Program-made: the position numbers and the translations under genes
The notes under the pieces: model-generated
Database searches by the model: none
Told to the model about the DNA's origin: nothing
The model's input: the letters and a program-made list of their open reading frames with translations, nothing else
Source of the DNA: Halococcus salsus
GTDB taxonomy: Archaea > Halobacteriota > Halobacteria > Halobacteriales > Halococcaceae
Length of the DNA stretch: 64,000 bases
Direction of reading: 5' to 3'
Assembly (NCBI RefSeq): GCF_009900715.1
Contig: NZ_JAAAJC010000002.1
Coordinates: 62,001-126,000 of the forward strand
Shown: positions 1 to 64,000 of the stretch, piece after piece
Numbering within the stretch: position 1 is the first letter of the stretch
Layout of the letters: every line of letters begins with the position of its first letter

Positions 1-331
1 ACCTTTTGCTGCGCTTCGCTCGCTAGCGCTCGCTTCGCTGGCAAAATGTGGATCAAAAGCGCGTCGGGTTCCCTCCGGTCACCCTCGCGCCCGCTCACTC
101 ACTTCGTTCGTTCACGGTACAACCACTATCGTCCCGCATCCGCAAGCCGCACCGCTGACCACCTCCGTACCGCAACCGCACCGCCGAAGCCCTCGCTCAC
201 TCCGTTCGCTCGCCCTTCATCCACCAGGGACGCAACCACCCCGCCACCGCATCCGTCCGCACCGCGACCGCACCGCCGCCGCACCGCAACCGCTGTGCCG
301 CAACGCTTTCGCCGAACCGGAAGCGAGGGGT
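1..331 (+). repeat. Dispersed intergenic element, copy A
   Basis: This stretch has no credible gene and shares ordered blocks with two other places in the window (copy B at 47290-47694 on the minus strand, copy C at 56397-56645). The blocks run: a short palindromic cluster, an A-rich TGTGGATCAAAAG-type block (46-60), a GCTCACTTCGTTCG-type block, a GTACAAYCACTA block (about 116-130), GCCGAAGCCCTCG (183-195), and an exact 20-mer CTCGCCCTTCATCCACCAGG (209-228), followed by CCGCAACC/CCGCACCG-rich sequence. Open frames crossing it are low-complexity and differ between copies, so I read it as non-coding. It ends just before the start codon at 336 and may be cut by the window edge. Confidence 0.75.
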
Positions 332-335
332 CGTC

Positions 336-1112
336 ATGAGCACCATCGACGAGAAGCGCGTCCACGCCGCGAACACGGACCCGCTGACGCTGTTCGTCGC
401 CACCGACGTCGGCCTCGTACGCGTTGCCGTCGCGGGCGAGCGCGTCGGCGAGATCGGGCTCCTCGACCGCCGACCCGCCCACGACGTGGCGACGGCCGAC
501 GAGACCATCGCCGTGGCGACCGACGAGGACGTCCTGTTCGGCGAGGACCTCGACGAGACCGGCTTCGGCCCCGCGACGGCCGTCGGGTTCTCGAACGACC
601 TCGTCGCAGCCGCCCCCGACGGCACCGTCGCGCGACGAACCGACGACGAGTGGCTCGACTGCGGCCAGCTCGAAGACGTCAGAGCCATCGACGACGACCT
701 GCTCGCCACGCCGGACGGCGTCTATCGCCTCGCCGACGACGAACTCGAATACGCGGGGCTCGACGACGTTCACGACGTCGCGGGAGGCACGCCACGCGCC
801 GCGACCGCCGATGGACTGTTCCGCCTCGGAAACGGCTGGCTCGACGAACTCGACGGCCGCTTCGGGATGGTCGCCAGTGGCCCGTCCGGAGTCGCACACG
901 CCGCCACCGAGACGGCGTTCTACGCCTTCGACGGCGAGTGGACCCGTGTCGAGGCGGTCGAACGGCGGGTCGTCGACGTCGCTCGCGGGGTTTACGCGGT
1001 CTGTGCCGACGGAACCCTCCTGACCGCCACCGACGACGGCTGGCGCGAACACCCGCTCGGCACGCCCGGCGCGCACGCGGTGGTCGCGCGCCCGGACCGA
1101 AAACCCGTTTAG
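336..1112 (+). CDS. Beta-propeller-like protein, HVO_0234-type family
   Basis: A 258-residue acidic soluble protein with no signal peptide or membrane segment. Short repeats of the type LFVATDVGLVRV, ATADETIAVATDEDVLF and ATPDGVYRLADDEL recur along its length, as in beta-propeller blades. I recognise it as the haloarchaeal family typified by HVO_0234, which sits beside PRPP synthetase in other halophiles. Here too prs follows 21 bases downstream on the same strand, so the two are probably co-transcribed. The molecular function is unknown. The ATG at 336 is the first start after the repeat element. Confidence 0.8.
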   Translation: MSTIDEKRVHAANTDPLTLFVATDVGLVRVAVAGERVGEIGLLDRRPAHDVATADETIAVATDEDVLFGEDLDETGFGPATAVGFSNDLVAAAPDGTVARRTDDEWLDCGQLEDVRAIDDDLLATPDGVYRLADDELEYAGLDDVHDVAGGTPRAATADGLFRLGNGWLDELDGRFGMVASGPSGVAHAATETAFYAFDGEWTRVEAVERRVVDVARGVYAVCADGTLLTATDDGWREHPLGTPGAHAVVARPDRKPV

Positions 1113-1133
1113 CTGCCCCGCGAAGGGGTGGAC

Positions 1134-1985
1134 ATGATCGTCAGCGCCTCCACCTCACAGTCACTCGCGAGTGCGCTCGCCGCCGAGACGGGCGAGCCGC
1201 TCGCGACGACCACCGTCGAGCGCTTCCCCGACGGCGAGTTCCAGGTCTCGGTCCCCGAGTTCGACGCCGAACGCGCCGTCGTGGTCTGTGCCACCACGAC
1301 GGCCGACGCCCACCTCGAAGCGCTCCAGCTCCAGGACGCGGTTCGCGAGGCGGGCGCGACGGAGGTCGTCACCGTGATCCCCTATCTCGGTTACGCCCGC
1401 CAGGACAAGGCGTTCGAACCCGGCCAGCCGGTCTCCGTCCGAGCCATCGCACGGGCACTGAGCACCGGCACCGACCGGGTCGTCACCGTCACTCCCCACG
1501 AGGACTCCGTCCGCGAGTTCTTCGACGTTCCCTGCACGACCGTCGACGCCGCCGGCGTCCTCGCCGACCCGCTCCCCGACCTCCGCAACCCGGTCTTCAT
1601 CGCGCCCGACGCGGGCGCGACCGACCTCGCCGCCACCGTGCAGGACGCCTACGGCGAGGGCGCGGTCGACCACTTCGAGAAGACCCGCCACAGCAGCACG
1701 GAGGTCGAACTCGAACCGCACGAGTCGGCGGTCGCCGACCGCGACGTGGTGCTCGTCGACGACATCATCGCCACCGGGTCGACGATGGCCGGCGCGGTCG
1801 CCCACCTCCAGGAGGGCGGTGTCGGCCGGGTGTTCGTGACCTGCGTGCACCCCGTGCTCGCGGGCACCGCACGGCTCCGGCTCGCACGCGCGGGCGTCGA
1901 GGCCGTCTACGGTACCGACACCGTCGAACGCGCCGAGACGACCGTCAGCGTCGCGCCCGCCGTCGCCGACGCGCTCGACGGCTGA
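1134..1985 (+). CDS. prs: Ribose-phosphate pyrophosphokinase (PRPP synthetase)
   Basis: Makes 5-phosphoribosyl-1-pyrophosphate from ribose 5-phosphate and ATP for nucleotide, histidine and tryptophan synthesis. About 283 residues, the usual length for the archaeal enzyme. The N-terminal half has the flexible-loop region FPDGEFQV; the centre has VIPYLGYARQDKAF. The PRPP-binding loop DDIIATGSTM lies near residues 208-217. An in-frame GTG lies six bases upstream at 1128, but the ATG at 1134 gives the conserved N-terminus MIVSAS and has the purine-rich GAAGGGGTGG just before it. It likely forms a unit with the upstream beta-propeller gene. Confidence 0.95.
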   Translation: MIVSASTSQSLASALAAETGEPLATTTVERFPDGEFQVSVPEFDAERAVVVCATTTADAHLEALQLQDAVREAGATEVVTVIPYLGYARQDKAFEPGQPVSVRAIARALSTGTDRVVTVTPHEDSVREFFDVPCTTVDAAGVLADPLPDLRNPVFIAPDAGATDLAATVQDAYGEGAVDHFEKTRHSSTEVELEPHESAVADRDVVLVDDIIATGSTMAGAVAHLQEGGVGRVFVTCVHPVLAGTARLRLARAGVEAVYGTDTVERAETTVSVAPAVADALDG

Positions 1986-2059
1986 CCGACGCGAACGCTA
2001 CTCGTCCCGAAACAATCCGTGGATCGGCCGGTTCGAGGTCGCTGCCCGACTTGCAGCGG

Positions 2060-3328
2060 TCAGGAACGCGAGAACGGGAGCTTGTGGTCGAGCGCGCCGG
2101 CGACGAGGTTGCGGTTCTCGCGGGCGAACTCCCAGAGGAGGGAGGCGTCCTCCCGATGGAGGAGCTTCGCCATCGCGAGGAGCTTCCCGCCGTTCGCGGC
2201 CGCGAGGGTGTCGGCGCTGAGCTGGTGGAGGTCGTGGATCAGCCGGTCGTAGCGCTCGGTCGGGGCGTGGTAGAGGAGGTGGGTCATGAAGAGACGGAGC
2301 TTGACCTTGGGCGCGACGTCGCGGTGCCAGAGGTCGGCGTAGACCCCGATCTCGTCGGCCGAGGTGTCCTTGACCCCTGTGAGACACCGGTCGGCGGTGA
2401 CCGCCGCCGCCCGTCCGGATTTCATCCCCTTGTGGATCCCCTCCCCCCAGAGCGGGTCGATCGAGGGGACGGTGTCGCCGACGGCCATGAAGTTGTCCGT
2501 ACAGAGCTTGGCCGGCGGCTGGATGTGGGCGGAGCCGCGGTGTTGTTTGCCCTCAATGCGTTCTGCGTTCGCGAACCGCGGGTCGTCGGCCAGCCAGTGT
2601 TCGAAGTAGTCGTCGATGCGGGTCGACGCCGACTGGGGGTGGTACTTCTCGTTCTGGATGTAGCAGATGCCGACCTTCGCGGTGTCCTCGCCGGTGTGGA
2701 AGATCCACGAGTAGCCGCCGGGAGCGATGTCGTGGTCGAGCCGGAGCATCATCGCGTCGCTGAGGTCGGCGTAGCCGGGGTGGTCCATCTCGACGCCCTC
2801 CATCTCCCACTCGATCCCGATCGCCTGGTACTTCCGTTCGAGCTCGCTCACGCCGAGCTGTTTGGCGAGCGGGGCGGCGGGACCGGTCGCGTCCACCACG
2901 ATGTCGGCGTAGACCTCCTCGTCGCCGTCGTACCGAACCCCGACGACCTCGCCGTCGTCCATCAGGGGTTTCGAGACGCGGGAATCGAAGCGGTAGGTCG
3001 CGCCCTGCTCGCGGCCGTCGCGAACCAGGAATCGCTTGAAGTTCGGGAAGTCGAGCACCGCACCGGGCTGTTGGAGCGTGAAGTCGTCGGTCGCCGACTC
3101 CAAGACCACGTTCTCGGTGTAGTGCATCACGGCTTCGTCCGGGATCCCGAACGAAGCCATCATCGACGGGAACGTGCCGCCGGTCGATTTGTTGCTCTGG
3201 GCCGGGAACCCGTCTTCGGCTTCGGTTTCGAGAACGAGAACGTCATAGTTTCGCAGAGCGAGATCGCGCGCACACTGCGCGCCGGCGGGACCAGCGCCGG
3301 CGACAACGACGTCGAATCGATCCGTCAT
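2060..3328 (-). CDS. Geranylgeranyl reductase family FAD enzyme (digeranylgeranylglycerophospholipid reductase type)
   Basis: A 422-residue flavoprotein that by family saturates the isoprenoid chains of archaeal membrane lipids. The N-terminus carries the FAD Rossmann motif VVAGAGPAGAQCARDLA (residues 9-25). A second flavin motif, VDATGPAAPLA, falls near residue 147, and FMAVGDTVPSIDPLWGEGI near 280-298 matches the C-terminal flavin-binding GD box. There is no transmembrane segment, consistent with a peripheral enzyme. It is monocistronic and convergent with prs. Haloarchaea carry several paralogs of this family, so the exact substrate (lipid, geranylgeranyl-PP or menaquinone side chain) is inferred. 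Confidence 0.85.
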   Translation of the reverse strand: MTDRFDVVVAGAGPAGAQCARDLALRNYDVLVLETEAEDGFPAQSNKSTGGTFPSMMASFGIPDEAVMHYTENVVLESATDDFTLQQPGAVLDFPNFKRFLVRDGREQGATYRFDSRVSKPLMDDGEVVGVRYDGDEEVYADIVVDATGPAAPLAKQLGVSELERKYQAIGIEWEMEGVEMDHPGYADLSDAMMLRLDHDIAPGGYSWIFHTGEDTAKVGICYIQNEKYHPQSASTRIDDYFEHWLADDPRFANAERIEGKQHRGSAHIQPPAKLCTDNFMAVGDTVPSIDPLWGEGIHKGMKSGRAAAVTADRCLTGVKDTSADEIGVYADLWHRDVAPKVKLRLFMTHLLYHAPTERYDRLIHDLHQLSADTLAAANGGKLLAMAKLLHREDASLLWEFARENRNLVAGALDHKLPFSRS

Positions 3329-3593
3329 ACGGGTAGGTCCGCCGGAATACTATTCAATCTTGCTAGCTGGGCTTCTCGGTGTGCCAATCATGTCCGGTCC
3401 GTGTGGGCCGATTCGGTCCGGTGGTCGGTGATATCGGTAATGATCGGGAATCGCCACTTCTTCCGATCGAACGGGCGACGAGCTGCGGATCGGCCGGTGG
3501 AGACAGCGGGATTCGGGGGAGTGACTTTCCCACACCCGAATCGACCCGTATCCGAGCGTGTCGGGGAATAGCAGAGGACGGGTCGGATCCTGT

Positions 3594-3872
3594 TCAGACC
3601 GAATGGAGGGTCGGACCGAGTACGGAGAGCAGTAGCCACACGAGGCTACAGAGGAACGCTGCGAAGATGAGGACCGCACCGAGAAATACCAGAAACGTTC
3701 CGACACTGGAACCGACGAACTCGCCAGTGAGCCACACGAACAACCCGGCAATGCCACCAACAGCGCCCTGCTTGAAGCGTGCCTGCCATTGGACAAGCCG
3801 GTCCGAGCCCCGGTCACCGCCGCTTCCCAGTAGCGTGTTGTCGGCAACGGCGGTATCGAGCTTCGGTGTCAT
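3594..3872 (-). CDS. Small two-helix membrane protein, unknown function
   Basis: A 92-residue protein starting at the ATG at 3872 (MTPKLDTAVADN). A longer frame reaches 3941, but its extra N-terminus is basic and unlike haloarchaeal proteins. Two hydrophobic segments follow an amphipathic start: one around AVGGIAGLFVWLTGEFVG and one around FLVFLGAVLIFAAFLCSLVW. It lies 92 bases downstream of the multi-pass protein at 3965-5185 in the same orientation and could share its transcript. I do not recognise the family. Confidence 0.6.
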   Translation of the reverse strand: MTPKLDTAVADNTLLGSGGDRGSDRLVQWQARFKQGAVGGIAGLFVWLTGEFVGSSVGTFLVFLGAVLIFAAFLCSLVWLLLSVLGPTLHSV

Positions 3873-3964
3873 ATCCCGATGTTTTGGGCCCGAGCATATA
3901 CGCTCGTTGACGCCGAAGTCCTTCCGGCGGACGGTCCACATCGCACGCTATCCAGTGATCAGGA

Positions 3965-5185
3965 TCAGACGACGGTTAGGCGTCGAACGGTTTGCTTCCA
4001 CTGTAGCGGTACGTAGCGTACCCAGAGCCAGTGCGCGCCCACGCCACCGAAGACGAGCAGCACCCACGAGAACATCTGCCGATGACGCACACCGGTCCCG
4101 AAATTGGCCGTTCCGAGCCCGTAGAATGTGACACCGAGAACGAAGTACGTCAGGAGGCCGATGGTCGCGACGCGGTCGCGTTTGAACGCGACCACGACAC
4201 CAGCGACGCCGGCGAACGCATAGAGAATGTTCGTTAGGCCCTCGAACATCACGGGAACGTCGAGCACCGAACCGATCTGCCACGGAAACGGTGTGAACAG
4301 GAAGTACGCGGCACCGATAGGGGCGAAGCTAATCAGATCGAGGAGGGTATCGAATCGAACGCCGCTGAGATACACCGTCCGTCCGCGTGCACGGGCATCT
4401 CTGAAGAAGTTGAAACGCCCGAGGAGGAGTTCCCTGAGAACCCAAGCACCGACACCACCAGCGACCACCGCGAGGGCTGCGACGGCCTTCCCCCACCACG
4501 TCTTCGAGTAGTAAGCGATGCAACCGGCACCGATGGCGGCGACGTACAACGGGAGATTGTACTCCCGTAACAGCGTCGCGAACGCAAGTAAGCCACCCGA
4601 GAGAACCACGAGAGCGACGGTCTCTCGCGAGCGACTGCTGGCAAACGGGACTTGACCGTGGTCACTTACGATGAGCAGCAAGCGGGCAGTGGTGGTTACG
4701 CTGAACAGGACAGCTGCCTCGCGGAGTAGCGAGCTCTGAACGAGCACGATACTCGGGTAGACCGCGAGCGGGACACCGGTCAGGAGGCCAGCCATCGGCG
4801 TCCCGAGCCGCCGTGCGATCAGGACCGCGTTGTAGACGGCGCATGCACCGAGCATCGCGATGAATATTCGGGCGAGAACGGGCCCGCCAACGGGAAGGAA
4901 CCAGAAAGGCGAGAGCACCGAGCTCCAGATCTCGTAGGTATCGGTGTATCGAGTCGCCGTCGAAAGCGTGCCGGAGAGTATCCGCTGAGCGAGTATCCCC
5001 GCCACGACGGAGAATCCGGTGGCATCGGCCTGCGAATACGGACTGATACGGAAAACGGCCAGCGGGATCGCCAGCAACCGGAGGACGAACGCGAGGCCGA
5101 AGAGCGTCCGTGGACGCGCGAGGAACTCCAAGATACTCTGGGCCGAATATGAGTGGCCCCGTGTATCAGTGAGACGAGAATTCAT
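3965..5185 (-). CDS. Multi-pass membrane protein, GT-C/PMT-like glycosyltransferase candidate
   Basis: A 406-residue integral membrane protein with roughly ten hydrophobic segments and short loops. The first extracytoplasmic loop contains acidic and aromatic residues (YSQADATGF, TRYTDTYEIW). The C-terminal part has a YFLFTPFPWQIGSV segment and a charged GTGVRHRQMF turn. This layout resembles the polyprenol-dependent GT-C transferases used for surface glycan assembly, but I cannot place a catalytic DD or DE motif with certainty. Its GC content is lower than that of neighbours, and it stands apart from any glycan cluster in view, so horizontal acquisition is possible. Confidence 0.55.
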   Translation of the reverse strand: MNSRLTDTRGHSYSAQSILEFLARPRTLFGLAFVLRLLAIPLAVFRISPYSQADATGFSVVAGILAQRILSGTLSTATRYTDTYEIWSSVLSPFWFLPVGGPVLARIFIAMLGACAVYNAVLIARRLGTPMAGLLTGVPLAVYPSIVLVQSSLLREAAVLFSVTTTARLLLIVSDHGQVPFASSRSRETVALVVLSGGLLAFATLLREYNLPLYVAAIGAGCIAYYSKTWWGKAVAALAVVAGGVGAWVLRELLLGRFNFFRDARARGRTVYLSGVRFDTLLDLISFAPIGAAYFLFTPFPWQIGSVLDVPVMFEGLTNILYAFAGVAGVVVAFKRDRVATIGLLTYFVLGVTFYGLGTANFGTGVRHRQMFSWVLLVFGGVGAHWLWVRYVPLQWKQTVRRLTVV

Positions 5186-5496
5186 TGGTGCCAGTCCTAG
5201 GTAGTATTGCTTTAATACTTTGGTACGGAACGTCGACAGTGGCCCCTTCTAGCACGGATTGAATACGGGGACTACGTTCGCAACCGATTCCGACCCCTGC
5301 CCAACCGCTGTTCTCAGTATAACCTCAGGTGCGGTTTTGCGGATGAGTCTGTGTCCAAACTACGGCCCTACGGATCGCTGATCACCGTCGTCGCACCACG
5401 TATCCAGATCGATGTCATGAGCCGTCTTTTGCCCGCTTCCGGCGGACGGTATCTCTCGCGGAGGCACCGCTTCAAGGACGATTACCGAGGGAAGAG
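5186..5496. other. Intergenic stretch without a recognisable gene
   Basis: Apart from the TATA-like box at 5208-5219 I see no gene, repeat or RNA in these 311 bases. The frames crossing it are short and lack haloarchaeal codon bias. Confidence 0.5.
5208..5219 (-). promoter_or_regulatory. TATA-like promoter of the GT-C-like gene
   Basis: Read on the minus strand this is AAGTATTAAAGC, an AT-rich box about 25-30 bases upstream of the start codon at 5185. The spacing predicts a leaderless or nearly leaderless transcript. Confidence 0.45.
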
Positions 5497-5618
5497 TGCC
5501 CGGGGTGGGCTCCGAACCCACGATCTCCGCATATCCCAGGTCCGAGGCGGCGGCCTCGGGGGAAACGCACTGTCAAACCCTATGAGTGCGGCGCTATGTC
5601 CAGCTAAGCCACCCGGGC
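5497..5618 (-). tRNA. Elongator tRNA-Met (CAU) with an intron
   Basis: The acceptor stem GCCCGGG pairs with CCCGGGC, with discriminator A at 5497. The anticodon stem CCGCA/TGCGG carries the loop CTCATA...A with anticodon CAT. Between positions 37 and 38 lies a 48-base intron (5533-5580). The junction folds as a canonical bulge-helix-bulge: CUCA (32-35) pairs with intron UGGG, leaving three-base bulges UAG and AUA with cuts after the second base of each. The mature RNA is 74 bases. An intron at this place in elongator tRNA-Met is known in haloarchaea. Confidence 0.95.
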
Positions 5619-5702
5619 TACTTCGGGGTATTCGACTCCCGGACATTAACCTTCTCATCTGGTCTCCGGCAGTCTTATGCCGAACGATCACACAGTCGTG
5701 GC

Positions 5703-7079
5703 ATGGACGTCCCGGGTATCGTCCGCGAGCGCCTCGGGGACGAGCGGCGGATGACAAGCGTGAACATCGGTGGCGAGGACCGGGTCTACGTCACGCCGCC
5801 GCGGACGCTCGTCTACCACGCCTCCGGGCTCTTCAGTCGCGAGTCGATCGACGAGTACTCCCACGACGCACGACGGTTCGACGTCTCGGCCAACCGCCGC
5901 GAGGCCACGTTCGCGTTCGAGTACGACGACGGGGTCGAGGCGTTCTCGATCCCGCGCGAGCGCATCGAGACCGTACTCCCGCCGGTGCTCGCCGGCGTGC
6001 TCCGGACCACCGGCCACATCGACGACGAGGAGTCGGTCGAGGAGAGCTATCGCTTCGGCGAGCGGACGGTCGTCGTCACCGAGGCGCAGGTGCTGACCTC
6101 GGTCGGCGAGGCGGTCTGGGACCACGACCACGACAGCTATGCCTACGAGGACGTCACCGACCTCGCGTTCGACGACGGCGACCTCGTCGTCGTGATCGAC
6201 GGCCGGTCGCGCCGGATCGAGCTCGACGACGACAGCGGGCGCGAGGCCTACGGGACGGTCGAGGCCGCGCTTCTCGCCTATCACGGCGTCGGGAGCGTCG
6301 ACAAGATCGGTCGTCGACCGCCCGAACGCTCGTCGGTCGACGAGTCACAGGCCACGGGCGGCGTTTCGCCCGCCGGGAGCCGAGACTTCGATTCGTCGGC
6401 CGATGCCGCGCCAACCGACACCGCCCCGCCGACCGAACCGGCCGAATCAGGTCCGGAGCCGCTCTCCGGACGGGCCGACGAACCGGCCGAATCCGCCGGG
6501 CCGACCGAGCCGACCGAACCAACCGATACAACCGATAGGCCGTCCGAGGACGTGGATCGACCGGCGGAAGCGGCCGACCGAGACGGTGAACCGGACGACC
6601 GGAGCGAGCCGACCGCGTCGGCGAACGACACCGACTCGGGTATCGTCTCCTCCTCACCACCGAGCTCGCCCGCACCGGGCGGCCCGACCACCGACCCGCT
6701 GATCCCGGACGCACCCGACACCGGCACGTCACGGCCCGAGGCGGGTGACGACCCGGCGAGCGCCGAGGAGACCCCGCCGGCCGCCGACCCCACAGCGGAG
6801 ACCGAGTCCACAGTGGGTAGCGAGCCCACGGCGGGTACCGACCGGGCGACGGACATCGGCTCGACGACGGATGTCGACCCCGAAACGAGCGCCGACCCCG
6901 CAGTCGATACCGGACGAGGCGGGAGCGACAGCACCGGCGATGCGCCCGACATCGGGGCCGAGCTCGACGCGCTGCGCGAACGCGTCGACCGCCAGAGTCA
7001 GCTCCTCGAACGGAACCGGGAGCTCCTCGAACGCCTCGTCGAGACCCGGGAATCGAAGCGCGTCAGCGACGACCGGTGA
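5703..7079 (+). CDS. Haloarchaeal DUF7115-like protein with disordered linker and coiled coil
   Basis: A 458-residue protein in three parts. Residues 1-200 are a globular domain rich in short beta strands (for example RVYVTPPRTLVYHASGL and FGERTVVVTEAQVL). Residues 205-415 are a long Pro/Thr/Ser/Asp/Glu-rich linker with PTEP-type repeats, surely disordered. The last 40 residues form a charged amphipathic helix (LDALRERVDRQSQLLERN) that should be a coiled coil. I associate the N-terminal domain with the haloarchaeal DUF7115 family from memory, so the name is tentative. ATG 5703 lies about 25 bases after a TCTTATGCC box, fitting a leaderless start. Its 3' end overlaps the opposing gene by 17 bases. 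Confidence 0.75.
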   Translation: MDVPGIVRERLGDERRMTSVNIGGEDRVYVTPPRTLVYHASGLFSRESIDEYSHDARRFDVSANRREATFAFEYDDGVEAFSIPRERIETVLPPVLAGVLRTTGHIDDEESVEESYRFGERTVVVTEAQVLTSVGEAVWDHDHDSYAYEDVTDLAFDDGDLVVVIDGRSRRIELDDDSGREAYGTVEAALLAYHGVGSVDKIGRRPPERSSVDESQATGGVSPAGSRDFDSSADAAPTDTAPPTEPAESGPEPLSGRADEPAESAGPTEPTEPTDTTDRPSEDVDRPAEAADRDGEPDDRSEPTASANDTDSGIVSSSPPSSPAPGGPTTDPLIPDAPDTGTSRPEAGDDPASAEETPPAADPTAETESTVGSEPTAGTDRATDIGSTTDVDPETSADPAVDTGRGGSDSTGDAPDIGAELDALRERVDRQSQLLERNRELLERLVETRESKRVSDDR

Positions 7080-7419
7080 CTTTCTCGATACACGACGACC
7101 CGAAGGGACCGAGCTCGCCGTTGTCGAACCGGATGAAGTGACCCGTCGAGAGCGACGCGCCGCATCGCCGGCAGGTGAACTCGCCCTCCCGAACCACGAC
7201 GTCGCTCCCGAAGCTGACGTACTCGCCCGAGCGAACCCGGAGGATCCCGTCCTCGCGGTCGATGACGCCACGCTTTTCGGCCTCGTCGAGGATCGTGCGG
7301 GTGGTTCGGGGCTCGCTGGTCACGGTTTCGAGCCGGTCGAGTGCCGTCGCGAGGTCGAGCTGTCCGTCCTCGAGGTTCGCGAGGAGCTCGACACCGAGTT
7401 CGACCGTCTCGTCGCTCAC
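7063..7419 (-). CDS. DUF5830-like MarR/HTH-type protein with zinc ribbon
   Basis: A 118-residue protein. The N-terminal 60 residues look like a winged helix (DLATALDRLETVTSEP, TTRTILDEAEKRGVI). The C-terminal half has CRRCG and, after a spacer, SSCIEKV, a probable partial zinc site with the motif GHFIRFDNGELGPFGSSC. I associate it with the haloarchaeal DUF5830 family; the function is unknown and a DNA-binding role is inferred. It converges with the coiled-coil protein gene and overlaps it tail to tail. Confidence 0.75.
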   Translation of the reverse strand: MSDETVELGVELLANLEDGQLDLATALDRLETVTSEPRTTRTILDEAEKRGVIDREDGILRVRSGEYVSFGSDVVVREGEFTCRRCGASLSTGHFIRFDNGELGPFGSSCIEKVTGRR

Positions 7420-7483
7420 GCCGGCGTTCGGCCGTCGGCGAGCCTAAACGTTGCGCGATCGGGTCGCGGGCGGCACCGAGCGC

Positions 7484-8236
7484 TCACTCGACGGATTCGG
7501 TGGGCTCCGGGAGGTCGCCCGGCAGGAACCCCGCGTCGAGTCCCGAGACCCGACAGAGGTCCCAGAGCGTCGCGAGGTTGCTCGTCACCGTCGGCACCTC
7601 GGTGAGCTCGTCGACCGCCGCGAGCGTCGGGTAGTTCGTACAGGAGACGAACAGCGCGTCGACCGCCCCAGGCGATCCCTCAACGGCATCGAGCAGCGCA
7701 GTCGCCTGTTCGAGCGCGTCCCGCGGCGTGAGACGCCCGATGTCGGTGTTGCGCTCGATCCCGCGTCCGTCGAGCGCCACCACGTCGTAGCCGGCGTCGG
7801 TGAGGTACTCACGCTCGCGGTCGTTCAGTTCGGCGACGTAGGGCGTCGCCACGGCGATCCGGGTCGCATCCAGCGCGTCGAGCAGCCGCTGGACCGACAG
7901 CGCCGTCGCCACGGCGGGCGCGTCGGTGACCTCGGCGAGGTCGGCTTCGAGTTCCGCGTCGAAGCCGTGGCCGTGGAGGAGGCTCCCGGTGGTGCAGGCG
8001 TAGGCGACCGCGTCGACCTCGGCGTGGGCGAGCCGCTCCGCAGCCGCGACGGCGTCGGCCGCCATCGCGTCGAGCGCCTCGACCGTCACGTCCACGAGCC
8101 CCATCCGCGCGGCGTGAATCGACGTCGCGGCCGGCGTCCACACGGCGAACTCGGGTTCCACGGTTGTATTCGAGGAGGGGACGACGACCCCGAGTCGTAA
8201 TCGGTCGCCGTCGGCGGTCGGGTCGGGAGGGGTCAC
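7484..8236 (-). CDS. Asp/Glu racemase superfamily enzyme (maleate isomerase / arylmalonate decarboxylase / hydantoin racemase type)
   Basis: A 250-residue cytoplasmic enzyme with the two-cysteine active site of the Asp/Glu racemase fold. The N-terminal motif VVPSSNTTVEPEF (residues 18-30) is typical of maleate cis-trans isomerase and arylmalonate decarboxylase. The first catalytic cysteine sits in AYACTTGS (near residue 80) and the second in FVSCTNYPT (near 197). It is the last gene of a four-gene unit: its GTG start overlaps the TGA of hyuB in GTGA. In that setting a role in racemising or isomerising the amide substrate or product is plausible, but the substrate cannot be read from sequence. 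Confidence 0.85.
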   Translation of the reverse strand: MTPPDPTADGDRLRLGVVVPSSNTTVEPEFAVWTPAATSIHAARMGLVDVTVEALDAMAADAVAAAERLAHAEVDAVAYACTTGSLLHGHGFDAELEADLAEVTDAPAVATALSVQRLLDALDATRIAVATPYVAELNDREREYLTDAGYDVVALDGRGIERNTDIGRLTPRDALEQATALLDAVEGSPGAVDALFVSCTNYPTLAAVDELTEVPTVTSNLATLWDLCRVSGLDAGFLPGDLPEPTESVE

Positions 8237-9909
8237 TCGCTCACCTTCCCGTCGGCGCGGTCGCGCTCGCGGGCCGTGGGGTCGCGGTCCACGGGGTCGC
8301 CGTGACCGCCGCCGCCGGGCGTGAGCAGGGTGACGGTCGTGCCGGCGTCGACGTCGACGGAGGTCTTCGCCGCGACGGTCTCCCCGTCGATGAGATTGCG
8401 ACCGAGCGCGCCGGACTCGCCGCCGGCGAGGCCAGCGGGCGGAACTCGGCGGCGTTCGGTCAACAGCGAGACCGTCGCGTCCGTCTCAACCGTGAGGGAA
8501 CGCTCGAGGCCGAGACCACCCCGGAATCGCCCGTCCCCGCCGCTGTCCGGACGGAAGCCGTAGCGCTCCACGCGGAGCGGGTAGGCGGCTTCGAGCGCTT
8601 CGACGGGGGTGTTGAGCGTGTTCGTCATCCCGACCTGGACGCCGTCCATCCCGTCCTTGCCGGGTCGTGCGCCGAAGCCACCGGCGATCGTCTCGTAGTA
8701 GGTGAACGAGCCGCTCCGGCTCCCGACGATGAGGTTGTTCATCGTGCCCTGGCTCGCGGCGGGCACCCGGTCGGGCACCGCCTCGGCGAACGCCGCGAGC
8801 ACGACGTCGGTAACCCGCTGGCTGGTCTCGACGTTGCCGCCGACGACCGCCGCCGGGAGCTTCGGGTCGAGCAGCGACCCCTCGGGGATCTCGACCGTCA
8901 CCGGGTCGTAACAGCCCTGGTTCGGCGGGATCTCGGGGTCGGTGACACAGCGCACGACGAAGTAGGCGGCGCTCTTCGCGACCGCGACCGGCGCGTTGAG
9001 GTTTCCGGGGACCTGCTCGGCGGTCCCCGCGAAGTCGACGGTCAAACCGTCCCCGTCGACGGTGACGGTCGCCTCGATGGGGATCGAGACGTCCGCCGGG
9101 TCGATACCCGATCGATGTTCGAGAACGCCGTCGCCCTCCAGCACGTCGCTCGCGGTGTAAGTACCATCGGGCAGCGACTCGATCTCGGTCTCGATCCGGG
9201 CGCGCGAGTAGTCGATGACCGCGTCGAAGGCGTCGAGCACGAGGTCGCCGTGGTCGTCGAGGAGGTCGCCGAGCCGTTCCTCCGCCCGGTCGTTGGCCGC
9301 GATCTGGGCTCTGAGGTCCGCACGGCGCTCGTCCGGCGTACGGACGTTGGCGAGTAAGAGTGACATCACGTCCTCGTTCACCGCCCCGCGCTCGCGACCC
9401 GGTTCGGAGTCGTTCGAGCCCGCCGCGCCGACGACGAGCCGAACCGGCGGCAGACGGAGCCCTTCCTGGTAGATCTCGCGCGCGCCAGCGGGCATGCTGC
9501 CCGGCGTCATCCCGCCGACGTCGGCGTGGTGGGCGCGCGAGACGGCGTAGCCGAGGACCTCGCCGTTCGGCGCGAGCGGCGAGACGAGCGTGACGTCGGG
9601 TAGGTGGGTGCCGCCGTCGAAGGGGTCGTTGAGGACGAAGACGTCGCCGGGCTGGGGGTCGCGGTCGCGGACCGCGTCGACGGCCTCGGGCATCGCGCCG
9701 AGGTGCACGGGGATGTGTTCGGCCTGGGCGACCATCCGGCCGTCGGCGTCGAAGAGCGCGGTCGAGCAGTCCTGGCGCTCCTTGATGTTGGGGGAATAGG
9801 ACCCCGTGATCAATACCTGCCCCATCTCCTCGGCGACGCTCTCGAACTGGTTGCGGAGGATCTCGAGGGTGACCGCGTCGATGTCGGTCTCAGGGGAATC
9901 GGAACTCAT
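8233..9909 (-). CDS. hyuB: Hydantoinase B / 5-oxoprolinase beta subunit
   Basis: A 558-residue protein of the HyuB family, which with HyuA forms an ATP-dependent cyclic amide hydrolase (5-oxoproline, N-methylhydantoin, or a carboxylase for acetone-type substrates). The start [20 protein letters not shown] is typical. The family signature [11 protein letters not shown] is near residue 65, the metal-binding region [20 protein letters not shown] near 90-110, and [14 protein letters not shown] near residue 410. The C-terminus ends in [12 protein letters not shown], also conserved. The ATG overlaps the hyuA stop in ATGA, so the subunits are translationally coupled. A much longer open frame continues upstream but is the shadow of hyuA and the carrier gene. 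Confidence 0.92.
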
Positions 9910-11915
9910 TTCGAACCCTCCGTGAGCACCGCGGTGCCGTCGGGGTCGACGGTCGCCTCCCAGTTCGGCGGCACGACGACCGTGCTCTCGTCCTGTTCGA
10001 GCACGGCGGGCCCCGCCACCGTCTCGCCCGGCGGCAGGCGTTCGCGGTCGTAGATCCGCGTCCGCGTGGCACCGTCGGCGAAGTGAGCCTCGCGTTCGTC
10101 GACCAGCGCATCGCCGGGCGCGTCGTAGGCGACGTCCGGGTCGGCGCGTTCGACGGCCGCCTCGACCCGGAGGTTGACCAGATCCACGGCCTCGTCCATC
10201 CGGTAGCCGTAGGTCGTCTCGTGGCTCTCGTGAAACCGCCGGGCGACCGCCTCGGGGTCGAACGGCCGGTCGGCGGCGACGGTGAGTTCGAAGCTCTGGC
10301 CGGCGTACCGGAGGTCGGCACGACGGGTGAGGACGGCCGATTCGGGGTCGCTGCAGTCCTCGCGCACGGTGGTTTCGAGTTCCTCGTAGGCCGCGTCCAC
10401 GTCGGAAGCGTCGACCGTCGACAGCGACTCGCGGTGGGTGCGGACGGCGTCGTGTTTCTCGTCGGCGGCGAGCAGGCCGAACGCCGAGAGCACGCCGCAG
10501 GCCCGCGGGACGACGACCGTCGAGATGTCGAGGCGGTCGGCGAGCGCCGCGGCGTGCATCGGGCCCGCGCCGCCGAAGGTGACGAGACCGAAGTTTCGGG
10601 GGTCGTGACCGCGTTCGAGCGTGACCGCGCGGATGGCCCGGGTCATGGTCGCGTTGGCGACGCGGTAGATCCCGCGGGCGGCGTCGAGCGGGCCCTCCAA
10701 GTCCGCGTCGTCGGCGAGGTCGGCGAGCGCGTCGCGGGCGGCCCCGACGTCGATCGAGAGCTCGCCGCCGAGGCTCGTGCTCGACCCGATGAAGCCGAGG
10801 ACGACGTTCGCGTCCGTCACGGTGGGCTCGGTTCCGCCCTGCCCGTAGCAGACGGGCCCGGGGTCCGCACCGGCCGACTCGGGGCCGACCCGGAGCGCGC
10901 CGCCGGCGTCGACCCAGCCGACGCTCCCGCCGCCCGCGCCGACGGTGGTGACGTCGACCATCGGGGTGTTGATGGGATGGCCGCCGATGACCGCGTCGGT
11001 CGTGCGCTCGACCTCGCCGTCGCGGACGAGGCTCACGTCGCTCGACGTGCCGCCCATGTCGAAGGTGACGAGGCCGGCGTGGTCGCGGTCGGCCGCACTG
11101 CCGACGCTGGCGCGTGCACCGACGACCCCGGCGGCGGGGCCGGAGAGACACGTTCTGACCGCCTGCTCCCTGACCGTCGCCGCGTCGGTGATGCCGCCGT
11201 TGGCCTGCATCACGGTCGGTTCCGGCACGCCCGCGCTCGCCGCGCGATCGACCAGCCGGCCGATGTAGGCGTCGATGGCGGGCGTGACGTAGGCGTCGGC
11301 GACCGTCGTCGACGTCCGTTCGTACTCGCGGAACTCCGCGAGCACCTCGTGGGAGGTCGAAACGGGGAGATCGAGTTCGGTTTCGAGCACGTCGGCGACG
11401 GCGGCCTCGTTGTCGGGGTGGGCGTAGGCGTGGAGGAGACAGACCGCGACCGCCTCCGCGTCGGTCCCGTCGATCCGACGGGCGACCTCGCGGACGGCGT
11501 CCGGGTCGACCGCCCGTTCGATCCCGTTCGTCGTCGCGCGTTCGTCGACCGTGAACCGTCGGCGGCGGGGCACCAGCGGGGCGGGCTTCTCGGCGTCGAG
11601 GTCGTAGAGCGAGGGTCGGTTCTGCCGACCGATCTCGAGCACGTCGCGAAAGCCCTCGGTCGTCACGAGCGCCGTCCGCGCGCCGTTCCCTTCGAGCAGC
11701 GCGTTGACCGAGACCGTCATCGCGTGGGCGAAGTCGTCGATTTCGCCGGGGTCGACGGCCGCCCGTTCGCAGGCCTTCTCGATACCGTCCATCACGCCGA
11801 CGCTTTGATCCCCGGTGCTCGGGACCTTCGCGGTGACGAGGTCCGACCCTCGAAGAAGGACGACGTCGGTGAACGTGCCGCCGACGTCGACGCCGACGGT
11901 GGTCTTCCCACGCAC
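9906..11915 (-). CDS. hyuA: Hydantoinase A / 5-oxoprolinase alpha subunit
   Basis: A 669-residue ATP-binding subunit of the HyuAB complex. It starts at a GTG and shows the actin-like phosphate-binding motif VGVDVGGTFTDVVLL at residues 7-21. A second nucleotide motif, LVTFDMGGTSSDVSLV, lies near 280, and VTTVGAGGGSVGW near 315-327. FGLVTFGGAGPMHA near 440 is the third family block. The start codon touches the stop of the NRAMP-like gene (TGA then GTG), and the stop overlaps hyuB. Coupling with a transporter and a racemase-like enzyme argues for a scavenging pathway rather than a glutathione cycle, since haloarchaea mostly use gamma-glutamylcysteine. Confidence 0.92.
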   Translation of the reverse strand: MRGKTTVGVDVGGTFTDVVLLRGSDLVTAKVPSTGDQSVGVMDGIEKACERAAVDPGEIDDFAHAMTVSVNALLEGNGARTALVTTEGFRDVLEIGRQNRPSLYDLDAEKPAPLVPRRRRFTVDERATTNGIERAVDPDAVREVARRIDGTDAEAVAVCLLHAYAHPDNEAAVADVLETELDLPVSTSHEVLAEFREYERTSTTVADAYVTPAIDAYIGRLVDRAASAGVPEPTVMQANGGITDAATVREQAVRTCLSGPAAGVVGARASVGSAADRDHAGLVTFDMGGTSSDVSLVRDGEVERTTDAVIGGHPINTPMVDVTTVGAGGGSVGWVDAGGALRVGPESAGADPGPVCYGQGGTEPTVTDANVVLGFIGSSTSLGGELSIDVGAARDALADLADDADLEGPLDAARGIYRVANATMTRAIRAVTLERGHDPRNFGLVTFGGAGPMHAAALADRLDISTVVVPRACGVLSAFGLLAADEKHDAVRTHRESLSTVDASDVDAAYEELETTVREDCSDPESAVLTRRADLRYAGQSFELTVAADRPFDPEAVARRFHESHETTYGYRMDEAVDLVNLRVEAAVERADPDVAYDAPGDALVDEREAHFADGATRTRIYDRERLPPGETVAGPAVLEQDESTVVVPPNWEATVDPDGTAVLTEGSK

Positions 11916-13124
11916 TCAGACCACCCCCACGATCGAGAGCAGGCTGCGGACCCCGAGCCAGACGACGACGAGCGTCACGACGGCCCCGAGGGCGTTCTGC
12001 ACGGTCGAATTGACGTAGTCGCCCAACGTGTCGCGGTCGTTCATCACCAGGATGAGGAAGAGCGCGATGATAGGCAGGAGGATACCGTTCGCGACCTGGG
12101 CGAAGAGGATGGCCTCGACGGGGCTGTAATCCAGCGCCGAGAAGACGACGCCGACGGCGAGGATCGCGACCCAGACCGCCCGGAACCGCGTGGACTTGAG
12201 GTCGCCCTCCCAGCCGAGCGCGCCGGCGGTGGCGTACGCGCCGGCCAGCGGGGCGGTCGTCGCGCTGGTGAACCCGGCGGCGAAGAGGCCGATACTGAAG
12301 AACACCTGCGCGTAGGTGCCCGCGACGGGTTCGAGCTGTTCGGCCATCCGGCCGACGTCGGAGATCTCGGTCCCGACGGGGAACACCGCCGCGGCGGTCA
12401 CGAGGATCGAGAGCGTGATCAGCCCGCCGACGACGATCGAGAGGACCGTATCGGTGCGGCATTCCGAGAGGTCCTCCGGGCCGTTCCAGCGCTCCTGGAC
12501 GCTGCTGGCGTGGAGGAAGAGGTTGTAGCTCACGACGGTCGTCCCGATGAGGCCGGTGATCAGGAAGGCCGAACCCGGCGGCACCGACGGCACGAAGCCC
12601 GCCGCGAGCGCACCGAGGTCCGGCCCGATGAGGATCGCGTCGATGAGGAAGGAGACGCCCATTATCGCCACGAGCCCGACGAGCGCGCGCTCGATGAGTT
12701 CGTAGCTCCCGGTCCAGAGCAACGCGGCGGCGACCAGACCCATGAGCGGACCCCACACCGACGCACTCACGCCGGTCACGGTTTCGAGCCCCGCCGCGCC
12801 GCCGAGGATGTTGCCCGTCTCGTAGGCCGCGGTGCCGATGCCGATGGCGCTGACGACGAGCGCGACGCTCGCGTAGCGCAGCGCCGGCGAGTCGAAGCGG
12901 TTGCGGAGCGCCTCGCCGAGCCCCTCGCGCGAGACCAGCCCCAGCCGGGCGCTCATCTCCTGGAGCACGATGGTGGCGATCACGGAGAAGACGATGGTCC
13001 AGATCAGCGCGTAGCCGTAGGCCGCGCCCGTCACGCTCGCGGTCGTGACAGTGCCAGGACCGATGAAGGCCGCCGCGACCATCGCGCCCGGTCCGACCGA
13101 GCGGATCCGCTCGACCAACGTCAT
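11916..13124 (-). CDS. NRAMP-fold transporter lacking the metal-site residues
   Basis: A 402-residue carrier with about eleven transmembrane helices of the NRAMP family. In metal-transporting members TM1 carries DPGN and TM6 carries MPH. Here TM1 reads FIGPGTVTTA, so Asp and Asn are replaced by Gly and Thr (residues 22-25). TM6 reads GTTVVSYNLFLHASSVQ, so MPH is VSY. It is the first gene of the tightly packed unit with hyuA, hyuB and the racemase-like gene. NRAMP relatives also sit beside oxoprolinase genes in bacteria (ycsG near pxpA in Bacillus, from memory). I infer uptake of an organic amide or amino-acid derivative rather than Mn2+ or Fe2+. The ATG at 13124 is preferred over in-frame upstream codons. 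Confidence 0.85.
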   Translation of the reverse strand: MTLVERIRSVGPGAMVAAAFIGPGTVTTASVTGAAYGYALIWTIVFSVIATIVLQEMSARLGLVSREGLGEALRNRFDSPALRYASVALVVSAIGIGTAAYETGNILGGAAGLETVTGVSASVWGPLMGLVAAALLWTGSYELIERALVGLVAIMGVSFLIDAILIGPDLGALAAGFVPSVPPGSAFLITGLIGTTVVSYNLFLHASSVQERWNGPEDLSECRTDTVLSIVVGGLITLSILVTAAAVFPVGTEISDVGRMAEQLEPVAGTYAQVFFSIGLFAAGFTSATTAPLAGAYATAGALGWEGDLKSTRFRAVWVAILAVGVVFSALDYSPVEAILFAQVANGILLPIIALFLILVMNDRDTLGDYVNSTVQNALGAVVTLVVVWLGVRSLLSIVGVV

Positions 13125-13170
13125 CGTGCACGCCTCTCGTGTGTCATGCTCACACGAGACTCGCTTGAGG

Positions 13171-13179
13171 GGATAAGGG
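13171..13179 (-). promoter_or_regulatory. TATA-like promoter of the NRAMP-hyuAB-racemase operon
   Basis: The minus strand reads CCCTTATCC about 47-55 bases upstream of the start codon at 13124, which would give a leader of about 20 bases. It is the only AT-rich box in the 170-base gap that suits this strand. Confidence 0.35.
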
Positions 13180-13294
13180 TTGTTATGAGGGATGTGCATC
13201 GAAGACGTGCGTTCCACGATCGGATGTGAAGCAGGGTGCGCGAATCGTCCAGTTCGTAACGAAATCCCGGGGAACTGCCCGGGAAAACACACCG

Positions 13295-13852
13295 TCAGGA
13301 CGACTCGACCGGTCGTTCCGTGATGAGGACCTTCGAGACGCTCTCCTCGACGTCGAGTTCGACGGGGAGGTCGCGGACGCTTCGCACGATGAAGCGCATC
13401 ATGAACCACCGGAGCGACGCGGACGGGAAGACGACGTGGTAGGTGCGCCCCTCGGCGGCGCGAACCGAGACGAACCCACAGAACGAGAGCCAGTCCAGGA
13501 GCTCGCCGACGCTCTCGAACCGCTCGGCGTACTCGCGGGCGTGGTAGTCGGCGACGGTGTCGGCGGCCTCGACGAAGGCCGGGTCCGGTTCCCCCGACCC
13601 GTCCTCGACGTACTCCAGAAAGCAGTGCAGGAAGTCCACGTCGAGCAGGACGTGTTCGCCGCTCGCGAGCATCCGGTGGTAGGCCGCGAGGTTCGGCCCG
13701 GCGTCGGTCGTCGCGGCGTCGACGTTCGCGGCGTAGAAGTCGAGCGCTCGGCGGACCACCTCGCTCCGGCCCGCCCCGGTGTGGTCGAGGAGGGTGTCGA
13801 GCGCCGCCGCGGCGTCGTCGTCGAGCGAGACGGTCACTCGGTCGGTCGGCAT
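13295..13852 (-). CDS. Ribbon-helix-helix (CopG-type) protein with haloarchaeal C-terminal domain
   Basis: A 185-residue protein. The first 45 residues have the ribbon-helix-helix pattern: strand RVTVSLDD, helix AAAALDTLLDHTG, then GRSEVVRRALDFYAAN. The remaining 140 residues form an alpha/beta domain (ASGEHVLLDVDFLHCFLEYV and TYHVVFPSASLRWFMMRFIV) that I do not recognise outside halophiles. A DNA-binding regulator sensing a ligand through the C-terminal domain is the likely role. It stands alone between divergent genes, 170 bases from the NRAMP operon, so that operon is one possible target (inference). Confidence 0.8.
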   Translation of the reverse strand: MPTDRVTVSLDDDAAAALDTLLDHTGAGRSEVVRRALDFYAANVDAATTDAGPNLAAYHRMLASGEHVLLDVDFLHCFLEYVEDGSGEPDPAFVEAADTVADYHAREYAERFESVGELLDWLSFCGFVSVRAAEGRTYHVVFPSASLRWFMMRFIVRSVRDLPVELDVEESVSKVLITERPVESS

Positions 13853-13932
13853 AGCGAAGAAGGGAGGCTGGACGGGGAATAGTTGACGCTCGATCCCACG
13901 CGCGGACCCGTGGACGCCCGACCGCAACACGG

Positions 13933-14625
13933 ATGCTCGACGGTCGCACGATATCGGACGTGTCACGCGTTCCCCGGTGGGCGGTCGGCGCGGCGGTCGC
14001 CGGGTCGGTCGTGGCGCTCGCGGCGGTGCTGGTCTCGCCCGACGCGGTGCTCGCGTGGGTGGCGACCCTCCGGGCGGATCCACTGCTGTTCGGGCTCGCC
14101 GTGATAGCGCTCTACGCCGTCCGACCCGTCGTCGCGTGGCCGCTGAGCCTCTGTTCGGCGGTCGTGGGCTACGGGTTCGGGCTCGTGGGGTTGCCGCTCG
14201 CGCTCGCGTGCGTCTGCCTCTCGTGTCTGCCGGCCTACACGCTCGGGCGCACCGCCGACGGCGGGTCGGGCTTGCTCGACTGGATCGGCAGCGCCGGCGA
14301 ACGCTTCTTCGAACACACGGGCGGTGTTCGCGGGGTGGTCGCGGCCCGCCTCGCGCCGCTACCCGCCGACCCCGTCTCGTTCGGGGCGGGCGTCTCGGGC
14401 ATCGGACTCCGGGCCTACCTCGTCGGCACGCTGCTCGGCGAGACCCCGTGGACGGCCGCGGCCGTGCTCGCGGGCGGTTCGGTCTCGCGACTCGCCACCG
14501 AGGGACTGGCGGGCGTGGGGATCGAGTTCGTCGTCGCGGCGGTCGCGGTGGCCGGGCTACTGCTCGCCGGGCCGGCCTACGAGCACCTTCAGGACCGTCA
14601 CCAGAACGTGTCCGAGCAGTCGTAG
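13933..14625 (+). CDS. VTT-domain (TVP38/TMEM64, DedA-like) membrane protein
   Basis: A 230-residue protein with about five to six hydrophobic segments. The central block GYGFGLVGLPLALACVCLSC followed by FFEHTGGVRGVVAARLAPLP and a final GTLLGETPWTAA block is the pattern of SNARE-associated/VTT proteins, which bacteria and eukaryotes use in lipid scrambling or membrane homeostasis. Its 3' end overlaps the small zinc-finger gene on the other strand by 28 bases. The role in archaea is not established. Confidence 0.8.
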   Translation: MLDGRTISDVSRVPRWAVGAAVAGSVVALAAVLVSPDAVLAWVATLRADPLLFGLAVIALYAVRPVVAWPLSLCSAVVGYGFGLVGLPLALACVCLSCLPAYTLGRTADGGSGLLDWIGSAGERFFEHTGGVRGVVAARLAPLPADPVSFGAGVSGIGLRAYLVGTLLGETPWTAAAVLAGGSVSRLATEGLAGVGIEFVVAAVAVAGLLLAGPAYEHLQDRHQNVSEQS

Positions 14626-14738
14626 ACCACGCCGTGGCGTGGGCAGACGTACTCGCAGTGGCGGTGCTCCATCGCGGCCCCGCAGGCCGGACACGGCCGC
14701 CCGCGTTCGTTCCCGGTGTCCGTACGCGTCTCGTGCAT
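14598..14738 (-). CDS. HVO_2523-type micro zinc finger protein
   Basis: A 46-residue protein. It has the metal-binding pattern CPACG, then HRHCEYVCPRHG, ending in VVYDCSDTFW. The C-terminus ending in DCSDTFW is the hallmark of a small haloarchaeal zinc-finger family that I know as HVO_2523-like. Cysteines and histidines are perfectly placed, and the flanking residues are acidic or polar, so I consider it real despite its size. It converges on and overlaps the VTT gene. The function is unknown. Confidence 0.8.
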   Translation of the reverse strand: MHETRTDTGNERGRPCPACGAAMEHRHCEYVCPRHGVVYDCSDTFW

Positions 14739-14839
14739 ACCGCGAGGACCCGGGCGGCGGTCCTAAGCCTTTCCTCGTGGACGGGGAATTGGGTGGGAAT
14801 ACGGCCAAGCTTCATTCCGCCGAGGGACCGAGAGAAGCC

Positions 14840-16489
14840 ATGAGCGAATCGCAACGTGGGTCGGTGGTCGGCTGGGTCGTGACGGCGCTGCTCGCGGGCG
14901 TCGCGGGAGTGACCGGGTCGTACGCGCTCGCGGGCTACACCGAGTCGTTCGTCGCCGCGCCGGTGACGTCGTTCGTGACCCAGAACGCGCCGGGTGCCCT
15001 CCTCCAGTTCGCGATCGGGCCGCTGACGACGATCGGGAACCAGGTCGGGATCGAACACCTCGGCCAGCAGGCCAACCTCGTGCTGGCGATCGGGCTCGGC
15101 GTGGTGCTGTTCGCCTGTCTGGTCCTCGCGGCGCTCGCGACCGGCCGGCGATACGGGAACCGGTTCGTTCCCGTCGGGCTCGCCGGCGTCCTCGTCTGGC
15201 TCGCGGCCGCGGTCCTCACGGGCGCACCGGTGACCGCGCTCGGGGCCGGCCTCGGAAGCGCGGTCGTGGTCGGTCTCACGGCCCTCGCCGGAAGTGCCGG
15301 CGGGACCGACGAACCGGTCTCGGGCGGTCGTCGGTCGGTGCTCGGGAGCGTCGCGGGCGTGTTCGGTGTGGGCGTCCTCGGCTACCTCCTCGGGAGTCGT
15401 GGCGGGGAGAGCGCGAGCGAGGCCGCCTCACAGGTCGAGATTGGCAACGAGAGCGGAAGCAGCGGCGGTAACGTCTCGGATGGGAGCGCGGGCGGACCGA
15501 ACGGTACTGCCGGGAGCGACGACGGTGGGACGAACGGAAGCGAGGGGAGCGCCGCGAGCGGCGGAAACGGTGGACCGTCGGTGGGCGAGATGCTCTCACG
15601 GGCGGAATCGAGCTCGCTCGGCATCAGCGGGCTCGAAGGGCTCGTGAGCGGCGACGACTTCTACCAGGTCGACATCAGCAACATCAACCCCGACGTGAAC
15701 GCCGACGAGTGGTCGCTGTCGGTCACCGGCGCGGTCGAGAACGAGCGGACGTTCACCTACGACGACATCACCGGGATGGCCTCGGAGAACCGGTTCAACA
15801 CCCTCCGGTGTGTCAGCGACCAACTCAACGGCAAGAGCATGGACAACGCGGTCTGGACGGGCGTGCCGATGCAGCGCGTCCTCGAGGAGGCGGGCCTCCA
15901 GGGCGAGTTCGTGATGGCCCGCGCGGCCGACGACTACTACGAGGAGTTCCCGGTCAAAGCCCTCGAAACCGGCTTCCTCGCCTACGGGATGGACGGCGAG
16001 GTGCTCCCCCAGAAACACGGCTACCCCGTGCGCGCGCTGATCCCCGGCCACTGGGGCGAGATCAACGTCAAGTGGCTCACCGAACTCGAAGTCCTCGACA
16101 AACCCGCGAAGGGCTTCTGGGAGAAGAAGGGCTGGCACGGCACCGGTCCCGCCAACACCGTCGCCAAGCTCCACGCGACCAACCGGTTCGACGACGGTCG
16201 GATCCAGGTCGGCGGCCACGCCTACGCCGGCACCCGCGGGATCGAGAAAGTCGAAGTCTCGACCGACGGGGGGAGCTCGTGGACCGACGCGAAGCTCTCC
16301 GCGGTGCTCACCCCGAACCTCGCGGGCGACGTCTGGCGACAGTGGGAGCACACCTACGACTCGCCGGGCGGGAGTCACGATGTGGTGGTGCGCGCGACCG
16401 ACGGCACCGGCACGCTCCAGCCGAAGAAGAACCAACAGCCGTTCCCGAGCGGGGCGACCGGCTGGGTCTCGAAGACGATCGACGGCTGA
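14840..16489 (+). CDS. Membrane-anchored sulfite-oxidase-family molybdopterin oxidoreductase
   Basis: A 549-residue protein in three sections. Residues 1-200 contain about five or six transmembrane helices. Residues 205-275 are a Gly/Ser/Asn-rich linker with many NGS and NES sites, suggesting an exposed, possibly glycosylated tether. From about 285 on is the sulfite-oxidase fold: FTYDDITGM, then FNTLRCVSDQLNGKSMDN with the Mo-ligand cysteine, then PVRALIPGHWGEINVKWL, and the Ig-like dimerisation domain (GTRGIEKVEVSTDGG, DVWRQWEHTY). The donor substrate is not evident. The likely site of action is the outer face of the membrane. It starts at ATG 14840 after a purine-rich AGAGAAGCC and is monocistronic. 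Confidence 0.88.
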   Translation: MSESQRGSVVGWVVTALLAGVAGVTGSYALAGYTESFVAAPVTSFVTQNAPGALLQFAIGPLTTIGNQVGIEHLGQQANLVLAIGLGVVLFACLVLAALATGRRYGNRFVPVGLAGVLVWLAAAVLTGAPVTALGAGLGSAVVVGLTALAGSAGGTDEPVSGGRRSVLGSVAGVFGVGVLGYLLGSRGGESASEAASQVEIGNESGSSGGNVSDGSAGGPNGTAGSDDGGTNGSEGSAASGGNGGPSVGEMLSRAESSSLGISGLEGLVSGDDFYQVDISNINPDVNADEWSLSVTGAVENERTFTYDDITGMASENRFNTLRCVSDQLNGKSMDNAVWTGVPMQRVLEEAGLQGEFVMARAADDYYEEFPVKALETGFLAYGMDGEVLPQKHGYPVRALIPGHWGEINVKWLTELEVLDKPAKGFWEKKGWHGTGPANTVAKLHATNRFDDGRIQVGGHAYAGTRGIEKVEVSTDGGSSWTDAKLSAVLTPNLAGDVWRQWEHTYDSPGGSHDVVVRATDGTGTLQPKKNQQPFPSGATGWVSKTIDG

Positions 16490-16534
16490 GTTCGACTCCT
16501 TCAGCCGTCGGGATAGTGTGAGGGGAGTTCTACG

Positions 16535-19500
16535 TCAGCACTCAGACCAGCCGCAGGACTCGCAGGTCTTGCAGCCCTCAGAGTAGTAGAGCGTGAACGA
16601 ACCACAGCTCGGACACTCGGGGCTCTCGCCGTTGTCGATGAGTTTCTGGGCGTCCGACTTGGTTCGGCCCCGGTCCGCCGAGCCCGCCTGCGTCGCGACC
16701 CCGCCGTCGGGTTCCGCGCTGTCGGGTTCCGCACCGCTCGCCGTGCTCTCGTCGGCGATCTCGTCGAGGTTCGCCTGCTTGGGGTAGGCCTGCTCGATCT
16801 CGCCGTCGAGGTAGCGCCGCATCGCGGTGCCGATGGCGTCCGGGATCGACTGGATCTGCTCGCCCTTGTCCCAGGCGACCTTCGGGCTTCGGGTGCCGTT
16901 GAGTTCGTCGGCGATCTCGATCGGGTCGACGCCCGAGCGGAGCGCGGTCGAGATGACCTTCGCGAGCGCCTCGGTGAACGAGTTGGTGAACCCGCCGGAG
17001 TGGCCGATGTTGGCGAACAGTTCGAAGGCTCTACCCTGCTCGTCCTCGTTGATGTTGACGTAGAGCTTGCCGTAGCCCGTGTCGATACGCTGGGTCACGC
17101 CGTGGAGCACGTCGGGTCGGGGCTGTTTCTCTGCATACGCGGGCTCGGCGAGCCCGTCGAGGTCGGCGTCGAGCGCCGCGCGGACGTCCTCGTTGTCGAG
17201 GAAGCCCGAGAGACCGCCGAAGACCTCCTCGATCTGCTCGGCGATGACCGTCGCCGCCTCGTCTTCGTCGGCGAACTCGGCGTTGTCGGCGCGAGTCGTC
17301 AACACCTGCTTCGAGCGCGTGCCGTCGCGGTAGACGGTCACACCTTTTCCGCCGTTGTCGTAGATGTAGCGGTAGACCTCGTCCATGTCCTCCCGGCTCG
17401 CCGAGTTCGGGAAGTTGCAGGTCTTCGAGATGGCCGAGTCCACGCCGGCCTGACAGGCACACTGGACCGCCGCGTGCTGCTTGCCGGTGAGGTCCGCGGT
17501 CACGACGAAGAGCTCGCCGATGGCGTCCGGCACCGAATCGAGCCCCTCGACGCCGTCGAACACGTTCGAGGCCATCTGGTCTTGGGCTTCTCGCTTCACG
17601 GCGTCGACGTCGATGTCGTTGGCCTCCAGGACCCTGAGGAAGTAGTCGTCGAACTCCACCAGCATCTCGTCGCCCTGGACGTCGTCGGAGACGTTCTTGT
17701 AGTAGGCGACGTTGTAGATGGGCTCACAGCCCCCAGTCGTATTGCCGACCATCGAAGTCGTGCCCGTCGGTGCGATGGTGGTGGTGTTGTGGTTCCGCAT
17801 CGGGTAGCCGTCGGCCCAGTCGTCGGCCGATTCACCCGTCTGCGCCTCGAACCACTCGCGGTACGCGGTCGGGTTCGCGTACTTCGAGTCGGCCCAGTCG
17901 TCGAAGCTCCCACGAACCTCGGCGAGGTCGTGCGAGGCGGCTTTCGAACCGTGGTTGATGTGGGTCATGAGCTGGCGCGCGACCTCGTTGCCCTCCTCGG
18001 AGCCGTAGCGCACACCCAGCTGGATGTAGAGCTGCGCGAGCCCCATGACTCCCAGTCCAATTTTCCGCATCTCGCGGACCTTCTGTTCGATCTTCGCCAC
18101 CGGGAAGTCGCTCATCGTGACGACGTTCTCGAGGAACCGCGTCCCGAGTTCGATACGGCGGTCGAACTCCTCGAAGTCGATGGCTTCCTCCAGGTAGGCG
18201 TCCATCGCGGCCTCGTGGGAGTCGTACTCGGCCTCGTGCTCGGCCGACCAGACCCGCCAGTCGGGCGCGTCGCTCGCGGCGAGCGTCGAGAGGTTGATGT
18301 GCCCGAGGTTGCAGGCCTCGTACTCCTCAAGTGGCTGCTCGCCACATGGGTTCGTCGCGAGGATCTCGTGGTCCGGGTGTTCCTCGACGTCGAACGAGTG
18401 CTCCTTGTTGACGCGTTCGAGGTAGATCACACCGGGCTCGCCGTTCTGGTAGGCCCCGTCGACGATGTGCTCCCAGAGCGCCTCGGCGGGGATCGAGAGG
18501 ACCTCGCCGACCTCGACGTGCTCGCCGAGGTCGTAGCACTCGTAGAGCTCCTTCGTCTCTGGCGTGGCGACGTGCGGCTCCTCGGTTCGGGGGTTCGTGA
18601 ACGTGAACTCGCCGCCCTCCTTCAGCGCGTCCATGAAGTCGTCGGTGACACCCACGGAGATATTGAAGTTCGAGAGGTGGCCCTCGACGGCGTTCCGGAG
18701 GTGTTTCGGGACGCGGCCCTCCTCGTCGATGAGCTCGCGGGCCTCTTCGAGCGCGTCCACGAACTGGGTGTGGGTGAAGTCGTCGGGGTCGTTGAGCCGG
18801 AGGGAGTGCGCGAGCGAGACGTCCTTGTTCTTGGCGTGGATGAACTGGATGACGTCGGGGTGGGAGACGCGCATGACGCCCATCTGTGCGCCCCGTCGCG
18901 CGCCGCCCTGCGCGATGGTCTCGCACATCTGGTCGTAGGTCCGCATGAAGGTGATCGGGCCGGAGGCGATCCCGCCCGTCGAGCCGACGGCGTCGCCGTA
19001 GGGGCGGAGCTTCCAGAACGCGTAGCCCATGCCGCCGCCGGACTGGAAGACCTGCGCGGCTTCCTTCGCGGTCTCGTGGATGTCGTCGATGTCGTCGCCC
19101 GGCGAGTCGACGAAACACGCCGAGAGCTGCTGGAGTTCGTCGCCGGCGTTCATCAGCGTCGGCGAGTTCGGCATGAACGAGAGGTGCTCCATCGAGTCCT
19201 GGAACGATTTGGCGGTGTCCTCGACGTGCGTTCGGATGTCCTCGGGGAGCTCGGGAACGATGGTGTCGTAGGCGAACTTGTTGACGTTGTAGGCCGAGAG
19301 GGTGGTTTCGGCCTCGGCGTCGGCGGTCGTGCCCGTGCCGAAGACCTCGCTCGCGAGCTCGTCGCGGCGCGGGTGGTCCGGTTTCAGCTGGTCGGGCCGC
19401 ACGGTGATATCGATGTCGCGCGCGTCGGCCTCGAAGACCGCCTCCGCGAGCGCGACGTTCTTCGCGACGCGCTCGAAGAGGTCCTCCTGACTCTCGACGA

Positions 19501-19642
19501 GTTCGCCGTCGGCGTCCTTGCGGAGGTAGCGCGCCGGCAGGATGTTGTCGTAGGCGTTCGCGGTGAGGCGCTCCTGGAGCGTCTCGCCGTCGACGCGCTT
19601 GACGGGGAGGCTGACCTCGTCGGCGGAGTCCGCGCGGCTCAC
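16535..19642 (-). CDS. nrdJ: Adenosylcobalamin-dependent (class II) ribonucleoside-diphosphate reductase
   Basis: A 1035-residue single-chain enzyme that makes deoxyribonucleotides with a B12-generated thiyl radical. Visible family motifs are SFMPNSPTLMNAG, LSACFVDS (first redox cysteine), GGGMGYAFWKLRP, NPCGEQPL (near residue 432, with the radical cysteine), and APTGTTSMVGNTTGG. After an inserted region the C-terminus ends in CPSCG and CKTCESCGWSEC, a zinc ribbon that also holds shuttle cysteines. The frame is continuous and I see no intein, although inteins are frequent in this gene in halophiles. It is monocistronic, and no cobalamin riboswitch is apparent upstream. Confidence 0.95.
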   Translation of the reverse strand: MSRADSADEVSLPVKRVDGETLQERLTANAYDNILPARYLRKDADGELVESQEDLFERVAKNVALAEAVFEADARDIDITVRPDQLKPDHPRRDELASEVFGTGTTADAEAETTLSAYNVNKFAYDTIVPELPEDIRTHVEDTAKSFQDSMEHLSFMPNSPTLMNAGDELQQLSACFVDSPGDDIDDIHETAKEAAQVFQSGGGMGYAFWKLRPYGDAVGSTGGIASGPITFMRTYDQMCETIAQGGARRGAQMGVMRVSHPDVIQFIHAKNKDVSLAHSLRLNDPDDFTHTQFVDALEEARELIDEEGRVPKHLRNAVEGHLSNFNISVGVTDDFMDALKEGGEFTFTNPRTEEPHVATPETKELYECYDLGEHVEVGEVLSIPAEALWEHIVDGAYQNGEPGVIYLERVNKEHSFDVEEHPDHEILATNPCGEQPLEEYEACNLGHINLSTLAASDAPDWRVWSAEHEAEYDSHEAAMDAYLEEAIDFEEFDRRIELGTRFLENVVTMSDFPVAKIEQKVREMRKIGLGVMGLAQLYIQLGVRYGSEEGNEVARQLMTHINHGSKAASHDLAEVRGSFDDWADSKYANPTAYREWFEAQTGESADDWADGYPMRNHNTTTIAPTGTTSMVGNTTGGCEPIYNVAYYKNVSDDVQGDEMLVEFDDYFLRVLEANDIDVDAVKREAQDQMASNVFDGVEGLDSVPDAIGELFVVTADLTGKQHAAVQCACQAGVDSAISKTCNFPNSASREDMDEVYRYIYDNGGKGVTVYRDGTRSKQVLTTRADNAEFADEDEAATVIAEQIEEVFGGLSGFLDNEDVRAALDADLDGLAEPAYAEKQPRPDVLHGVTQRIDTGYGKLYVNINEDEQGRAFELFANIGHSGGFTNSFTEALAKVISTALRSGVDPIEIADELNGTRSPKVAWDKGEQIQSIPDAIGTAMRRYLDGEIEQAYPKQANLDEIADESTASGAEPDSAEPDGGVATQAGSADRGRTKSDAQKLIDNGESPECPSCGSFTLYYSEGCKTCESCGWSEC

Positions 19643-19990
19643 GCGTCGCTCCTCCGGGCAGGTACGGCGGTTCTGCGGTCGATTCGGCGGGTGAAGTAAG
19701 AGGAAGTCCCAACCATCTGTGACGGGAATCTCCTACTGAAGCGAGGGTGATGAACGCTTCGGCCCGCGTTTTCCTGTACTGTCTCGTCGATCGAAATCAA
19801 GGTCCGTTGGCTGGTCATGTGAACTCCTGTTTGCGCCCGCACGCGTCGTACTGAGACACTCTCCACCTGAGCACATAACCGTAGGTAGACCAGAGTGAAA
19901 GTAATCTGATCGCCAGCCAAATCACCCAAGGGAGGCGAGATATCGACGCGAAAGCAGAGGGGGTTTTCGGATGGAAGTCGAGGGTTGAAA
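19643..19990. other. Intergenic region between nrdJ and trpG
   Basis: These 348 bases hold the promoter region of the minus-strand ribonucleotide reductase gene and the 3' end of the trp unit. I see no convincing gene or structured element; a 96-codon minus frame across it lacks haloarchaeal composition. Confidence 0.45.
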
Positions 19991-20626
19991 TCAGCGCTCG
20001 ATGGTCGGTCGTTCGGGGTCGCTCGTGACGCGTGCGAGGAAGTTCCGGATGACGTCGTGGCCGACCCCGGTCAGCACGCTCTCGGGGTGGAACTGGACGC
20101 ACTCGATGGGGTACTCGCGGTGGCGGATCCCCATCACGAGGTCGTCGGTGCGTGCGCTCACGGCGAAACAGTCGGGGACCTCGGTGGCGACGAGGGAGTG
20201 GTACCGGCCGGCCCGAAATCCCTGGTCGAGCCCCCTGAACACGCCTTTGCCGTCGTGGTCGATGGCGAACGCCTTGCCGTGGACCGGCTCCGGCGCGCGC
20301 CCGACCGACCCGCCGTAGGCGTAGACCGCGGCTTCGAGCCCGAGACAGACCCCGAGCGTGGGTACCTCGGGACCGAGTTCGCGGAAGACGTCGAGGGTGA
20401 CACCGACGTCGCGTTCGTTCTCGGGGTGGCCCGGACCGGGGCTCACCACGATGGCGTCGGGGTCGTAGGCGCGGATCTCGTCGAGCGAGGCGGTGTTCCG
20501 AACGACGTGGGTGTCGGCGTGTTCGCTGACGTACTCCACGAGGTTGTAGGTGAACGAATCGAAGTTGTCGACAAACAGCACCCGCGGGCGGTCCGCGGTG
20601 GCTGTCGAGCCGGTCGACCCGGTCAT
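19991..20626 (-). CDS. trpG: Anthranilate synthase component II (glutamine amidotransferase)
   Basis: A 211-residue class I glutamine amidotransferase that supplies ammonia to TrpE. It begins with a short variable tail and then LFVDNFDSFTYNLVEY. The oxyanion strand IVVSPGPGHPENE precedes the nucleophile cysteine in TLGVCLGLEAA, and the catalytic His-Glu pair is in CVQFHPESVLT. The ATG overlaps the trpE stop in ATGA. It is the last gene of trpDFEG. Confidence 0.95.
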   Translation of the reverse strand: MTGSTGSTATADRPRVLFVDNFDSFTYNLVEYVSEHADTHVVRNTASLDEIRAYDPDAIVVSPGPGHPENERDVGVTLDVFRELGPEVPTLGVCLGLEAAVYAYGGSVGRAPEPVHGKAFAIDHDGKGVFRGLDQGFRAGRYHSLVATEVPDCFAVSARTDDLVMGIRHREYPIECVQFHPESVLTGVGHDVIRNFLARVTSDPERPTIER

Positions 20627-22236
20627 CGGCCCGCCTCCGGGATGGAGGGTTCGTCCGGCGGGCGCTCGATGGCTTCGAGCGCGGCGAGCACCCCGCCCAT
20701 CTTGCGTTCGGTCTCCTCGTACTCGCTCGCGGGGTCGGAGTCCGCGACGATGCCCGCACCCGCCTGCACCACGATCCGGTCGAGCGCGCGTCGGTGCGCG
20801 TCGCGTCGTTCGCTCCCGTGGTCGACGAGGGCCGTGCGGATTACGATCGCCATATCGGCGTCGCCGTCCCACGAGAAGTAGCCCACGCCGCCGCCGTAGA
20901 GCCCGCGATGACTGGGTTCGAGGGCGTCGATGATCTCCATCGCGCGGACCTTCGGCGCGCCCGAGAGCGTCCCCATCGGGAAGGTCGCGCGCGTCGCGTC
21001 GAAGGCGTCGCAGTCCGCGGCCAACCGACCCGTGACCGTGGACTCGATGTGCTGGACGTGCGAGTACTTGAGGACGCTCATGAAGTCCCGGACCCGGACG
21101 GTCGTGGGTTCGCTCACCCGGCGGACGTCGTTGCGCGCGAGGTCCACCAGCATCGTGTGCTCGGCGCGTTCCTTCTCGTCGGCCAGGAGTTCGCCCGCGA
21201 GCCGACGGTCCTCGACCGGGCTCGCGCCCCGCTGGCAGGTCCCCGCGAGCGGGTTCGAGACGACCTCGTTCTCGCGAACCGAGACCAGGGTCTCGGGGCT
21301 CGACCCCACGATCGAGCGCTCGCCGTATTCGAGGAGGTACATGTACGGCGAGGGATTCACGTCGCGGAGCGCGGCGTAGAGCCCGCGGGGGTCGACCTCG
21401 CCGACGAGTTCGCGGGCGCGCGAGAGCACGACCTGATAGCTGTCGCCGTCGAGGACGTGCTCCTTCGCACGGCGGACGGCTTCCTCGTAGGCCTCGCGCG
21501 ACTCGGCGCGTTCGTCCTCGCGTTCGAACCCGCCGAACGCGGGATCGGTGTCCGAGAGCGCCGCGGTCACCCGCTCGACCTCGCTCACGAGGTCGTCGTA
21601 GACCGTGCCGGGGTCGTCGCCGGGCCGGAGGAGGGGCGTGAACACCAGCGAGACCTCGTCGGCGGCGTGGTCGAACGCCAGGGTCTTCGTCGTCAGTACG
21701 AACTGGGCGTCCGGAACGGTCGAATCGGGGCGGTCGAGCCCCACCTCGTCGAGGTGGAGGTCGTAAACGGCGTCGTAGGCGAGGAAGCCGACGAGCCCGC
21801 CCTCCAGCTGCTGGCGGTCGGTCTCGGGGAAGTTCGCGCGCTCGACCGCGGGGAGCGCGTCGCGGAGACGGTCGAGGGTGTCGCCCGTGCCGGCGTCGAT
21901 GAGTCCCTCGTAGCGCGAGTCGAAGGTCTCGACGTCGGTCCCGGTCGGGTCGACCGTGACGGCGGCTGCGGGGTCGTAGCCTACGAACGAGTAGCGCGCG
22001 TGGCGGTCCTCGGGGGCGGGCGCGAACGCGCCGTCCGGGTCGCTGGAGGCGACCTTCTCGGCGCTCTCCAGCAGGAAGGTGTACTCGGCATCGACGGTAT
22101 CGGCGAGCGCCGCGTAGGCCGCCAGCGGTTCGGTGTCGCCGTCGAGCGGTGCGGTGGTGTGGATCACGACCGGGCCGTCGGCGTCGTTCGCGAGTTCGAC
22201 GAACCGGTCGCGATCGAGGTCGAGCGGCGAACTCAT
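20623..22236 (-). CDS. trpE: Anthranilate synthase component I
   Basis: A 537-residue chorismate-utilising enzyme that makes anthranilate with TrpG. Characteristic blocks are GGLVGFLAYDAVYDL, DSYQVVLSRARELVGEV, NPSPYMYLLEYGERSIVGSS, HTMLVDLARNDVRRVS and GTLSGAPKVRAMEIIDALEP. The N-terminal LLESAEKV element resembles the LLES tryptophan feedback site, so the enzyme is probably inhibited by tryptophan. Start and stop overlap both neighbours by four bases, indicating translational coupling. Confidence 0.96.
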   Translation of the reverse strand: MSSPLDLDRDRFVELANDADGPVVIHTTAPLDGDTEPLAAYAALADTVDAEYTFLLESAEKVASSDPDGAFAPAPEDRHARYSFVGYDPAAAVTVDPTGTDVETFDSRYEGLIDAGTGDTLDRLRDALPAVERANFPETDRQQLEGGLVGFLAYDAVYDLHLDEVGLDRPDSTVPDAQFVLTTKTLAFDHAADEVSLVFTPLLRPGDDPGTVYDDLVSEVERVTAALSDTDPAFGGFEREDERAESREAYEEAVRRAKEHVLDGDSYQVVLSRARELVGEVDPRGLYAALRDVNPSPYMYLLEYGERSIVGSSPETLVSVRENEVVSNPLAGTCQRGASPVEDRRLAGELLADEKERAEHTMLVDLARNDVRRVSEPTTVRVRDFMSVLKYSHVQHIESTVTGRLAADCDAFDATRATFPMGTLSGAPKVRAMEIIDALEPSHRGLYGGGVGYFSWDGDADMAIVIRTALVDHGSERRDAHRRALDRIVVQAGAGIVADSDPASEYEETERKMGGVLAALEAIERPPDEPSIPEAGR

Positions 22237-22865
22237 GCGCGCACCGACTCCGCCGTCGCGCGCTCGACGAACCGCCGGAGCGCGTCGTGGTCCTTCCGCC
22301 CACCGGTTTCCTCGACCCCGCTCGAAACGTCGACCCCGAACGGCTCGGCGGTGTGGACCGCGCTCGCGACGTTCTCGGGTGTGAGACCACCGGCGAGGAG
22401 CACCGGGGTGTCGAGGTCGGCGACGACCTCGCGGGCGTGGTCCCAGTCGTGGGTCTCGCCCGTCCCGCCCGCGCCGTGCTCGTCGGTCGAATCCAGCACG
22501 ATGGCGTCCGCCGCGGTGTACCCAGAGAGGTCGCCGGCCGCGTCGACGGCCGCGAACACCGACCGGTCGGTGGCCGCCGCGAGCGCCTCGATCTCCGCCG
22601 GCGAGAAGCCGTGGACCTGTATCGCGTCGGTCCCCACACGGTCGGCGAGGTCGGCCCCCGCGGCGGGCGAGTCGGGCATCGTGACGAGGACGCTCGTGAC
22701 GTCGTCGGGAACCCGGTCGGCGAGCGCGGCGGCCTCGTCCGGCGTGACCTCGCGTGGCGTCTCGATCGGCACTCCGGAAACGAATCCGACGAGGTCCGCA
22801 CCGGCGTCGAGGGCGGCGTGCAGGTCGTCGTCGTTGGTCAGCCCGCAGAGCTTCGCGCGCGTCAC
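22233..22865 (-). CDS. trpF: Phosphoribosylanthranilate isomerase
   Basis: A 210-residue TIM-barrel enzyme converting phosphoribosylanthranilate to the carboxyphenylamino-deoxyribulose phosphate. It opens with AKLCGLTNDDD, which holds the catalytic cysteine. DAIQVHGFS, DAIVLDSTD with the catalytic Asp, LLAGGLTPENV and GVDVSSGVEE follow as expected along the barrel. The GTG start overlaps the trpD stop in GTGA. The length is normal. Confidence 0.95.
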   Translation of the reverse strand: MTRAKLCGLTNDDDLHAALDAGADLVGFVSGVPIETPREVTPDEAAALADRVPDDVTSVLVTMPDSPAAGADLADRVGTDAIQVHGFSPAEIEALAAATDRSVFAAVDAAGDLSGYTAADAIVLDSTDEHGAGGTGETHDWDHAREVVADLDTPVLLAGGLTPENVASAVHTAEPFGVDVSSGVEETGGRKDHDALRRFVERATAESVRA

Positions 22866-23881
22866 GCGGTCTCACCCGGGACCGCCTCCGCCCCGCAGAG
22901 CATCGCGAGCGTCTCGCCCGCTGCCCCCGAATCGATGGCCTCGCGGGCCGAGGCGACCCCGGCTTCGAGGCTGTCGGCGAGGCCGGCGACGTAGACCGCC
23001 GCGCCGGCGTTCGCGAGCACGATGTCTCGTTTCGCGCCCCCGAGGTCGCCGGTCACGATACCCCGGAGGTCGGCGGCGTTCTCCGCGGGCGTGCCGCCGG
23101 CGACGGCTTCGACCGGGGCAGGGTCGAGCCCGAGGTCGGCGGGCGTCAGGTCGTACTCCTCGACCTCGTCCCCGTCGACCTCGGCCACCGTCGTCCCCCC
23201 GTGGAGACAGATCTCGTCCATCCCGGAACCGTGGACAACGAGCGCGCGCTCGACGTCCATCTTCGTGAGCGAGCGGGCGAGCACCGGCACGAGGTCGGGC
23301 GAGTAGACCCCGACGACCTGGGCATCGGCGTTCGCGGGGTTCGTCAGCGGGCCGAGCGCGTTGAAGATCGTCCGCATCCCGAGCTCCTTTCGCGGGCCGA
23401 TGACGGCCTTCATCGCGGGGTGGAACACGGGGGCGAGCATGAAGCCGATCCCGTCGCGCTCGATGGCGCGCTCGACGGCCGGCGGTTCGGCGTCGATGTC
23501 GACCCCGAGCTCGTCGAGCACGTCGGCGCTCCCCGAAGAGGAGGAGACCGAGTAGTTGCCGTGCTTCGCGACGTTGACCCCCGCGCCCGCCGCGACGACC
23601 GCGCTCGCCGTCGAGACGTTGATCGTGTCGTGGTCGTCGCCGCCCGTCCCACAGGTGTCCACCAGCGGCCGGGAGTCGGGGTCGATGGTCCGGGCCGCGT
23701 TCCGCATCCCCTGGGCGAAGCCCGCGATCTCGGTCTCGGTCTCGCCCTTCGCCCGGAGCGCCGCGAGCAACGCCCCGATCTGGGCGTCGGTCGCGTTCTC
23801 GAACACCGCCGTGGCGGCCGCTCGCGCCGCCGACAGGTCGAGGTCCTCGCCGTCCGTCACGTGTTCGATATGCTCTTTCAT
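22862..23881 (-). CDS. trpD: Anthranilate phosphoribosyltransferase
   Basis: A 339-residue enzyme joining anthranilate to PRPP, first gene of the trpDFEG unit. Its family signatures are DTCGTGGDDHDTINVST (PRPP loop), AKHGNYSVSSSSGSADVLDE, FNALGPLTNPA and LVVHGSGMDEI. The gene order D-F-E-G with four-base overlaps at each junction matches other haloarchaea, in which trpCBA is elsewhere. The PRPP it needs could come from the prs product in this window. The promoter region contains an inverted repeat described separately. Confidence 0.95.
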   Translation of the reverse strand: MKEHIEHVTDGEDLDLSAARAAATAVFENATDAQIGALLAALRAKGETETEIAGFAQGMRNAARTIDPDSRPLVDTCGTGGDDHDTINVSTASAVVAAGAGVNVAKHGNYSVSSSSGSADVLDELGVDIDAEPPAVERAIERDGIGFMLAPVFHPAMKAVIGPRKELGMRTIFNALGPLTNPANADAQVVGVYSPDLVPVLARSLTKMDVERALVVHGSGMDEICLHGGTTVAEVDGDEVEEYDLTPADLGLDPAPVEAVAGGTPAENAADLRGIVTGDLGGAKRDIVLANAGAAVYVAGLADSLEAGVASAREAIDSGAAGETLAMLCGAEAVPGETA

Positions 23882-23891
23882 TGGATGGTGA

Positions 23892-23939
23892 TGTACGATT
23901 TCGCGTTGTAATGGACAAATCAGTACATCGACTTAAACG
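23892..23939 (-). promoter_or_regulatory. trp promoter with candidate operator palindrome
   Basis: On the minus strand a TATA-like CGTTTAAGT (23931-23939) precedes TGTACTGATTT (23917-23927), and TGTACGATTT lies in the opposite orientation at 23892-23901. The two arms form an inverted repeat with a 15-base spacer, positioned between the TATA box and the trpD start at 23881. That covers the expected transcription start, a good place for a repressor. The binding protein is unknown. Confidence 0.5.
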
Positions 23940-24024
23940 TGTCGTCGGCCGGTCGCGGCGCTCCGTCGATCGGGGCGTTTCGAAACGTTCAATTATGCCC
24001 CGGATGAACCACTATTCCCAAGAC

Positions 24025-24099
24025 GGGTTCGTGGTCTAGGCTGGTTATGACACCTCCTTGACATGGAGGAGGCCGGCGGTTCAAATCCGCCCGAACCCA
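24025..24099 (+). tRNA. tRNA-Val (GAC)
   Basis: The 75-base gene has acceptor stem GGGTTCG/CGAACCC and discriminator A. Its anticodon stem CCTCC/GGAGG encloses TTGACAT with anticodon GAC, and the T-arm is GGCGGTTCAAATCCGCC. There is no intron, and CCA is not encoded. Confidence 0.95.
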
Positions 24100-24408
24100 C
24101 TCTCTTCACTCGGATTCCGGTCATTCCACCATTGAGGCACACCGCTGTAACCGTCGAAACTGGGGTGGTCGCGGTGAGCCGGTCCGCTTCACTGCCCTCC
24201 GATATGCGACTAGTGTGGATGAGAGCCAGTAGTGCGCAGCGCAGAATGAAGGACGGTGTCGCCCACAAGCTTCGTCGCAGATGCTGTTCTACGCGAGCGT
24301 GTCGAGAGATACCTCGTACGCGATCCCGGACGACGCTCCCGGAGATGCTCGGACAGTTCCTGATCGACCACAACGAGACGAATAGTGGCTATTACCCGCA
24401 GATTTGGT
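24100..24408. other. Intergenic stretch downstream of tRNA-Val
   Basis: I see no supportable gene here. A plus-strand frame that continues from the tRNA (to 24419) is basic and cysteine-rich in a way typical of non-coding halophile DNA. A degraded gene cannot be excluded. Confidence 0.4.
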
Positions 24409-24705
24409 TCAAGGTGTAGTTTCGGACGAGGAGGACCCAGTCGTCCTCCAGATCGTCCAGACCCCAATCGAAAGCAATATTATACCAAGTATTAGTACAG
24501 CCCACCCGATTGTTTCTCCAGAGACCGTGTATGATGCAATGTCGTAATAAACAGGTTGGCAAGTGTTCCGTATCAATTTCCCGTCTTCCCATACCTCGGT
24601 ACAGCTAGTGGCAGGTAGCACGGCTACGAATATGTATACGGAGAGTGCACCGAAGAGAAATGAGAGAGAGCCAATGATTCGTTCGGACAAGATCTTTAGA
24701 TCCAT
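24409..24705 (-). CDS. Small two-helix membrane protein, low GC
   Basis: A 98-residue protein. The first helix is about SLSFLFGALSVYIFVAVLP. A loop follows with two cysteines (ATSCTEVWEDG and RNTCQPVYYD) that could form an extracytoplasmic disulfide. The second helix is about IGWAVLILGIILLSIGVW, and the tail is Ser/Thr-rich. The base composition is clearly lower in GC than the surroundings, hinting at recent acquisition. I do not recognise the family. Confidence 0.6.
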   Translation of the reverse strand: MDLKILSERIIGSLSFLFGALSVYIFVAVLPATSCTEVWEDGKLIRNTCQPVYYDIASYTVSGETIGWAVLILGIILLSIGVWTIWRTTGSSSSETTP

Positions 24706-24894
24706 GTATCACTCAACACCAACCGAAACTAGAAACCGCCCTTTCTGATACCACCCTATTTGCCATTGGTGCCGCCTCTTAGGTTTGTGTGGTGTTGCGG
24801 AACGCATATCGATTTTGCCAAGAGGTAACAAATACTGCCTCCCGTAGCTATGGCGACGCGCGTCGACGTACCGAAACGCACCGAGAAACCAGGC

Positions 24895-24996
24895 TCAGTG
24901 GATGAGGATAACGTGTCCGCACTCCGGACACTCGACCTTGTCGTCGTCCGATTCGAACGCCACAGCGTTCTCACATTCGTTGCATCGTTTCTCCAT
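24895..24996 (-). CDS. 33-residue zinc ribbon protein
   Basis: A micro-protein starting MEKRCNECENAV with a second knuckle VECPECGHVILIH and an acidic spacer (ESDDDK) between them. Two CxxC pairs 18 residues apart make a classic zinc ribbon. Such stand-alone ribbons are common in halophiles. It is the first minus-strand gene after the Tat hydrolase (25072-25986), 75 bases beyond its stop, and might be co-transcribed. Confidence 0.7.
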   Translation of the reverse strand: MEKRCNECENAVAFESDDDKVECPECGHVILIH

Positions 24997-25071
24997 TCGA
25001 CGGTGTTGGTACCGAATGGCAAAGGCGCTTCCGACGGTCGGGACTCGCCTCGTGCCCGGTTCGGCGGCCTC

Positions 25072-25986
25072 TCACCACTCGGCGAGCACGCGGTCCATCA
25101 CCCCGTCGTCCTGTTGGTAGTAGCCGCTGTGACCGTCGACGCGGTCGGTCACGTCGTGGTCCTCGTAGTTGTCGGGGGCCGGACCCTCGATACCGACCTC
25201 GCCGACGGCACTCTCGAACTCGCGGGTGTTGAAGATGTAGCGCAGCACCGGGTCGTCGCCGCTATAGAAGTTGTCGAACTCGTCGACGGCGTACTCGATC
25301 GAGGGGCCGTACTCGTCGTCGAACCAGCCCGCGTCGAGCGAGGGGTCGTCGTCCTCGATCGCACCGCCGAGCAGCGTCGCCGACGTGAGGGCGTCGGGCT
25401 CCTCGAAGTCGTCCTGGAGCGACCGGCAGGCGTCGACGGTGACGCGCGCGCCGAGGGAGTGGGCGACGAGTCGAACAGGGGTGTCGTGGTCGGCGCTCCA
25501 GTCGGTGAGGAAGTTCGCCAACTTCTCGCCGTTCCCGTCGGCGATGTCCTTGGCGTCGGCCCACCCGAGGTCGAGGCTGTCGCCCTTGTCGGCGTCCCAC
25601 GAGTACGCGACGACGTCACCCCCGTACCCGTTCGCTTCGAGCGCCGACTGCGCCTCTCCGGCCCCCTCGACCGCCTCCTGAGCGTCGGTCCGCCAACCGT
25701 GAACCCAGACCGTCAGCGTGTCGTCGCCGATAGCCGACCAGTCCCCCTCGACGTCGTAGCTGTGGGCCGTCTCGCCGTCGGTCAAGTCCGCGTCGTCGTC
25801 GAAGTGGCCCCGCGTCGAGACGCGCGGGTAGTCGTCGGTCGCGTCCGCAGCGCCGGCGGTGCCGACGGTCGCGAGGCCGGTCACGCCGACGGTAGCGGCC
25901 GCGGCGAACCCACGAAGGAAGCCGCGCCGCTCGACGTGTCCCCCGCCCCGGCCCGTCCTGCCACCCTGTCTGTCATGGTCCCTCAT
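25072..25986 (-). CDS. Tat-exported alpha/beta hydrolase (lipase/esterase-like)
   Basis: A 304-residue protein with a twin-arginine signal peptide: ERRGFLRGFAAAATVG at residues 19-34, then a hydrophobic stretch ending in AGA for signal peptidase. The mature part has TVWVHGWRTDAQEAVEG as the oxyanion strand and the nucleophile elbow in RLVAHSLGARVT (Ser near residue 178). Candidate Asp and His of the triad lie in the C-terminal part, for example near DRVDGHSGYY. It is therefore a secreted serine hydrolase of unknown substrate. An acidic surface is evident, as expected for high salt. Confidence 0.8.
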   Translation of the reverse strand: MRDHDRQGGRTGRGGGHVERRGFLRGFAAAATVGVTGLATVGTAGAADATDDYPRVSTRGHFDDDADLTDGETAHSYDVEGDWSAIGDDTLTVWVHGWRTDAQEAVEGAGEAQSALEANGYGGDVVAYSWDADKGDSLDLGWADAKDIADGNGEKLANFLTDWSADHDTPVRLVAHSLGARVTVDACRSLQDDFEEPDALTSATLLGGAIEDDDPSLDAGWFDDEYGPSIEYAVDEFDNFYSGDDPVLRYIFNTREFESAVGEVGIEGPAPDNYEDHDVTDRVDGHSGYYQQDDGVMDRVLAEW

Positions 25987-26078
25987 CCTCGATGACTGCT
26001 GGCCGAGTCCATATGAATCTTCGTCCGTCCCCGACCGCGGACCGCGCGGTTGAAACCGACACCATCCCGATCCGGCCC

Positions 26079-27149
26079 ATGAGCGACCACGACCCGAACG
26101 ACCCGCCGCGCGAGGAGTTCCACCACGACCCCATCGAACACGCGGCGGTCTCGGGCGGGATGACCGTCGGCGAACTCGCGACCGAGTACGGCAAGGCGGG
26201 CATCGGCGCGAACGCGCTCGCGGAGGCGGTCGACATCTATGCCGAGATGCTCGACCCCGAGGTGACGACCTTCGTCGGCCTCGCGGGCGCGATGGTGCCC
26301 GCCGGGATGCGCCAGGTCGTCGTCGACCTGATTCGGGATGGCCACGTCGACGTGCTCGTCACCACCGGCGCGAACCTCACCCACGACGCCATCGAGGCCA
26401 TCGGCGGCAAACACCACCACGGACGAGATCACGGCGACGCAAGCCTCCGAGAACACGACGAACAGTTGCGGGACGAGCAGGTCGATCGGATCTTCGACGT
26501 CTACCTCCCCCAGGAGCACTTCGCGCTGCTCGAAAGCCACCTCCGCGAGGAGGTCTTCCCCGCGATCGAGGCTAGCGCGGAGCAAAGCTCCGCGAGCCAT
26601 TCGAGCGGGCCTTCGGCCCGCGAGAAGAAGACGGTGAGCATCGCCCGGCTCACCGACGAACTCGGGCGCGCGAACGCCGAGGTCAATAGGCAAGAAGGGA
26701 TCGACGAAGACCCGGGTATCGCGGCCGCCGCCCACGAGCACGACGTCCCGATATACGCCCCGGCGATTCAGGACTCCGTGTTAGGCCTCCAGGCGTGGCT
26801 CTACTCCCAGACCACGGATTTCTCGCTCGACGCGCTCGACGACATGAACGGGTTGAACGACATCGCCTACGAGGCCGACAGCACGGGAGCGGTCGTGGTC
26901 GGCGGCGGAGTACCCAAAAACTACGTGCTCCAGACCATGCTGGTCGCGCCCGACGCCTACGACTACGCCGTCCAGTTGACGATGGACCCCGAACACGCCG
27001 GCGGGCTCTCGGGGGCGACGCTCGAAGAAGCTCGGTCGTGGGGGAAGTTGGAGAAAGCCGCCCGAAACGCGAGCGTCTACGCCGACGCGACCATCACGCT
27101 GCCGCTGCTCGTGGCGGCCGCCCGCGAGCGCGTCGCGGAGACCGAGTAG
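26079..27149 (+). CDS. dys: Deoxyhypusine synthase with in-frame insertion
   Basis: A 356-residue enzyme that transfers the aminobutyl group of spermidine (or agmatine in archaea) to a lysine of translation factor aIF5A. Conserved blocks are VSGGMTVGELATEYGKAGIG near the start, FVGLAGAMVPAGMR, TTGANLTHDAIEA, IYAPAIQDSVLGLQ and GGGVPKNYVLQTML, which contains the active-site lysine. Residues about 163-187 form a Ser/Ala-rich insertion encoded by two perfect hairpins (see the repeat entry) and are not part of the usual fold. ATG 26079 matches the conserved start; longer upstream frames are basic. Confidence 0.93.
   Translation: MSDHDPNDPPREEFHHDPIEHAAVSGGMTVGELATEYGKAGIGANALAEAVDIYAEMLDPEVTTFVGLAGAMVPAGMRQVVVDLIRDGHVDVLVTTGANLTHDAIEAIGGKHHHGRDHGDASLREHDEQLRDEQVDRIFDVYLPQEHFALLESHLREEVFPAIEASAEQSSASHSSGPSAREKKTVSIARLTDELGRANAEVNRQEGIDEDPGIAAAAHEHDVPIYAPAIQDSVLGLQAWLYSQTTDFSLDALDDMNGLNDIAYEADSTGAVVVGGGVPKNYVLQTMLVAPDAYDYAVQLTMDPEHAGGLSGATLEEARSWGKLEKAARNASVYADATITLPLLVAAARERVAETE
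26577..26621. repeat. Tandem hairpin pair inside the deoxyhypusine synthase gene
   Basis: Two perfect 7-bp stems with three-base loops lie side by side: GCGGAGC-AAA-GCTCCGC at 26577-26593 and GCGGGCC-TTC-GGCCCGC at 26605-26621. They encode the odd Ser-rich insertion. Hairpins of the same make (7-10 bp stems, loops GAA, TTC or AAA) occur in the intergenic repeats of this window. Confidence 0.7.
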
Positions 27150-27179
27150 TCCCGGGATCGAAGAACCGCGGGTCCCGAG

Positions 27180-27392
27180 TCACTCCGCGAGGTCGACGAC
27201 GTCCTCGCGGAACTCCTCGACCGAGGTGGAGTACTCGCCGAGCCGGTCGCCCTCGTCGTCGTACTGTACCACGTCGACCTCGTCGTCGGCCACGCCGACG
27301 ACTTCGAGCGTCGTGCCGTCATCGAGTCGGTAGCGGTCGCCGGCGGCGATCGAACCCGAACCGTCGGCCGAGACCGGCCAATCTTCGCTCAT
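27180..27392 (-). CDS. Small acidic conserved-looking protein
   Basis: A 70-residue protein, strongly acidic, with predicted beta strands (DRYRLDDGTTLEVVGV, EVDVVQYDDEGDRLGEY) and a final helix SVEEFREDVVDL. It resembles a small SH3-like or barrel fold, as in other short haloarchaeal proteins of unknown role. It is convergent with deoxyhypusine synthase and stands alone. I do not recognise the family. Confidence 0.65.
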   Translation of the reverse strand: MSEDWPVSADGSGSIAAGDRYRLDDGTTLEVVGVADDEVDVVQYDDEGDRLGEYSTSVEEFREDVVDLAE

Positions 27393-27667
27393 GTGCCGTC
27401 TCCGGGGGCTATCGGTTTGAGTCCTTTTCTCCCGTCGACCCGGTATCCGTGTACGCTCCGTAATGGCGCTATCCGGCCGAATCGATGGCGAGTGGCGCGT
27501 TCGGCACGGTTCCGTGTCGACGTCCGTCTCGTAGACTCCAGCAACACCATCCGGAACCGTCGAGCCGCGTCAGACCTCGCCGTGACCCGGGAATACTATG
27601 AGTAGAGGGAAGTAGAGTCCGCAAGGGTAGCCGGCACGGTCGCCGGTGGCGCTGATTTGAGACTACA

Positions 27668-29368
27668 ATGAATACAGTCGAACGCTGGAAACAGGAGAAG
27701 CATCCGCTCGACGTCATCGAGGACGTGCGGGAGTACGCCGAAGAGGGACTCTCGTTTGACGAGATCGAGGAACGCGCCGGCGACGGCGAGTGGGAACGGC
27801 TCAAGTGGGCCGGGATGTACAGCCACGGGGTACAGGACGGTTACTTCATGATGCGGACGAAGGTCCCCGGTGGCTATCTCACGCCCGAGCAGGGGGTCGT
27901 CGTCGGCGAGGTCGCCGACGAGTTCGCCACCGCGCCCGAGGAGTACGGCGGCGACCAGCAGAACGACCTCTGGGGCGACGCCTACGTCGACATCACGACC
28001 CGCCAGGACTTCCAGGAACACTGGATCGAGGTCGAGGACGTCCCCGAGATCTGGAATCGCTACGACGACGTGGGGCTGACCACGATCCAGGGCTGTGGCG
28101 ACTCCGCGCGGAACGTCTTGGGCTGTCCCGCCGCGGGCCTCGACCACCACGAGGCCTTCGACGCCCAGCCCGTGATCGACGCCGTCTCGGACTTCTTCAC
28201 CGAGAACCGGGAGTACGGCAACCTCCCGCGGAAGTTCAAGATTACTATCACCGGTTGCCGCGAGGACTGTGCCCAGTCACAGATCAACGACGTCGGGATG
28301 ACCCCGGCGCGCCGCGAGGTCGACGGCCAGTACCAGTACGGCTTCCACGTCCGCGTCGGCGGCGGGCTCTCGGACGGCCCGCGAATGGGTTCGGAGCTCG
28401 ACGTGTTCGTCCCGCCGGAGGACGCCGTCGAGTTCACCCGGGCCGTCGCCCAGACGTTCAAGGAGCTCGGTAATCGGTTCAACCGCGGCGTCTGCCGGAT
28501 GCGCTACCTCGTCCAGCAGATGGGGCCCGAGAAGTTCGAGGAGGCCGTCCGTGACCGCTGTCAGGTCGACCTCGACACCCGTGGAGAGGACCTCACCGAA
28601 GGGTATACAGGAGATCACGTCGGCGTCCACAAACAGCGCGACGAGGACCTGCGATACGTGGGCTTCAACGTCGTCGCGGGCCGGATGGGCGGCGACGAGT
28701 TCGCCGAGGCCGCCCGCGCGGCCGAGAAGCACGGCACCGAGGACGCGAGCCTCCGCCTCGCGACGGATCAGAACTTCCTGATCACCCACATCCCCGAGGA
28801 GAACGTCGAGGACCTCCTCGCGGAACCCTTCGCGGAGAACTACCAGCCCGACCCGGGCCCGTTCGCACGCGGCGCGGTCGGCTGTACGGGAAGCGAGTTC
28901 TGTAACTACGGCATCATCGAGACCAAGAATCGAGTCAAGCGGTGGGCCCGCGAGCTCGACGACCGGATCGACACCCCCGACGACCTCGAAGTGGTCCGGA
29001 TGCACATGTCGGGCTGTTCGGCCTCCTGTGCCCAGCCTCAGATCGCCGACATCGGCTTCCGGGGCGAGACGGTCAAGACGGACGTCGACGACGAGGACGA
29101 CGAGAACGACGAGATCGTCGAGGGGATGGACTTCGGCCTCGGCGGCTCCTTGGGTGCCGACAACGAGTTCCTCGACTGGGTCGAACACGCGGTGCCCGCG
29201 ACCGCCGTCATCCCGGCGCTCGAGAAGCTGTTCACGGCCTACACCGACGAGCGCGAGGAGGGCGAGCGCTTCTACGAGTGGTGCCGTCGCGCCGGCAACG
29301 ACGAACTCCGCGCCGTGATGCGGCAGGCGGACGCCAACGTCTCGGGAGGTGTCGCGGCGGATGACTGA
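27668..29368 (+). CDS. Siroheme nitrite/sulfite reductase
   Basis: A 566-residue ferredoxin-type reductase that adds six electrons to nitrite or sulfite. Two ferrodoxin-like half-domains are followed by siroheme-binding blocks: TIQGCGDSARNVLGCPAAGL and KITITGCREDCAQSQINDVG in the first repeat. In the second repeat are GAVGCTGSEFCNYGIIETK and MHMSGCSASCAQPQIADIG, which hold the four [4Fe-4S] cysteines (CTGSEFC and GCSASC). An acidic insertion (DVDDEDDENDE) near residue 475 is halophile-specific. The stop overlaps the next gene by 8 bases. In haloarchaea this family is annotated as assimilatory nitrite or sulfite reductase, and sequence alone does not choose. The neighbour suggests an unusual electron donor. 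Confidence 0.9.
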   Translation: MNTVERWKQEKHPLDVIEDVREYAEEGLSFDEIEERAGDGEWERLKWAGMYSHGVQDGYFMMRTKVPGGYLTPEQGVVVGEVADEFATAPEEYGGDQQNDLWGDAYVDITTRQDFQEHWIEVEDVPEIWNRYDDVGLTTIQGCGDSARNVLGCPAAGLDHHEAFDAQPVIDAVSDFFTENREYGNLPRKFKITITGCREDCAQSQINDVGMTPARREVDGQYQYGFHVRVGGGLSDGPRMGSELDVFVPPEDAVEFTRAVAQTFKELGNRFNRGVCRMRYLVQQMGPEKFEEAVRDRCQVDLDTRGEDLTEGYTGDHVGVHKQRDEDLRYVGFNVVAGRMGGDEFAEAARAAEKHGTEDASLRLATDQNFLITHIPEENVEDLLAEPFAENYQPDPGPFARGAVGCTGSEFCNYGIIETKNRVKRWARELDDRIDTPDDLEVVRMHMSGCSASCAQPQIADIGFRGETVKTDVDDEDDENDEIVEGMDFGLGGSLGADNEFLDWVEHAVPATAVIPALEKLFTAYTDEREEGERFYEWCRRAGNDELRAVMRQADANVSGGVAADD

Positions 29369-30839
29369 TCGCAGCCCCCTCCCCGGCGTGCCGGGGACGA
29401 GCGACGACGGCGACGAGTGCTGTACCGACGGACAGTGTACCTGCGGCGGGCAGGCGTCGGAACCCAAGGCCATCGCCGACGGCGGGATGAAGTCGGCGAA
29501 CGTCGACGAGAACGGCAGCCTCGGTGACGTTCAGTTCACCGAACCCGCCGCCGAGGGCACGAGCCAGGACATCGAGAACGGCGACTCGCCCGACCACCGC
29601 GTCGGGGTTCCCGACGGGGTGGACCTCGACACGCCGGGCTACTCGATCCGCTCGGAGATGAACGACATCGAGGAGCCCGACGACAAGACGTGGTTCATGG
29701 AGCTCGACACCGCCGTGATCGACGACGGCCGGTGTATCCAGTGTGGGACCTGTGTGGCCTCGTGTCCCTCGGACTCGATCGGCATCGGCGACGACGGGCT
29801 CCCCGAGTTGGTGAAGATGTGTACGGGCTGTTCGCTCTGTTGGGACTTCTGTCCCCGCGGCGGCCTGCGCTACGAGCGCCAGTGGAAGATCACTGGTGGC
29901 GAGGACAACGTGAAGGGCGCGGGCGACCCCATCACCGAGTTCTCGGCGAAGGTCGAGGAGGAGTGGCGCGAGAACGCCCAGGACGGTGGCGTGGTCTCCT
30001 CGGTCCTGATCCACCTGCTCGAAGACGGCGAGATCGACGGCGCGCTGATCGCCACCGAAGGCGAGGACGAGGCCTGGAAGGCCGAGAGCTTCCTCGCGAC
30101 CACTCCCGAGGAGGTCATCGAGAACGCCGGCAGTTTCTACAATCAGACGATGGCGCTCGGGAACCTCGACCTTGACCAGTGGGAGCACAAGCTCCCCGAC
30201 AAGGACCCGGAAGACCTCTCGCTGGCGATGGTCGGCACCCCGTGTGAGATCGAGGGCATCCGGGCGCTCCAGGACTTCTCGTGGGAGTACGGCTCGCAGG
30301 ACGGCGGTGCGCGGGCCGTCGACTACACCATCGCGCTGATGTGTACGAAGAACTTCAACTACGAGCGACTCATCGGCGAGCAGCTCGAGGAGAAGCGTGG
30401 CATCAGCCCGGAGGAGATCGGGAAGTTCGACATCCTCCACGGGAACATGTACATCTACGACCACGACGGCGAGAAGATGCTCGAGGAAGATATCGAGAAC
30501 TTCCACGACGCCGCACTGAAGGGCTGTGACGAGTGTGCCGACTTCACGGGCTTCACCTCCGACATCACGGTGGGCTCGGTCGGCTCCTCGGACGACTATT
30601 CGAGCGTCATCATCCGAACCGAACAGGGCCTCGACGCGTGGGAACACACCGAGGCCGACCTCGACTACCACGACCTCGAGGACCGCTCGGCGATCGGCGG
30701 GCTCCAGTCTTGGGACAAGAAGAAAGCGTTCAACTCCCTCGAACGACCGTTCGACCCGGACGCACCCCGGTTCATCGAGTACACCGAGCACGCCGAGAAC
30801 TACGGCACCGTGCTCAACCCGCACGAAGCCGACCACTGA
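29361..30839 (+). CDS. FrhB-like F420 hydrogenase/dehydrogenase beta-subunit protein with two ferredoxin clusters
   Basis: A 492-residue iron-sulfur flavoprotein of the coenzyme F420 hydrogenase/dehydrogenase beta family. A cysteine-rich N-terminal stretch (ECCTDGQCTCGG) precedes a ferredoxin domain with CIQCGTCVASCPSDSIG and CTGCSLCWDFCPRGGL, about residues 128-175. The C-terminal FrhB domain shows DGALIATEGEDEAWKAESFL, AMVGTPCEIEGIRAL, ALMCTKNFNYERLI and GCDECADFTGFTSDITVGS. It begins at ATG 29361 with the Shine-Dalgarno-like GGAGGTG at 29345-29351 and overlaps the reductase gene. It is likely to oxidise F420H2 and hand electrons to the siroheme reductase (inference from family and coupling). 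Confidence 0.88.
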   Translation: MTDRSPLPGVPGTSDDGDECCTDGQCTCGGQASEPKAIADGGMKSANVDENGSLGDVQFTEPAAEGTSQDIENGDSPDHRVGVPDGVDLDTPGYSIRSEMNDIEEPDDKTWFMELDTAVIDDGRCIQCGTCVASCPSDSIGIGDDGLPELVKMCTGCSLCWDFCPRGGLRYERQWKITGGEDNVKGAGDPITEFSAKVEEEWRENAQDGGVVSSVLIHLLEDGEIDGALIATEGEDEAWKAESFLATTPEEVIENAGSFYNQTMALGNLDLDQWEHKLPDKDPEDLSLAMVGTPCEIEGIRALQDFSWEYGSQDGGARAVDYTIALMCTKNFNYERLIGEQLEEKRGISPEEIGKFDILHGNMYIYDHDGEKMLEEDIENFHDAALKGCDECADFTGFTSDITVGSVGSSDDYSSVIIRTEQGLDAWEHTEADLDYHDLEDRSAIGGLQSWDKKKAFNSLERPFDPDAPRFIEYTEHAENYGTVLNPHEADH

Positions 30840-30906
30840 ACGCCGCGTTTTTCGATCTCGGCGTCGTGGCAGGAACGTTTTTGCTCGCGAGAGCGATGCG
30901 ATCGGT

Positions 30907-31392
30907 GTGGAAAAAGTCAACATCGACGATGTGGATGTCGTCACCAACCCGCTCGGGGTCCACTCGGTTCGGAAGCCGGTTTCGAGCGCCCTCGGCACCG
31001 AGGACTTCGCGATGAACTACTTCGAGCTCGAACCCGGCGAGTCGTTCTCCGGGGGCCTCCACACCCACCACGACCAGGAGGAGGTCTTCTACGTCCAGGA
31101 GGGCACGGCGACGTTCGAGGTCGGTCGCGAACGCGAGGAGACGGACGTCGAGGCGGGCGGGTTCATCCGGTTCGCGCCCGGCGAGTTCCAGACCGGCAAG
31201 AACGACTCCGACGACCGGGTGGTCGGGTTCGCGCTCGGCGCGCCGAAGGCCCGCCACGACTTCGAGGAGATCGAATCGCTGGTCCACTGCCGGGAGTGCG
31301 GCGAGGAGACCGTCCACGGGCTCGACCTCACGGACGAGGGCCAGTTCGAGTTCACCTGCACGGCGTGCGGCAACGAGTTCGCGACGGGGTGA
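30907..31392 (+). CDS. Cupin protein with C-terminal zinc ribbon
   Basis: A 161-residue protein from a GTG start. The cupin metal motif appears as GLHTHHDQEEVFYVQEG (residues 60-76), with the second cupin box at GGFIRFAPGEFQTGKND. The last 40 residues hold two knuckles, HCRECGEETVHG and CTACGNEFATG, a zinc ribbon. Ribbon plus cupin suggests a small-molecule-binding or nucleic-acid-associated role, not identified. It follows the FrhB-like gene by 67 bases on the same strand. Confidence 0.8.
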   Translation: MEKVNIDDVDVVTNPLGVHSVRKPVSSALGTEDFAMNYFELEPGESFSGGLHTHHDQEEVFYVQEGTATFEVGREREETDVEAGGFIRFAPGEFQTGKNDSDDRVVGFALGAPKARHDFEEIESLVHCRECGEETVHGLDLTDEGQFEFTCTACGNEFATG

Positions 31393-31452
31393 TCCGCCGC
31401 GACGAGTGCGCGCCGGGTGCAGACCGAGGAGTCGGTGGTGCGATGGCTCGGC

Positions 31453-32559
31453 TCACTCGTCGAGGAGGGCGTCGTCGCCGTGGCGTTCGCGCAGCTCCCG
31501 GAGGTACTCGCGCTGGTCGCGAAGCCGGTCGGGAAGCTCCGCGTAGGCGTCGGCGAACAGGTCGTCCGGGTCGGCCTCGGCGCTCCCCTCGGCCGTCTCG
31601 ACGGCCTCGGCCACGCCGGCTTCGATCTCGTTCTCGATAGCGTCGACCCGCTCGTCGTCCAGCCGACCGGTGTCGCGGAGGAAGCGTTCGAGCCGTGGGA
31701 TCGGGTCTTTCTCCTTCCACTCCTCGACTTCGCGCTCCTCGCGGTAGACCGAGGGATCGTCGGCGGTGGTGTGCGCGCCGAAGCGGTACTGGACCGCCTC
31801 GATCATGGTCGGACGGCGCTCGTCGTCGGTCTCGCCCCGGGCCTTCTCGACGGCGTGCTTCGTGACCTGATACATCGCGAGTGGGTCCATCCCGTCGACC
31901 TGGATCCCCTCGAAGCCGTAGGCCTCGGCCTTTTGAGCCAGTGTTGCGGACGCGGTCTGGCGCTCGCGGGGAACCGAGATCGCCCACTGGTTGTTGTTGC
32001 AGACGAAGACGTTCGGGGTGTCGAACACGCCCGCGAAGTTCATCGCCTCGTGGAAGTCGCCCTCGCTGGTCGCGCCGTCGCCGAAGTGGCTCACGAACGC
32101 TTTGCCCTCGCCCTTGAGCTTCGAAGCCCACGCCATCCCGACCGCGTGGGGGAGGTGGTCGGCGATGGTGATGTTGAGCGGTGCGATGTTGACGTCGGCG
32201 AGCGCGGCGTTGGCCGATTCGTGGCCCATCCAGTACTGGAGGTACTCGGCGAGCCGTCCTCGCACGACGACCGTGCCGTGCTCGCGGTACTGATAGAGCA
32301 CCCAGTCGGCCTCGTCGAGCGCGTACATCGAGCCGATCTGCGAACCCTCCTGGCCGGCGAGCGAGGAGTAGGTCCCGAGTCGCCCCTGGCGCTGGAGGCT
32401 GATCAGGCGTTCGTCGAGGTGGCGCGCGAAGCGCATGTCGTGGTAGATGGAGACGAACGCCTCGTCCGAGAGGGCCGGCACGGTCGCGCCGTCGACGACC
32501 TGGCCGTCGGCGTCGAGCACCTGCACGCGGTCGTCGCCCCGTGTGCGATCAGTGGTCAC
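31453..32559 (-). CDS. Thiamine-diphosphate 2-oxoacid dehydrogenase E1 alpha subunit, unpaired
   Basis: A 368-residue E1-alpha of the pyruvate or branched-chain 2-oxoacid dehydrogenase type. The ThDP motif is SHFGDGATSEGDFHEAMNFA followed by NNNQWAIS (near residues 170-203). Other family blocks are YHDMRFARHLDERL, SSLAGQEGSQIGS and the C-terminal RFGAHTTADDPSVYR phosphorylation-loop region. It starts at GTG 32559. No E1-beta, E2 or E3 gene lies beside it, unlike normal complexes, so its partner must be encoded elsewhere if it works. The substrate is not predictable from the alpha subunit alone. Confidence 0.9.
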   Translation of the reverse strand: MTTDRTRGDDRVQVLDADGQVVDGATVPALSDEAFVSIYHDMRFARHLDERLISLQRQGRLGTYSSLAGQEGSQIGSMYALDEADWVLYQYREHGTVVVRGRLAEYLQYWMGHESANAALADVNIAPLNITIADHLPHAVGMAWASKLKGEGKAFVSHFGDGATSEGDFHEAMNFAGVFDTPNVFVCNNNQWAISVPRERQTASATLAQKAEAYGFEGIQVDGMDPLAMYQVTKHAVEKARGETDDERRPTMIEAVQYRFGAHTTADDPSVYREEREVEEWKEKDPIPRLERFLRDTGRLDDERVDAIENEIEAGVAEAVETAEGSAEADPDDLFADAYAELPDRLRDQREYLRELRERHGDDALLDE

Positions 32560-32774
32560 GGTTCCCGAACCCTGCGTGGCGCGGCGGCATAGCGTTTCCG
32601 TCCACGAGGAAAACCGTCTTGCCGGTCGCGTCCGTCGCGTCGGATGGCCGATGACGAGCCGTGGTTCCGAACCGGACTCGGCACCCGGATGGTGACGAAC
32701 CCTATGAGTACCGAGGCCGACCACTTTCACTGGTTCGGGGTCAGGGATATACGCTATCGACGGGAAACAGGAGT

Positions 32775-32888
32775 ATGTCGCACGAAAACCGCTCCGTGTG
32801 GCGCGAATGCCCGGAGTGCGGCGAGAAGCAGAAGGTGACGGGGCAGTGGACGACGTGCCGAAGCTGCGGCGAGAAGTTTCACGCGTGA
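32775..32888 (+). CDS. 37-residue zinc ribbon protein
   Basis: A micro-protein beginning MSHENRSVWRECPECGEKQK with a second pair in TCRSCGEKFHA: two CxxCG knuckles 16 residues apart. A TATA-like GATATACG lies about 25 bases before the start, and AACAGGAGT just before the ATG could serve as a ribosome site. The function is unknown. Downstream, on the opposite strand, is the acyl-CoA synthetase remnant. Confidence 0.7.
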   Translation: MSHENRSVWRECPECGEKQKVTGQWTTCRSCGEKFHA

Positions 32889-32916
32889 CCGGGACCCTGC
32901 GGGGTCGAGCCGTGGC

Positions 32917-33170
32917 TCAGTCGTCCACCGGCCGTCCCGCAGCGTAGATCCGCCCCACCTCCGCATCGAACCGGTCGAGGATGTTCCGTCGTTTCCGCTT
33001 CAACGACGGCGCGAGGAGGTCGTTCTCGGGGTCCACTCGGTCGGCACGAGTTCAAAGCGCTCGATCCGCTCGTGGGGTTCGAGTGCCCGGTTCACGTTCT
33101 CGATGTGGCCCTCAACCCACGCGCGGGCGTATTCGTCCCGACGGACCGCCGCACGGTTAGGTTCCGTGAG
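32917..33170 (-). pseudogene. Remnant of a long-chain acyl-CoA synthetase (C-terminal end, frameshifted)
   Basis: The minus strand translates as a familiar AMP-binding synthetase tail in two frames. The upstream piece has YARAWVEGHIENVNRALEPH and ERIERFELVPTEWTP. After one missing base near 33028 the next frame continues as ENDLLAPSLKRKRRNILDRF and ends with AGRPVDD and a stop at 32917-32919. No adenylation domain exists upstream, so this is a decayed fragment of about 80 codons, not a gene. It shows that a deletion or rearrangement removed the rest, next to the gene-poor tRNA-Glu region. Confidence 0.75.
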
Positions 33171-33320
33171 ACGCATCGACGACCATGGCCGTTCGCCCGG
33201 TACCGGCGGTCGTCCGGTGGTCGATGGGACCTCGGACGGACGACGCGGACGCGTCGCTGGTCGGGAAGCTACTCGAAAAATTGTTGGTTAGTGAAGTGCT
33301 GCGTACGCTACTCGTCCGAC

Positions 33321-33515
33321 TTACAGTCGTTCGAGGTTGGTCGCGCGCGGGCCCTTGTCAGCCTGTTCGATGTCGAATTCGACTTCCGTGTCCTCTTCGA
33401 GATCCGGGCCGCCGATGTCTTCCATGTGGAAGAACACGTCCTCCTCGGAATCCTCAGTGTCGATGAAGCCGTAGCCGCCAGTGTCGTTGAAGAAATCAAC
33501 CGTGCCTTTTGCCAT
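33321..33515 (-). CDS. cspA: Cold-shock domain protein
   Basis: A 64-residue CSD protein: MAKGTVDFFNDTGGYGFIDT with RNP1 (GGYGFIDT) and RNP2 (DVFFHMED) single-strand nucleic-acid motifs. The length is normal for haloarchaeal CspA. It acts as an RNA chaperone. A TTCTTATGA box on the minus strand about 25-30 bases upstream of the ATG gives a short leader. Confidence 0.93.
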   Translation of the reverse strand: MAKGTVDFFNDTGGYGFIDTEDSEEDVFFHMEDIGGPDLEEDTEVEFDIEQADKGPRATNLERL

Positions 33516-33740
33516 TGCTTCTAAAGCCAACGCCCACCGGGTCATAAGAATTGCGCGAGTCGCGGTATCATGCGGGGTGCGATGGACACTCATCCAGAAA
33601 TCGAGGCCCGTGGGGGATGGAACCGAACGCCGTGGCTTCCCGGTCGGATGCTCGGAAAGTACTCGTCACTTCGTGTTCCGTGACTCCGCTCCGCTCGTCA
33701 CGACGTTTCACTCGCTCTACTCGTGAGAACCCACGCAGAA

Positions 33741-33761
33741 TGCTCGGTCGGGGATTTGAAC
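33741..33761 (-). repeat. Detached copy of the tRNA-Glu 3' end
   Basis: These 21 bases (TGCTCGGTCGGGGATTTGAAC on the plus strand) are identical to the 3' end of the tRNA-Glu gene at 33852-33872. The copy is followed by a fold-back: GGATTTGAACTTCGGAAG here and CTTCCGTGCTCAAATCC at about 33799-33815 form an inverted repeat around a CGCTCGCTACGCTCGCG-type palindrome. Confidence 0.75.
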
Positions 33762-33851
33762 TTCGGAAGACGGTCGCTCGCTACGCTCGCGCTGCGACTT
33801 CCGTGCTCAAATCCACCTCCCTGCGCGCTTCGCTCACTTCGTTCGCTGTAG

Positions 33852-33958
33852 TGCTCGGTCGGGGATTTGAACCCCGGTCATCGGCTCTCTTCCAAACCGG
33901 GCGCGAGCCCTCATTTGTCGAAAGGCCGAAATGATTGGCCGGACTACACCAACCGAGC
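33852..33958 (-). tRNA. tRNA-Glu (UUC) with a 32-base intron
   Basis: Acceptor stem GCTCGGT pairs with ACCGAGC, discriminator A, and the D-arm GTGTAGTCCGGCCAATC is typical of archaeal tRNA-Glu. The anticodon stem TCGGC/GCCGA holds CTTTCG...A with anticodon TTC. Between positions 37 and 38 lies a 32-base intron (33887-33918). The junction is a canonical bulge-helix-bulge: CUUU pairs with GAAG, the three-base bulges are CGA and AGA, and an intron stem CAAA/UUUG then GGGC/GCCC follows. The mature RNA is 75 bases. The gene depends on the splicing endonuclease. Confidence 0.93.
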
Positions 33959-34002
33959 GTAATTGATTCTCAGTATCGGGTACTGATAAACACTGTTGTT
34001 TG

Positions 34003-34731
34003 CTATCGGGAGTGGTCCGTCTTCTCACGACCTCTCGCGTTCTCGAGACACGTTTCGAGGGTGAAGTTTCCGGACGGCTGAACAGCAATGTGTCCGTGCT
34101 CGGCTCTACTGTGGCATCGTTTACAGAGAAGAACGAGATTTCGTTCGTCATGAGCACGTTCGAGCGCGACGCCGTTCGTCTCTCGAAACAGTCGAACAGG
34201 GATGATGTGATGGACATCGAGGCCTCGGTCCGCTCCGTCGTGGCCACAGTGTTGACAGACGGAGTCACGACCACGCACTCGTCTCCGTGCTTCCGTCCAT
34301 CCGGGACCGTACCGTCTGCTGTATCCACCGTTCCAGTTCGGGTTCCGTTCCCCGGCCGTGGAACGGCTCATCTTCCGACGGGTTTCCCGTGACCGGGAGA
34401 CGCCTTGCAAGGACCGAGAGATCTTCTCTCTGACGTCCGCCGGTAGTTCGGTGCCGTTCTTCGCTTCAGCCATCCGTCTACGCGTCGCCTCCGAAAACCG
34501 TCGGTCCTTCAACGAAGCAGCGATCCGCCGTTTTACAGCGTCGGGGCGCTCTCGACCATACAGGGGGTGGTCCTCGCCGCTTATTTCACGGGTTGGAATG
34601 TCGAACCGGTTCATATACGTGCGGACCGTCCTGGGCGAGACGTTGCATTCGTTGGCGATCGCTTCCTGTGTCAGCTCTTCGTCCCAATATTTGACATCGA
34701 GCCACCAACCGCTTCGATAGCGTCTCACCAT
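34003..34731 (-). CDS. HNH endonuclease with NUMOD3-like repeats (homing-endonuclease type)
   Basis: A 242-residue protein. The N-terminus has a helix-turn-helix (LTQEAIANECNVSPRTVRTY). Next come about four short repeats of the NUMOD3 kind (KRRIAASLKDR, RRRMAEAKNG, REKISRSLQG, RRKMSRSTAG), DNA-contact modules seen in intron-borne GIY-YIG and HNH nucleases. GERNPNWNGG then leads into the HNH domain: CQHCG, LDVHHIIPVRLF and LVLLCKRCHSRAEHG, with two zinc knuckles and the catalytic HH. It lies 44 bases upstream of the intron-containing tRNA-Glu on the same strand. It is probably a mobile or formerly mobile nuclease. Confidence 0.85.
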   Translation of the reverse strand: MVRRYRSGWWLDVKYWDEELTQEAIANECNVSPRTVRTYMNRFDIPTREISGEDHPLYGRERPDAVKRRIAASLKDRRFSEATRRRMAEAKNGTELPADVREKISRSLQGVSRSRETRRKMSRSTAGERNPNWNGGYSRRYGPGWTEARRRVRGRDSVCQHCGHDGADRGLDVHHIIPVRLFRETNGVALERAHDERNLVLLCKRCHSRAEHGHIAVQPSGNFTLETCLENARGREKTDHSR

Positions 34732-34759
34732 CGGCAGTAGCCGTTCGATCCGTTTCGAG

Positions 34760-34768
34760 TGATAAAGC
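34760..34768 (-). promoter_or_regulatory. TATA-like promoter of the HNH gene
   Basis: The minus strand reads GCTTTATCAC about 30-38 bases upstream of the ATG at 34731, leaving a leader of only a few bases. Confidence 0.4.
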
Positions 34769-34820
34769 CTCGGGCCGACCCCGTTTTCACAACCGTTGGA
34801 GTTCGACGGTGGCGGTCCGT

Positions 34821-36794
34821 CTATTTCCCCTCGAATTCGGGGTCCGAATCGCCCATGAACGCGGTGACACCCTCCATCAGGTCGTCGGTGTTGATGAGGT
34901 GGCCGAACGCCTGGGATTCGATCTCCAGGCCGGCCTCGGTGTCCTCCCAGCCCCGGAGCATCGCGCGTTTGGTGAGCTTCTGGGCCACCGGCGGGCCGGC
35001 CGCGAGGTCGGCGGCGAGGTCGTGGGCGGCGTCCCGGAACTCGTTCTTCGAGACCACGTCGGTGACGAAGCCGTAGTCAGCCATCTCCGCCGCGTCGTAG
35101 CGCTCGGCGGTGAGGATGATCTCCTTCGCGCGGCCCTCGCCGACGATGTGCTGGAGACGCTGTGTGCCGCCCCAGCCGGGCAGGAGCCCCAGGTTCAGTT
35201 CGGGCTGGCCGAACTGCGAGCGCTCGGTGGCGATCCGGAGGTCCGCACACATCGCGAGCTCCATCCCGCCGCCGAGACAGTAGCCGTCGATGGCCGCCAC
35301 GACCGGCATCGGGCACTCCTCCAGCTTGCCGAAGGTCTCCTTGCCCTTCTTCGAGAGCTCGATGGCTTCGAGCGGCTCGGCGCTCGCCGCCATCGATTGT
35401 ACATCTGCACCCGCCGAGAAGGCGTCGTCGCCCGCGCCCGTGATCAGGATCGTGCGCACCTCGTCGTCGTCCTCGAACAGCTCGATGGCGGCGGCGAGCT
35501 CGTCGAGCACGTCCATGTTGATGGTGTTCATCCGGTGGGGGCGGTCGATGACGATCTCGCCAACCATGTCGCCCGGATACTCGATGCCGACCGTCTCGAA
35601 CTCGATCGTGTCGCCGTCACCGTCGTCCGAGCCCGCGTAGAAGCCCTCGCCGGCGAGCTCGTCGAGCGCGGGTGCGGGTTCGTAGCGCGCCGCGCCGGTC
35701 TCCTCGTGGAGCTCCGAGAGCGTCTCGTGGAGCGAGTCGAGCCCCGCCTCGTCGGCGAGCTTCGCGGGGCCGTTCGGGAACCCGGCCCCCAGCATCACGG
35801 CCTCGTCGATGTCCGCGGCGGGCGCGACGTCGTTCCCGACGAGCTTCGCGACCTCGTTGGCCATCACCGCGAGCAGTCGTGCCTCGATCTCCTCGGTGCC
35901 CGCGTCGGTCGGGATGTCCGCGCCGTCGCCGTTCTCGTAGTCGTAGAAGCCCTTGCCCGTCTTCTTCCCGAGCTCCTCGGCCTCGACCTTCGATTCGAGC
36001 AGCGGGCACGGTGCGTAGGCATCCCCGAGCACGTCGTGCATGTATTCGAGGACGTGATAGCCCACGTCGATCCCCACCTGGTCGGCGAGTTCGAAGCTCC
36101 CCATCGGGAGCCCCATGTCGAACTTCGTGGTGCTGTCGACTTCCGCCATCGTCGCCACGTCGTCTTCGACCAGCCACGCCGCCTCGTTCATCAACGGCAC
36201 CAGCACGCGATTGACGATGAAACCCGGACTGTCCTTCCGAACCCGAACTGGTGTCTTGCCGAAGTTCTCGGCGAGCGCCTCGATCGTGTCGAGGGTCTCG
36301 TCGGCGGTGTGCTCGCCCGAGATGACCTCCACGAGCTGCATCCTGACCGGGGGGTTGAAGAAGTGCATCCCGCAGAACTGGCCCGGACGCTCCGTGACCT
36401 CCGCGAGGTCGGTGATCGAGAGCGAGGAGGTGTTGGTGGCGAACAGCGCTTCTTCGGGCGCGTACTGTTCGACCTCCTGGTAGACGTCCTGTTTGATGTC
36501 CATCTTCTCGGGGACCACCTCGATGATCACGTCCGTGTTCGAGACGGTCTCCTCGACGTCGACCAGCGTCGTCACACGGTCGAGCGCGGCCTCGGCCTCC
36601 TCCTCGGTCAACTGGCCCTTCTCCTCGAGCTTGCCGACGCTCCACTCGAGCTGGTCGTACCCCTTTTCAACTAGCTCCTCGTTGATATCGCGCAGCCGGA
36701 CGTCGTAGCCCGCGAGCGCAGCGACCTCGGCGATGCCGTGACCCATGTTCCCCGCGCCGAGCACGGCAACGGTCTCGATGTCGTCGACGTTCAT
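34821..36794 (-). CDS. 3-hydroxyacyl-CoA dehydrogenase / enoyl-CoA hydratase fusion
   Basis: A 657-residue bifunctional beta-oxidation enzyme. The N-terminal dehydrogenase has the NAD motif VAVLGAGNMGHGIAEVAALA (residues 9-28), NTSSLSITDLA, FCGMHFFNPP with the catalytic histidine, and KDSPGFIVNRV. The C-terminal crotonase (from about 400) has GAGDDAFSAGADVQSM, CLGGGMELAMCADLRIA and FGQPELNLGLLPGWGGTQRL with the catalytic Glu. Domain order is dehydrogenase then hydratase, the reverse of bacterial FadB and the usual archaeal form. It is monocistronic. It converts enoyl-CoA to 3-ketoacyl-CoA in the cytoplasm. Confidence 0.95.
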   Translation of the reverse strand: MNVDDIETVAVLGAGNMGHGIAEVAALAGYDVRLRDINEELVEKGYDQLEWSVGKLEEKGQLTEEEAEAALDRVTTLVDVEETVSNTDVIIEVVPEKMDIKQDVYQEVEQYAPEEALFATNTSSLSITDLAEVTERPGQFCGMHFFNPPVRMQLVEVISGEHTADETLDTIEALAENFGKTPVRVRKDSPGFIVNRVLVPLMNEAAWLVEDDVATMAEVDSTTKFDMGLPMGSFELADQVGIDVGYHVLEYMHDVLGDAYAPCPLLESKVEAEELGKKTGKGFYDYENGDGADIPTDAGTEEIEARLLAVMANEVAKLVGNDVAPAADIDEAVMLGAGFPNGPAKLADEAGLDSLHETLSELHEETGAARYEPAPALDELAGEGFYAGSDDGDGDTIEFETVGIEYPGDMVGEIVIDRPHRMNTINMDVLDELAAAIELFEDDDEVRTILITGAGDDAFSAGADVQSMAASAEPLEAIELSKKGKETFGKLEECPMPVVAAIDGYCLGGGMELAMCADLRIATERSQFGQPELNLGLLPGWGGTQRLQHIVGEGRAKEIILTAERYDAAEMADYGFVTDVVSKNEFRDAAHDLAADLAAGPPVAQKLTKRAMLRGWEDTEAGLEIESQAFGHLINTDDLMEGVTAFMGDSDPEFEGK

Positions 36795-36994
36795 GATTCA
36801 CCGTTACAACTCGCTCGCGGGATTTCAACGTTTCCGTCCGGCCGGCTCCCGGTTCACGACCGCGCCGGTCGAAGCGCGACGAACCGATCGCTAACAACTC
36901 GATTCGAGTTTATTTTCGAGTGCGACGACGAGCGCGGAGCCGGCTTCGCCGATGACACGACTCAAGCGGCTCGCGACCCTCGATCGACCACCGA

Positions 36995-37558
36995 ATGGAC
37001 GAACTCACCCAGGACCCGGTGATGGCCGAACTCGTCGCGGAGTACGGTCCCCTCGAACTCGACCCCGCCGAGAGCGAGTTCGAACGGCTCGTGATATCGA
37101 TCATCAACCAGTCCGTCTCGACGGCCTCGGCCAACGCCGTTCGCGAGCGGACCTTCGCGCTGTTCGACGAGATCACCCCCGAGGCGGTGCTCGCGGCCGA
37201 CGAGGAGACCCTCGTCGAGGCGGGCCTCGGGAAGGCCAAGACCGAGTACATCAGGAACGCCGCCGAGGCGTTCATCGAACGCGACCTGACCCGTGCGGGG
37301 CTCGCCGACGCCACCGACCAGGAGGTCATCGACGAGCTCGCCGAGATCCACGGGATCGGCGAGTGGACCGGCCGGATGTACCTGATCTTCGCGCTCGGGC
37401 GCGAGGACGTCTTTCCGGTGGGGGACCTCGCCGTTCGGCGGGCGATGGAGTCGCTCTACGGCGAGATGAGCCGAGCCGAGATGCGCGAGTTCGCCGAGCG
37501 CTGGGAGCCCCACCGTTCGCTCGCGACGCTCTACCTCTGGGAACACTACGAGTCGTAG
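36995..37558 (+). CDS. DNA-3-methyladenine glycosylase (HhH-GPD, AlkA type)
   Basis: A 187-residue base-excision repair glycosylase removing alkylated purines. The helix-hairpin-helix is ELAEIHGIGEWTGRMYLIF, and the catalytic Asp follows in DVFPVGDLAVRRAMESLYG. The N-terminal half has FERLVISIINQSVSTASANA, typical of the family. It is shorter than E. coli AlkA because the N-terminal domain is missing, as in many archaeal members. A TTTATTTTCG box at about 36908-36917 is the probable promoter. It converges with the RimK-type gene, with one base between the stops. Confidence 0.9.
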   Translation: MDELTQDPVMAELVAEYGPLELDPAESEFERLVISIINQSVSTASANAVRERTFALFDEITPEAVLAADEETLVEAGLGKAKTEYIRNAAEAFIERDLTRAGLADATDQEVIDELAEIHGIGEWTGRMYLIFALGREDVFPVGDLAVRRAMESLYGEMSRAEMREFAERWEPHRSLATLYLWEHYES

Positions 37559-37559
37559 T

Positions 37560-38912
37560 TCACTCTTCGAGGACGTCCTCGTCCGGCTGGGGCTGGTCGC
37601 TGTCGGACCGCCGCCGAACGTCGACCTGGTAGTGTTTCAGGATGTCCCGACCCAACAGGAGCGGGTAGTTCATGTGACTCCGGTCCTCGACGCTCGCGGT
37701 CACGGTGTGTTGGGTACCCCCGATCCCGACCACGAGGTCGACCACCGGCCGCGCCTTTCCGGATTTCTGGCTGCCCGAACGAACCCTCGTGAGACTCTTT
37801 ATCGGCCCGGCACCGATCGTAGCCGCGAGCGAGGTGTCGATGCTGGTTCTAGTCGCCCCCGTGTCCGACTTGGCGAGCGTCGACTGCGACCCGCTGGTCC
37901 CGCTGACCACCACGTCCTCGATGTAGCCGATGGTCGGTGTCTCGCCGGGCGCGGGCCGTTCCTCGCGCGGCATCGACGACGGCGTGGAGTCGTCGAGGGT
38001 TCCCGAGAGCTCGCGCACCCGGTCGTCGTCGACGCTGCCGCCGACGTGTTCGACGGCGAGCTTCGCGATGTAGGGAGCCGGACTCTTCCCGGTGGCTTCG
38101 TAGAGCCCCTTGAACCCCGCCGTCGGGTTCATCTCGAGGACGTACCAGCCGTCGTTGGCCTCCACGAGGTCGACGCCCACGTAGTCCAGATCGATCACGT
38201 CGGCGGCGTAGAGCGCGGTCTCGCGCGCTTCGTCGGGGATCTCGTCGGTGACGTCCTCGACCGCCCCGCCGAGCGCGACGTTGGTTCGCCAGTCGCCCTC
38301 GGGGGCGTAGCGGTGCATCGCGCCGATGATCCGGTCGCCGACGACGTACACGCGAAGGTCGCGGTGCTGGGTCTCGTCGCGCTCGATGAGCTCCTGGAGG
38401 AACGCCTGCCGGTTCCCCACTCGGGGGTTGACGGGGTCGCTCAGGTCGACCTTCCACGTCCCGCCGCCGTGGGTGCCGATGGCGGTCTTGTAGACGCCGA
38501 CGTCACCGAAGCGCTCTCGCCCCCGGTTCAACCGGTCGTTCGAGAGCGCGAGCAGCGCGTCCGGCACCCGCACGTTCCAATCGGCGAGCGTCGCCGCGGT
38601 CGCGAACTTGTGGATCGCGGTGAGGGTGGCACCCGGCCGGTTCAGCATCGGGCGGATCCGTTCGAAGGTGGCCGCCAGCCCCAGCCCCTCGGCGGGCTCC
38701 TCGGTGTTCGAGAGCAGGAGCCGGTTGGCAACCACGTCGACGTCGGGTTCGAGGCTCACCTCGCCGTCCCGGATCGAGACCGCGGTGTTCTCCCGACGGA
38801 GCCAGACGGGCTCGTGACCGAGATCCTCGACCGCGTTGAGGATCGCCTTGGTCTCCTTGCTGTTGTGGAGGCTCAACACGCCGACACGAACCGCGTCGTT
38901 GGAGGATTCCAT
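37560..38912 (-). CDS. RimK-type ATP-grasp ligase fused to a retropepsin-like protease domain
   Basis: A 450-residue two-domain protein. Residues 1-300 are an ATP-grasp amino-acid ligase of the RimK/LysX kind: VGVLSLHNSKETKAI, FATAATLADWNVRVPDALLA, VYKTAIGTHGGGTWKVD and the metal-ligand DLVEANDGWYVLEMNPTAGF. After a linker, residues 325-435 form the ATP-dependent protease-like domain of the RimB type: TLAKSDTGATRTSIDTSLAA with an aspartic-protease-like D(S/T)GA motif, and LLLGRDILKHYQVDV. Such ligase and protease pairs are thought to attach and trim amino-acid tags. Start chosen at ATG 38912; an upstream codon adds only MPRARPRNG. Confidence 0.85.
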   Translation of the reverse strand: MESSNDAVRVGVLSLHNSKETKAILNAVEDLGHEPVWLRRENTAVSIRDGEVSLEPDVDVVANRLLLSNTEEPAEGLGLAATFERIRPMLNRPGATLTAIHKFATAATLADWNVRVPDALLALSNDRLNRGRERFGDVGVYKTAIGTHGGGTWKVDLSDPVNPRVGNRQAFLQELIERDETQHRDLRVYVVGDRIIGAMHRYAPEGDWRTNVALGGAVEDVTDEIPDEARETALYAADVIDLDYVGVDLVEANDGWYVLEMNPTAGFKGLYEATGKSPAPYIAKLAVEHVGGSVDDDRVRELSGTLDDSTPSSMPREERPAPGETPTIGYIEDVVVSGTSGSQSTLAKSDTGATRTSIDTSLAATIGAGPIKSLTRVRSGSQKSGKARPVVDLVVGIGGTQHTVTASVEDRSHMNYPLLLGRDILKHYQVDVRRRSDSDQPQPDEDVLEE

Positions 38913-39020
38913 GCCGTTCCTTGGTCGAGCCCGAGGCAAAGTTGTAGCGATGCGCCGTGGTCTCGAACGAGTGAAACCGGAGACGGGAGGGCTTTAGGGG
39001 TGGTTCACCTTCGAGGGGCA

Positions 39021-40037
39021 ATGGCCGAGGGCGCGTTCACGTACAACGGCGGGAAGGTCGAACCGGGCGAGACCCAGAACATCAGATACGGTATCAGCGA
39101 GACCTACATGGGCGACCCCGTCCGGATCCCGGTCACCATCGTCAACGGCGCGGAGCCCGGCCCGACGGCCTTCCTCAGCGCGGCGGCCCATGGCGACGAG
39201 CTCAACGGCGTCGAGGTCGTTCGAACCGTCGCCCACGACTGGGACCACACCGACCTCCACGGAACGCTGGTCTGTCTCCCCGTCCTGAACGTCCCGGGTT
39301 TCCTCGCCCAGCAGCGCTACCTCCCGATCTACGACCGCGACCTCAACCGGTCGTTCCCCGGGAGCGAGACCGGCACGAGCGCGCGTCGGATGGCCCACCG
39401 GATCTTCGAGAACTTCATCGCACCCTGCGACCTCGGGCTCGACTTCCACACCTCGACCCGCGGGCGGACCAATATGCTCCACGTCCGGGCCGACACCGGG
39501 GAGGAGGCGGTCGAGCGCGTCGCCAAAGCGTTCGCCTCGAACGTCGTCATCGGCGGTTCGGGACCGGACGGCACCCTCCGTGGCGAGGCGAGCGCGAGCG
39601 GTACACCCACGATCACCATCGAGATGGGCGAGGCCCACCGCTTCCAACGCGAGCTCATCGACCGCGCGCTCGCGGGGGTCGAGAGCGTGCTCGCGGAGTT
39701 CGGAATGCGACGGACGAGCGCCGTTCGGTGGCCCGGCTGGCGCACCGTGATCGACGGAAGCTCGGCGAAAACGTGGCTCCGGGCGGATACCGGCGGACTC
39801 GTCGACATGCACCACGACGGCGGCGACCTCGTTCGCGAGGGCGAACGGGTCTGTACCATCACCGACCCGTTCATGACCGAGTCCGAGACCGTCCGCGCGC
39901 CCTTCACGGGACTGCTCGTCGGCGTGCTCGAAAACCCGCTCGTCTATCCCGGCAACCCGCTGTGTCACCTCGTCGAGCTCGACACCTCGACCCGCCACGC
40001 GCTCGAACGCGACCTGTCACGAACCGCGCCCGCCTGA
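39021..40037 (+). CDS. Succinylglutamate desuccinylase/aspartoacylase family metallopeptidase with C-terminal biotinyl-lipoyl-like domain
   Basis: A 338-residue zinc amidohydrolase. The zinc site starts in SAAAHGDELNGVEVVRT (His and Glu) and is completed in DLGLDFHTSTRGRTN. RYLPIYDRDLNRSFPGS carries the substrate arginines, and TITIEMGEAHRFQ has the catalytic Glu. The last 80 residues (DGGDLVREGERVCTITDP, RAPFTGLLVGVLENPLVYPG) resemble a beta-barrel lipoyl-like cap. It is divergent from the RimK-protease fusion, 108 bases apart, as seen for this pair elsewhere. The likely role is cleavage of an amide bond in an acylated amino acid or ligase-made tag. Confidence 0.88.
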   Translation: MAEGAFTYNGGKVEPGETQNIRYGISETYMGDPVRIPVTIVNGAEPGPTAFLSAAAHGDELNGVEVVRTVAHDWDHTDLHGTLVCLPVLNVPGFLAQQRYLPIYDRDLNRSFPGSETGTSARRMAHRIFENFIAPCDLGLDFHTSTRGRTNMLHVRADTGEEAVERVAKAFASNVVIGGSGPDGTLRGEASASGTPTITIEMGEAHRFQRELIDRALAGVESVLAEFGMRRTSAVRWPGWRTVIDGSSAKTWLRADTGGLVDMHHDGGDLVREGERVCTITDPFMTESETVRAPFTGLLVGVLENPLVYPGNPLCHLVELDTSTRHALERDLSRTAPA

Positions 40038-40045
40038 GCTCCCGG

Positions 40046-41011
40046 TCAGTGGTCGTGGGCGGTGAGGTGGGGGTGGTGGGTGTTCGCGGGACAGCACTCG
40101 ACCGTGGCGTGGTCGACGCCCGCCTCGGCCAGCACGTCGTGGACCTGCCGGGTCACCGATTCGCGGTCGACGCCCTCCACCGCGGTCTCGACGTGGGTCG
40201 TGGCGACCGTGATCTGCGAGCAGACCTGCCAGGCGTGGAGGTCCGTCACGCCGGTGACACCGTCGACCTCGGCGATCGCCGTCCGGACCGCCTCGCTGTC
40301 GAACGGGGTCCGGTGGAGGAAGATCGCGCCGCTGCCGCGGAGGAGTTTGCCGGCGCTCCAGAGCACCACGAGCGCGATCAGGCCGGCGGTGATGGGGTCG
40401 ATGACGCTCACCCCAGTGTACTCGACCGCGAGCACCGAGACGATCACCGCGACGGAACCGCCGGCGTCGCCCAGGAGGTGATAGAACGCACCGCGCTCGT
40501 TGAGGCTCATCTCGCCGCCTTCGAGCACGAGCACCGACCCGAGGTTCACCGCCAGACCGAACCCCGCGATGAGGAGCGTGGGACCGGTCGCGATGCCGAC
40601 GGGGTCGATGAAGCGCTGGACGGCCTCGTAGACGATGAAGACCACCATCGGGACGAGGAGCGCGCCGTTGACGAACGCCGAGAGGGGTTCGAGGCGGTGG
40701 AGGCCGAACGACCAGCGGTCGGACGTCTCGGCGTTCGTGGCGACGTGGGAGGCGGCGAACGCCATCACGTACGCGAGCGCGTCGAACAGCATGTGGACCG
40801 CGTCGCTCAGGAGCGCGACGGAGCCGAACAGCAGCCCACCGGCGAGTTCGGCGACGAACCCGACGACGTTGATACCGGCGACGAGCGCGAGTGTTCGAGT
40901 GCTGGCGTCGTCGCCGTGGCCGTGTCCGTGGCTGTGGTCGTGCCCGTGGTCATCGTGTCCGGCCCCGCCGCCGGTCGACGAGCCGCTGGCGTGTGACGAC
41001 CCGTTGGACAT
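40046..41011 (-). CDS. Cation diffusion facilitator family zinc exporter
   Basis: A 321-residue CDF transporter with six helices. The His/Asp-rich N-terminus (GHDDHGHDHSHGHGHG) would bind Zn2+. The binding site residues are visible in SVALLSDAVHMLFDALAY (TM2, D and HxxxD) and FYHLLGDAGGS (TM5, HxxxD), the HD-HD type for zinc. The cytoplasmic C-terminal domain has DLHAWQVCSQITVATTHV and ends in a second His cluster, CCPANTHHPHLTAHDH. It exports Zn2+ by proton exchange and is monocistronic. Confidence 0.93.
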   Translation of the reverse strand: MSNGSSHASGSSTGGGAGHDDHGHDHSHGHGHGDDASTRTLALVAGINVVGFVAELAGGLLFGSVALLSDAVHMLFDALAYVMAFAASHVATNAETSDRWSFGLHRLEPLSAFVNGALLVPMVVFIVYEAVQRFIDPVGIATGPTLLIAGFGLAVNLGSVLVLEGGEMSLNERGAFYHLLGDAGGSVAVIVSVLAVEYTGVSVIDPITAGLIALVVLWSAGKLLRGSGAIFLHRTPFDSEAVRTAIAEVDGVTGVTDLHAWQVCSQITVATTHVETAVEGVDRESVTRQVHDVLAEAGVDHATVECCPANTHHPHLTAHDH

Positions 41012-41282
41012 GGAAGGAGGTAGAACTCGACGTCATATTAAATCTACTGCCATCAAACCGGGTTTCGGTATTTATCGTTGATAAAAATTCGACGTTCTGT
41101 TAGCAAAAAGTTGGGCGCATCTGGTCGTTCGTCGCTTGAATAGATCGCCGGATACGGCTGTGTGGTTGATCTTCGGAACCGAAATTCCTCAGTAGTGGAT
41201 ATTCGTTTCCTGAAATCATCTGCAATGAATATATCGTGTATTAGGGGAAGATAGATACGCGACGTCGGTCGAGCGAGTACAC

Positions 41283-41483
41283 ATGGGAACTGCTTCGGGA
41301 GCCAGCGACGTCGGGACCACGTGTCGAACCGCGGTGACGGAGGTCTGGCCGGGCGAGTTCGAACTCAGGATCGAGACCGGGCGCGGGGACACCCCGACGA
41401 CGACGGTCCACACGCTCGACGCCGCCCAGCTCGACGCGCTCGGCGACCACATCGGGGACGCGCTCCGGGACGCCGACAGATGA
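41283..41483 (+). CDS. Small hypothetical protein
   Basis: A 66-residue acidic protein with a probable strand-strand-helix layout (VTEVWPGEFELRIETG, then TTTVHTLDAAQLDALGDHIG). The composition is haloarchaeal. A CBS-domain gene follows 25 bases later on the same strand, so they may be co-transcribed. No family is recognised. Confidence 0.6.
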   Translation: MGTASGASDVGTTCRTAVTEVWPGEFELRIETGRGDTPTTTVHTLDAAQLDALGDHIGDALRDADR

Positions 41484-41508
41484 CGACGTTCGTGCGCCGC
41501 GCTCTCGG

Positions 41509-41907
41509 ATGATCGAAACCCTCGTTGCCGAGGTCATGACCGCACCCGCCTCGACCATCGAGGCCACGGCGACGGCTGCCGAGGCCGCCGAACGCCTCCG
41601 CGACCGTGCGGTCGGCTCGCTCGTCGTGGTCGGGGACGACGGGATAGCGGGGATCGTCGTCGAGTCCGACATCGTCGTGCTCGTCGCCGAGCACCGCGAT
41701 CCGGGGCTGCCGGTCTCGTCGGTCATGACCACCCCGGTGGTGGTGGTCGAGAGCGGGGCTCACATCGCCGCGGCCGCCGAGCGGATGCAGGACCACGGGA
41801 TCAAGCGACTCCCCGTGGTCGACGACGGCGACCTCGTCGGCGTGGTCACGACCACCGACCTCGCGTACTACCTCCCCCGCTACCGCACCGAGATCGTCGA
41901 GAACTGA
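41509..41907 (+). CDS. CBS-pair domain protein
   Basis: A 132-residue protein made only of two CBS domains (about 8-65 and 70-128). Typical strings are GSLVVVGDDGIAGIVVESDI and HGIKRLPVVDDGDLVGVVTT. Stand-alone CBS pairs bind adenine nucleotides and sense energy state. The partner protein is unknown. Confidence 0.88.
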   Translation: MIETLVAEVMTAPASTIEATATAAEAAERLRDRAVGSLVVVGDDGIAGIVVESDIVVLVAEHRDPGLPVSSVMTTPVVVVESGAHIAAAAERMQDHGIKRLPVVDDGDLVGVVTTTDLAYYLPRYRTEIVEN

Positions 41908-41954
41908 CAGCTATCGGGACCCATCGACCTCGACCCGCTACGCCCGTTCGGGGA

Positions 41955-41963
41955 AAGCTTATG
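41955..41963 (+). promoter_or_regulatory. TATA-like promoter of the small zinc-knuckle gene
   Basis: AAGCTTATG lies about 25-33 bases before the ATG at 41988. That fits a leaderless transcript and favours this start over the in-frame ATG at 41961, which is inside the box. Confidence 0.4.
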
Positions 41964-41987
41964 CCCCCGTGCTTCGGAGTCCTGGGT

Positions 41988-42149
41988 ATGGGTTCCCTCA
42001 TGGACGAACGTGTTGGTTCCAGCGAGAACATCGAGGTCGGGGAGGTCCGGAAGTGTCGGGTTCACGGACTGTTGTTCGACGCCGATATCGCCGAGATATG
42101 TCCGATGTGCGAGTTCGAACGTACCGACCGGATCGCCAACGGATCCTGA
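41988..42149 (+). CDS. Small zinc-knuckle protein
   Basis: A 53-residue acidic protein. A single CRVHG and a CPMCEFE pair give a C-x2-H ... C-x2-C zinc site separated by 16 residues (HGLLFDADIAEI between). It converges with the copper ATPase gene. Micro-proteins of this pattern are frequent in halophiles and mostly uncharacterised. Another ATG at 42000 is possible. Confidence 0.6.
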   Translation: MGSLMDERVGSSENIEVGEVRKCRVHGLLFDADIAEICPMCEFERTDRIANGS

Positions 42150-42196
42150 ACGCCGACGAGAGCGGTCCCGTCGGGACTGGTACTCTTTTCCGGTCT

Positions 42197-44683
42197 TCAG
42201 ACCTCGCGGGTGCCGCCGTCGGTCGCCCGCGGTGAGCCGCCCTCCGCGGGCGCGATCGACGGTCGCGAGTCGGGGGTCGGGTCGTCGGGGAGCGGGTCGA
42301 TGCCCATCCCGCGGGCGGAGTTCGTGACCACGACCAGCGAGCTCACCGCCATCGCGGCCGCGGCGATCAGCGGGTTGACGAGGCCGGCCACCGCGAGCGG
42401 GATGGCGACCAGGTTGTAGCAGAACGCCCACCCCAGGTTGGTCCGGAGCCGGCGGCGCGTCCCGCGCGCGACCGCGAAGAAGGCCGGGATCGGCCGGAGG
42501 CTGTCGCCGGAGACCACGGCGTCGGCGGCGTCGATCGCGAGTTCGGTCCCGTTGGCCATCGCGATCCCCAGATCCGCCGCCGCGAGCGCCGGCGCGTCGT
42601 TGGTGCCGTCGCCGACCATCGTCGTCGTGCCCTCCTCGCGGAGCCGACCCACCACCGCCTCCTTGGCCTCCGGTGGCACGCCGGCGAAGACCTCGGAGAC
42701 GTCGGGGTGGCCCGAGAACCGCTCGGCGATCTCGCGGTCGTCGCCCGTGAGCACCACCACCCGGGGACCTTCCTCGGCGATCGACGAGACCACCTCTGCC
42801 CAGTCCGCACGCGGGGTGTCCCCCACCTGAAGGACCCCCTTCGCCTCGTCGTCCCACGCGACGAGCGTCGCGAGGAAACCGTCTGACCGCGTCTCCCGGA
42901 CCTGCTCGTCGATGGGCTCGGGGACCGCGTAGCCCGACTCGCGAACGAAGCCCGGATGTCCGACGACGACGCGCTCGCCGTCGACGGTCGCCGCCACGCC
43001 GCGGGCGTGGCTCTCGAAGTCGGTGACCGTGCGAGCGGTTGCATCGCTCCCACGGTCGCGGTCGGCGGCCACGATGGCCTCGGCGACCGGGTGGCTCGAC
43101 CGGCTCTCGACCGCCGCCGCGCGCGCGAGGAGTTCGTCGGGGTCGTCGCCACGCACGCCGTCGAGCGACATCTCGCCCGTCGTGAGGGTGCCGGTCTTGT
43201 CGAACGCCACGATCTCGGTATCAGTGATCCGTTCGAGCACGGTGGCGTTGAGCACCGTGATCCGGCGTTCGGCGGCCTCGCGAACGCCCGAGACGATCGC
43301 GAGCGGGGTCGCGAGCCCGAGCGAACACGGACAGGACACCACGAGGACCGAGACCCCGATCAGGATCGCCTGGCCGATGGATGCGCCGGTCAAAAGCCAG
43401 CCGACGGTCGCGAGCGTCGCGATCGTGACCACCACGGGCACGAAGACGCTCGCGACGCGGTCGGCGAGCCGCGTCGCGCCCGAGTCCGAACTCTGGACGT
43501 TCCAGATGAGTTCGACGAGCCTGTCGAACGTGCTGGTGGCCTCCTCGCCGACCTCGATCTCGATCGCGTTGTCGGTCACCACCGACCCGCCGACGACCTC
43601 CTCGCCGAGGCCCTTCGAGACTGGTACGGATTCACCGGTGACGAGCGACTCGTCGATCGCGGCCTGCCCCTCGACGACCGTCCCGTCGATCGGGACGCGC
43701 TCGCCGGGTTTGACGAGCACACGGTCGCCGGGCGAGAGGGATTCGAGCGCGACGTCGTGGTGGCCCTCGTCGGTGAGCACGCGCGCCTCGGTGATCCTGG
43801 ACTCGGTGAGCGCCGAGAGGTCGCCGAGCGCGCGGCGCTTGAACCGGGCCTCGATGTGGTTGCCGATGCTCACCACCACGATCACCATCGTCGAGACGTC
43901 GAAGTAGACGTGGGTGGTGTCGAGGAACGCGAGCGCGAACACCGAGTAGACGTAGGCCGCGAGCACCGCGAAGGCTATCAGCACGTCCATGTTCGGCTGT
44001 CGGACTTTGAGGCTGACGTAGGCCCCCCGGAGGATCGGGAAGCCGACGCCGAAGAGCACGATGGTGCTCCCGAAGAAGACCGGCACGAACGCGATCAGGC
44101 TGGCGCTGGTGCCCGAGAGGAAGCTCTCGGGGTAGTAGCCGAGGTAGACGGGATAGAGGAAGGCGGCGTAGAACATCATCACCGCCATCGCCGCCAGCCC
44201 GCCGAAGACCAGACGGAGGCGGCCGAACTCAAAGCGCTCCTCGGCCCCCTCGTCCTCCTCGTCGGGGTCGCTGGCGTGGTAGCCGAGCTTGCTGACCGCG
44301 TCGATCAGCCCCCCTCTGTCGATCGTCGACGGATCGTAGTCCAGCCGGACCATGTCGGTCGCGTAGCTGGCCTGGGCGTCGTTGATCCCGTCGGTCTCGG
44401 TCGCGCTGGTCTCGATGAACGACTCGCAGGTCGAACAGTGCATCCCGTCGACCGAGAGGAAGGCCGTCTCGCTCCCCTCCGAGTGCTCGTGGTCCGACCC
44501 GTGTTCGTGGTGGGCGTGATGGTCGTGGCCGTGCTCGTGGAGGTCCTCGGCGGAGACGTCCTCGGTCTCGTCGAGCCGTTGGAAGGTCGCGAGACAACCC
44601 TCACAGCAGAAGACCCCGTCGACGTCGGCTGCGGTCGCGGGGTCGTCGCCGACCGGCGACCCGCACAGCGTACACTCGGTCAC
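42197..44683 (-). CDS. Copper-type P1B ATPase with CcoI/FixI-like N-terminus
   Basis: An 828-residue heavy-metal pump. The N-terminus has a cysteine cluster CTLCG...CCEGCLATF, the metal-binding domain seen in CcoI/FixI ATPases. A His-rich stretch (HEHGHDHHAHHEHGSDHEH) and an HMA domain with GMHCSTCESF follow. The eight-helix core shows the TM6 ion site VVSCPCSLGLA, phosphorylation motif FDKTGTLTTG, the TGES loop (SLVTGESVPV), SSHPVAEA and MVGDGTNDAPALAAADLG. It begins at GTG 44683, divergent from the heme A synthase-like gene. That pairing and the N-terminus point to copper delivery for cytochrome oxidase rather than simple detoxification (inference). Confidence 0.92.
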   Translation of the reverse strand: MTECTLCGSPVGDDPATAADVDGVFCCEGCLATFQRLDETEDVSAEDLHEHGHDHHAHHEHGSDHEHSEGSETAFLSVDGMHCSTCESFIETSATETDGINDAQASYATDMVRLDYDPSTIDRGGLIDAVSKLGYHASDPDEEDEGAEERFEFGRLRLVFGGLAAMAVMMFYAAFLYPVYLGYYPESFLSGTSASLIAFVPVFFGSTIVLFGVGFPILRGAYVSLKVRQPNMDVLIAFAVLAAYVYSVFALAFLDTTHVYFDVSTMVIVVVSIGNHIEARFKRRALGDLSALTESRITEARVLTDEGHHDVALESLSPGDRVLVKPGERVPIDGTVVEGQAAIDESLVTGESVPVSKGLGEEVVGGSVVTDNAIEIEVGEEATSTFDRLVELIWNVQSSDSGATRLADRVASVFVPVVVTIATLATVGWLLTGASIGQAILIGVSVLVVSCPCSLGLATPLAIVSGVREAAERRITVLNATVLERITDTEIVAFDKTGTLTTGEMSLDGVRGDDPDELLARAAAVESRSSHPVAEAIVAADRDRGSDATARTVTDFESHARGVAATVDGERVVVGHPGFVRESGYAVPEPIDEQVRETRSDGFLATLVAWDDEAKGVLQVGDTPRADWAEVVSSIAEEGPRVVVLTGDDREIAERFSGHPDVSEVFAGVPPEAKEAVVGRLREEGTTTMVGDGTNDAPALAAADLGIAMANGTELAIDAADAVVSGDSLRPIPAFFAVARGTRRRLRTNLGWAFCYNLVAIPLAVAGLVNPLIAAAAMAVSSLVVVTNSARGMGIDPLPDDPTPDSRPSIAPAEGGSPRATDGGTREV

Positions 44684-44898
44684 TGGGTCGTCCCCGCGCT
44701 TCGGCGGTCGCGCACGGAGCGGCGGGCGGTGTGGACCCGCTGTCGTAGTCGGCGTTCACCCCACGGTCCCGGTCCAGCGTGCATGGGAGAACTGGGGTCC
44801 GCGGACGGGTATCGGTTGCGGTTACCCCCTCCACGGTACCCGCGGTACGCTCGCGCTTTCGAAAAGGTGAGGGTCGCGGAACGGGTACCGGCGGACGA

Positions 44899-45444
44899 AT
44901 GGCCAACGAACCCGCGGACGCCGCGGCCGGCGGGCGGTGGCCGGCCCGGCTCCTCCGCTATCTCGTGACGCTCTCGCTCGTGGGCACGGTACTGTTGATG
45001 GGCTTCGGGATGTACTCGGTGGCGATCCGGGGTTGGATGTCCTGCGGCGAGGCGTTCCCGATGTGTGCCGGCTCGCTGGTTCCCATGCTCGACCCCGGCG
45101 CGGCGCAGTCGACGGGCTACACCGCGACCCAGGTCTACGCCGAGTGGTTTCATCGTGCCGTCGCGTTCGTCACCGGCCTCGTGATGCTCGCCGCGACGGC
45201 CCTCGCGTGGTGGCGCGTCGAGGGCTACACGCTCACGACGTGGACGATCACCCTCGCAACCGCGCTCCTGCCCTTCGAGGCCTACCTCGGCGTCGTCACC
45301 GGCGTCCCAGATCCCGCGACGACCCTCGTCGCCATCCACCTCGTGGTCTCGTACCTCGTGCTCGGCGCGCTGGCCGTCGCCACGGGGATCACCTGGTGGT
45401 CGCGCGGACGGCGGTCGCGACGACACACCGGCCACGTCCACTGA
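44899..45444 (+). CDS. Half-size COX15/CtaA-type heme A synthase
   Basis: A 181-residue protein with four transmembrane helices, half the eight-helix length of bacterial CtaA. Hallmarks are the cysteine pair in the first extracytoplasmic loop (WMSCGEAFPMCAGS), the EYFHR-like element EWFHRAVAFVTG with a heme ligand, and a second ligand in LVAIHLVVSYLV. A compact four-helix CtaA was described for the archaeon Aeropyrum pernix (from memory). It is likely to hydroxylate heme O for a heme-A oxidase, perhaps as a dimer. It faces the copper ATPase gene. Confidence 0.8.
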   Translation: MANEPADAAAGGRWPARLLRYLVTLSLVGTVLLMGFGMYSVAIRGWMSCGEAFPMCAGSLVPMLDPGAAQSTGYTATQVYAEWFHRAVAFVTGLVMLAATALAWWRVEGYTLTTWTITLATALLPFEAYLGVVTGVPDPATTLVAIHLVVSYLVLGALAVATGITWWSRGRRSRRHTGHVH

Positions 45445-46027
45445 CTCGCGACGGGAAACCGAGTTCATCGGGCCGCGAGTCGACCCGGCTCGCAGCGCCG
45501 ACGATTCCGTTCGACGGCCACACTACCAGGGGTCGGTCGCGGTTTCGATTTAAAACGCGACGGCGACGGGATAGTTGTTCGCCCCCACCGTACTGTGCGT
45601 TACCACAAGCCTCAGTATCGTAACTCACGAATCGTTCGGTGCTCGGGAGAGGGGTTCGCAAAAAGGGGAAACCCCGTTGCGTGGCATCACCCTGCTCTCG
45701 AGTTTCCCGGACTGGTCCGTTGACCAGTACCAGTGACAGCGGGGCGACTTTTATAGGCCTTGTGAAATGATACCAAATCGTTCTGTTCTAACATATCCTC
45801 CCGGCGTTGGAGACCGTCGTCGGTCACTTGGTGGAGGAGAGGACGCTTCGGACCGAACGTCCACTCCCCTTGTGAAGGGGACGAAGTCGTCCGCGTGAAT
45901 GGTGTTCTGTGAACGTGGTAGGCATCGATCCGATTTCCTCACGGGACGAACGTCGTGTTTTTACGAGTCAGCCGACGAAGGTTTGCAGTAATGTTATAAA
46001 CGATACCCATGATCATGCAAGTGGGTG
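45445..46027. other. Gene-poor stretch downstream of the heme A synthase-like gene
   Basis: No convincing gene in 583 bases. A minus-strand frame near 45770-45850 reads VTDDGLQRREDMLEQNDLVS, reminiscent of a winged-helix fragment, but it has no start, no full domain and is flanked by stops. A TATA-like TTATAAA at 45994-46000 belongs to the next gene. Confidence 0.4.
45994..46000 (+). promoter_or_regulatory. TATA box of the 44-residue zinc ribbon gene
   Basis: TTATAAA lies about 28-34 bases before ATG 46028, giving a nearly leaderless start. Confidence 0.5.
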
Positions 46028-46162
46028 ATGCCAATGCAACGGGACGATGGGACGAGTGGACGGGAACGGAGCGTGAAAACCTGCGACCGGTGTGGAAAGG
46101 GGATGCCGGACCCCTACGTCGGCAACGGAACCTGCTATCACTGTCGGAGAACCAGCCAGTAG
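46028..46162 (+). CDS. 44-residue zinc ribbon protein
   Basis: A micro-protein with knuckles KTCDRCGKGM and GTCYHCRRT separated by 13 residues, preceded by a polar N-terminus (MPMQRDDGTSGRER). Starts at 46028 and 46034 are in frame with each other. A good TATA box supports expression. The function is unknown; nucleic-acid binding is likely, given the basic C-terminus. Confidence 0.65.
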   Translation: MPMQRDDGTSGRERSVKTCDRCGKGMPDPYVGNGTCYHCRRTSQ

Positions 46163-46566
46163 AAGCCCGATACGTCATTCACATCGACCGCTTAGCTGCC
46201 GCTCTTCGTGAGGGAAAACGGGGGGGGAGGGAAGGTAGGACCGGAGGGGAAGTGTTACAGGTGATGCCAGGCAACGGAGTCCCCGTATCGGTCCTATATC
46301 AACGTCACTGCTATTCCGTAATAAGCTTTGTGTGGGCGGGCGAATCCGATGGTTAGCACGAGCACAATCGGGTCCAAGAGGAGTCGATGCACCGACCAAA
46401 CCGGCCGGTGCTCGGTCGACGCCATCGCTCGTCGACTGACGATGCCGATGCCGATGAACCGCGAAGCGATGACGTGGATCCATCGAGGACGACGAAGTTC
46501 GCCTTCGGTGGTTCTATCGCCGCTCTAACTCACACCGAGATTCGGAATAAGGCGTGTTCGGGGGAA
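46163..46566. other. Intergenic stretch between two micro-protein genes
   Basis: I see no gene, RNA or repeat that I can support in these 404 bases. It includes a purine tract (GGGGGGGAGGGAAGG near 46219-46233). Confidence 0.4.
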
Positions 46567-46668
46567 CTACCGACAGCTCGTGCACGTCCCGTCCACGATG
46601 TCCATCGCCGCTTCGCCACACAACTTGCAGTACTCTACGACACCGCTGCCAACGTTCGTCTTCGCCAT
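46567..46668 (-). CDS. 33-residue zinc ribbon protein
   Basis: A micro-protein MAKTNVGSGVVEYCKLCGEA ending in GTCTSCR: two CxxC knuckles 14 residues apart. The longer frame to 46770 adds a basic segment unlike haloarchaeal proteins, so the ATG at 46668 is preferred. The function is unknown. Confidence 0.6.
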   Translation of the reverse strand: MAKTNVGSGVVEYCKLCGEAAMDIVDGTCTSCR

Positions 46669-46908
46669 ACGTGATTTTTGGCTCCGTCGACGGTTGTGTG
46701 GCTGGCTTTCAACGGCAAGGTAACGGGCGGGACGGGAGGAGCGCTCACATCGAAGCACGTCGTCGCGCAAACCGGCGGATCATACGGGTGACAGCCGAGG
46801 TCTATCGGACCTCGCGGTTCGGAACAACGGATACGAGTTGATTCCGATGGGAGGAGGTCCTACGAGGGTTGTGGTGCGAACGAGGTGACTCGAAAGGAGT
46901 AGCGGAAG

Positions 46909-47119
46909 TCACTCGCCGATTCGCGTCGCTCGTCGGCTCGTTGTCCTCGAAAATCGAAGGTTTTCGTGATGACGAGGAACTGCGCCGTGCAGTTCCTCGA
47001 TCCATACGGGCCGGAAGGGATTTGAACCACGGTCGTTCCGCTCACTTCGTTCGGATCACTTCCTGATTCAAATCCTCCGGCCGGTTCACTCGCCGATTCG
47101 CGTCGCTCATCGGCTCGTT
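46909..47119. repeat. Palindromic repeat cluster with a detached tRNA-Lys 3' end
   Basis: A 34-base block (TCACTCGCCGATTCGCGTCG...) occurs at 46909-46942 and again at 47086-47119 with one mismatch. Between them are a perfect hairpin GAGGAACTGC-GCCGT-GCAGTTCCTC (46975-46999) and a 23-base copy (47006-47028) of the tRNA-Lys 3' end, identical to 47122-47144. A fold-back of its T-loop (GGATTTGAA at 47018 versus TTCAAATCC at 47067-47075) completes the cluster. Confidence 0.75.
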
Positions 47120-47122
47120 CCA

Positions 47123-47196
47123 CGGGCCGGAAGGGATTTGAACCCTCGACCGTCTGATTAAGAGTCAGATGCTCTCCCTAACTGAGCTACCGGCCC
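47123..47196 (-). tRNA. tRNA-Lys (CUU)
   Basis: The 74-base gene has acceptor GGGCCGG/CCGGCCC with discriminator G. Its D-arm is GCTCAGTTAGGGAGAGC. The anticodon stem TCTGA/TCAGA with loop CTCTTAA gives anticodon CTT, and the T-arm is GAGGGTTCAAATCCCTT. There is no intron. Its 3' end is copied at 47006-47028. Confidence 0.95.
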
Positions 47197-47289
47197 TGTG
47201 ATTTCGAGTTACTCCGGCCGGGTGAAATACGTTTTCCTTCGGTCGGGCTGCCGCGGCCGCGGGACGGCGCGGTCCGCGGCCGCGGTGCG

Positions 47290-47694
47290 GAGGCGGTACG
47301 GTCGCGCGACCTGGTGGATGAAGGGCGAGGCGCACGGCTCACGGGTCGCTCCGCTCACGGTTCACTTCGTTCACCGTTCGCCTCGTGGTCGTTCGAGAGA
47401 GCGAAGCTCTCTCGTGATGACGAAAGACGCGAAGCGTCTTTCGAACCACCTCCCAGTGGTCGGCCACGGCCCCCTCCCCGTTCGCATCGAGGCGCGTCGC
47501 TTCGCTCGCGCCTCGCTGGCGAGGGCTTCGGCGGAGCGGAGGGGGTGCCGTGCGGTTGCGGAACGGTGACGTTAGTGATTGCACCGCGAGCGAACGAAGT
47601 GAGCGAGCGGGCGCGAGGGTGACCGACGGGAACCCGACGCGCTTTTGATCCACATTTTGCCAGCGAGCCGAAGGCGAGCGCAGCAAAAGGTGGG
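47290..47694 (-). repeat. Dispersed intergenic element, copy B
   Basis: Read on the minus strand from 47694, the first 120 bases closely match bases 1-125 of the window (CCTTTTGCTGCGCTCG, TGGCAAAATGTGGATCAAAA, GCGCGTCGGGTTCC). GTGCAATCACTAACG (47571-47585), CTCCGCCGAAGCCCTCG (47520-47536) and the 20-mer CTCGCCCTTCATCCACCAGG (47310-47329) follow. Compared with copies A and C it has about 190 extra bases between the last two blocks. The extra DNA contains perfect hairpins with GAA loops: CGAGAGAGC-GAA-GCTCTCTCG and AAAGACGC-GAA-GCGTCTTT, roughly 47394-47442. It sits between tRNA-Lys and menB. Confidence 0.8.
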
Positions 47695-47699
47695 GGTTT

Positions 47700-48593
47700 C
47701 TAGTAGTACCACGGCACGTCGGAGAAGTCGGGGTCGCGGCCCTCCATGAACGCCTCGCGGCCCTCGCGGGCCTCGTCGGTCATGTATCCCAACCTGGTCG
47801 CCTCGCCCGCGAAGACCTGTTGGCCCACCATGCCGTCGTCGGCGAGGTTGAAGCCGTACTTGAGCATCCGCATCGCGGTCGGCGACTTCGAATTGATGGT
47901 CTCGGCCCACTCCAGAGCTACTGTTTCGAGCTCCTCGTGTGGCACCGCCTCGTTGACCATCCCCATCTCGGCGGCCTCGGGAGCAGAGTAGGTCTTCCCG
48001 AGGAAGAACACCTCGCGCGCCTTCTTCTGGCCGATCTGCTTGGCGAGGTAGGCCGAGCCGAACCCCGCGTCGTAGCTCGCGACGTCCGGATCGGTCTGGA
48101 GGAACTGCGCGTGCTCCTCGCTCGCGATGGTGAGGTCACAGACCACGTGGAGGGAGTGACCGCCGCCGACCGCCCAGCCCGGCACCACGCAGACGACGGG
48201 TTTCGGGAGGTGGCGGATCGCGCGCTGGACTTCGAGGATGTGGAGCCGGCCGGTTCGGCTCCCGCCGTCCGACTCGTCGTCCTCGTCGTACTCGTAGCCC
48301 GACCCCCCACGGACGGACTGGTCACCGCCCGAGCAGAAGGCCCAGCCGCCGTCTTTCGGCGATGGGCCGTTGCCGGTAAGGAGCACACAACCGACGTCGG
48401 TCTGGCGTTTGGCGTGGTCGAGCGCGGTCGCGAGCTCGTCGACGGTCTTCGGTCTGAAGGCGTTGCGGACCGCGGGACGGTCGAAGGCGATCCGGACGGT
48501 ACCGGAATCGGTCGCGCGGTGGTACGTGAGGTCGTCGAAGTCGAATCCCTCGACCGGCGTCCAGCGGTCGGCGTCGAACAGGTCCGAAACCAT
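47700..48593 (-). CDS. menB: 1,4-dihydroxy-2-naphthoyl-CoA synthase
   Basis: A 297-residue crotonase-fold enzyme that closes the second ring of the menaquinone head group. Diagnostic strings are RPAVRNAFRPKTVDEL, FCSGGDQSVRG (with GDQ in place of the hydratase GAD), VPGWAVGGGHSLHVVCDL, and QTDPDVASYDAGFGSAYLA with the MenB-specific Asp and Tyr. The C-terminus FMEGRDPDFSDVPWYY is typical. An acidic loop (EYDEDDESDGG) is a halophile addition. ATG 48593 is used; the in-frame codon six bases earlier is TTG. It is separated from menF-menD by the OpuC-type operon on the other strand. Confidence 0.95.
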   Translation of the reverse strand: MVSDLFDADRWTPVEGFDFDDLTYHRATDSGTVRIAFDRPAVRNAFRPKTVDELATALDHAKRQTDVGCVLLTGNGPSPKDGGWAFCSGGDQSVRGGSGYEYDEDDESDGGSRTGRLHILEVQRAIRHLPKPVVCVVPGWAVGGGHSLHVVCDLTIASEEHAQFLQTDPDVASYDAGFGSAYLAKQIGQKKAREVFFLGKTYSAPEAAEMGMVNEAVPHEELETVALEWAETINSKSPTAMRMLKYGFNLADDGMVGQQVFAGEATRLGYMTDEAREGREAFMEGRDPDFSDVPWYY

Positions 48594-48877
48594 ACGCAAC
48601 CATCTCGGCTGGCCGAAAAAACTTCGTCGCTCGACCGGTCGCCGGTAACGTCACGTGAACGGACCCGGGTTCGGGTCGGGATCCGGCAGCGGGTTCACTA
48701 CCCCGGCAGTGCGGCTCTCGTTCAGAGGGGTTGGCACGTGCAAGCACGGAAGGTATCAGTGGGTAAACGTATGCTTCGGTGGCTTCCTCATGGACCATCA
48801 CACGCGTCGAACCGGGGAGCAGTCCATCCGACCGCCGTCCGTCGGACGTGACAGCCCCCGGACCGCAAGAATCACCC

Positions 48878-49825
48878 GTGAAAACCACCCGACGTAACCT
48901 CCTTCGATACGGGGGCGCGACCGCGGCGACGCTCGGGACGACCGGGCTCGCGGGCTGTGCCGGCGTGCTGGGTGCCACTCAGGCGGGCACCGTGAAGGTG
49001 AGCTCGGCGCGGTTTCCCGAGAGCATCCTGTTGAGCTACATGGCGATCGAGTCGTTGCGGGCGAACACCGACCTCACGGTACTCGACGAGACGGCGCTCG
49101 GCGGCACCCCGATGAACTTTCGAGCGGTCAACAGCGGCGAGGTGTCGATGTTCTGGCTCTACACCGGCGGCGGGTGGACTACGATCCCGCCGATCAAAGA
49201 CCGGGTGATCGCCGACCCGGGGAAACTCTACACGGCGGTGAAACGCCAGATGAAGCGCGAACACGGGCTCGCGTTCCTCCGTCGGGCCCCCTTCAACAAC
49301 ACCTACATCCTGATCGCGAGCTCCGAGTGGGCCAAGAGAACTGGTGTGAAGACGATGAGCGACTTCGCGAAGTACGTCTCCAACGGCAACACCGGTTTCG
49401 GGGTCGTGATGGGACCGCAGTTCCAGTCCCGCCCCGACGGCTGGCCCGGCTTGGTCGAGCACTACGGCTTCGCGGACGCCGCCTCCTCGCTCAACGTCCG
49501 GAACGTCGGCAACTCCCTGACCTACCAGGTCATCGGCCGTGGCGGGGCCGACGTCGGCGTGGGCTTCAGCACGAACCCCAACATCCGGAAGTTCAACCTC
49601 GCGACGATCGACGACGACGAGGGGTTCTTCCCGGCGTACAACCCCGCGCCGCTGGTCAACGGCGAGGCGATCGAGGCCAACCCCGAGATGCGAAAGCCGT
49701 TGAACCAGATCGGTCCGACCCTCACCACCGACGAGATCATGCGCCTCAACGGGCGGGTCTCGCTCCAGAACGAGGACCCCCAGCGGGTCGCACGTGACTA
49801 CCTCCAGTCGGAGGGACTGCTGTGA
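48878..49825 (+). CDS. OpuC-type glycine betaine/choline ABC transporter substrate-binding lipoprotein
   Basis: A 315-residue binding protein with a Tat signal (TRRNLLRYGGATAATLG) and lipobox LAGCAG at about residues 25-30, so it is a lipid-anchored Tat lipoprotein as usual in halophiles. Family features are VSSARFPESILLSYMAIESL, the ALGGTPMNFRAVNSGEVSMF pocket segment, FNNTYILIASSEWAK and LNQIGPTLTTDEIMRLNG. It starts at GTG 48878. The next gene begins inside its last codons (49822), so the four genes to 52237 form one operon for compatible-solute uptake. Confidence 0.88.
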   Translation: MKTTRRNLLRYGGATAATLGTTGLAGCAGVLGATQAGTVKVSSARFPESILLSYMAIESLRANTDLTVLDETALGGTPMNFRAVNSGEVSMFWLYTGGGWTTIPPIKDRVIADPGKLYTAVKRQMKREHGLAFLRRAPFNNTYILIASSEWAKRTGVKTMSDFAKYVSNGNTGFGVVMGPQFQSRPDGWPGLVEHYGFADAASSLNVRNVGNSLTYQVIGRGGADVGVGFSTNPNIRKFNLATIDDDEGFFPAYNPAPLVNGEAIEANPEMRKPLNQIGPTLTTDEIMRLNGRVSLQNEDPQRVARDYLQSEGLL

Positions 49826-50565
49826 TCCCCGACCCGACGGTTGCCGATCCGGTGTTCGCCGACCCGCTCTTTCTCGGTCCGTTCGTCGACTACGCGGTGG
49901 ACAACGCGGGACGGCTGTTGCGGCTCACCTACGAGCACGTCGTGCTCACCCTGATCACGCTCGCGATCGCGTTGCCGATCGCGATCGGGTTCGGTGTCCT
50001 CAGCAGCTACTACGACCGGCTGGCGACGGTCGTGCTCTGGGCCGCGAGCATCCTGCTGACGCTCCCGGCGATCGCGCTGTTCGGCATGCTGGTTCCGGTG
50101 CTCGGGATCGGCAACCCGCCGACGATCGCCGCACTCGTGGTCTACGCCCAGCTCCCGATCATCCGGAACACCTACGTCGGGCTGACCGAGGTCGACGCCG
50201 CCGCGATCGAGTCCGGAACCGGGCTCGGGATGACGCGCTTCGAGCGCCTGCGGCGCATCCGGCTGCCGGTGGCGCTGCCCGTCGTGATGACGGGCATCAG
50301 GAACGCCGTCGTGATCCTCGTCGGGCTGCTCGCCATCGGGGCGTTCATCGGGGCGGGCGGGCTCGGTGGCCGGATCTTCTACGGCATCTCCCAGACCGAC
50401 ACCCCGATGATCGTGGTCGCCACGGTGCTCGTCTCGCTGCTCGCGCTGGCGTTCGACTACGCCTTCGGGGTCATCGAGGAGGGCCTCCGGCTCCGCAACG
50501 GCGAGGAGATAGAGCCGACGATCGTCACACGAACACTCACCGCGGTCCGCACACGACTCACATGA
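49822..50565 (+). CDS. OpuC-type ABC transporter permease (first)
   Basis: A 247-residue permease with about six helices. The binding-protein-dependent transport signature is IESGTGLGMTRFERLRRIRL followed by PVALPVVMTGIRNAV. GAFIGAGGLGGRIFYGI is the OpuC/ProW-type loop. Its GTG start overlaps the preceding stop, and its stop overlaps the ATPase start (ATGA). Confidence 0.88.
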   Translation: MIPDPTVADPVFADPLFLGPFVDYAVDNAGRLLRLTYEHVVLTLITLAIALPIAIGFGVLSSYYDRLATVVLWAASILLTLPAIALFGMLVPVLGIGNPPTIAALVVYAQLPIIRNTYVGLTEVDAAAIESGTGLGMTRFERLRRIRLPVALPVVMTGIRNAVVILVGLLAIGAFIGAGGLGGRIFYGISQTDTPMIVVATVLVSLLALAFDYAFGVIEEGLRLRNGEEIEPTIVTRTLTAVRTRLT

Positions 50566-51560
50566 TCCGATTCGACAACGTACACAAACAGTATCCCGAC
50601 GGAACGCGCGCGGTGGACGGCCACGACTTCGAGGTCGAGGAGGGCACCACCACGGTGCTGGTCGGCCCCTCCGGCTGTGGGAAGACCACCACGATGCGGC
50701 TGGTCAACCGCCTCGAAGAACCCACCGAGGGCACGATATATTACGACGGCACCGACATCGAGGACCTCGAAGCCACCGACCTCCGGCGGGAGATCGGCTA
50801 CGTGATCCAGGACATCGGGCTGTTCGACCACATGACCGTCGGCGAGAACGTCGCCACGGTGCCCGATCTCAAGGGCTGGGAAACCGACCGCACCGCCGAC
50901 CGGGTCGACGAACTCCTCGAACTCATGGGGCTGCCCCCGGAGGAGTTCCGCGACAGCTATCCCGGCGAGCTCTCGGGCGGCCAGCAACAGCGCGTCGGCG
51001 TCGCCCGCGCGCTCGCGGCGGGTCCCGACGTCATGCTGATGGACGAACCCTTCGGCGCGCTCGACCCGATCACCCGCGAGGAGCTCCAGGACGAGTTCCT
51101 CGACATCCAAAAGGAGATCGACACCACGATCGTCTTCGTGACCCACGACATCAACGAGGCGCTGAAGATGGGCGACAAGATCGCGGTGATGAACGAGGGC
51201 AAGGTCGTCCAGTACGACACCCCGACGGCGCTGCTCGACAACCCGAAGACGAAGTTCGTCGAGGAGTTCATCGGCCCGGATCGAACCCTCAAGCGGCTCC
51301 GCGTGCTCCGGGTCGAGGAGGTCATGGCGGCCGAGATACCCGACGAACACGCGGCGGTGGTCGACGCCTTCCAGTCGGACGACGCCGTGATGGCCGACGG
51401 CGGTGAGATCATCCCGGTCTCGCCGAGCGACACCGCACAGGTCGCGCTCTCGCGCTGTATCCAGGCCGGCGTCGAGGCGCTGCCGGTCGTCGAGGACGCC
51501 GACGTCGTCGGTATCGTCACCGAGGCCGCCATCAGGGACCGCCAGACGGGGCCCGCCTGA
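50562..51560 (+). CDS. OpuC-type ABC transporter ATP-binding protein with CBS-like C-terminus
   Basis: A 332-residue ATPase. Walker A is GPSGCGKTTT, the Q-loop is IGYVIQDIGLFDHMTVGEN, the signature is LSGGQQQRVGVARAL, Walker B is VMLMDEPFGALDP and the switch histidine is in FVTHDINEAL. Residues about 255-325 form a CBS-type region (EIIPVSPSDTAQVALSRC, GVEALPVVEDADVVGIVT), the ionic-strength sensor in OpuA-like systems, which suits osmoregulated uptake. Confidence 0.92.
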   Translation: MIRFDNVHKQYPDGTRAVDGHDFEVEEGTTTVLVGPSGCGKTTTMRLVNRLEEPTEGTIYYDGTDIEDLEATDLRREIGYVIQDIGLFDHMTVGENVATVPDLKGWETDRTADRVDELLELMGLPPEEFRDSYPGELSGGQQQRVGVARALAAGPDVMLMDEPFGALDPITREELQDEFLDIQKEIDTTIVFVTHDINEALKMGDKIAVMNEGKVVQYDTPTALLDNPKTKFVEEFIGPDRTLKRLRVLRVEEVMAAEIPDEHAAVVDAFQSDDAVMADGGEIIPVSPSDTAQVALSRCIQAGVEALPVVEDADVVGIVTEAAIRDRQTGPA

Positions 51561-52237
51561 TGGGGGTGCTCGACGTTCTCGTGGCCACGTGGACGTTCTT
51601 CGTGACCAACTGGGACGCGTTCGTCGGTCTCTTCACCAGACACGTCGAACTCGTGTTCGTCTCGGAGGCCGTGGCGATCCTCATCGCCGTGCCGTTCGGG
51701 ATCCTCGCGGCGCGCAACGACCGGGTCAAACGCGTGGTCGAACCGGTCGGCAACGTCGCCCAGACGGTCCCCACGCTCGCGATCATCGCCTTAATGTTGC
51801 CGATCCTCGGGATCGGCTTCGTGCCCGCGGTCGTGGGGCTATTCATCTACGCGCTGCTCCCGATCCTCACGAACACCATCGCGGGGATCGAGAACGTCGA
51901 CGAGAACACCGTCGACGCCGCCCGCGGGATGGGGATGACCGACTGGGAGATCCTCCGCAAGGTCCAGCTCCCGCTCGCGCTGCCCGTGATCTTCGGCGGG
52001 ATCCGGACGAGTACCGTTCTCAACGTGGGGACGGCCTACCTCGCGTACTTCATCAGCGGCGGCGGGCTCGGGGTCTGGGCCATCGGCGGTATCCAGCTCT
52101 TCGACACCCCGCGCATCCTCGCGGGGGCGTTCGCGGGCGCGGCGCTCGCCATCGCGCTCGACGGCGCGCTCGCGCTGGTCGAACGACGGCTCGGGAACGA
52201 CTCGGGGGCCGGCCAGTCGGCCGCCGCGGCGGCCTGA
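51560..52237 (+). CDS. OpuC-type ABC transporter permease (second)
   Basis: A 225-residue permease paralogous to the one at 49822. Visible blocks are GNVAQTVPTLAIIALMLPIL, NTIAGIENVDENTVDAARGM, WEILRKVQLPLALPVIFGGI and AYLAYFISGGGLGVW. Its ATG shares one base with the stop of the ATPase gene. It closes the operon and ends two bases before the small zinc ribbon gene on the other strand. Confidence 0.88.
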   Translation: MGVLDVLVATWTFFVTNWDAFVGLFTRHVELVFVSEAVAILIAVPFGILAARNDRVKRVVEPVGNVAQTVPTLAIIALMLPILGIGFVPAVVGLFIYALLPILTNTIAGIENVDENTVDAARGMGMTDWEILRKVQLPLALPVIFGGIRTSTVLNVGTAYLAYFISGGGLGVWAIGGIQLFDTPRILAGAFAGAALAIALDGALALVERRLGNDSGAGQSAAAAA

Positions 52238-52239
52238 GC

Positions 52240-52362
52240 TCAGTTCGCCCGCTCGAAGACGGTGTTGCCGCAGTTGCCACAGGACGAGGGGTTCCGGTAG
52301 TACTCCGTCCCACAGGCCTGACACCGCCAGTTCGCACCGAGGAGTTTCGAGAGCAGGCTCAT
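52240..52362 (-). CDS. 40-residue zinc ribbon protein coupled to menD
   Basis: A micro-protein MSLLSKLLGANWRCQACGTE with a second knuckle SSCGNCGNTVF: CxxC pairs 12 residues apart after an amphipathic N-terminal helix. Its ATG overlaps the menD stop in ATGA, so it is translated with menF-menD. I do not know its role. The N-terminal helix could attach it to the membrane, where quinone synthesis ends (inference). Confidence 0.75.
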   Translation of the reverse strand: MSLLSKLLGANWRCQACGTEYYRNPSSCGNCGNTVFERAN

Positions 52363-54230
52363 GGACGCTCTACGGAGCCCGGACGCGAAGCCTTGTCGGT
52401 GTCGAGCGCCACACCCGACGGGTTCACTCCCCCGAAGGCGTCGCAGACCCGGTCGTGGACCGTCTCCCGGAAGCGGTGGCTGTCCTCGGCATCGAAGCGA
52501 ACCTCGACGACCTGGGTTCCCGGACTTCCGAGCGAGGCGCGGTAGGCGTCCCGGAACGCCTCGCGGTCGTCGGTCCGGACGAACTCGACGCCGTAGAGGT
52601 CGGCCGTCGGCGCGAAGTCCAGTCCGTGTGGGGTTCGGAACTGGTCGGTGAACGGCGGTTCGAAGTCGGCGATCGGGAGCATCCGGAAGATCCCGCCACC
52701 GTCGTTGTTCACGAGCACGACGGTGGCGTCGACGCCACACCGCGAGAGCGCCAGCAGCCCGTTCATGTCGTGGTAGTAGGCCAGATCCCCCAGCACGCAG
52801 ACCAGCGGGTCGTCGGTCGCACTCCCGGCCCCGAGCGCCGACGAGACGATGCCGTCGATGCCGCTCGCGCCGCGATTCCCGAGCACCGTGAGGTCGGCGT
52901 CGCGTGGTTCGGCGAAGCGGTCGGCGTCGCGAACCGTCATCGAGTTCGAGACGAACACCGTCGCGGGGGCCGGCGCGTCGGCGAGCGCGTCCCGGAGCAC
53001 CGTGCCCTCGAAGAACCGCTCGTCGTGGGCCGTATCGACGAGTTCCCAGTACTCCCGTTCGGCCGCGGCGAAGCGCTCGCGCCACCGCTCGCTCCCCGTC
53101 GTCTCGACCAGCGACGCGAGGTCGCGCGCGAGCCGGTTCGGGTCGGTCACGAGGAGGTGGTCCGCGGTGAAGGTCGCCTCGCGCCACTCACCGGCGGGGT
53201 CGACGACGAACTGGCGGGTTCCCGACTCGCGGACCGCCTCCCGGAGGAACCCACGGAGCACCTTCGAGGTCGGCGACGCGCCCAACCGGACCACGACCTC
53301 GGGGGCCGGCCAGTTCGGTGCGTCGAGGTACGAGTCGTAGCCGCCACAGATGGGCACGTCGCGATCCGCGAGCTGTGCGTCGAATCGGAGCCCCGAGAGC
53401 GGGTCCGCGAGCACCGGGAACCCCGTTGCGGTGGCGAACTCCGTCACTGCATCGGCGTCGAGGGTCGTGCTCGGCCCCGCGACGACGAGCCCGCGCTCGA
53501 CCGCAAGCGCGTCGGCTACCCGTTCGAGGGAGCCGTCGTCGAGCGCTGGCCGGCCCGCCTCGACCCCGACGAACGGTCCGTCGCGGCCGGTCGCGGCGAG
53601 CGGCTCGTCGCGCTCGAAGCCGTCGGGCACGTCGTCGGGAACGGAGACCGGTTCGAGTGGTTTCTCGAAGGGGACGTTGAGGTGGACCGGACCGGGTGGA
53701 GTCCCCCGGCTCGTCGCGAACGCGCGCGCGACCGCCACCCGAACCGAGCGGAGCTTTCGGCCGTCGGCCTCGGGTTCGGGGAGTTCATGGTACCACCGGA
53801 CCGCCCCGCCGTAGAGTTTGACCTGGTCCACGGTCTGGTTCGCGCCGCTCTCGCGGAGTTCGGGCGGGCGGTCGGCGGTCAGCACGACCAGTGGGACTCG
53901 GGCCTGGTTCGCCTCGACGACGGCGGGGTGGAAGTTCGCGGTCGCGGTGCCCGAGGTCGAGAGCACGGGCGTGGGCTCGCCGGTGCGCTTCGCCCGGCCG
54001 AGCGCGAAGAAAGCCGCCGAGCGCTCGTCGAGGTGACTGAAGACCTCGATGCCGGGGTGGTCGGCGAACGCCACCGTCAGTGGTGTCGAGCGACTGCCGG
54101 GCGCGATACAGACCGCGGACACGCCCTCTTTCGCGAACTCGTCGGCGACAGCGTGGCCCCAGAGCGTGTTACGGTTCGGCCACGGCGGTCCACGGGGTGA
54201 GCCGTCCCCACCATCATCGTCGCGGCTCAT
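52359..54230 (-). CDS. menD: SEPHCHC synthase (menaquinone biosynthesis)
   Basis: A 623-residue ThDP enzyme that joins 2-oxoglutarate and isochorismate. The N-terminal domain shows CIAPGSRSTPLTVAFADH, SHLDERSAAFFALGRAK with the catalytic Glu, and PVLSTSGTATANFHPAVVEA. The C-terminal ThDP motif begins LVCVLGDLAYYHDMNGLLAL and ends with VLVNNDGGGIF. The length is normal. The start overlaps the menF stop in ATGA, and the stop overlaps the zinc ribbon gene. Confidence 0.95.
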   Translation of the reverse strand: MSRDDDGGDGSPRGPPWPNRNTLWGHAVADEFAKEGVSAVCIAPGSRSTPLTVAFADHPGIEVFSHLDERSAAFFALGRAKRTGEPTPVLSTSGTATANFHPAVVEANQARVPLVVLTADRPPELRESGANQTVDQVKLYGGAVRWYHELPEPEADGRKLRSVRVAVARAFATSRGTPPGPVHLNVPFEKPLEPVSVPDDVPDGFERDEPLAATGRDGPFVGVEAGRPALDDGSLERVADALAVERGLVVAGPSTTLDADAVTEFATATGFPVLADPLSGLRFDAQLADRDVPICGGYDSYLDAPNWPAPEVVVRLGASPTSKVLRGFLREAVRESGTRQFVVDPAGEWREATFTADHLLVTDPNRLARDLASLVETTGSERWRERFAAAEREYWELVDTAHDERFFEGTVLRDALADAPAPATVFVSNSMTVRDADRFAEPRDADLTVLGNRGASGIDGIVSSALGAGSATDDPLVCVLGDLAYYHDMNGLLALSRCGVDATVVLVNNDGGGIFRMLPIADFEPPFTDQFRTPHGLDFAPTADLYGVEFVRTDDREAFRDAYRASLGSPGTQVVEVRFDAEDSHRFRETVHDRVCDAFGGVNPSGVALDTDKASRPGSVERP

Positions 54231-55567
54231 CGTTCGAGTTCGTCGAGCACGGGCCGGAACTTCGGGCCGAGCTCGGCCCACTCCGCGTCGGGGTCCGAAT
54301 CCGCGACGATGCCGTCGCCCGCGAAGAGGGTGGCGCGACGCCCGCCCGCGACCGCCGACCGAAGCCCGACCGCGAACTCGCCGTCGCCCGCGGCGTCGAA
54401 CCAGCCGACCGGCGCTGCGTACCAACCGCGGTCGAAGGTCTCGGTCTCGTCGATCACCTCGCGCGCGCGCTCCAGCGGCAACCCACCGACGGCGGGGGTC
54501 GGGTGGAGCGCCTCGACCACGTCGAGGACGTGGGTCTCCTCGTGGAGCTCGGCGGTGATCGGCGTCCGGAGGTGCTGGATGTTCGCGAACGCCGCGACCC
54601 GGCGCTCGCCGACCGTGACGTCGCCCAGCGGCGCGAGCCGGTCGGCGATCGCCTCGGCGACCAGGGCCTGCTCGTGGACGGTCTTCGCGTCGGTTTCGAG
54701 CCCCGCCGCGAGGTCGGCGTCGTCTTCGGGGGTGTCGCCGCGCTCGGCGGACCCCGCGAGCGCCTCGGTCTCGACCCGGGAGCCGGTCATCCGGACGAGC
54801 CGCTCGGGTGGCGGACCGAAGAAACCGGCGTCGGCGGTCGGCTGAACGAGGAACCGATAACACTCGGGGTAGGTCCGCCGGAACCGTTCGAGCACCGCGG
54901 GGAGGTCGATCTCGGTTTCGAGGTCGGCCGCCAGCGCGGTGGCGAGCACCACCTTCCGGAGGTCGCCGGTTCGGATCCGCTCGACGGCGCGTTCGACGCC
55001 GGCGGTCCACTCGGCTTTCGTGGTCGTCCGGCGCGTGGCGGCGACGCCGGGCGGACCGCCGCTCGGCGACATCATCGGGAGGTCGGCGACCGATCCCGCC
55101 CGTTCGTCGAGGCGTTCCTCGACCGCCTCGGGGGTGGCGTCGGGCCCGTACTCGGTGACGCTCAACCACGTCCGGCCGTCGGCCCTCGTGAGTTGCACTT
55201 CGGGGAGAAAGAACTCCGCCGCGGGGAAGCCCTCCCACGGCGGGGCGGGAGCGTGGTCCGCGTCGAACGCGATGCCGCCGACGACGCGCGGGCGGGCCGC
55301 GGGCGGCCCCGTCGCGTCGACGGTCTCGAACAGCCGTGCCGCGTCCTCGCGGAGCGAGTCGAACCGGTCGTCCCCCTCGGCGCTGACGACCGCCGCCGCG
55401 CCGCCACCGGCGAGTTCGAGCCCGTCGGGGGTCGCCCACGCCACCCGTGGCACCGACGCGGTCTCCAGAAACGCACGGAACGAGCGGTCGGCCACCTCGC
55501 GGGTTCGGCTCACCAGCCGGCCGCCATCGACCCCTGATGGACGGGCCTCGTTTCCTGCCTGTGCCAT
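54227..55567 (-). CDS. menF: Isochorismate synthase
   Basis: A 446-residue chorismate-fold enzyme converting chorismate to isochorismate for menaquinone. Blocks are GDLRKVVLATALAADLETEI, PECYRFLVQPTADAGFFGPP, TEALAGSAERGDTPEDD, HLRTPITAEL and LHPTPAVGGLPLERAREVI, then FDRGWYAAPVGWFDAAGDGE and LFAGDGIVADSDPDAEW. The HPTPAVGG string distinguishes isochorismate synthases from anthranilate synthases. It is the first gene of menF-menD-zinc ribbon. Confidence 0.94.
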   Translation of the reverse strand: MAQAGNEARPSGVDGGRLVSRTREVADRSFRAFLETASVPRVAWATPDGLELAGGGAAAVVSAEGDDRFDSLREDAARLFETVDATGPPAARPRVVGGIAFDADHAPAPPWEGFPAAEFFLPEVQLTRADGRTWLSVTEYGPDATPEAVEERLDERAGSVADLPMMSPSGGPPGVAATRRTTTKAEWTAGVERAVERIRTGDLRKVVLATALAADLETEIDLPAVLERFRRTYPECYRFLVQPTADAGFFGPPPERLVRMTGSRVETEALAGSAERGDTPEDDADLAAGLETDAKTVHEQALVAEAIADRLAPLGDVTVGERRVAAFANIQHLRTPITAELHEETHVLDVVEALHPTPAVGGLPLERAREVIDETETFDRGWYAAPVGWFDAAGDGEFAVGLRSAVAGGRRATLFAGDGIVADSDPDAEWAELGPKFRPVLDELER

Positions 55568-55772
55568 TACGAACGGTTCGAGCGGCGGGTTCTTGAGCGT
55601 GTCCTTCGGGGATATCGAGCGCGAACGACCCCGGGTCGCGAACCCGGCGGGCGTCGAGCGGACCCGGGCGAACGCGACCCGACATCGAACCGGGATCGAA
55701 CGATCCGAAAATAATTCTTCTCGAAAGCCGTTCCGAGAGTTCCCACAGCGGCAAGCGATCTTGCCGTCAGCG

Positions 55773-55779
55773 TTAAATA
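55773..55779 (+). promoter_or_regulatory. TATA-like promoter of the ribbon-helix-helix gene
   Basis: TTAAATA lies about 29-35 bases before ATG 55808, giving a start only a few bases downstream of the expected transcription start. Confidence 0.5.
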
Positions 55780-55807
55780 CCCCTCTGCCGAAGCCCGACG
55801 TGTTCCG

Positions 55808-56023
55808 ATGGCCAAGGTAGAGATAACCGTCCCCGAGCAGCTCGAAATGCAGATCGCACGAATGGTGGAGGAGGGTGAGTTCCTCAATCGGCAGGAAGCC
55901 GTCGAGGACCTCCTCTCGGCCGGAATGCGTGCCTACCAGACGAGCGGCCCGATGGACGACGAGGACGAACCGGGGCTCGAAGACGACGGCATGATGGGCC
56001 ACGACGACGAGTACGTCTTCTGA
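55808..56023 (+). CDS. Ribbon-helix-helix (CopG-like) protein with acidic tail
   Basis: A 71-residue protein. MAKVEITVPEQLEMQIARMV forms the DNA-contact strand and first helix, EFLNRQEAVEDLLSAGMRAY the second helix, and the last 25 residues are a disordered acidic tail (MDDEDEPGLEDDG). It is a probable small transcription regulator of the type abundant in halophiles. Leaderless. It is followed 85 bases later by the UPF0058 gene with its own promoter. Confidence 0.85.
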   Translation: MAKVEITVPEQLEMQIARMVEEGEFLNRQEAVEDLLSAGMRAYQTSGPMDDEDEPGLEDDGMMGHDDEYVF

Positions 56024-56077
56024 CCCGCCGCTCCGGGCCGGGACCGCTCGTCCGACGCCCGCACCGCGGGGAGAACT

Positions 56078-56085
56078 GTTAAACC
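56078..56085 (+). promoter_or_regulatory. TATA-like promoter of the UPF0058 gene
   Basis: GTTAAACC lies about 25-30 bases before ATG 56109, a leaderless arrangement. Confidence 0.45.
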
Positions 56086-56108
56086 GACCGCTCCCGTTTC
56101 CGCCGAAC

Positions 56109-56387
56109 ATGCACAAGGAAGAACTCCTCGAACTCCACGAGCAGATGGTGAACATCACGGAGTTCGTCAACAACCGCGACGACGTCGACCCCGAGCTGTT
56201 CGAGACCTACGAGAAGCTCGGCGTCACCCCCGACGACGTCCACAAGTCCAAAAGCGAGCACAAACACGCCGTCTTCATCCTCGGCAACGCGCTCGCCGAG
56301 GCCATGAGCGACGACGAGTTCTCCGACGCCGGTCGGATCGGCAAGCGGATGCGCGAACTCGCCTCCGACGCCGAACGCAAGCTGTAA
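56109..56387 (+). CDS. UPF0058 family protein
   Basis: A 92-residue helical protein of the archaeal UPF0058 family: MHKEELLELHEQMVNITEFV at the start, FETYEKLGVTPDDVHKSKSE in the middle, and HKHAVFILGNALAEAMSDDE after. It is probably a metal-binding or dimeric helical bundle; the function is not established. It ends 10 bases before copy C of the dispersed element. Confidence 0.9.
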   Translation: MHKEELLELHEQMVNITEFVNNRDDVDPELFETYEKLGVTPDDVHKSKSEHKHAVFILGNALAEAMSDDEFSDAGRIGKRMRELASDAERKL

Positions 56388-56396
56388 CGCCCCACT

Positions 56397-56645
56397 TTTT
56401 TCGACGGGGGCATCGCTCGCCGTCGGCTCGCTCAACCCCCGCCCAAAAACCTGGACTAAAAAGGCTGCTCGCTCACTCCGTTCGCTCGCAGTACAATCAC
56501 TAACGGCTCCGCACAACACCGCCTCCGCCGAAGCCCTCGACCGCTTGCTTCGCTCGCGGTCTCGCCCTTCATCCACCAGGCTACGCAACCTTCTCCGCGA
56601 CAGCGTCGCACCACGACCGCACCGCGGCCGCGGTGCTCGCGCAGC
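56397..56645 (+). repeat. Dispersed intergenic element, copy C
   Basis: The block order matches copies A and B: CGCTCGCCGTCGGCTCGC palindrome, AAAACCTGGACTAAAAAGG (similar to the AAAATGTGGATCAAAAGC block), GCTCACTCCGTTCGCTCGC, GTACAATCACTAACG (56491-56505), CTCCGCCGAAGCCCTCG (56523-56539), the exact 20-mer CTCGCCCTTCATCCACCAGG (56561-56580), CTACGCAACC and ACCGCACCGCGGCCGCGG. It lies between the UPF0058 gene and the 3' end of nuoN. This is the shortest copy. Confidence 0.8.
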
Positions 56646-56681
56646 CTCTACCTCGGGAAACGAAAATCGAGAAAACAGTCG

Positions 56682-58157
56682 TTAGAACAGCGCCGAGGCG
56701 GCGTCCACGGCGGGTCCGGTGACGAAGCCGAAGGCGGGGATCAGGAGCACCGTGACGACGGCGGCGGCGACCACGGCGGTGTAGAGCCCCACCGGATAGC
56801 TCTCGATCCTGAGGCTCTCGTTCGCGTCGCCACCCCAGATGGCCCGGAGCACGCGGGTGTAGTAGTAGAGCGACAGCGCGCTGTTGACGACCCCGACGGC
56901 GGCGAGCCACCAGTAGCCCGCGTCGACCGCCGCGCCGAAGAGGAAGTACTTCGAGAAGAACCCGGCCCCGAGCGGGATCCCGGCGAGGCTCAGCATGAAC
57001 ACCGTCATCGCCGCACAGGCCACCGGGGCCTTCGACCCGAGGCCCGCGTAGTCCTCGAAGGTCCGCCCGACGCCCCAGCGTTCGGCCAGCGCGACGAACA
57101 GGAACGCACCGGTGTTCATGAAGCCGTAGACCAGCAGGTGGCTCATCCCCATCCCGAGCACGAGGGCGTCGCTGCCGCCACCGAGGGCCGCGAGCGCGAT
57201 GAGGACGTAGCCCGCCTGGCCGACCGAGGAGTACGCCAGCATCCGCTTGACGTTCTCCTGGGTCGCGGCGGCGAAGTTCCCGACCGTCATCGTCACCACC
57301 GCGAGCACCTGGAAGGCGAGCACCCAGTCCACGTCGGTGAGGATGTCGAAGCCGAACGCGACCGTGAAGACCCGGAAGGCGACGACGAAGCCCGCGGCCT
57401 TCGACCCCGACGAGAGGAACGCCGAGATCGGCGTCGGCGCGCCCTCGTAAGCCTCGGGGGCCCAGAAGTGGAAGGGCACGCTCGCGGTCTTGAACGCGAA
57501 CCCGCCGAGCACCATCAGCACGCCGACGCCGAGCAGCCCGGTGTGGGGCGTGTCGACGACGTTCTCGGCCACGGTGTCGAACAGGAGTCCGCCGGTGACG
57601 CCGTAGATCAGGCTGATGCCGTAGAGCAGTATCGCCGAGGAGACCGCCCCGACGAGGAAGTACTTCAGGCTCGCCTCGACGCTGCCCTCGTTGTCCTTTA
57701 AGAACGCAACGAGCGCGTACGAGGCGAGCGAGAGGAGTTCGAAGCTCACGAACGCCGTGGCGAGGCTGGCCGAGCTCGCGAGCAGACACATCCCGGCGGT
57801 CGCGAGCAGAACGAGCGCGTAGTACTCGGCCTGTTCGGACTGGCCGGCGAGGTAGTCGTAGCTCGCGAGCGTGACGAGCGCCGCGACGCTCGCGAAGATC
57901 ACGCTGAAGAACAGGCTCATCCCGTCGACGACGAGCTGGCCGCCGAAGAGGGTCAATCCCTCACCGCTCGCCATCCCGGAGACGAGGACCGCGCCGGCGG
58001 CGGCGAGCGCGGCCACCGTCCCGAGGAGCGTCGTGCCCGCCAGCAGCGCCCGGTCGTTCGAGCGCGGCTTGACGGTGTCGATGACGAACACCACGAGCGC
58101 CGTGAACGTGAGCGCGAGTGCAGGCGCGAGGCCGACCCAGTCGGGGAGGGGAGCCAT
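56682..58157 (-). CDS. nuoN: Complex I-like subunit N
   Basis: A 491-residue antiporter-like proton channel with about 14 helices. Signatures are LASYDYLAGQSEQAEYYALV, FVSFELLSLASYALVAFLKD, GFAFKTASVPFHFWAPEAYE with TM lysine and His, RMLAYSSVGQAGYVLIAL and AGIPLGAGFFSKYFLFGAA. It is the last gene of the nuoJ1-J2-K-L-M-N run, directly adjoining nuoM. Confidence 0.95.
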   Translation of the reverse strand: MAPLPDWVGLAPALALTFTALVVFVIDTVKPRSNDRALLAGTTLLGTVAALAAAGAVLVSGMASGEGLTLFGGQLVVDGMSLFFSVIFASVAALVTLASYDYLAGQSEQAEYYALVLLATAGMCLLASSASLATAFVSFELLSLASYALVAFLKDNEGSVEASLKYFLVGAVSSAILLYGISLIYGVTGGLLFDTVAENVVDTPHTGLLGVGVLMVLGGFAFKTASVPFHFWAPEAYEGAPTPISAFLSSGSKAAGFVVAFRVFTVAFGFDILTDVDWVLAFQVLAVVTMTVGNFAAATQENVKRMLAYSSVGQAGYVLIALAALGGGSDALVLGMGMSHLLVYGFMNTGAFLFVALAERWGVGRTFEDYAGLGSKAPVACAAMTVFMLSLAGIPLGAGFFSKYFLFGAAVDAGYWWLAAVGVVNSALSLYYYTRVLRAIWGGDANESLRIESYPVGLYTAVVAAAVVTVLLIPAFGFVTGPAVDAASALF

Positions 58158-59678
58158 CTACAGCCCACCTCCCAGAAGCGGACCGACCGCATCCGCGATC
58201 ATCGAGAAGACCAGCGAGGGCGCACTGCCGAGCACGATCACGCACGCGACGAGCACCACGAGCGGCGCGAGGTCGTGGACCGCCGCCCGTCGGACCGTCG
58301 AGTCCCCGTCGACCCGGAACTCGCCGAACAGCGCCCGCTGCATCGCGAAGAGCAGGTAGCCCGCCACGAGCACGATGCCGAACATCGCGACCGCGGTGAA
58401 TATGGGGGATCCGGGGAACGAATCGAACGCACCCTGGAAGATGAAGTACTCGCCCATGAAGCCGGACATGAAGGGCAGACCCATGTAGCCGAAACAGCCC
58501 GCGACGAACGCCGCCGCGGTGACCGGCATCCGGTCCGCGAGCCCCGCCATGTCGCCGACCATCCGGGTGCCGGTCGCGCTGTAGATCACGCCGACGCAGG
58601 CGAACAGCAGCCCCGAGAGCAGGCCGTGCGAGACCATCTGGAAGGTCGCGCCCGAGAGGCCGTAGGGCGTGTAGGCGACGAGCCCCAAGAGGACGAAGCC
58701 CATCGAGGGGAGCGAGGAGTAGGCCACGATCCGCTTCAGGTCGTGCTGTGAGAGCGCCAACAGCGCCCCGTAGATCACGGTGACGACCGCGAACAGCGCG
58801 ATCACCTGGGCGTACTGCTCGACGATGTCGGGCAGCATCGTGAAGTTGAACCGGAGCATGGCGTAGGTCCCCATCTTCGTGACGACGCCTGCGAGCACCA
58901 CCGTCACCGGGGTCGGCGACTCGGTGTACGCGTCGGGGAGCCAAGTGTGGAAGGGCACCACCGCCATCTTCATCCCGAACCCGAAGAACATCGCAGCGAA
59001 CGCCGCGAGCCGGAGGGGTCCCGCACCGACGCCGCCGAGCGCCCCGAGCTCACCCGCGCGGAGCGCCTGCGTGATCGCGGGGAGGTCGAGGCTCGTCACC
59101 GAGTCCCCGAGACCGAACACCAGCGCCGTGAACCCGATGAACATCACGAGGGTGGCGATATTGGTGTAGACGAAGAACTTGATCGCGGCGTACTCCCGCC
59201 GGGGGCCGCCCCAGACCGTGATGAGGAGGTAGACCGGGACGAGCACCGCCTCCCAGAACACGAGGAAGGCGAAGAAGTCCAGCGTGCTGAACACGCCGAT
59301 CAGCCCTGCTTCGAGGAAGAGGAGAAGCGCGTAGAAGCCCGAGCGCTGGCGGTCGATCGGCGTCCAGCCGGTGACGATGGCGAGGCTGGTGAGGACCGTC
59401 GAGAGCACTACGAGCGGCATGCTGATGCCGTCGAGACCGACGTGCCAGTTCACGGCGTACTGGCCGAGTGAGATCCACTCGACGTTCGTCTCGTAGGCGA
59501 GCTGGCCACCCTGGAGGAAGGCGTTGCCCGAGCCGTCGAAGCCGTACCAGAGGACGAAGCTCGTCACCAGCGGGAAGAGGCTCGCGACGAACCCGCCGAA
59601 CGGCGCGTACTCGTCCGGCAGGAGGAAGACGACCAGCGCGCCGAGGAGACAAAGCGCGATCAGGAGTTCGATCAGCAC
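58158..59678 (-). CDS. nuoM: Complex I-like subunit M
   Basis: A 506-residue antiporter-like subunit from a GTG start. Blocks: NWHVGLDGISMPLVVLSTVL, FFAFLVFWEAVLVPVYLLI with the conserved TM5 Glu, FGFGMKMAVVPFHTWLPDAY with the TM7 Lys, LKRIVAYSSLPSMGFVLLGL and GLPFMSGFMGEYFIFQGAF. Contiguous with nuoL and nuoN. Confidence 0.96.
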   Translation of the reverse strand: MLIELLIALCLLGALVVFLLPDEYAPFGGFVASLFPLVTSFVLWYGFDGSGNAFLQGGQLAYETNVEWISLGQYAVNWHVGLDGISMPLVVLSTVLTSLAIVTGWTPIDRQRSGFYALLLFLEAGLIGVFSTLDFFAFLVFWEAVLVPVYLLITVWGGPRREYAAIKFFVYTNIATLVMFIGFTALVFGLGDSVTSLDLPAITQALRAGELGALGGVGAGPLRLAAFAAMFFGFGMKMAVVPFHTWLPDAYTESPTPVTVVLAGVVTKMGTYAMLRFNFTMLPDIVEQYAQVIALFAVVTVIYGALLALSQHDLKRIVAYSSLPSMGFVLLGLVAYTPYGLSGATFQMVSHGLLSGLLFACVGVIYSATGTRMVGDMAGLADRMPVTAAAFVAGCFGYMGLPFMSGFMGEYFIFQGAFDSFPGSPIFTAVAMFGIVLVAGYLLFAMQRALFGEFRVDGDSTVRRAAVHDLAPLVVLVACVIVLGSAPSLVFSMIADAVGPLLGGGL

Positions 59679-61676
59679 TCAGAACCACCCCCCGAGCAGG
59701 CCGAAGGCCACCAGTAGGACCACGAGCCCGAGCGAGAGCAGCGCGGCGTAGTTGGTGACGACCCCCGTCTGGAGGCGTTTGATGCGGTCCCCGGAGAGGA
59801 GGCTGATGCTCGATACGCCGTTGACGACGCCGTCGACGACGCCGTTGTCGAAGGTGCTGACCGCGCGGGCGACGCGGGCGGTGCCGTTCGCGAGCCAGAC
59901 CTGGTACTCGTCCTGGTAGTAGTTGTGCATGAGGAGGGGTTTGAGCGCGCCGAGGCGGTCGGTGTGGGACCGCGGGGAACGACCGCTGTAGAGGGCGTAG
60001 GCGAGTCCCGCGCCGGCGAGCGCGACCACCAGCGAGACGACCGCGGCGAGCAGCGACGACACCGACGCACCGTAGCCGGCGAACTCCTCGACGAGTTCGT
60101 AGTAGTGCTCGCCGGTGGCGTTCCCGACACCGTGAGCGAGCCAGTGTTCGAGGTACGTGATGTCGAGGTTCAGGGCCTCGGCGACGGGCAGCATGTTGAC
60201 GAAGCCGGCGACGACCGCGAGCACGCCGAGCACCACGAGCGGGGCCTTCACGCTCCAGCCGACGCCGTGGGCGTTCCGGGCGGCGTCGCTCCGCGGCTCG
60301 CCGTGGAACGTGAGCAGAACCATCCGGATCGTATAGAAGCCGGTGACGAACACTGCGATCAGCCCGAAGGCGTAGGCGACGAGGAGCACGGGCGAACTCA
60401 GCCCCGCCGAGAGCGCCTCGTAGAGCACCTCGTCCTTCGACCAGAAGCCCGCGAACGGGAAGATCCCCGCGAGCGCGAGCGAGGCTGCCACGAAGGTCCA
60501 GTAGGTCGTGGGTAGACGGTCCTTGAGCCCGCCGAGGTCCCACATGTCCTGGGTGTGGTGGGTCGCGATGATCACCGAGCCGGCCCCGAGGAACAGCAGC
60601 GCCTTGAAGAAGGCGTGGGTCATGAGGTGGAAGACCGCGGCGGTGTAGCCGCCCGCGCCGAGCGCGAGGGTCATGTAGCCGTACTGCGAGATGGTGGAGT
60701 AGGCGAGCACCTGCTTGATGTCGCGTTTGACGACGGCCATCGACGCCGCGAAGAGGGCGGTAAAACCGCCGACGAACGCGATGACCGCGAGCACCGTCGG
60801 CAGGAGCGCGTAGAAGCCGTACATCCGGGCGACGAGGTAGACCCCGGCGGCCACCATCGTCGCGGCGTGGATAAGCGCCGAGACCGGCGTGGGGCCCTCC
60901 ATCGCGTCGGGGAGCCAGGTGTGGAGCGGGAACTGGGCGGACTTGCCGATGACCCCGCCGAGAACGAGCAGGCCGAGTATCGAGAACCAACCGGCGGGCG
61001 AGAGTCCGAAGGTGGTGAGCCCGACCAGGTTCCCCGACAGCGCGGCTTCGGCGAGCGCCGGGAAGCTCCCCTGCCCGGCGAACGAGGCCGTCCCGAAGGT
61101 GGCGAGGATCCCGACGAGGCCGACGAGGAGGAAGTAGTCCCCGAAGCGCGTGACGAGGAAGGCCTTCTTCGCGGCGCTCGCGGGCGCGTCGCGCTTGAAC
61201 CAGTGGCCGATCAGGAGCCACGAGCAGAAGCCGACCATCTCGAAGAACATGAACGCCATGAACAGGTTGTCGGCCATCACGAAGCCGAGCATGCTCGCAG
61301 TGAAGAGACCGAGCCCGGCGTAGTAGCGCGGAATGCCGGTCTCGTTCTCGTCGTTCATGAAGCCGAGGCTGAAGACGTGGACGAGGAAGGAGACCAGCGA
61401 GACGATGAGGAGCATCAGTGCCGCGAGCGGGTCGATCAGGACCCCCAGATGGAGGTCGAACCCGCCGGTGGCGGCGAAGGTGTAGAGCCGGGTGTTGACC
61501 GTCGCGCCGCCGGCGACCGCGAGCGCGGTCCACGCCGAGAGGACCAGCGAGCCGGCGGTGGCGATGATGCCGGCGAGCGCGCCCTTCTTCGGGAGGACGC
61601 GGCCGGCGAACAGCGCGATCACGAACGAGACGAGCGGGAGGACCGCTATCGCGGGTGCGTAGTCGAGTGCCGCCAT
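59679..61676 (-). CDS. nuoL: Complex I-like subunit L
   Basis: A 665-residue antiporter-like subunit. Blocks: FMFFEMVGFCSWLLIGHWFK, GKSAQFPLHTWLPDAMEGPT, DIKQVLAYSTISQYGYMTLA and ALAGIFPFAGFWSKDEVLYE. The extended C-terminus contains the lateral helix region and a last membrane anchor (LLSLGLVVLLVAFGLLGGWF). ATG 61676 follows the nuoK stop by two bases; an in-frame GTG at 61685 would overlap nuoK. Confidence 0.96.
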   Translation of the reverse strand: MAALDYAPAIAVLPLVSFVIALFAGRVLPKKGALAGIIATAGSLVLSAWTALAVAGGATVNTRLYTFAATGGFDLHLGVLIDPLAALMLLIVSLVSFLVHVFSLGFMNDENETGIPRYYAGLGLFTASMLGFVMADNLFMAFMFFEMVGFCSWLLIGHWFKRDAPASAAKKAFLVTRFGDYFLLVGLVGILATFGTASFAGQGSFPALAEAALSGNLVGLTTFGLSPAGWFSILGLLVLGGVIGKSAQFPLHTWLPDAMEGPTPVSALIHAATMVAAGVYLVARMYGFYALLPTVLAVIAFVGGFTALFAASMAVVKRDIKQVLAYSTISQYGYMTLALGAGGYTAAVFHLMTHAFFKALLFLGAGSVIIATHHTQDMWDLGGLKDRLPTTYWTFVAASLALAGIFPFAGFWSKDEVLYEALSAGLSSPVLLVAYAFGLIAVFVTGFYTIRMVLLTFHGEPRSDAARNAHGVGWSVKAPLVVLGVLAVVAGFVNMLPVAEALNLDITYLEHWLAHGVGNATGEHYYELVEEFAGYGASVSSLLAAVVSLVVALAGAGLAYALYSGRSPRSHTDRLGALKPLLMHNYYQDEYQVWLANGTARVARAVSTFDNGVVDGVVNGVSSISLLSGDRIKRLQTGVVTNYAALLSLGLVVLLVAFGLLGGWF

Positions 61677-61678
61677 TG

Positions 61679-61981
61679 TTACCACCTCATGGTCGTTGCT
61701 TCGGTGACGTCGACGCCACGGAAGTTACGGTAGAGTACGAGCACGATGCCGATGCCGACGGCGACCTCCGCCGCCGCGAGCGCGATCACGAACAGGCTGA
61801 ACACCTGGCCGGTGAGGTTGCCGTGTTGGAACGAGAAGGCGACGAGGTTGACGTTGCCCGCGGTGAGCATGAGCTCGACGCACATCAGGTACAGCAGGGC
61901 GTTCCGGCGGGTGAGGATACCGAAGAGCCCGATACAGAACAGCCCCGCAGAGAGCAGGAGGTAGTATTCGACGGGGACCAT
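61679..61981 (-). CDS. nuoK: Complex I-like subunit K
   Basis: A 100-residue, three-helix subunit. The conserved membrane glutamates are in LYLMCVELMLTAGNVNLVAF and FVIALAAAEVAVGIGIVLVL. The start shares a base with the nuoJ2 stop. Confidence 0.96.
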   Translation of the reverse strand: MVPVEYYLLLSAGLFCIGLFGILTRRNALLYLMCVELMLTAGNVNLVAFSFQHGNLTGQVFSLFVIALAAAEVAVGIGIVLVLYRNFRGVDVTEATTMRW

Positions 61982-62376
61982 CAGTCCTCACCCCCGTCGG
62001 GGCGGACCGGCGAGCGCTGGGGGTCCCGTTCGTCGGCGTCGCCCGGCTCGTCGGGGTCTGTCCGGAACCGGAGCGCGCCGGCGATCCGGCCGTCGGCTTC
62101 GGTCTTCGCGAGCATCACCGCGGCGTCGAGGGCGACGTCGAGGACGAGCGCGATGATGATGAACGTCGCGAGGAAGCCCTCGGCAGGGTAGGCTCCCGCG
62201 TCGAAGTTGAACAGGGCGTAGCCGATCGAGGCGGTGATCGACCCACCCCCCGGAAAGCCCGCGGGGGCGGGGAACGACTCGGTGAGAACGGTCACGGCGA
62301 GCACGACGAACAGTGCGACCGCGACGAGGCCGGGCAAGAGATGCCGGCCGATCTTGAGGTGGGGACGGGTGGTCAC
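61981..62376 (-). CDS. nuoJ2: Complex I-like subunit J, C-terminal half
   Basis: A 131-residue protein with two membrane helices (LPGLVAVALFVVLAVTVLTE and EGFLATFIIIALVLDVALDA), corresponding to the second half of bacterial NuoJ, plus a hydrophilic acidic tail. Haloarchaea commonly split NuoJ in two. The GTG start overlaps the nuoJ1 stop in GTGA. Confidence 0.9.
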   Translation of the reverse strand: MTTRPHLKIGRHLLPGLVAVALFVVLAVTVLTESFPAPAGFPGGGSITASIGYALFNFDAGAYPAEGFLATFIIIALVLDVALDAAVMLAKTEADGRIAGALRFRTDPDEPGDADERDPQRSPVRPDGGED

Positions 62377-62642
62377 GAGGTCGCCTCCGTCGCGTCGTCG
62401 GTGCGGGTGAGCATCACGGCGAACGAGATCAGGATCAACACGCCACCGACGTAGACCAGGATCTGCATCGCGGCGAGGAACTCCGCGCTCATCATGATGT
62501 AGTGGATGGCGACGCTCAACAGCGCCGCCCCGAGCATCAACGCGGAGTGCCAGACGTCCTCCATCAGGACGACGCCGAGGGCACTGAGAACCGTGACGAG
62601 CGCGAACAGCGCGAACGCGACCGTCTCGTACGGGATGGCCAT
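62373..62642 (-). CDS. nuoJ1: Complex I-like subunit J, N-terminal half
   Basis: An 89-residue protein with three helices, equal to the first half of NuoJ: FALVTVLSALGVVLMEDVWH, ALMLGAALLSVAIHYIMMSA and AAMQILVYVGGVLILISFAV. It is the first gene of the minus-strand nuo run. Immediately upstream, 111 bases away on the other strand, is a kinase gene, so the usual upstream nuo genes (A to I) are absent here. Confidence 0.92.
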   Translation of the reverse strand: MAIPYETVAFALFALVTVLSALGVVLMEDVWHSALMLGAALLSVAIHYIMMSAEFLAAMQILVYVGGVLILISFAVMLTRTDDATEATS

Positions 62643-62753
62643 TGTGCATCCTCGTATGGGATGATGTTTGAAGGTTTCGAGAAACGATCACGGAACTACC
62701 CGAGACGGACGACAGCCGACGGCGAGCGTCGACACGCGTGGGGACGGACTCAA

Positions 62754-63575
62754 ATGGGGCGAGACCCTCGTGCCGGTGTGGCCTTTCGTCGATTCGTTCG
62801 CGGGCGGGTGGAGTGGTCGGCCCTCGAAGCCGTCTGTCGCGAGGTCGCGGCCCGGTACGACCAGCGGGTCGCGCGCGTCGTCTTCCTCGAGACCGACAAC
62901 TGGCTCTCGACGCCCTGCGTGGTCAACGACCGCTGGTTCGTGAAGGTCCTCAGCCCGCGGAACGCGCTGGTCCACGGCCTCTTCACCACCGGCCGGAACC
63001 TGGGGATGTTCTCGAGCGGCACCGAGGGCTTCTTCGAGCGCTTCGCGAACCCCGTCGAGATGGCCGAACACGAACTCAGCGCCACCCGACGGATCCGCGA
63101 GATCGGGCTCAACGCACCCGAACCCCTCGAAGCGTTCGCCCACGGCGAGTTCGGCGTGCTCGTGCTCGAGTACCTCCCCGAGTTCCGGACCATCGGGGAC
63201 CTCCCGCCGGCCGAAGTGCGGGAGGTCGCCCCGGAGTTCTTCGCGGCGCTGGCCCGGATGCACGATGCGGGTCTCGGCCACGGCGACCTCCGGGCGGAGA
63301 ACGTCCTCGTGGCCGACGGGGAGCTCTACTTCATCGACGCGACCAGCCTCCGTGGATCCGGGGCCGCCGACGCCCGGGCGTACGACCTCGCGTGCGGCCT
63401 CGCGGCGCTCGAACCCACGATCGGCGCGCGCAGGGCGGTCGACGCCGCCGCGCACCACTACGCGACCGACGACCTCCTCGCGGCCCGCGACTTCGTGAGC
63501 TTCATCGACATGCGCCCGGACCACGACTTCGACGCCGCGCTCCTCCGGGGCGAGATCGAAAAACGCGCGGCGTAG
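62754..63575 (+). CDS. RIO/ABC1-like protein kinase
   Basis: A 273-residue small kinase-fold protein. The ATP lysine is in NDRWFVKVLSPR, the helix-C Glu probably in PVEMAEHELSATRRI. The catalytic loop is GLGHGDLRAENVLV (HGD in place of HRD) and the metal-binding Asp is in GELYFIDATSLRG. It lacks the activation segment, as RIO-type and lipopolysaccharide-kinase-like enzymes do. The substrate is unknown. It is divergent from nuoJ1 across 111 bases. Confidence 0.82.
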   Translation: MGRDPRAGVAFRRFVRGRVEWSALEAVCREVAARYDQRVARVVFLETDNWLSTPCVVNDRWFVKVLSPRNALVHGLFTTGRNLGMFSSGTEGFFERFANPVEMAEHELSATRRIREIGLNAPEPLEAFAHGEFGVLVLEYLPEFRTIGDLPPAEVREVAPEFFAALARMHDAGLGHGDLRAENVLVADGELYFIDATSLRGSGAADARAYDLACGLAALEPTIGARRAVDAAAHHYATDDLLAARDFVSFIDMRPDHDFDAALLRGEIEKRAA

Positions 63576-63837
63576 CACACGTCTCGTTTCTCCCGAAGCA
63601 CATCATATCCACGTTCAACGTCTTTCTGAGCAGGTCTCCGAGTACCATAACCAGCTCTCGCTACGACCTTCTCTGTTCTCAAACGCCCTCAACTAGACAA
63701 TGCCTGTTTCTGTATCATACCAGACGGAGGACGAGTGTTGCAGTAACTACTGAAACATACAGTTGAAAGCCCACAAAGAGAAACATTAGGGCCGGTGGGA
63801 TAGTAAATTAATATCTGAAATCATATTGCTGCCCAGT

Positions 63838-64000
63838 CTATCCACGGCTGAGGGCTGTCATGAGAAGCACAACAAGAAACAGACAGCCAGCAACAAAGAA
63901 CAGTAATGGACCAGTATCTGTTAAATCAGCAGAGCCTGAAACTTCAGTTACGCTGAGATAAAAGAAGCCAACCGCTGCAATAGCAAACAGAACAGGTCCA
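63838..64000 (-). CDS. C-terminal end of a low-GC membrane protein (partial)
   Basis: The minus strand encodes 53 residues up to a stop at 63838-63840: helix PVLFAIAAVGFFYLSV, a short polar loop EVSGSADLTDTG, and helix PLLFFVAGCLFLVVLLMTAL followed by SRG. The start lies beyond the window. Codon use is A/T-rich compared with everything nearby, and the 262 bases between it and the kinase gene are also AT-rich and without a recognisable gene. No family is recognised. Confidence 0.6.
   Translation of the reverse strand, partial: GPVLFAIAAVGFFYLSVTEVSGSADLTDTGPLLFFVAGCLFLVVLLMTALSRG

Follow-up and report, generated by a model that had tools for sequence, protein, structure and literature searches.

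The window analysed here, a 64,000-nucleotide stretch of Halococcus salsus DNA, carries four open reading frames on the minus strand at positions 7484–13124, and an open reading frame check found them as first described. An NRAMP-related carrier, the predicted 5-oxoproline importer (P0001, 402 aa, ATG start; 11916..13124; PF01566), is followed by HyuA, the putative ATP-dependent lactam-activating subunit (P0002, 669 aa, GTG start; 9906..11915), by HyuB, the putative metal-dependent ring-opening subunit (P0003, 558 aa; 8233..9909), and by a protein of the AMDase/maleate-isomerase/Asp-Glu-racemase superfamily (P0004, 250 aa; 7484..8236; PF17645). The carrier gene directly abuts the HyuA gene (11916/11915), the HyuA and HyuB genes overlap by 4 nt (ATGA), and the HyuB and racemase-like genes also overlap by 4 nt (GTGA). 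The preliminary description of four abutting or overlapping genes was thus borne out by the coordinates, the 4-nt overlaps and the Pfam matches; the genes are real and translationally coupled. It had, however, overlooked the first gene of the unit, which encodes a ribbon-helix-helix (RHH, CopG-type) regulator of 185 aa (13295..13852, minus strand) and is separated from the carrier gene by a regulatory intergenic region (13125..13294).

A survey of archaeal gene neighbourhoods showed that the pairing of an NRAMP-like gene with hyuAB recurs. The NRAMP-HyuA-HyuB block was present in 37 of the 40 haloarchaeal genomes fetched, and among 69 haloarchaeal loci collected through NRAMP homology, 67 had HyuA directly downstream of the NRAMP gene and an RHH gene upstream. 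Its recurrence in these 37 genomes and in nearly all of the 69 named loci goes far beyond what chance would give. The racemase-like gene was found in 46 of the 69 loci and was missing from about one third. In Haloarcula, as in one genome from a different family, a glutamate dehydrogenase gene adjoins the operon, a point in favour of the 5-oxoproline reading set out below. Two culture-collection species, Haloferax mediterranei (which lacks the racemase-like gene) and Haloarcula hispanica, have the operon on plasmids. The literature searched contained nothing relevant on a hyuA/NRAMP pairing or on a haloarchaeal oxoprolinase.

The regulator matched PF01402 (RHH_1) at 35.3 bits (cut-off 20.5), and its gene ends 170 bp before the start of the NRAMP gene. 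Same-strand homologues stood upstream of the NRAMP gene in 31 of the 40 genomes as well as in the 67 loci, and those of H. mediterranei and H. hispanica are annotated as RHH/CopG. As judged by gene order, the RHH regulator belongs to the unit. Upstream of the NRAMP gene, at least one copy of the half-site TTCAYACG was present in 48 of 69 non-redundant relatives, compared with 1.0% of random 140-bp stretches; the commonest spacing of the copies was 10 bp, with 12 adjacent pairs at exactly this distance. The window's own intergenic region holds only degenerate copies (TTCACA at -106 and CGTGTGA at -32), together with a perfect palindrome, TCTCGTGTG-N7-CACACGAGA, around 13135–13159. This palindrome was rejected as a general operator because it was not conserved in the relatives, whereas the TTCAYACG repeat was. 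An RHH domain is found with repeated half-sites near its presumed target, the repeats coming from the relatives and being degenerate in the window, and TTCAYACG is likely the RHH operator. The regulator would repress or tune the carrier-enzyme operon from such operators, which lie upstream of the carrier with a phasing of 10 bp.

HyuA, the sole HyuA in the genome, gave a Hydantoinase_A match with N- and C-terminal domains (PF05378/PF01968/PF19278), and HyuB matched Hydantoinase_B (PF02538) at 669 bits. When aligned with the caprolactamase CapAB of Pseudomonas jessenii (6yra), the HyuA motifs DVGGTFTD, DMGGTSSD and GADPGP coincided with those of CapA, and the HyuB tetrad Asp47-His102-Asp105-His127 coincided with Asp41/His99/Asp102/His124 of CapB, which are essential there; roles have been assigned to the CapA motifs (PMC8453981). 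The pair thus has the two-subunit make-up of the OPLAH/HyuAB-type lactamases, with ATP-site motifs in A and an Asp-His-Asp-His metal tetrad in B. Its identity as a caprolactamase was rejected: HyuA and HyuB scored 482 and 250 bits against NCBIfam equivalog cut-offs of 1000 bits, the vicinal Cys-Cys of CapB is absent from HyuB at the aligned place, and the operon partners of CapAB differ from those here. Haloarchaeal HyuB formed one clade (99/99) next to carrier-linked actinobacterial HyuB (86/79), both apart from the other HyuB included in the tree; the sister relation of the two groups has modest support. Taken by itself, HyuAB sequence cannot separate a 5-oxoprolinase from other lactamases.

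The carrier matched PF01566 (Nramp) at 336 bits (cut-off 29.8) over profile positions 1–356 of 357, and scored 188 bits against the NCBIfam MntH cut-off of 430. At the metal-ligand positions of P0001, DPGN of TM1 is changed to GPGT, MPH of TM6 to VSY(N), and the TM3 Glu to Asn105. A motif table showed that the aligned canonical ligands are replaced throughout the carrier clade, which has the motifs GPGT[VI]TT and GTT[VI]V[PGST]YN; the MntH-like NRAMP paralogue of the same genome (L001) retains DPGN and MPH. In DraNramp, the D56A/N substitution abolishes metal transport (PMC6398981). Because every aligned metal ligand is replaced, P0001 is, on its sequence, not a canonical metal importer. An NRAMP fold with DPGN/MPH replaced is shared with the Nramp-related proteins ('G-motif 3' with MntG/YcsG, and the NRMT-like EleNRMT), groups that a preprint describes as entirely uncharacterised save those of MntG/YcsG and EleNRMT (PMC12873925). 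Those groups are paraphyletic and non-canonical, whereas the carriers described here form one defined clade linked by gene context to 5-oxoproline.

In the tree, the haloarchaeal carriers grouped in a single clade (100/100), with pxp-linked clostridial carriers as sister group (98/89), and nested among bacterial proteins from pxpABC (5-oxoprolinase) loci, usually with a gene of the D-glutamate cyclase family alongside; this frequent companion, DUF1445, corresponds to Pfam D-Glu_cyclase (PF07286), and the family was not found in haloarchaea. The bacterial orthologues, at 45–63% identity, had pxpABC at the carrier in all nine first-copy Bacillota-type loci fetched and in eight further named bacteria, including Maledivibacter, Dethiosulfatibacter, Streptomyces and Bacteroidota. 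PxpA and PxpB exceeded the NCBIfam cut-offs in the sole bacterial locus tested. More distant NRAMPs among those fetched (26–40% identity) were not in pxpABC loci. Plasmid NRAMPs at 26–29% identity were considered as YcsG relatives and rejected, as no pxp genes were annotated around them; some were close to metal regulators, and the record of one carried no annotation. In eight Actinomycetota loci, HyuA or HyuAB stood beside the carrier in place of PxpABC, seven of them with the cyclase gene, and none of the loci examined had PxpABC and HyuAB together. A few carrier orthologues had neither enzyme nearby (L059, L151, L160, L248).

Two known systems likewise place an NRAMP-superfamily carrier and an ATP-dependent 5-oxoprolinase in one operon, namely PxpT-PxpABC of Corynebacterium glutamicum and the pxp/ycsG operon of Bacillus. 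They too have a local regulator, which is of the GntR type there and RHH here; their enzyme is PxpABC instead of the unrelated HyuAB type, and they have a D-glutamate cyclase family protein instead of the AMDase-like protein. Linkage to a 5-oxoprolinase operon, as in the PxpT/YcsG group, was found for our carrier clade with pxpABC in bacteria and HyuAB in haloarchaea. The NRAMP of the ycsF-ycsG-ycsI arrangement in Bacillus badius, used as a stand-in for YcsG, also has GPG instead of DPG in TM1. YcsG, PxpT and PxpG share 46–50% identity among themselves (PMC13274462), whereas P0001 was only about 23% identical to the B. badius protein and 25% to the pxp-locus NRAMP of Lactiplantibacillus (L. 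plantarum), and we rejected its identity with YcsG/PxpT. Because the Bacillus-type protein, represented by B. badius, is so distant, the carrier clade is by identity a second pxp-linked NRAMP lineage, distinct from YcsG, and function is therefore not transferable by orthology. Of the likeness to ycsG near pxpA seen in the preliminary description, the idea of an organic-lactam carrier held up and orthology to YcsG did not.

From the pxpABC-linked orthologues, the tree placement and the exchange of PxpABC for HyuAB in Actinomycetota, we consider it likely that the operon is a scavenging system for 5-oxoproline (pyroglutamate), combining uptake with ATP-dependent hydrolysis to glutamate. The NRAMP-fold protein would import 5-oxoproline as a non-metal carrier, HyuA would activate the lactam with ATP, and HyuB with its bound divalent metal would open the ring to L-glutamate, which would feed central carbon and nitrogen metabolism. 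A coupled operon for uptake and ATP-dependent opening of a cyclic amide, as originally suggested, is supported by the gene coupling, conservation, motifs and carrier context. Haloarchaeal HyuAB is probably older than the operon there, and the carrier was probably gained from Clostridia-like bacteria bearing pxp operons and then joined to HyuAB.

Alternatively, the operon could serve metal supply, the NRAMP-related protein importing Mn2+, Mg2+ or another metal for HyuB while HyuAB cleaves 5-oxoproline or another lactam made internally. HyuB-type subunits do bind a divalent metal (PMC8453981), YcsG/MntG, another pxp-linked NRAMP, was reported to import Mn2+ (PMC10448178), and the Nramp-related EleNRMT, which lacks the canonical motif, transports Mg2+ (PMC12873925). 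We nevertheless regard this as unlikely, given that the TM1 Asp/Asn, TM6 Met/His and TM3 Glu are missing in the entire carrier clade, that a canonical NRAMP is encoded elsewhere in the genome, and that C. glutamicum needs its NRAMP-family PxpT for growth on 5-oxoproline, which is blocked by deletion of PxpT (PMC13274462).

The last gene of the operon bears on whether the substrate is a different cyclic amide. P0004 matched Amdase (PF17645) at 113 bits, and its closest solved structures were maleate isomerases and AMDase. It fell under the cut-off of 31 for the Asp/Glu/hydantoin racemase family (PF01177) with 26.7 bits. The 'Asp/Glu racemase relative' of the preliminary description was not borne out as such: the protein stands closer to arylmalonate decarboxylase and maleate isomerase and is not a constant member of the loci. 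It shares the fold family and the PSSNT..E motif with the maleate isomerase/arylmalonate decarboxylase/Asp-Glu racemase superfamily, and, like maleate isomerase and the racemases, it has a pair of cysteines, the second within a racemase-like SCTNYP; Cys81 and Cys199 were retained in 73 of 74 sequences, as expected of a two-cysteine racemase or isomerase. Identity as an arylmalonate decarboxylase was rejected on the score (110 bits, far under the equivalog cut-off of 225) and on the two conserved cysteines instead of one. The gene is single-copy in the genome. Where present, the protein may handle D-isomers, as a candidate racemase adjusting D- to L-5-oxoproline or D/L-glutamate. We know of no enzyme with 5-oxoproline racemase activity.

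Known hydantoin clusters contain a racemase, which speaks for a substrate such as hydantoin, N-methylhydantoin, a succinimide-like or an ectoine-derived amide, with the racemase-like protein acting on that same compound. Two further observations point this way: the nearest solved relative of HyuA/HyuB is a fused N-methylhydantoinase, and P0004 weakly matches ectoine-utilisation EutA (85 bits, cut-off 318). On the other hand, orthologues of the carrier in bacteria are linked with pxpABC and D-glutamate cyclase, both belonging to 5-oxoproline chemistry, and the recurrent neighbours of the haloarchaeal loci, as far as they were identified, brought no N-carbamoylase to notice. Of the two substrates first suggested, 5-oxoproline is thus favoured and hydantoin is the weaker option; a different amide seems to us rather improbable. 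That the NRAMP gene lies beside hyuAB by chance or for regulatory reasons and serves an unrelated purpose, with HyuAB a house-keeping 5-oxoprolinase, accords with HyuB homologues in 276 of 292 haloarchaea against carriers in only 84 and with the few orthologues that stand alone (L059, L248), but is very hard to reconcile with abutting or overlapping genes conserved across many genera, a common upstream regulator with conserved phased sites, and carrier-Hyu pairing in Actinomycetota as well.

A point against the 5-oxoproline reading is that a PxpA/B/C-like cluster is also present elsewhere in this genome (C2:297062-300096), though its PxpB was under the PxpB cut-off and scored better as urea carboxylase. 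The idea that PxpA and the carrier exclude each other in haloarchaeal genomes, considered as possible support, was rejected, as about 20 of 36 PxpA-bearing genomes in the lists inspected also have the carrier. The haloarchaeal PxpABC-like clusters examined often had genes for biotin carboxylase or a molybdenum hydroxylase as neighbours and no NRAMP, and because of these neighbours and the NRAMP absence they may act on something other than 5-oxoproline.

The broader proposal that an NRAMP-fold clade switched from metal to 5-oxoproline and is combined interchangeably with PxpABC or HyuAB, and that the haloarchaeal AMDase-superfamily enzyme is a 5-oxoproline racemase is put forward tentatively. 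If true, PxpABC would serve the carrier in many bacteria, and HyuAB in haloarchaea and some Actinomycetota. Two unrelated 5-oxoprolinases are seen exchanged beside one and the same carrier type. The carrier clade, which databases label 'Nramp family divalent metal transporter', now has a concrete and testable candidate substrate, and this bears on the dispute over whether NRAMP-fold proteins of 5-oxoproline operons move 5-oxoproline (PxpT) or manganese (MntG). Haloarchaeal HyuAB, present in nearly all of these organisms and annotated merely as hydantoinase/oxoprolinase, can be assigned a likely function.

The carrier, HyuA, HyuB and racemase-like genes that the preliminary description had grouped into an operon for a cyclic amide (such as 5-oxoproline or a hydantoin) were all confirmed on the minus strand. 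The carrier gene (11916-13124; Pfam Nramp) directly abuts HyuA (9906-11915; Hydantoinase_A with N- and C-terminal domains), which overlaps HyuB (8233-9909; Hydantoinase_B) by 4 nt, and HyuB overlaps the racemase-like gene (7484-8236; Amdase) by a further 4 nt. The unit is larger than these four genes, because it includes a ribbon-helix-helix (RHH)/CopG protein gene (13295-13852, minus strand), whose own reading frame is masked by a long ORF. HyuA and Amdase are single copies in this genome, which has eight NRAMP-superfamily genes. A small DUF5830 gene (7063-7419, same strand) lies directly downstream and, among 40 haloarchaeal loci, was present only here and in the nearest relative.

A gene-neighbourhood survey, proposed earlier as a check, supported the arrangement. 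Among 69 haloarchaeal loci collected with the carrier alignment, a same-strand HyuA gene followed the carrier in 67 (the exceptions being one contig end and one inverted HyuAB), and a same-strand RHH gene preceded it in 67 as well; manual counting placed the Amdase-like gene somewhere in the locus in 46. Neighbourhood clustering showed a same-strand gene of about 183 aa 5' of the carrier in 31/40 loci. Gene order differed from the standard in L063, L059 and L060. In Haloterrigena sp. H1 (L148, L149), the carrier gene is broken into two parts separated by about 1.4 kb, which looks like an insertion, with RHH further upstream; the RHH-carrier gap was also about 3 kb in L111, L115 and L143. In one family, an F420-0 gamma-glutamyl ligase and a luciferase-like (F420-type) oxidoreductase recur downstream (L048, L049, L051, L053, L055, L057, L079) and are probably mere neighbours. 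Glutamate dehydrogenase genes (L249, 5920-7173 and 727-2022; L052) adjoin the operon in Haloarcula species and in a single genome from a different family (G207), an adjacency that represents in effect two lineages and is supportive only.

Upstream of the carrier (13125-13294 here, and the corresponding stretches in L041-L152, L247 and L249), the half-site TTCAYACG occurred in 48 of 69 non-redundant relatives, compared with 1.0% of random 140-bp stretches. The commonest spacing of adjacent sites was exactly 10 bp (12 cases), and 20-bp spacing was also seen; 10-bp phasing is typical of RHH operators. The repeats are likely to form an RHH operator. The window's copies are degenerate, and a perfect palindrome with 9-bp arms lies 11-35 bp before the carrier start.

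Its motifs set the carrier apart from canonical metal importers. The TM1 motif is GPGT and the TM6 motif VSYN, whereas an MntH-like paralogue in the same genome has DPGN and MPH, and Asn replaces Glu in TM3. In DraNramp, D56A/N abolished transport of Mn and Cd, and N59A left it severely reduced (PMC6398981). Ligand loss counts against metal transport without excluding it, because some non-canonical Nramp-related proteins move metals: EleNRMT moves Mg (PMC12873925), and YcsG/MntG was reported as a Mn importer (PMC10448178). Paralogues L001 and L003-L006 have TM1 motifs DPGN, GPGA, GSGS and GAGD, only one of these five paralogues being canonical.

A genome scan revealed bacterial carrier relatives at 52-60% identity, and PxpA, PxpB and PxpC lay beside the carrier in eight, with DUF1445 (Pfam PF07286, D-glutamate cyclase) in five. 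The family annotation of PF07286 names a reaction yielding 5-oxo-D-proline. At one locus, PxpA and PxpB exceeded NCBIfam cut-offs, DUF1445 matched 'putative hydro-lyase', and PxpC passed the 5-oxoprolinase/urea-amidolyase domain model, not the PxpC equivalog. Across 348 genomes of the Dethiosulfatibacter phylum, all nine first-copy close relatives examined (45-63%) were in pxpABC loci with DUF1445, and pxpABC was absent at one second copy (40%) and ten more distant NRAMPs. By context, the bacterial orthologues thus appear to be 5-oxoproline genes. In a SAR324 MAG (L151, 9430-10146), a carrier-clade gene precedes one for a DUF2848 protein; neither PxpABC nor HyuAB was found on the stretch examined. 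The suggested parallel with ycsG near pxpA held in that carrier orthologues sit in pxpABC loci, but YcsG seems to belong to a different lineage: the carrier is 23% identical to a Bacillus badius proxy for YcsG-type proteins. As far as this proxy shows, the characterised PxpT, YcsG and PxpG would form a lineage other than the carrier's, so two NRAMP lineages are apparently pxpABC-linked.

In Actinomycetota, the carrier accompanied HyuA or HyuAB in seven loci examined, six with D-glutamate cyclase nearby, and lay near PxpA in four other loci of the phylum; a further, Rubrobacteraceae contig has the order cyclase-carrier-HyuA. PxpABC and HyuAB together beside the carrier were found at no locus examined. 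Actinobacterial carrier-linked HyuB formed one clade (100/100; the divergent L255 apart) adjoining the haloarchaeal clade (86/79), and other bacterial HyuB, including CapB and N-methylhydantoinase, were separate from both. That two unrelated ATP-dependent lactamases replace each other next to a single carrier gives the strongest support to the prediction that HyuAB is a 5-oxoprolinase here. HyuA retains its ATP motifs, and HyuB keeps the tetrad Asp47-His102-Asp105-His127, aligning with residues essential in caprolactamase (PMC8453981). Haloarchaeal PxpA/B/C-like clusters (L171, at C2:291000-310900 of the same genome, and L172-L178) adjoin biotin carboxylase and, in some cases, molybdenum-hydroxylase genes by ORF reading; the PxpB-like subunit of this genome is closer to urea carboxylase (98 bits) than to PxpB (75 bits, against a cut-off of 145). 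These clusters possibly act on a different lactam or a urea-like substrate.

Close carriers (at least 55% identity; paralogues at most 36%, with a clear gap between) were counted manually in 84 of 292 haloarchaeal genomes, and HyuB homologues occurred in 276. Because haloarchaeal HyuB with and without a linked carrier were intermixed in the tree, HyuAB was probably present first, with the carrier being gained and lost. Haloarchaeal carriers formed one clade (100/100) inside the pxp-linked proteins, with clostridial pxp-linked proteins as sister (98/89); the simplest reading would be a single transfer from such a bacterium, after which the carrier joined resident HyuAB. PF07286 was found in 0/194 haloarchaeal genomes. 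The Amdase-like gene, in the operon at about two thirds of haloarchaeal loci, is not essential, since some loci lack it. Its two cysteines are kept in 73/74 sequences; by analogy, we would guess at D-isomer handling. Maleate isomerases are likewise two-cysteine enzymes.

With 5-oxoproline as the predicted substrate, and transport and regulation likewise predicted, the operon appears to be a variant of the known carrier plus ATP-dependent 5-oxoprolinase kind. What this implies for the NRAMP-related clade, itself uncharacterised, is unusual and can be tested.
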